From positions 1-21,695 of the forward strand of contig LWCA01000626.1 of the NCBI GenBank assembly GCA_001642005.1: a stretch of 21,695 nt of DNA. The letters are read 5' to 3'. The stretch is from Intoshia linei (taxonomy: Eukaryota; Orthonectida; Rhopaluridae). The notes beneath the pieces are model-generated. The model did not search any database and had not been told where the DNA came from. It worked only from the letters and a program-made list of their open reading frames with translations. The position numbers and the translations under genes are program-made. Below, piece after piece: positions 1 to 21,695 of this stretch (the first letter of the stretch is position 1; every line of letters begins with the position of its first letter).

Positions 1-714
1 GTAAGTGTAAAAACGATTTAGTAATTTTAATTCAAGACGATAAAACAAATAATTTAATTAAATAATCTATGGATTCTATCTATAGTGAACATATGTTTAC
101 TACAGTTAGAAATAAATTTATTTATTTTTTTGATTGATTTTAGTATATAAAATAATCTGATTTATTCGTGAAAAAATAAATTGTAAATTAACCGCATGAA
201 ATATTATTTATTGCTCATAAAACATCTTGTATACAAAATGTATAATGAAATAGTAAAAACTAATATTTTGATGTGATTCCGTCACTTCTTCAAAAATCAC
301 TAAATTTATTAATAATTTAACGAATATTAAACTTTTTACATTATTTCTATGAAAAATGTATAGTATGTTCCGTAATCGTATACGACACTAATTAGTAATT
401 AATATTAATAATAATAATTAATATTATTAAATTAAATTTTTTCTCGGCACCCCTAGAAAATGTCGCGAGACACTGTTTAAGAAACACTGATTTAAGACTT
501 ACTATAAAGTGGCCAGAAAAATACGTACTATTACTTTTAGTTTATTTGGAATAAATTTTAAGCCAAAAATTGTTATTCGTCATTAAAGATAAATAGTTTT
601 GGCTTTACATTTTACATAGTAATAATTTACGAATAACATGTTTAGTATATTAATAGTTATTACTGGTATTAATAAATGATATAATGTAGTAGGTATTTAT
701 TATATTTTATTTAG
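1..714 (+). other. Intron (3' part of the CEP131-like gene), opening on a splice donor
   Basis: The first six bases are GTAAGT, a strong splice donor, so the preceding exon of the same + strand gene probably ends just outside the window. The intron closes at a T-rich tract and TTTAG (710-714). Apart from an AT-rich simple stretch around 390-440 and the hAT-like remnant at 436-489, I see nothing in it. The link to the next exon is inference from splice signals only. Confidence 0.5.
436..489. mobile_element. hAT-type transposon end, single terminus
   Basis: Read on the - strand, this stretch begins CAGTGTTTCTTAAAC and runs into a CG-containing segment (GTCTCGCGACA) typical of the ends of non-autonomous hAT elements. 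No matching opposite terminus is seen within the window, so this is a truncated or solo end. No target duplication could be assigned. Confidence 0.4.
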
Positions 715-2691
715 AATAATTGCATTGAACTTGAATGGCAACTAAATAGATTGAAAATTCAATTAAGACAAAAGGTATGTAAAAGTTTTTAATGTGGTTT
801 TAAACTGAAACATAACATAGTGGAGGGGTCCTCATCCTCGTTTCGGAGGGAATCATTTTCCCACGACATTATAAAATAGTTACCTCGATGAAATGTAAGT
901 TTTTATGAATTAAATTTCATTTTTAACCCATATACTCCCAGTGTGACCATATGGTCACACAACATTAAATTTATAAAAACACGTATCAAATTGAAACAAA
1001 GTTAATTAAATATGAAAAATTAAATTAATTAGTATATTATATAACATTCGAGTATATTAGTTATGAGTTTTCACCGATTAGCCTCCTGTGTCACTGACAG
1101 TGGGCGAAAATGATTTTTCAAAGAAAAAAAATTCACTGAAAAAATTTTTTATATTTTTTGTTAAAGTTGTGATAACTGAATTTAATGAATACCATATGAT
1201 GAATTCATGTATTGGCTACAATTTGATGAAATAATTAGGTATATTGACATGCGGTTTTATATATACACGCTTTTATTTGCCTTATTCTCCTAATGTGAAC
1301 ATATGGAATGTGAAATAACTCCATAACTACAATTGGTAATTACCTAAAATTATATATGGTGAAAAATAGGCAAGTATGTATTAACTTCCCAAATTTTTGG
1401 AACAATTTGCCTGGGAGTATGTGGGTTAATATCATATTGTCAAATTTATAATAAATTGTAATGTTAACTATAAATTCTAACAGATTAAAAATTATTGAAA
1501 AACTTTCCCAAAATATATTTTTAAAATTCTAAGACTTTTTTAATTTCAAAAATAAAAGGGTCATTTAGGTTTTTAACCCTGAAGGCCTCAATTTCTAACA
1601 ATAGAATTGTCTAAAAAACATCACACCCGAAAAACTGCACCATTAATTGGGTTTATTTAAATTCTATGACACGTACGTTTTATTTAAATGGTAACACTAG
1701 TGGCGGATCTAGGATTTTCAGCCAGAGGGGCGAAATACTTATTAGGGGGCTAAACGCATATAATGTATTTAAATTGGAATTTTTATATTTTGTTTATTAA
1801 TTGTTTCTATCTATAATAATAATTTTTTTTCTATATAAGTAAAAGTGGATTTTGGAATGATGGATATTGAAAAAATTTAAAATTAAAGACATTTTTTCAT
1901 AATGACTGAAACTCCAAACGTATGGTAACATATACATAAAACGTAAATGAATGGGTCTTAGAAAATTTTTTTAATTTTTCACAATGTTAAATACACAAAT
2001 TAAAATATTTTAGGGCACATTTGTTACGCCAGGGGGCGGCTGTCCCCCTGCCCCACCTAGACCCGCTACTGGGTAACACACACATATAAAATGTAGATTA
2101 TACCTTCGATTTTGCTAAATACGTTAATTTTTAATAAATAAAATAATAAATTTTAATAAATAATATGAATATTTTTAATAAAGTAATTTTAATATAAAAA
2201 CTTTTATCAATTGTATAATTATTAATTTGACACCAAACTAAAAATTTTTATAACTTTTTTATAATAATTGGAACATGCCTTACATAAAGTTCAAACATTT
2301 ATTTATTTTAATTAATTTACTAAATATTTTTTAGGATGAAGAATTTGACGAACAAAAGGAATTATTGGAAAAATTGAAAAATGAACGTAATAATTTATCT
2401 GAAGTAGTAAGACAAGAATGGGCGGATCGTTTAATTTCATTGGAACATGAAATTGAAGAATTAAAATCTTCGAAATGTGAATTGATCGCCAAAATTAACC
2501 AAATGAAAATGAATTATGAAGCAAAAATTGAAAAAATTGAAAATGATCAAAATGTTGAAATTAGTGAAATTAATGACCGAGTTAAAGAAGGGATTATAGA
2601 AAAAAATATGGTGATTAAAAATATGAAGAATGAATATAATACCCTCTTGAAACGTACAGAATATTTTGAATCTTGCTCTTATAAAAATTAA
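715..2691 (+). CDS. 3' exons of a coiled-coil, centrosomal CEP131/AZI1-like protein (partial)
   Basis: Two exons, join(715-774, 2335-2691), both phase 0. The first is bounded by TTTAG and AAG|GTATGT and encodes 20 residues starting NNCIELEWQL. The second follows TTTTTTAG and encodes 118 residues ending CSYKN and TAA. The joined 138 residues are almost pure amphipathic coiled coil, rich in E, K, N and I. The order VRQEWADRLISLE, then EIEELKSS, then INDRVKEGIIEKN resembles my recollection of the C-terminal coiled coil of the centriolar-satellite/ciliary protein CEP131 (AZI1; Drosophila dilatory). That identification is by eye and tentative; other long coiled-coil proteins are possible. The 5' part lies outside the window. 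The intron between the exons (775-2334) hosts at least three repeats, and an AATAAA lies 29 nt after the stop. Confidence 0.6.
927..1425. mobile_element. piggyBac-like MITE with TTAA target duplication
   Basis: A 499-bp element flanked by TTAA on both sides (923-926 and 1426-1429). The left end reads CCCATATACTCCCAG and the right end, reverse-complemented, CCCACATACTCCCAG: 15 bp with one mismatch, beginning with CCC as piggyBac superfamily ends do. Just inside the left end is a perfect 20-bp palindrome (941-960, GTGTGACCATATGGTCACAC). A related partial motif (AATGTGAACATATGG) recurs near 1291-1305. No transposase ORF is present, so this is non-autonomous. It sits in an intron. Confidence 0.75.
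1440..1690 (+). repeat. 134-bp-period interspersed repeat, copy 1
   Basis: Two degenerate units are recognised by the anchor TTCTA(A/T)G at 1528 and 1662, exactly 134 bp apart. Each is followed by an A-rich stretch and, in the first, the family phrase GGGTCATTTAGGTTTTTAACCCTGAAGG. The edges are approximate. It ends where the hAT MITE begins. Confidence 0.55.
1698..2071. mobile_element. hAT MITE with 8-bp target-site duplication
   Basis: A 374-bp element with terminal inverted repeats TAGTGGCGGATCTAGG (left) and CAGTAGCGGGTCTAGG (right end, reverse complement). It is flanked by a perfect 8-bp direct repeat GGTAACAC (1690-1697 and 2072-2079), the target-duplication length of hAT transposons. 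The interior is AT-rich with no transposase coding, so it was mobilised in trans. It lies in the intron of the coiled-coil gene. Confidence 0.8.
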
Positions 2692-2719
2692 TAAATTAAA
2701 AAATGTTATTTTTATTTTT

Positions 2720-2725
2720 AATAAA
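2720..2725 (+). promoter_or_regulatory. Polyadenylation signal AATAAA
   Basis: A canonical AATAAA lies 29 nt after the TAA stop of the CEP131-like gene and is a good candidate for its 3' end signal. Many AATAAA hexamers occur by chance in this AT-rich DNA; position is the main support. Confidence 0.45.
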
Positions 2726-2730
2726 ATTAT

Positions 2731-3897
2731 ATTTCTAAAGAAAACTATAGGTTCATAATGACGACCCTAGATTAACTTGTCAAGACTTCTAATTTTTTTC
2801 AATTTTGTATTTCCTTCGATTCAAATATTTTATTTTTTTTTACATAAGCCTTATACATTATTTGAAAATTAAACTCTGTACCTCAAAAGCTCTTAAATAC
2901 ACAAATGTACAGTTGTGAATAAACTTTTAATAGATTGATGGAATTAGTTATTTAATTTTTTTAATGTTTTTTTCATTTAGTAATGAATTTTGAAATTTAC
3001 CAATATCATTCAATGAAATGTTATATAATCAAATTTACAAGTTAATAAAATTAAGACTAAAAAATTTAGGTTAGCAATTAAAAAATTGAATATTAAATTA
3101 TAAAACGTACAAAATCATGTATAAATTCAATCGTTTTAATCTAGGTTTTAAAATTAAAGTGAAACGTGTTAGTATTCCAGTTAATTTTAAATTTTTGAAA
3201 ATTTATTATTTTGAGATATTTAATTTAAGCTGCTAGTGGAATTGAAAATGGAAAATTACTCTACTGAAAATGTATTTATAATATTTAATTTTATTGTCAT
3301 ACATGTAGTTTTTGGTGTATACAAAAATTTAGGAAAAATCAAAGGAAAGTATAATTATTGATCAATTTAATCAAAAATGTAATACTCGATGCTTTTCAGG
3401 TTTGTATATTTATTAAATTTTATTTTTACCCAAACTTGAATCATTTTTATATTTTTTTGTATAATTCAATTTCAGGTGATTTCTTTTACAAAAATTGAAT
3501 TTATTTTTTATAATTATGTATATATTTTACTTTTGAAACTACTGTATTGAATTGAGAGCAACATTACAACGCACAACATAAGTAAAGTTTGTAAAACCAG
3601 TTGTCTTCAAGAACGTTGTGTAGTCTGTGTTTAAAAGTTAATTTTTTCATATTTGTAATTTTTTTATATTTAAGTGCATTTTTAATTTTATTTTCCATTG
3701 ATCGCACCGTCCATAAATTTTGTGTTAAAATTTTTAATCCATTTTTAAATTGACTTTAGAATTTATACTTGAAATATACTATTGGTAAATTTAATTTTTG
3801 AATAACTAAAAATTTTTTGAAATCCTTCCAGCTATTTGAGTGAAAAAATGTAAGTTTATCAAATCAGATGGCGTTACGTTAGAAAATATTGTTTGAT
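2731..3897. other. Intergenic region with no recognisable gene
   Basis: AT-rich sequence between the polyadenylation signal of the upstream gene and the proposed first coding exon of the next. No long ORF, transposon ends or RNA gene are visible. It presumably holds the promoter and 5' untranslated region of the downstream gene. A possible small non-coding exon (acceptor TTCCAG at about 3826-3831, donor AAT|GTAAGT at about 3849) was seen but is not supported further. Confidence 0.4.
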
Positions 3898-5093
3898 ATG
3901 AGCAATGTACATTGTACAAGTCAGTTCATCTTAACCAAAAACAAAAATTTGATTAATGGTTAATCTGTTCCATAGGGTTGAAATTGGTAAATAAATATTT
4001 TAATGTATACTAGAGCCGACATTAATACAAGAATCGAATATTACTTCAAGAAAAAAATCAAACGATTTCACAAATAATTTACAAACATTGAATGATATAC
4101 AAGATTCAAAAACATTTGAAAATGACACGAATTCAATGACAATCTTTAAAAATATAGATATAGAAGATGTAATTTTAATTTTAATAATAATATTTTAATA
4201 CTTACATTATTGTTAATAGTTTGACTGTTACGTACTTCATACGAATATTAGCTAGGCATGCCAAGGACGGAATTTTTAATTATAGAACCGATTTTTTTCA
4301 TTGATGATGAACTATGTGTATAATAGGGTATCCACTTTTGAATTTTTTTTATTAGAAAATCATTTTGCATATGGATTTATCATGCTTTGTGGATATTTAA
4401 ATTTTTTTTTCTAGCTCATTTATTTTGGTTTTTAAAAATGTTTGAATTCCTCATTATTAACCACAAAAATATTCATAAAAGTTATTATAAATCGTTAAAC
4501 ATACAATTTTAGTTATTATACTTAATATAAGTTGGGTAATGTATATTAAGTTACATAAGGTTATAGATGTATATGTTTGTTTTCAATTATGAGGTTGATG
4601 ATTTGTGAATAGATATCACACTTTTCAAAGTAATGAACAATGTCATAAGAACCATATCAATGACATATTAATTAACTGCAAAATTCAAACTCAGTATTTT
4701 TAAGTATTTACATCATAATTAATTAATTATATAACGTATATATTTATAACATTATAATATTTTGTTATATTTATATATCTATATATTTCTTTCTAAAATT
4801 GAAGTAACCAGCATTGACTGAATCATACATGTATAAATTTTTACTATTAAGATATCCAGGAGGTATAAATGATTATTTAGTTTAATTTTAGTTGCTAAAA
4901 GAAAGAAATAAATGGAGAGAGAAATGCTTAAAATTGACTAAATTTTTAGAGAAAACTAATTATACTTTTGATAAAAAAATATCCATGTTGGAATTTCGGT
5001 AATTATAATAAAGATTTCTAAGTTTAGAACTTTAAGTTAGGTTTAAGTTAGAAGTTAAGTTCAAAACCTATCGTAATTTTGAATTTATTATAT

Positions 5094-5128
<35 letters not shown>

Positions 5129-8100
5129 ACTATAATATAATATGTTGTTGTATTATTAAAAATATATATTATATACAATTTAAAAGGGTGAATACCATGG
5201 GTATTCCTTTTACATCCCTTTTTTTAAATTTTAGAATTTTAATGACGTATATAGCAGATTATGTGTATTTTTGAAAAAATATGAATCCGATGAACTAAGT
5301 TTGTCATTTTCAATTTTTATTTTAATCGAAATATTTGAAAAATATTGGTTAATAATATATTAAACATTATTTTTCATCGGGAATGCGTACATTTCTCGAG
5401 TTGAACTTTTGTATTTATATCAACTGGAATAAGCTCTATCAGAATAATTTTTTTTTTAATTTTCGGACCGTTTATTATTTCACATATTTTGTTTTAATAA
5501 AATATTTCGGAAAAAAAATATATGAATACTAAAATGCTTTTTTGACCGTGAAGTCGTCCACTTATTCGTATTGAAATTTTTTGTGTGTGTTAACAGGATA
5601 CAACTGTACCACCTGTAAATTTATGATAGTGTTTATGATTTTCAAATCCGTACCAGCGTATATATTTTTTTAAATTCCTCAATTCGTTTGATTTTCAAAA
5701 AAAACAAACAATTTGGGTTTTTGACCAGTTAGATGTGAGTTTGGGAAGTTGAAATTTATTTTGCGAACACCCCCGGAAAAAAACTGTATTTGAAATGTGG
5801 AGTTTATAAAATTTTAAGAAGGGTAGTTATTTAAATAAAGTGGAACACACACACACAAAACAAAATCGCGTATCACATTATATAAGTAAGGATGACAAAA
5901 TATGTTTTCGACACGCATATTATTAAGATCTAAATATTTTTTTTAATATTGAAATTTACAAGTGATTAAATCTGATTTCTTTTGATTTTTTATTGTTTAG
6001 ATTATAGTTTTTTCTATTGTTTTAGCATCTTTAATTGATTTACCCCGTTTGATTGTATATTATTTTTAAATTAATTAATAGCGCATTTATTTTGGGTTTT
6101 AAAGACGTTTGAATTCCTTATAATTTAAATTCAAATTTTTCATCGCAATATGGCAGTTGTATCCAAAATCGTGACGAGAGAAATTATATTGATAGGTTTT
6201 ATTAAGTACTAGCTTGTCTGTTTGGTACTTACTGCAAACTGTACGTATCTCTACCGAGGGCGGATGTTTTTATTACTGTTCTGCAATTTTATCCGTTCCA
6301 CAATCAAAATAAGTACCTTTGGATGGTGCAAATCGTAATTCGGACCGTATTGCAGAAATTTAGTTTGTATAAATATTTTTTGACAGTTGGCGACATCTAT
6401 TATATTATCTATTCTTTTGTTGGAATGATTTGGGACATCTCATATATAAATTTATATACAGTGGTCGCTCCTTAAATTGAAAAGTATCTAAATACACTCA
6501 GCGATCACTTTACATGGTAAGAATATACATTCCCGCTCTTGAACATGAACACAATTTATTGTGATTTTTCTCATAAATTTGTTGTAATTTAATTAACTTT
6601 CTATATAATTTAAAAAATTTATAAGAAAATGTGAATTCTTCAATTTGAACAATTCATTTATTTCAAAATTTTGATTTTTCTCATAAATTACACAATAAAT
6701 ATAGTATGAAATAATTAACTACAGTGTTCAATCTCTAAATCTTGAACACCATCCATTTTTTTGCAGTTAGTGTTCAATTTAGAGAGCGATCACTGTATAC
6801 TCATAAATTTACTGAACGGTATGTAGCTAACAGACTACCTATTGCACATGTATATTGTAGAGTTTACATAAATCTTACTTATGAATACAATGTAATTCTA
6901 ATCATTATAACCAAACCATTATAATGGATGGAAATTTCGTGTTAAATGGTTGCGGCATTGTCAAATTGTAAACTTAATTGGACTTCATGTTGCATATATG
7001 CTTACATATATTGCATATAATATGCATAATGTCTAAACCAGTGTTTCTCAACCTTTTTTACTGCTCGGAACCCTTATGAAATTTCAAAAAATCGCGGTAC
7101 CTAAAAGCATGATCAAAAATTTTTCATCGCATGAAACAATATGATTTTTAATTAAAAAATTAATAACACACGGAATTTAGCCGGTAAAACCAGTTGCCTC
7201 CCTCACACAATGAAGAAGCATCCAGGCCCGTGAGAGATAACTTTTTAGTTAAATATCATTATAAAGAGGTAAGTAACTTATTTAAACCCCTGAGTTCCGC
7301 GGAAATCAGGGTTGAGAACCACTTTTCTAAACTTTTATTCGTGTGCCCAATAAGAGTATATTTAGTAAGAGTTTACCAATAAGTTTAATGTTTGTACGGT
7401 AGTGTTTTCAAATGATATTCCTTCATTATAAATTGGGCAATGATAAACTGGTGTATAAACTTTTTTACTTTTTTTATATAGAGTCACTTAGAGTTTTATC
7501 AAAAGTCATTTGCCATATAAGGTTGATAAAATGGTCGCTTTCTTCAATGTTTTCTCAAACTTTTTAACTAAAATATTTGTCAAATTAAATACGTTCTTTA
7601 GAATTTTGGTAATTTGAATTTTAACTTATATTTAATTCTCGGTAAAATTTTGTGGACAAATTGGAATATTTGATTTTAAAAATTATACAAACGAATATAG
7701 AAACTATAGTTCTGCACCCGTGTCCGAACCAAAATCTGAAGTGCGTGATTAAATAATGTTGCAGAGTTTTTCGTGTTTTTGATTTTCGTGTCTACTTGTA
7801 TTTTAAGTGAATATTATTGAACAATTACATAATTATAAACGTCCGCCCTGGTATAAGTAAAACTATAAAATGTATATTGTTTGTAAGCAGTGCAAAACAT
7901 GCAAGCTAGTGAAATTATATCTAAAAATATGAAATTAAATCATTTTCACACAGATACAAACAAAAATTAAAGCAATATAGAGAGTTTAGCTGGATAAAAG
8001 AAAAATTAATAAAAGACGAAATTATAGACAAATATTTTGGAAACACAAAAAACCTTAAAAGCACCACATATTCTCAAAATAACACATTCCTCGACCAAAA

Positions 8101-8613
8101 GGTTGTTAATTGCAAGTTGATAATAGCTAGTTTAAGTTTAAATATGATAATTAACATTATAAAGATTTTTATTAAATATATTTTTGGATAAGTACTTACT
8201 AGAGTTCTACAACAAGATTTTAATAACGATTTGAAGTTCGTATTCATATCGTGTTTTGACCGACAATTTTAGCTTGGATCGTATTTAAAAACACTATTCG
8301 TGTAGTAGCCAGTATCTATCGTCCATGATTTTGTTTGGCATCAACCTGGAGTTAACGATATGCAATTTTACTACGAAATTAATATAATTAATTGTATATG
8401 ATCATATTATAAGGCGTTTCTACCATGTAACTAATATCTCATTTCGGGATTATCGAGAAAAATAACACTCAGAAAACATTTTTTATGGGTCAAACCATAT
8501 AATAACTTAATGATACTATTTAGATTCAACAATTTAATCAATTGAAAAAAATAAAGAGCTTACATTATAAAGAAGAATTTGAAATCATAAAATGTTTTAT
8601 ATATGAACTATAA
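3898..8613 (+). CDS. Small coiled-coil protein of unknown function, five proposed exons
   Basis: Proposed join(3898-3919, 4014-4168, 4892-4998, 7954-8101, 8524-8613), 173 residues plus TAA. Exon ends fall in phases 1, 0, 2 and 0, and each matches the next exon start, so one frame stays open throughout; introns are GT...AG. The first exon (MSNVHCT, donor GTCAGT) is the weakest call. Exon 2 gives a polar, N/D/T-rich stretch beginning PTLIQESNIT. Exon 3 begins LLKERNKWRE and exon 4 YKQKLKQYREF; both are charged and helical, likely coiled coil. The last exon begins IQQFNQLKKIKSL and ends with TAA at 8611-8613. I do not recognise the family. No signal peptide or membrane segment is seen. The 2955-nt intron 4999-7953 is swollen by repeats and MITEs. 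Confidence 0.45.
4413..4454 (+). repeat. Short dispersed repeat, first copy (second at 6080-6120)
   Basis: About 41 bp beginning AGCTCATTTATTTTGG and ending TTTGAATTCCTCA closely match 6080-6120 (AGCGCATTTATTTTGGG ... TTTGAATTCCTTA) in the same orientation, with only a few differences. Both lie in introns of the small coiled-coil gene, so they may be fragments of an older repeat. Confidence 0.45.
5096..5127 (+). repeat. Trinucleotide microsatellite (TAA)n
   Basis: About ten perfect TAA units in a row within an intron. Length is likely polymorphic. No function is suggested. Confidence 0.9.
5216..5872 (+). repeat. 134-bp-period interspersed repeat, copy 2 (head and tail modules)
   Basis: Contains the family head module: TTGAAAAATATTGGTT, then GGGAATGCGTA, then TATCAACTGGAATAAG with CTCTATCAGAATAAT at 5418-5448, then TTTTTGACCGTGAAGTCGTC at 5542. 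Degenerate tandem units follow, with anchors about 137 bp apart (5675 and 5812). It ends GTGGAACACACACACAC...AAAATCGCG, the same terminus seen inverted at 17553-17587. It shares no coding frame with the other copies. It lies in the large intron of the small coiled-coil gene. Confidence 0.65.
6459..6795. mobile_element. Tc1/mariner-type MITE
   Basis: A 337-bp element flanked by TA on both sides (6457-6458 and 6796-6797). Ends are CAGTGGTCGCTCCTTAAATT (left) and, reverse-complemented, CAGTGATCGCTCTCTAAATT (right), about 17 of 20 identical. Related phrases recur inside (CAGCGATCACT near 6499; TTGAACAC near 6741). There is no transposase. The CAGTG start resembles the ends of the Tc1 element at 9820 but the rest differs, so a different transposase probably mobilised it. 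Confidence 0.75.
7039..7324. mobile_element. hAT MITE
   Basis: A 286-bp element with ends CAGTGTTTCTCAACC (left) and AAGTGGTTCTCAACC (right, reverse complement). It is flanked by near-identical 8-mers GTCTAAAC (7031-7038) and TTCTAAAC (7325-7332), which fits a decayed hAT 8-bp target duplication. The interior includes ACTGCTCGGAACCC and CCTGAGTTCCGCGG, typical of non-autonomous hAT elements. The short ORF crossing it (7194-7382) is not a gene. Confidence 0.75.
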
Positions 8614-8720
8614 ATGGATGAAATGACTTAATCAATTATTAATTTTATTTTAAAATTTGGATATTATAAAATTAATTAAAATTATTATATTATGAAGAAG
8701 AACTTAAAAAAATCGAGTGA

Positions 8721-8743
8721 TATAGTGTAAATTTTACACTATA
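8721..8743. repeat. Perfect 11-bp inverted repeat around one base
   Basis: TATAGTGTAAA, a single T, then TTTACACTATA. It lies about 110 bp after the stop of the small coiled-coil gene. It could fold as a hairpin in RNA only with a distorted tip; it may be chance in AT-rich DNA or a remnant of a transposon end. Confidence 0.6.
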
Positions 8744-8814
8744 AAACAAAGAAACTGAGATTCTGTTTAGTAATATGGAAAGAGTAATTTGGTGTGTTGG
8801 CCATGAATATATGT

Positions 8815-9050
8815 TTTTTTAAATTTTATGCATGATTTTATTTAAAAGAAAAAAGGGGAAATTGAGTTTTCAACTCTGAAAGACTCAATTTCGGGAAATG
8901 AAATTTTGACACTTCATTATTCTTGCAAACCGTATTATAAAACTACTTGAAAAAAATGTATTAAATTTGGATTTTTTTTAATTCTATGGTTGTCAATTTT
9001 TCAATAAAACGGTAAAAGACACTAACATAAACACACTTACAGACTTTCAA
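8815..9050 (+). repeat. 134-bp-period interspersed repeat, copy 3 (tail fragment)
   Basis: Carries family phrases in the same order as copies 1 and 5: AAAAGGGGAAATTGAG, then CTCTGAAAGACTCAATTTC, then TTTAATTCTATGG at about 8979, and a terminal CA-rich segment (AACACACTTACAGAC). Spacing between anchors is less regular here, about 158 bp, suggesting a small insertion. It lies between genes, next to copy 4. Confidence 0.45.
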
Positions 9051-9317
9051 TTTTGATAGTAGGTGAAGTCTCGAGTAAATACAATATCATGTAATATAAA
9101 CATTATTTATAATCAACATATTTAATACCAAACTGTCAAAATAAATTTTTTATAATAAATTAAAATTAAATAAATTCAGAATATTTTTTAAGATTTTTTT
9201 AACAAAAGCCTAAAAATTAAAATAAAACATACTGAAAATTCCCCTTCAAAGTTGTTAGTAAAATATAAATTTGATATCTAATAATATATTCACGTCTAGA
9301 CATATTTTGATTATAAA

Positions 9318-9725
9318 AGTGCTTTTTTGACCGTGAAGACGTCACTTTGTCAGATAAAAAAATTTTGAGTGTTTTCGAAAATAATTGGGTGAAAATTAAT
9401 TTTTTTTTTTTAATTCTAGGACTATTTTGATTTTTTAAAAAAACGGTAATTTTGGGTTTTGGCCTTAAAAATATACGTTTTTGATATTAAAATTTATTAT
9501 AATGTTTATGATTTTAAAATCTGTATCAAAGTGTATATTTTTTTAAATTCTGGGCCTCGTTTGATTTTTAAAAAAAAGACAATTAAGGTTTTGACCTAGA
9601 AGATGTAAGTTTCTGAGATTGAAATGTATCATACTTTCTCCCTGTAAAAACCTGACTTAGAATTTGTGTTTTTAAAATTCTAGAACTCTTCTTTAGTCAA
9701 ATAAACATCAGACATAGACAGACAG
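9318..9725 (+). repeat. 134-bp-period interspersed repeat, copy 4
   Basis: Starts in the shared phrase GCTTTTTTGACCGTGAAG. Anchor heptamers TTCTAGG (9414), TTCTGGG (9548) and TTCTAGA (9678) are 134 and 130 bp apart. It ends in a CAGACA-rich segment (CAGACATAGACAGACAGACA), like copy 5. It is intergenic, upstream of the Tc1 element. Confidence 0.65.
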
Positions 9726-9819
9726 ACAATTAATAATGAATAACAAATTAAGATGCATAACATATATTGCATGTACCACTGCACAATAGTTCAAATATAG
9801 ATAAAGACAAGTGTATATA

Positions 9820-11202
9820 CAGTGCGCGATACTTGAATAGGGACAAAAAGTTTTTTTAGATTACAAGAAATAAAATAGATTAAGTTAAAATAAATATAGA
9901 CACAAACATGAATTAATGATATATTGAGACAATACAATAATATTGTCGTTGCATAGCAACTTAGTTACATAATAATATGTAAAATATGAAAATAAGTGTA
10001 TTTTTACCTTGAATAGACACTTGAATAGGGACAATTATTTAAAATATTAATAATTAACAGATAAACAATGGGTCGAGGAAAAAGACTAACCAAGTTTAAA
10101 ATGTGTAAAGCTGAAAGTCTCCTCGCAACTGGAAAAAGTATTAGGTATATTGCATTTATATTAAATAGGAGTAAATCCGTAATTTTTAACTACTCAAAAT
10201 CAAAGTCTATCTACGGCAAAATAATAAAGGTAGGACAAAAATGGCAATCAGTAAGAGTGATGTTCGACGATTGTTACGCCATAGTAGTAACAATAAAGGT
10301 GAATCAGCGGCACAATTAAAGTAAAATATGAATTGAATAGCATCAAAAAGAACAATCCAACTTAATTTGAAAAAAAATGGTAGAATTAACTCCAAAAATA
10401 AAGTTTTGCCTAGGTTACTAAAACTCCATAAAGTGTGCGATTAGATTTTGCTAAAAAATATCACATGTGGTGAGAGGAATGGCGAAATGTCATCTTTTCC
10501 GTTGAAAAGAAATTTAATCTGGATGGTCCTGATGGATTGCAGTATTATTGGCATGATATTAAAAAGGATGATGCATTGTTTTCCACTCGTGCACATGGAG
10601 GCGGTTTAATAATGGGCGCGTTCGGTTATAACGGAAAGGTAAATTTAGAAGTAATTAATGGACGTTTAAATTCAAGTGGATACATAAAAATGTTAAAAAA
10701 ATCGAATCTTAAACATATCGGTTCTACAATTGGAGGATCAAGTTGGATATTTCAGCAAGATAACGCACCAATACACGTTTCCAAAATATCCAAAAGTTGG
10801 TTTGAAAATAATAATATAAATGTTCTAAATTGGCCCTCTCTATCTCCTGACCTAAACCCTATAGAGAATATATGGGGCATTCTTGCACGTCAGGTTTATA
10901 AAAATGAAAAACAATGATTCCGTACAAGACTTGAAAATAGGCATTATTTCTGCATGGAATTAAATGTTTTTCAAAGAGTAGTGAACTCTATGCTTAACAG
11001 AATGTTTGAACTAGCATAATCCAAATGGAAAAAAATACCATATTAAAGATTTTCTGAATTAACAATTTTAATGAACCACATTGTTGGCCTTAACCATCTA
11101 GTTAAATTTCAGTTTGTAAAATTAAATTATTATTATTATTTAGTTAAATATTTGTATACTTAACTGTTTTTATTTTTTTCCCTATTCAAGTGACGAGCAC
11201 AG
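9820..11202 (+). mobile_element. Degenerate Tc1 (DD34E) transposon
   Basis: A 1383-bp element between TA dinucleotides (9818-9819 and 11203-11204). The left end is CAGTGCGCGATACTTGAATA and the right end, reverse-complemented, CTGTGCTCGTCACTTGAATA: four mismatches in 20, then GGGA in both. The sequence ACTTGAATAGGGACAA of the left end (9831-9846) recurs at 10019-10034 in the same orientation, like the inner transposase-binding repeat of IR/DR-type Tc1 elements. I did not find an inner repeat on the right. The transposase is broken, so the element is inactive by itself. Confidence 0.85.
10068..11019 (+). pseudogene. Tc1 transposase pseudogene
   Basis: Begins MGRGKRLTKF, the usual start of an insect Tc1 transposase, with the helix-turn-helix SIRYIAFILNRSKSVIFNY. 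The frame shifts near 10218, where the second DNA-binding part continues as AISKSDVRRLLR. Stops or shifts follow near 10322, 10333, 10441 and 10472. The catalytic part resumes at about 10495 and is open from 10537 to 10917. The first catalytic Asp (normally in FSDEKKFN) is Val here (FSVEKKFN). The second Asp (QQDNAPIH) and the Glu (DLNPIEN) remain, with 34 residues between them, giving DD34E. A VW-type dipeptide is missing before GAF (GLIMGAF, near 10610). The tail is shifted again near 10917 and ends at TAA 11017-11019. Confidence 0.9.
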
Positions 11203-11590
11203 TATAAGTGAACAACAACATGTACTATTTTATAAGTTTATTATTATTATGAAGATTTAGTATGATCTGAATAGTCAGTACACCTGATCATCCTTGATGA
11301 AACTTGAAGGTGATTTAATAGGCGTAATAATAAAATTAAATTAAAACTAATTTACAATAAATTTAAATTTAATATTCAATGTACAATTTCTTGTATTATT
11401 ACTAGCTAAATTATAAAACTACAAATACAATTATTGCTATCATAAATCTTTAACGACAAAGATGTGTAAAATTTGATTTGTAATTTAAAATTAAATGTAG
11501 ATTTATGACTCAAACATGTGTTATAAACGAATATAAACTGATCCAATAATCAATAATATATAATATTTTAAAAATTAATATAATTTTATT
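11203..11590. other. Intergenic region upstream of the flytrap-like gene
   Basis: AT-rich sequence between the Tc1 element and the start codon at 11591. It should contain the promoter and 5' leader of the downstream gene. TATA-like strings (for example TATATAATAT near 11557) are present but not distinguishable from background. No other feature is seen. Confidence 0.4.
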
Positions 11591-14500
11591 ATGGAAATTT
11601 ATATTTTTATAAACATTATATTTGCAGTAGTTTGGAGCGAGTGCCCTAAATCAAGAATTGTATCTGTTGAACAACACGATGCGAATTATTTTGCCATTGT
11701 TCAATTTCCATTTACAACAAATAAATCGAATATTGAAATAACTGGTTATAAATTATATTTTAAATAAAAATATAAAAAGTTTAGTGTGTATTTGGTAGAT
11801 TTTGTTTATTTACATTTTTTTGTATTCATTTATCAATTTTATTTAGAAAAGTCAAATATTATGTATGAATCATTAAAATGGACACTGTATTTGTTAAATT
11901 CAAAAATTGATAAATATAATAATATTACTTATTCTGATTATTATATTCCTGGAATTAAATTAGGTAAATGTATAATGTAATTAGCTTGTGCGTTTAATAC
12001 AGAATATTCAGTGTATATTATACACTGTAATAACCTGATAATAACCTAACATGATGTAAAAAAACCCAACTTTTTCAAATTAGAATTTAAAATACAGTAG
12101 GACTCATTTTTTTAATTTAAACTTACATTTAAACAACAGAGGATACAGTGATCTAAAAATTTAGTTTATCAACAATTTATATTAAAATCCACTTTTACGA
12201 AATGTTAGATAAATTTTTTCATTACAGATGTAGCATCACAAACTTAATTCAAAAAATTTATTTCAACTTTTAGAAAAATCATAAAAATTTAATTATTGAA
12301 AAAACTTTCCATGTGACCCATGGGTTGTACATTTTTATATTTAGGAATTATTAAAATGAATACACATGGAAATATTACTGAAATCAAGAAAAATAATTTG
12401 GAAATTTCAGAAAACAATAAAAATGAATGTCAAATACTTGACAAAACAAAAATTATGGGTATTTAATCATTTAGAATTGGAGTCAACAGTCCAAAATCTT
12501 TCTTCATAATTATTCCTGATAATTTATAATTTTTTTTCTGGTGTAGTTATTCTTTGAAATTAGAAATTAATATAAACCAGTGATTCTTAGGGTGGGACAT
12601 ATCGTCCCTTAGAGGTCACATTCAAAATTTTAGGAGTCATAGGAAGAGAGAATCAGTATTGAGAAGCGTAGAGTAGATTTTTAAAGCACAATTATAAGCA
12701 AGAACGTTAAAAATTCATCAATAAGAGCATTGAAATAACAGCCTGAATAATAGCAGCTGAATCATGCTTCATTTCGTGTTACACAAATCTAATCTAGAGG
12801 AATCACAGAAAATTTAATTTATAACAAGGGCGCATGTTCCAAAACATTGAGAATCATTGTTTTATTCAACGATATAGTATTGTGTATATTAATTATTTAG
12901 GAATGATATTTTATGAAAATAATTTAAATACAAAAGAAATTGTAAAATTTTGTGAGTCAGCGAAATTTGCATGTTTTAATTTGAATGATTTCAATTATGA
13001 TGCAAATTATACTATATCGTTTTCACCTCAATTGGAAAATTATCTCCAGGTTAATTATTTACAATTCTTAATTGCTTATATATGGGCTTATCATAACTTT
13101 TAATAAAAAACCTTACCATTTGTTTATAATGTATTTATATAATTTCTATATTTATTGTATACCTATAGACTGAACGTAACTTCATACAGACCATTAAATT
13201 TCCTACCCAGGGTAGTTGGCGTAGCCAAATTTATGTATCCTTATATTGTAATTTATAATTTTTTATTATACACTGTATATCATATTTAATCATTCCAAAT
13301 AGGCTACACTAATGATATTAAGGAAACACAAATATAAAAAACTAAATATATTGCATCACAGAGATTCAACCGACTTGGAGGATGGAAATACTATTTTGAT
13401 TAAAAAAATAATTTATAAAGAAAGTAATATTAATGTGAATTATTCCACTTTAATTTTATTTTGTTAACATTTGTGTAAAGAATCGTAAAAAGAATTAACC
13501 TTAATTAAATATGATATACAATAATGTATATTCAGTGTCTGCTTTCGATGAGTAAAAAATATCAATTTTGTATTAGTAATCAAGGGCAGATTCAAGAGGT
13601 TAGTTAATGGGATGCGAGCGAAGCGAGCAATATATTTAACTTCTCCGAAGGAAAAAATTTTTTTAGTTTGATTTTAAAGTGTCTCTTTTAATTTCATTAA
13701 ATAATCCTAAATCAATTAGGTCCAGTCTTCTTGGATGAAGTATAGCAAATTCATTAACCAAACTTTAAATATCAAAATTATAGTCACACATCTTTTTTTT
13801 AATTTTTTTTAAAAAATTTAGGGGTGCAACTGCACCTTCTTCACCCCTTGAATCCGCCACTGGTAATTATTATTAACGGAATTAGCACTTTAGAAACTTA
13901 TTTCGGATAAATTTTACCAATATTGCAAAGCATTGTAATAAATTTAACAATGAAAATAACAAAGTTGTACTTTATAGTACATCGTTGTTGTGGTTTTTTA
14001 CTAAAATTTTGTACCAAGTGATTTTCAATTTTTTGAAAATGAGTATTTGAGAATGAAAAATTGCGTAGAAATGAAAACAAATCCGCCCATATTTCTTTAT
14101 TGAAAATGTGCAGACATTCACTGCACATTTTTGTCTGAAATTGCCGGACGATTATTTACTTTTTCATTTTTAATTTTAACCCAACATTTGAAAAATATTG
14201 GTTGATAATATATTAAAAATTATTTTTCACCGGGAGTGCGTAGATTTCTGGGGTTGAAATTTTGCATTTATATTAACTGGAATAAGCTCTATCAGAATAA
14301 TTTTTTTTTAATTTTTGAACCGTTAATTATTTCAAATTTTTTGTTTTAATAAAATAGTTTCGAAATAAAAAACAATGAATACTAAATTGCTTTTTTGACC
14401 GTGAACGCGTTACTTTTTCAGATTGAAATTGTTTTGTGTGTGTTAACTGGATATAACTGTGTCATCTTTAAATTTTTTTTAACTTCTAGGGTTGTTTTCA

Positions 14501-17500
14501 TTTAAAAAAAAAGGTAATCTAGGTTTTTGACGGTGAAAATTATCTTTTTTGAGGTTATCAATTATGATAATCCTCATGAATTTAAGTAATAACAAAATAA
14601 TTTATATTGTATAAAATTCTAGGACATTCTTAATTTATACAAAAAAGGGTAATTTGTGGTTTTGGCCATGAAGATATAAGATTTTAAAATTAAAAATTAT
14701 CATAATATTGATGAATTTAAACGTGATATCAGAATATGTATTTTTGTATATTTCTAGGACGGGTTTGAATATAAAAAAAAGGACAATTAGGGTTTTTGAC
14801 CTTGAAGGACTCAATTTCTGAATATGATATTTGCGCTATAACCACATTTTCGAAAAACTGTAATAGTAATATGGAATTTTTAAAACTGGAATCCTATTAC
14901 TTTCTTAAATAAATGAAATCAAACAGACAAACAGACATTCATTTTTTCAATAATTCAGTAAGGCAGTGCTTTCCAACCGGTGTGTCGCCAATTATCTCCA
15001 GATGTGTCACCAAACTTTTTAAAATTTATTTTTTAAAATTTTTGGTTCTAAATAGCATCAATAAGATTTTCAAATGAAAATAAAATTTTTTCATAACTAA
15101 AATAAAGTTATTTTTCACTAAATTTGATTAAATTCATCACCAAAATGATTATTTTACAGTCAAAATCAATATATAAAGCATCAAATTAGTCATCAAATAC
15201 ATCTTTTCATATCGTTTTTGAAATAATGAAAAATTAATTTAAATCTCGTTTATACAAATTTAATTTTTTTTAATAACATTACATATATAATTATTTTTAA
15301 TCTATAGTGGCGCAGTAATTTTATATTTATTTTGAGATTATTATTAGAAAAAATTTCGTTTCAACGAATCAATAGTATATTTTTAGATTGGTGTGTCGCA
15401 AAAAGTTATTTAGATTGAAATGTTTGTTGCCAACCAAAATGGGTTGGAAAGCACTGCAGTAAGGTATCAAATTCTAAACATCTCGATCGATATTTAGCTT
15501 TAATTTACATTTCATCTAAAATTCAGTTGAGTAATATTAATTAAAATGTGAAAGGGTTAATAATTAATTTGAAATTATATTTATATTTATTATTTAAATT
15601 TTAAAATAATGACCATAAATACTTATTGTATCGTAAAAAAGTATTGGTAAAGTTCCAAATACGTAAACATTTTTTTAGTGTCTAGAATCTAGACTCTAGA
15701 CTTGACTTTTCACTATAAAATATTTTGTTTGAATTAAAATTTAGATATTGAAATTTCAAATTACATTGAAATAGATGACGTGAATTATATATTGGATACA
15801 ATTGAATACATAAAAAATAATAAAGATAAATTTTTTATCAAATTAATAAACATGGATAATATTGATAACATTACCATAAAACTAGACATTGAAAATTTAA
15901 AATTAGCAATATCACTAAACAACATTGGTTATTTAATAAAAAACCAAAAAGATGAAACACCAATATTATTTATAGGAGAAAAAAAAGCATTGATAAACAT
16001 GTTAAACATATTATCAAACATTTTCAACATAATTGGAGGTTCTCACGGAATCAAAAATGATGAAGAATTGATAAAAAAATATAAAATAATACATATTCCA
16101 TTAACATTAAATTATGACATTAATACAAACACAAAAATACCATTGAAAACGTTAAAACAATTGGAAATTGATTCAAATTCATATTCAAATTTAATGAAAA
16201 TAAAATACAACTATGACATATTAACAATATTTCCATTAATAAAATCATTTCCCTCGTTCAACAAAAATTGGAATTTAAATTATATGAATCTTGTCATGAA
16301 TCCAAGTAAAAACTTGATTGACACAATATTGAAAGAATCTGAATATTTATTTAATTTTGACAATGTAAATTTAAAAATTTTTACAAACTATACAAATTTA
16401 TCTACACACGATAAATTCAAGTTTAAAATGTTGGTGTACAAATACTGTATTCTACCAAATTGCAAAGTTGAATCAAACATAATGATCGAAAGAGCTATTT
16501 CATCTCTAATGACATTATCAAAAGCTTTATTGTTTGCATATCAAGATTTATGCATCAATAAAATAATTCACGATAATGCACCCCTAATAAGTTATTTAGA
16601 TCAAATATTCGATAAATATAGTATTAATAAAGAAAGAATAGAAATTGGAAATGATTTAAATTTAATGAATCTATTTGATTTCGATTTTGCATATGAAAAA
16701 ATATCAAATATTTATCAATGTAACCAAAAATTGAATATGCAGACATTTTTATTTCATAAATACATTTCACAAATGCACTTTTCATTTGGAACATATGAAC
16801 GAGTTTATTATTCAAATTTTTTTACTAGTGCAGTCATTTCTTCAAATCAAAAATTTAAATTTCCAAATTATAATAATCATCGATTTAAATACATGAAATT
16901 TAATTTGTATTTTTATAGCATGTTGGAAGAATATTTTAATCAAAAAATATCAAACCATACTCATAAATTAATTATTAATCATTTGAATAAAAGATTCAAG
17001 GAATATCAATATGATAAAAAAGAATCGGTGGATAATGTTATAAAATTTAATGATACTTTTTTCAATTATCAACTCAAAATATTTTTAAAATATTTTTATT
17101 CTCTTCAAATTTATGTTGAAAATTTACAAAATCAATTTTTTACGTTTTGGTTTGGTATTATTCATTATTCTTTCAACTATTCAAGTGATATCAATTTGGT
17201 TCAAAATTTTACTTCATTGGATTATGATTTTGAAAAGGTATGTTTTATTCATTTTTTTTTAATTTTTAATTAACTCATGAGTCATGTAGACTAAAAAAAG
17301 CACTTTTGAATAGATAAAACGAGTAGAAAAATAATAAAATGTATCATACTCATTTTAATGATAAAATATATAGCTAAGTGCATTAGATTTATGACATAAT
17401 CGTGCTAAAACTGTATTTTTGATATTTTAATTGTATCTGAATATGTTAAAAATCATTCATATTTGAAAAAAATCTCATGCATTTAATTTCGAGCATCGAT

Positions 17501-20500
17501 AAAATAAAAAGAGCAATAATAAAATGTTATAGTTTTAACTTATATAATGCTCTACGCGATTTTTGTTTGTGTGTGTGTTCCACTTTATTAAAATAACTAC
17601 CAGTTTTAGAATTTTATAAAGACCACATTTCATATACGTTTTTTGCGGGAAGTATAATAAGATAAATTTCAACCTCCCAAACTGACATCTTACCGGTCAA
17701 AAATCCCAATTGTCGATCTTTTTGAAAATCAAACGAATTGGAGAATTTAAAAAATTATATACGCTGATACCGATTTTAAAATCATAAACATTATCATAAA
17801 TTTAAATTTAAAAAAAATTATATCTTTCAAAGCCAAAACCACAAATTACCCTTCTTTTTTTAATGAAAACAGTTAGAATTTAAAAAAATTTTCAATCCGA
17901 ATAAGTGACAACTTCACGGTCAAAAAACATTTTAGTATTCATATATTTTTTTTCGAAATATTTTATTAAAACAAAAAATGTTGAATAATTTACAGGTCCG
18001 AAAATTAAAAAAAAAAATTATTCTGATAGAACTTATTCCAGTTGATATAAATACGAAAATTAAAAAAAAATTCTTCTGATAGAGCTTATTCCAGTTAATA
18101 TATATACAAAATTTTAACCTCAGAAATCTACGCATTCCCGGTGAAAAATAATTTTTAATATATTATCAACCAATATTTTTCAAATATTTCGATTAAAATA
18201 TTAATTGAAAATGTAAATATTGATCTTACAATTTCAAAAAAAATGTGCAGTGAACGTCTACACATTTCCAATAATGAAATATGGGTAAAAATCTATATAA
18301 TTCATTCTTTCGCAATTTTTAAATTTCAAATTCTCATTTTCAAATCATTTTTAATAAAATTTAAATAGAAACTACAACAAAACTAAAATAAAATAAATGG
18401 AATTTTCCCCATAGTAATACCCTTGTTAACTGATTTTTATTTTTTAAATAAAAACCATTAAATGTTCATATTTCTTGTAAATGTGAGTTTTTGAATGATG
18501 AATGACGAAGTAATATACACAAAACATTATCAACACACAGCAGTTCACAGCAGTTTTTTTGGGTCCAAGAAAAATTATATCAATTTTAAATTATTTACAG
18601 AAATAAAATAAAGTTAAAAATGATATTTCCTCAATGATAGTAATTATTTCTAATTAACTCATATCTTTTTTAATATCTATTAAAAATTTGATAAAAAATG
18701 TAATAAATTAACTTTTAATTATTAAAAAAATTATTTTATATTTATGATAGTCATTATAAATAGATTCTAGAGTTTTAGACCTAAACTTTTTATTAACGGA
18801 ATTTTTGGTTCATACAAATTCGTTAAGAAAAAATAAATAATTCAAAATTCCGTTAGTAAGGACTTGGACTGTATTAATATATATTAATTAATTGTAAATA
18901 ATAAATAATGAATTATTACATAGATTGGCTTAGCTAATTACCAATTAAAATTGAAACTAATAAACGAAGAAAAGATGGATATATTTACAAACTATTACGA
19001 ATACATCAATAAAGGATATCTGAATGAAATTTGTATGGAAGAATGGAAAAGATGTGAAATAATTGAAAATTTAAAAAGTCTATTAAATCACGTAACAGAA
19101 AATTTTGTAATAATGTATGGAGATTATTACATTCCGATAATATTAGAAAATGAAATTACAAAAAGTAAAAAATCTTTTTATCAAAATGAATTTAAAAATT
19201 TATCATCATTTTTAAATGAATCGCCGATAACTTACAAAAATTTTGATAATATTAATGAAAAAATAGATAGAGAATTGGGAATATTTCCAGTGTCAATAAT
19301 TGGTGAATTATATGAAAAGTTAATAAATTATAATTGGATATTTAAAAATAAAGGACAGAATAAAACTATTGGTTTAATCGTTTTCATGTTGGATAAATCT
19401 GAAATTGAAATAGTTTTAAACATGTATAACAATTATCTAAATAGTATAAAAGAAAAAAAGGTATTTTCAAGAAAATGGTTATTTGTGACACGAAACATGT
19501 ACAATATGAATTTAAGTGAAATAAATTTGGAAATTTATGAACAAAAAAACATAGAATTGCAAGTATATGATATATTTAGTGGTTCATTCGTTAATTATGT
19601 CCCTTTTGAACCACCTGAACTTAAAAATGATGACTTCGATTACATTTCAAAATGGTATACTAGATTTACAACTATTTTAACAAAATTTAAAGAAACTGGT
19701 TCAATTTATATTTCTCAATATCAACACAATGTTGAAATGTCCATGTTTGATGATGTTTCATCTTTTAGTTGTGAATGGCTAAAAAATTCGATATTTAAAA
19801 ATTTGACTCAAGATTTGAATGTTTGTATTTTAGACAATATTAACACGTCAATTAACAAAATTAACTGCAATATTCAACATGTTGCAACTTTTGAAAAATC
19901 AAATTTTCACCAAAATTTGATAGATATTTTATCAAAGTATCAATCTTGTCACTCACTCAATTTGACAATTTTATATATTTTACCACAATTGAATGCAAGC
20001 ATTAATTTTAGTATGTCTAGTTTCAATTTCACCAAATATACCAATCATAGTGTGAAATTAATTCATTTTGTCTATAAGACAAAGTATTCTCAACTACAAT
20101 ATATTTTAAATATATTTAACAAATTATCACAACTCAAAAATGACCAATTAAATGGAAATCGATTTAATTCTACTGAACAAACTTTAAACAATCAACAATA
20201 TAAAAACTTTTCAATTGATAATTTGAATTATAGAAAATATATTCATTTAAATCTTCACAATTGGAATTTTAATAATTGGGTTTACAAGTACATTTCCAAT
20301 GTTGATACTCTCTATTTTCAAATGTTTACAGATAATTTTAATGTTGAATATCTATATTATATTTTTTCTGAAAATTCAACCGATTTGAACAAATCGAATG
20401 GTTCAATAAATGTACCCCATTTAAATAGTTCTAAATATCGTGATTTAAATACTTTCAATTTTCAAAATTTTCATTTATATATCACAAACTACAATAAATC

Positions 20501-20519
20501 TAGTATCATCAGTCGAGAG
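11591..20519 (+). CDS. Secreted protein with tandem class C GPCR-like Venus flytrap domains (3' incomplete)
   Basis: Proposed join(11591-11744, 11847-11963, 12345-12458, 12901-13049, 13303-13462, 15745-17237, 18924-20519), 1261 codons, open across all joins. Exon phases are 1,1,1,0,1,0,0 and every intron is GT...AG. Residues 1-16 (MEIYIFINIIFAVVWS) form a clear signal peptide. Landmarks in the order of an ANF_receptor/mGluR ligand domain follow: strand FAIVQFPF (34-41, cf. ILGGLFPV); helix ESLKWTLYLLN (59-69, cf. EAMLYALDQIN); YYIPGIKLG (83-91, cf. LLPNITLG); GMIFYENNLNTKEIVKF (129-145); the lobe 2 helix and strand LQATLMILRKHKYKKLNIL (177-195); PILFIG (304-309); and SKALLFAYQDLC (490-501, cf. 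AHALHAMHKDLC). A second, weaker set follows from about residue 614. The comparison is by eye from family knowledge. The sequence is rich in N, K, I and F. The last exon ends at a donor, GAG|GTATAT, so the 3' end lies outside. Confidence 0.6.
12578..12859. mobile_element. hAT-like MITE in intron 3 of the flytrap-like gene
   Basis: The left end is CAGTGATTCTTAGGG and the right end, reverse-complemented, CAATGATTCTCAATG, giving an 11-12-bp imperfect inverted repeat typical of hAT ends. The interior carries GGGACATATCGTCCC-like sequence. I see no convincing target duplication, so it is an old insertion. It stops 41 bp before the exon 4 acceptor. Confidence 0.5.
13581..13862. mobile_element. hAT MITE in intron 5
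   Basis: A 282-bp element with left end CAAGGGCAGATTCAAG and right end (reverse complement) CAGTGGCGGATTCAAG: 13 of 16 identical, of the same terminal type as the element at 1698-2071. Inside are GATGCGAGCGAAGCGAGC and GGGGTGCAACTGCACC. The flanking sequences (TTAGTAAT and GTAATTAT) share only GTAAT, so the target duplication is decayed. Confidence 0.65.
13985..14945 (+). repeat. 134-bp-period interspersed repeat, copy 5 (near full length)
   Basis: The most complete + strand copy. It starts with TTGTTGTGGTTTTTTAC, then GAAAATGAGTATTTGAGAATG, CCCATATTTCTTTATTG and the GTGCAGACATTCACTGCAC segment near 14106. Next come the shared head module (TTGAAAAATATTGG, CACCGGGAGTGCGTAG, CTGGAATAAGCTCTATC) and GACCGTGAACGCG at 14398. 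Tandem units follow with TTCTAGG at 14484, 14618 and 14752, exactly 134 bp apart twice, and a decayed anchor near 14886. It ends in CAAACAGACAAACAGACA. No conserved coding frame is shared with the other copies. Confidence 0.7.
14964..15456. mobile_element. Intact hAT MITE with perfect TIRs and 8-bp target duplication
   Basis: A 493-bp element with identical 15-bp terminal inverted repeats CAGTGCTTTCCAACC / GGTTGGAAAGCACTG and a perfect 8-bp target duplication CAGTAAGG (14956-14963 and 15457-15464). The subterminal phrase GGTGTGTCGC occurs in the same orientation near both ends (about 14979 and 15390). There is no transposase. Perfect ends suggest a fairly recent insertion; it lies in intron 5, 288 bp before the exon 6 acceptor. 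Confidence 0.9.
15745..17237 (+). CDS. Exon 6: lobe 2 of flytrap module 1 and start of module 2
   Basis: This is a 1493-nt exon, residues 232-729 of the assembled protein. The frame is open from the acceptor TTTAG (15744); the GTG at 15780 is internal, not a start. The donor is AAG|GTATGT, and the reading frame past 17237 is intron read-through. Residues 304-330 (PILFIG...SHG) fit the strand-helix-strand of lobe 2 (in mGluR, VVCF...IGSDGW). SKALLFAYQDLC (490-501) and LISYLDQIFDKY (512-523) fit the domain's closing helices. From about residue 611 the landmarks restart: YMKFNLYFYSML, HKLIINHLNKRFKEY (638-652) and FWFGIIHYSF (699-708). No membrane helix, and only a handful of cysteines, so no cysteine-rich domain. 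Confidence 0.7.
17553..18385 (-). repeat. 134-bp-period interspersed repeat, copy 6 (inverted, near full length)
   Basis: An inverted copy in intron 6. The terminus CGCGATTTTTGTTTGTGTG...TTCCAC (17556-17586) matches the end of copy 2. Anchors (GAA of the reversed TTCTA) at 17609, 17743 and 17876 are 134 and 133 bp apart. The head module is reversed: CTTATTCCAGTTGATAT, CCCGGTGAAAAATAA, then TGCAGTGAACGTCTACACA at about 18245. A segment of about 57 bp with the TATCAACTGG...TCAGAA core is present twice in tandem (about 18001-18057 and 18056-18112). Confidence 0.7.
18768..18873. mobile_element. Small mariner-like MITE or terminal inverted-repeat remnant
   Basis: Perfect 12-bp inverted repeat TAACGGAATTTT (18794-18805) and AAAATTCCGTTA (18844-18855). 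Outward of these, the left end TAGAGTTTTAGACC and the right end (reverse complement) TACAGTCCAAGTCC are similar. A TA lies at each edge. It is only about 106 bp and lies 50 bp before the exon 7 acceptor. Confidence 0.5.
18924..20519 (+). CDS. Exon 7: remainder of flytrap module 2 and a possible third-module start
   Basis: This is a 1596-nt exon, residues 730-1261, phase 0 at both ends. The acceptor ACATAG|ATT (18923) keeps the frame with exon 6; TTAG at 18933 is an alternative acceptor but would change phase. The TTG at 18951 is internal. CEIIENLKSLLNHVTENFVI (773-792) with MYGD fits the lobe 2 entry helix and strand (in mGluR, QAKAMVDLLKHFNWTYV). IGLIVFMLDKSEIEIVLNMY (878-897) fits the next strand and helix and parallels PILFIG in exon 6. 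ELKNDDFDYIS (961-971) recalls IPGFDDYF. NLIDILSKYQSCHSLNLTI (1060-1078) parallels LISYLDQIFDKYS. The last 150 residues are not assigned. Translation past 20519 runs into intron and stops at 20594. Confidence 0.65.
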
Positions 20520-21000
20520 GTATATATTATTATGGCCATTATTGATAGTCTATTAACTCTTAGGCTCTACGAGCTATTTTTTAGCATAAAATGAAAATAT
20601 TTTACTAATAATAATTATAATATTAAGTGTTAAGTAAAAAACTTTAAATTAGGTGTATAACACTCAGTTGTTTTTCTAGAAGTAAAATCAATTTACAAGG
20701 TATTTAAATGACACTATCAAGTATATACATAAATTTGAATATAATTGATATTATGTCAGTCAGGGGTCGGCAACCAGTGGCCCACATAATACTTTTATGG
20801 GCCCATTGAGTAAATATTTAAATTATTTATTTTTAAATTTTTCAACTTTTAAACACATATTTAAAAATTTGTCTACTATAATTATAATCATTTTAATGTC
20901 AGCAAAATCGTTTAATTTATAAGCCAAAATGATGCTAAAATTGAGCCTTAAAATTTAAATTTGATGAAATATTTCATGATAAAATGGTAAAATCAGTTTT
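20520..21000. other. Probable intron or 3' region; solo hAT-like end at 20761
   Basis: Follows the GAG|GTATAT donor. CAGGGGTCGGCAACC at 20761-20775 is a classic hAT terminal repeat, followed by AGTGGCCCACA...TGGGCCCATTG. No matching right terminus is found in the window, so the element is truncated or its partner is lost. No further exon of the flytrap-like gene is recognised here. Confidence 0.45.
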
Positions 21001-21695
21001 TAATTAGGAATGCATTGATTTGTGGTGTTGAAATTTTTTATCTATATCAACTGGAATAAGCTGTATCAGAATAATTTTTTTTTTAAATTCTAGGACTATT
21101 AATTATATCAAATTTTTGTTATTAAAATAGTTACCAAATAAAAAAAACAAAAAACTTTTTTTATTTTTGAATAAAATGGTAATCTGTGGTTTTGACTCTG
21201 AAGATTATATGTAGAGATGAATTATATAGATTCTCACCCATATTTCTTTATTGGAAATGTGTAGACGTTCAATGCACATTTTTTTTGAAATTTTAAGATC
21301 AATATTTACATTTTCAATTTTTATTTTAATCGAAATATTTGAAAAATATTGGTTGATAATATATTAAAAATTATTTTTCACCGGGAATGCGTAGATTTCT
21401 GGGGTTGTATTTTTGTATTTATATCAACTGGAATAAGCTCTATCAGAATAATCGTTTTTTTTAATTTTCGAACAGTTAATTATTTCACATTTTTGGTTTT
21501 AATAAAATATTTTGGAAAAAAAATATATGAATACTAAAATGCCTTTTTGACCGTGAAGTCGTCACTTATTCGTATTGAAATTTTCTGTGTGTGTTAACAG
21601 GATACAACTATACCACCTGTAAAATATTTGAAATTCTAAGACTGTTTTCATTAAAAAAAGAAGGGTAATTTGTGGTTTTGGCCCTGAAGATGTAA
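21000..21695 (+). repeat. 134-bp-period interspersed repeat, copy 7 (partial plus full head; runs off the window)
   Basis: A first partial head (21008-21185: GGAATGCATTG, ATATCAACTGGAATAAG, GTGGTTTTGACTCTGAAG) is followed directly by a second, better preserved head from about 21205 (ATATAGATTCTCACCC, GTGTAGACGTTCAATGCAC, TTGAAAAATATTGG, CACCGGGAATGCGTAG, GACCGTGAAGTCGTC at 21550). One tandem-unit anchor, TTCTAAG, is at 21634. The copy continues past 21695. The short ORF at 21349-21537 is a by-product of this repeat. Confidence 0.65.

What the first reader, a model, noticed from the sequence alone, without database searches (positions are those of the whole stretch)
11591..20519. A highly diverged secreted protein with two tandem Venus flytrap (class C receptor-like) ligand domains
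Seven exons join in one 1261-codon frame starting with a signal peptide. The landmarks of the mGluR/ANF_receptor ligand domain occur in order and then recur: first strand (34 and about 614), helix A (59 and about 638), GxI turn of lobe 1 (129 and about 701), lobe 2 entry helix/strand (179 and 777), next strand-helix (304 and 879), closing helix (512 and 1060). Offsets are 548-598 throughout, as a domain duplication would give. I know of no standard insect class C receptor with two flytrap modules in tandem, so this could be a lineage-specific secreted binder or receptor family. The domain call rests on visual comparison in a low-complexity, AT-biased protein.
Basis: partly seen in the sequence, partly recalled or inferred. 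Interest (0 to 1): 0.8.

Follow-up and report, generated by a model that had tools for sequence, protein, structure and literature searches.

The report
Orphan secreted protein of an orthonectid
A tiny parasitic animal, the orthonectid Intoshia linei, carries a large, probably secreted protein with no relative found in the collections searched; its first part weakly resembles the ligand-binding part of glutamate-type receptors, but the proposed second copy of that module finds no consistent support.

Summary
The gene is real but not from an insect. The window is a whole contig of the orthonectid Intoshia linei; the locus is the deposited hypothetical protein A3Q56_04711 (1182 aa). The deposited model skips exons 4-6 (125 codons) and reads through the last donor to a stop. 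The two long exons are certainly coding; exons 4-6 are unproven. The N-terminus looks like a signal peptide, and N-glycosylation sequons are enriched in the C-terminal half. Two searches of 5.77 billion proteins, and own-genome searches, found only this locus. Pfam gives no ANF_receptor hit. Custom profiles give a weak signal in exons 1-3, at the expected lobe-1 position, and only with some profiles and scoring modes. The proposed second flytrap is at chance in nearly all tests, as is similarity between the halves. Six diverged flytraps from the same genome score far higher with the combined profile. AlphaFold without an alignment failed (pLDDT 32-35). Verdict: an orphan, probably secreted protein; one diverged flytrap-like module is possible, a tandem pair unsupported.

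The parts
11591..11744 (+). exon 1: start codon and signal-peptide-like N-terminus (model aa 1-51)
   Evidence: shared with deposited P0001; no codon-usage support
11847..11963 (+). exon 2 (aa 52-90), holds the IDKYN..IPGIKLG stretch that aligns to flytrap lobe 1
   Evidence: shared with P0001; lobe-1 alignment
12345..12458 (+). exon 3 (aa 91-128)
   Evidence: shared with P0001
12901..13049 (+). putative exon 4 (aa 129-178), absent from the deposited model
   Evidence: frame and phase compatible; codon usage borderline
   Evidence: frame and phase compatible; no codon-usage support
13303..13462 (+). putative exon 6 (aa 201-253), absent from the deposited model
   Evidence: frame and phase compatible; codon usage borderline
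15745..17237 (+). exon 7 (aa 254-751)
   Evidence: long open frame; shared with P0001
18924..20519 (+). exon 8 (aa 752-1283); lies within the sequon-rich C-terminal half
   Evidence: long open frame; shared with P0001
20520..20594 (+). read-through tail to the stop in the deposited model; hydrophobic but with D, R and E inside; alternatively intron after donor GAG|GTATAT

Best explanation
A lineage-restricted Intoshia linei gene, with no second copy found, encodes a probably secreted or cell-surface glycoprotein of about 1,180-1,307 residues, depending on splicing. Shown: the long coding exons, no relative in the searches made, sequon enrichment of the C-terminal half, and a weak lobe-1-like signal in exons 1-3. 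Inferred: the protein enters the secretory pathway by its N-terminal signal; its first ~570 residues derive from one Venus flytrap (ANF_receptor-type) ligand domain like those of the diverged class C-like genes in the same genome; it works as an extracellular binding module, two lobes closing on a small ligand, either free (decoy or carrier) or as the ectodomain of a receptor whose membrane part lies past the contig end. The exon-8 half is a glycosylated extension of unknown fold. I prefer this as the most specific mechanism; the catch-all rival without a flytrap has about the same odds.
For: Coding; deposited protein. Only itself among 7995 (E<=1) and 6547 (E<=10) scored candidates; own-genome searches find only this locus with exons 1-6 and exon 8 (E<=10) and exon 7 (E<=0.001). 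Sequons in aa 601-1283. Lobe-1 signal: hhalign against the mGluR profile aligns aa 72-110 (IDKYN..IPGIKLG) to template 98-133 (ID~IN..LpgvkLG); for aa 17-600 the score is reached by 0 of 30 and 7 of 200 shuffles, and against the combined profile by 0 of 60 (exons 1-6: 1 of 60). Own scoring, combined profile: exons 1-6, 5 of 300 local and 4 of 300 glocal; exons 1-3 local, 1 of 300; of 30 windows along the protein only the three within aa 1-308 rise clearly; exons 1-3 beat 120 of 120 decoy windows and 46 of 46 windows of exons 7-8. Diverged flytrap genes exist in the genome.
Against: No Pfam ANF_receptor hit. With the mGluR-only profile 2 of 120 decoy windows reach exons 1-3. Exons 1-3 fail the glocal test (196 of 300) and exons 4-6 alone show nothing (114 and 95 of 300). 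hhalign with the whole protein: 6 of 60. aa 17-600: 122 of 200 glocal and 24 of 200 local, mGluR-only; 57 and 159 of 300 against the four-sequence profile, 161 and 290 against the six-sequence one, 48 of 60 in hhalign against the latter; 15 and 29 of 200 chained. Exons 1-6 against those two profiles: 36, 251, 136 and 251 of 300. Earlier hmmsearch tests were negative. Six real I. linei flytraps score z 13-38 local with the combined profile, though relatives in it flatter them. AlphaFold pLDDT 32.5 and 34.7.
Confidence: 0.4

Rival explanations
1. A secreted orphan glycoprotein unrelated to Venus flytraps: a fast-evolving, orthonectid-specific protein whose flytrap resemblance comes from low-complexity, N/I/L/K-rich sequence and reading by eye. 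It would act outside the cell, for example at the parasite-host interface, through an unknown fold.
For: No family or homologue hit at standard thresholds; most custom tests of the first half and nearly all of the second at or near chance; rotated sequences score as well in the chained test.
Against: A weak, position-specific signal in exons 1-3 with the combined profile.
Confidence: 0.42
2. Two tandem flytraps: a duplicated ligand module, secreted or anchored.
For: Landmark order by eye; the low-confidence model of exon 8 alternates helices and strands, as any alpha/beta fold would; two overlapping mild glocal results against the four-sequence C337/C278/C453 profile (aa 600-1283, 7 of 300; exon 8, 13 of 300).
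Against: Second half at chance: hhalign 21 of 30, 31 of 60 and 14 of 60; mGluR-only glocal 34 and 37 of 200, local 135 and 154 of 200, with the reversed sequence scoring higher; combined profile 227 and 113 of 300; chained 149 and 151 of 200. No window beyond aa 308 rises clearly (lowest count 26 of 300 glocal, aa 456-693). The halves do not resemble each other beyond chance.
Confidence: 0.1
3. A truncated gene model (compatible with the others): the ectodomain of a receptor whose cysteine-rich region and membrane part lie past the contig end.
For: The window is the whole contig; it ends 1176 bases after exon 8, in a repeat; donor GAG|GTATAT at 20519; no AATAAA between the deposited stop and 21137.
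Against: No orphan seven-helix exon among the six 7tm_3 places listed: C847, C337, C278 and C934 have ectodomains of their own and the two on C619 belong to a GPR158-like gene; that list is a lower bound. The deposited model ends in frame at 20594.
Confidence: 0.2

Closest known systems
Class C GPCR ectodomains (PF01094 ANF_receptor), including the I. linei mGluR-like gene on C847
   Same: signal-like N-terminus; weak match to the ID~IN..LpgvkLG lobe-1 stretch at the expected place
   Different: no Pfam hit; no 7tm_3 match on this contig; more than twice the length of a flytrap domain
Diverged I. linei class C-like genes on C337 (two tandem copies), C278, C453, C934, C497
   Same: same genome; several short exons in the lobe-1 region in C934 and C497 (read by eye)
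   Different: they relate to PF01094 or PF00003, mostly below the curated cut-offs, or to each other; a C337 query did not return this locus and pooled profiles of the family give at most mild results
Receptor-type adenylate cyclases of Trypanosoma brucei
   Different: those have a transmembrane segment and a cyclase; here neither was seen and the second flytrap is unsupported

Membership tests
Venus flytrap / ANF_receptor (PF01094) | profile match over the curated cut-off | tested here: not met
   no PF01094 hit for the whole protein, its long exons or the pieces given
Venus flytrap / ANF_receptor (PF01094) | lobe-1 sequence pattern near the N-terminus | tested here: inconclusive
   exons 1-3, combined profile: local 1 of 300 shuffles but glocal 196 of 300; decoys 0 of 120 with the combined, 2 of 120 with the mGluR-only profile; hhalign 7 of 200; other tests at chance
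Venus flytrap / ANF_receptor (PF01094) | bilobed alpha/beta fold | tested here: inconclusive
   single-sequence AlphaFold of exons 8 and 7, pLDDT 32.5 and 34.7; no fold search was made on such models
Tandem flytrap protein | second flytrap domain | tested here: inconclusive
   no Pfam hit; at chance; mild exceptions (7 and 13 of 300); power limited
Tandem flytrap protein | halves resemble each other | tested here: not met
   13 of 200 and 27 of 200 shuffles reach the observed score
Class C GPCR | seven-helix domain (PF00003) in the same gene | tested here: not met
   none of the six own-genome places lies on this contig; the gene may run past the contig end
Secreted or surface glycoprotein | signal peptide and luminal glycosylation sites | tested here: inconclusive
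   N-terminus hydrophobic, cleavage-like VWS|EC by eye; sequons enriched in aa 601-1283 but not in aa 17-600 (8 against 8.3)

The most novel reading that the evidence does not exclude
An animal with a very reduced nervous system (recalled) has turned a class C receptor ectodomain into a very large secreted protein with two tandem flytraps, an architecture I do not recall from class C receptors of other animals, possibly used to bind host or conspecific signals.
Probability: 0.08. Interest if true: 0.7.

Novelty: new member of a known kind. Interest (0 to 1): 0.3.

Why it matters
Lineage-restricted secreted proteins are a common and mostly unexplained part of parasite genomes (recalled); this one is very large, and no second copy was found in a 34.65 Mb assembly. 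If its first half is a flytrap, it would extend the set of diverged class C-like genes seen here in I. linei, which bears on how a minimal nervous system senses its surroundings. The deposited gene model may also lack about 125 residues.

Tried and rejected
Rejected: (1) Insect origin: the deposited protein names Intoshia linei. (2) Internal duplication by local alignment. (3) Pfam hits to Arc capsid, ERp29, Thioredoxin_2, RVT_connect and Psg1, E 0.025 to 3.8, all below their cut-offs: noise. (4) C619 as the missing 3' part of the gene: it is GPR158-like. (5) A fold search on the two models was not run, since pLDDT 32-35 makes matches meaningless. (6) hmmsearch with an mGluR profile and with a six-sequence lobe-1 profile (aa 119-254 ranked 345th of 1993 scored, the reversed sequence 176th) gave no signal. 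(7) One search hit its time limit, so hhalign of exon 8 and of exons 1-6 against the six-sequence profile is missing. (8) Splice variants: exons 1-6 plus the start of 7 score 3 of 200 glocal and 6 of 200 local, the same without exon 5 4 and 8 of 200, the deposited splice 16 and 6 of 200; this does not decide between them. (9) Papers: A3Q56_04711 in 0 papers; some searches were listings; passages (12 of 14 places) of PMC6543705 mention 32 rhodopsin-family genes in I. linei and no iGluRs, and no class C receptor of I. linei; in PMC12249979 the words intron, gene models and splice do not occur.

Limits of the controls: the combined profile holds relatives of the six I. linei flytraps, so their leave-one-out scores are flattering. 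Power is limited elsewhere: with the mGluR-only profile C453 was at chance (64 and 87 of 200), C337a gave 2 of 30 in hhalign, and C497 was at chance against the four-sequence profile (165 and 211 of 300). The six flytraps were spliced by eye and some lack exons. The mGluR profile on uses 47 of the 63 proteins, chosen by length, plus C847. The 120 decoy windows come from 47 stop-free frames of both strands, not all coding, after frames of known flytraps and of this gene were dropped; 18 are shorter than 112 residues, and one (on C278) itself looks flytrap-like. About a dozen kinds of test were made; the exons 1-3 result is the best of them and is not corrected for that. Odds changed after re-checking: best explanation 0.42 to 0.40 and first rival 0.45 to 0.42, because of the decoy count with the mGluR-only profile and the failed glocal test of exons 1-3, and so that the exclusive readings sum below 1.
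Full report
Source. The window is contig C696 of an assembly of 34.65 Mb in 1319 contigs. A protein search returns only the deposited protein of this very locus, from a contig of the same 21695 bases: A3Q56_04711, hypothetical protein, Intoshia linei, 1182 aa, an orthonectid.

Gene model. Eight exons with GT..AG junctions and matching phases give 1283 codons from 11591 to 20519. The deposited model joins exon 3 to exon 7 and reads through the donor at 20519 to the stop ending at 20594. Exons 7 and 8 are certainly coding. Exons 4-6 are open and phase-compatible, but codon usage is borderline for 4 and 6 and unsupportive for 5; it does not support exon 1 either, which is in the deposited model. 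Profile scores of the splice variants do not decide between them.

Secretion. The N-terminus has a hydrophobic stretch followed by VWS|EC (by eye). N-X-S/T sequons number 30 in aa 17-1283 against 20.1+-3.9 in shuffles (21 of 2000 reach it); the excess lies in aa 601-1283 (22 against 11.8+-3.0, 1 of 2000), not in aa 17-600 (8 against 8.3). Selection for glycosylation is the simple reading for the second half.

Relatives. Two searches of 5.77 billion proteins, with aa 1-751 (E<=1) and aa 602-1283 (E<=10), found only the protein itself (1 hit each, among 7995 and 6547 scored candidates); they reach only relatives sharing short exact words. Own-genome searches with exons 1-6 and exon 8 (E<=10) and exon 7 (E<=0.001) found only this locus. 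The PDB gives three weak Arc hits for exons 1-7 (best E 0.68) and none for exon 8; NCBIfam gives none; Pfam gives only noise.

Flytraps elsewhere in the genome. PF01094 is over its cut-off only on C847, an mGluR-like gene, and weaker on C497 and C934. PF00003 and protein searches add C337 (two tandem copies), C278, C453 and C619. Spliced by eye, C934 reaches 55.1 bits for PF01094, C497 and C453 stay below the cut-off (22.7 and 16.6 bits), and C337 (first copy) and C278 match PF00003 below its cut-off (28.3 and 24.6 bits).

Test of the first half. I built an mGluR profile (47 of 63 proteins, plus C847) and a combined profile with the six diverged I. linei flytraps; with the latter, 6 of 6 leave-one-out positives exceed all 300 shuffles, local and glocal. 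For: hhalign against mGluR aligns aa 72-110 to the lobe-1 ID~IN..LG stretch; for aa 17-600 the score is reached by 0 of 30 and 7 of 200 shuffles, for the whole protein by 6 of 60, and with the combined profile by 0 of 60, exons 1-6 by 1 of 60. In my own scoring exons 1-6 give 5 of 300 local and 4 of 300 glocal with the combined profile; exons 1-3 give 1 of 300 local; of 30 windows along the protein only the three within aa 1-308 rise clearly (1 to 3 of 300 local, 0 to 13 of 300 glocal). Exons 1-3 score 35.8, against a maximum of 31.9 in 120 decoy windows and 25.1 in 46 windows of exons 7-8.

Against: exons 1-3 fail the glocal test (196 of 300) and exons 4-6 alone show nothing (114 and 95 of 300). 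With the mGluR-only profile 2 of 120 decoys reach exons 1-3, and aa 17-600 give 122 of 200 glocal and 24 of 200 local. Against the four-sequence and six-sequence I. linei profiles aa 17-600 give 57, 159, 161 and 290 of 300, exons 1-6 give 36, 251, 136 and 251 of 300, and hhalign 48 of 60. The chained test gives 15 and 29 of 200. Two hmmsearch tests were negative.

Test of the second half. At chance: 21 of 30; 31 of 60 and 14 of 60; 34 and 37 of 200 glocal, 135 and 154 of 200 local, the reversed sequence scoring higher; 227 and 113 of 300 combined, 213 and 82 of 300 six-sequence; 149 and 151 of 200 chained. The exceptions are glocal results against the four-sequence C337/C278/C453 profile: 7 of 300, and 13 of 300 for exon 8 alone. 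The two halves do not resemble each other beyond chance. AlphaFold without an alignment is uninformative.

End of the gene. The read-through tail is the most hydrophobic stretch of the protein but holds D, R and E. The contig ends in a repeat also present on C619, so exons past the end cannot be excluded; C619 itself carries a GPR158-like gene (GPR158_179_EC, 85.6 bits).

Judgement. A real, orphan, probably secreted glycoprotein. Whether its first half descends from a flytrap is close to even odds; a tandem pair is unlikely on present evidence. Precedent for two flytraps in one protein exists in trypanosome receptor adenylate cyclases (PMC6027212, passages).

Noticed in passing
G000 contigs C337 (L019, L020), C278 (L022), C453 (L039), C934 (L010, L023), C497 (L009): A set of diverged class C-like receptor genes in I. 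linei, with two tandem copies on C337; several stay below the Pfam cut-offs.
   Followed up: partly
L018 3235-5500 (C619): A GPR158/179-like gene: extracellular domain PF22572 at 85.6 bits, and 7tm_3 matches with stops inside when read across introns.
   Followed up: partly
L010 285-1043 (C934): End of what reads by eye as another class C seven-helix gene directly upstream of the C934 flytrap gene, suggesting a tandem pair there too.
   Followed up: no
L021 1423-1719, minus strand (C278 6423-6719): A 99-residue frame that scored high as a decoy and reads by eye like the lobe-1 exon of the C337-type genes; perhaps one more copy.
   Followed up: no
window 10065-10917: Remains of a Tc1/mariner-type transposon (type by eye); the frame 10474-10914 matches DDE_3 (58.9 bits).
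   Followed up: partly
window 20959-21695: Interspersed repeat; the last 479 bases match C619 at 89.6%. Similar stretches recur by eye near 5300-5900, 14060-14900 and 17560-18400.
   Followed up: partly
window 2335-2691: What looks like the last exon of a coiled-coil gene; only weak Pfam hits below cut-off.
   Followed up: partly
L008/L024 (C847): An mGluR-like gene: flytrap exons over the cut-off and a 148.5-bit 7tm_3 exon.
   Followed up: partly
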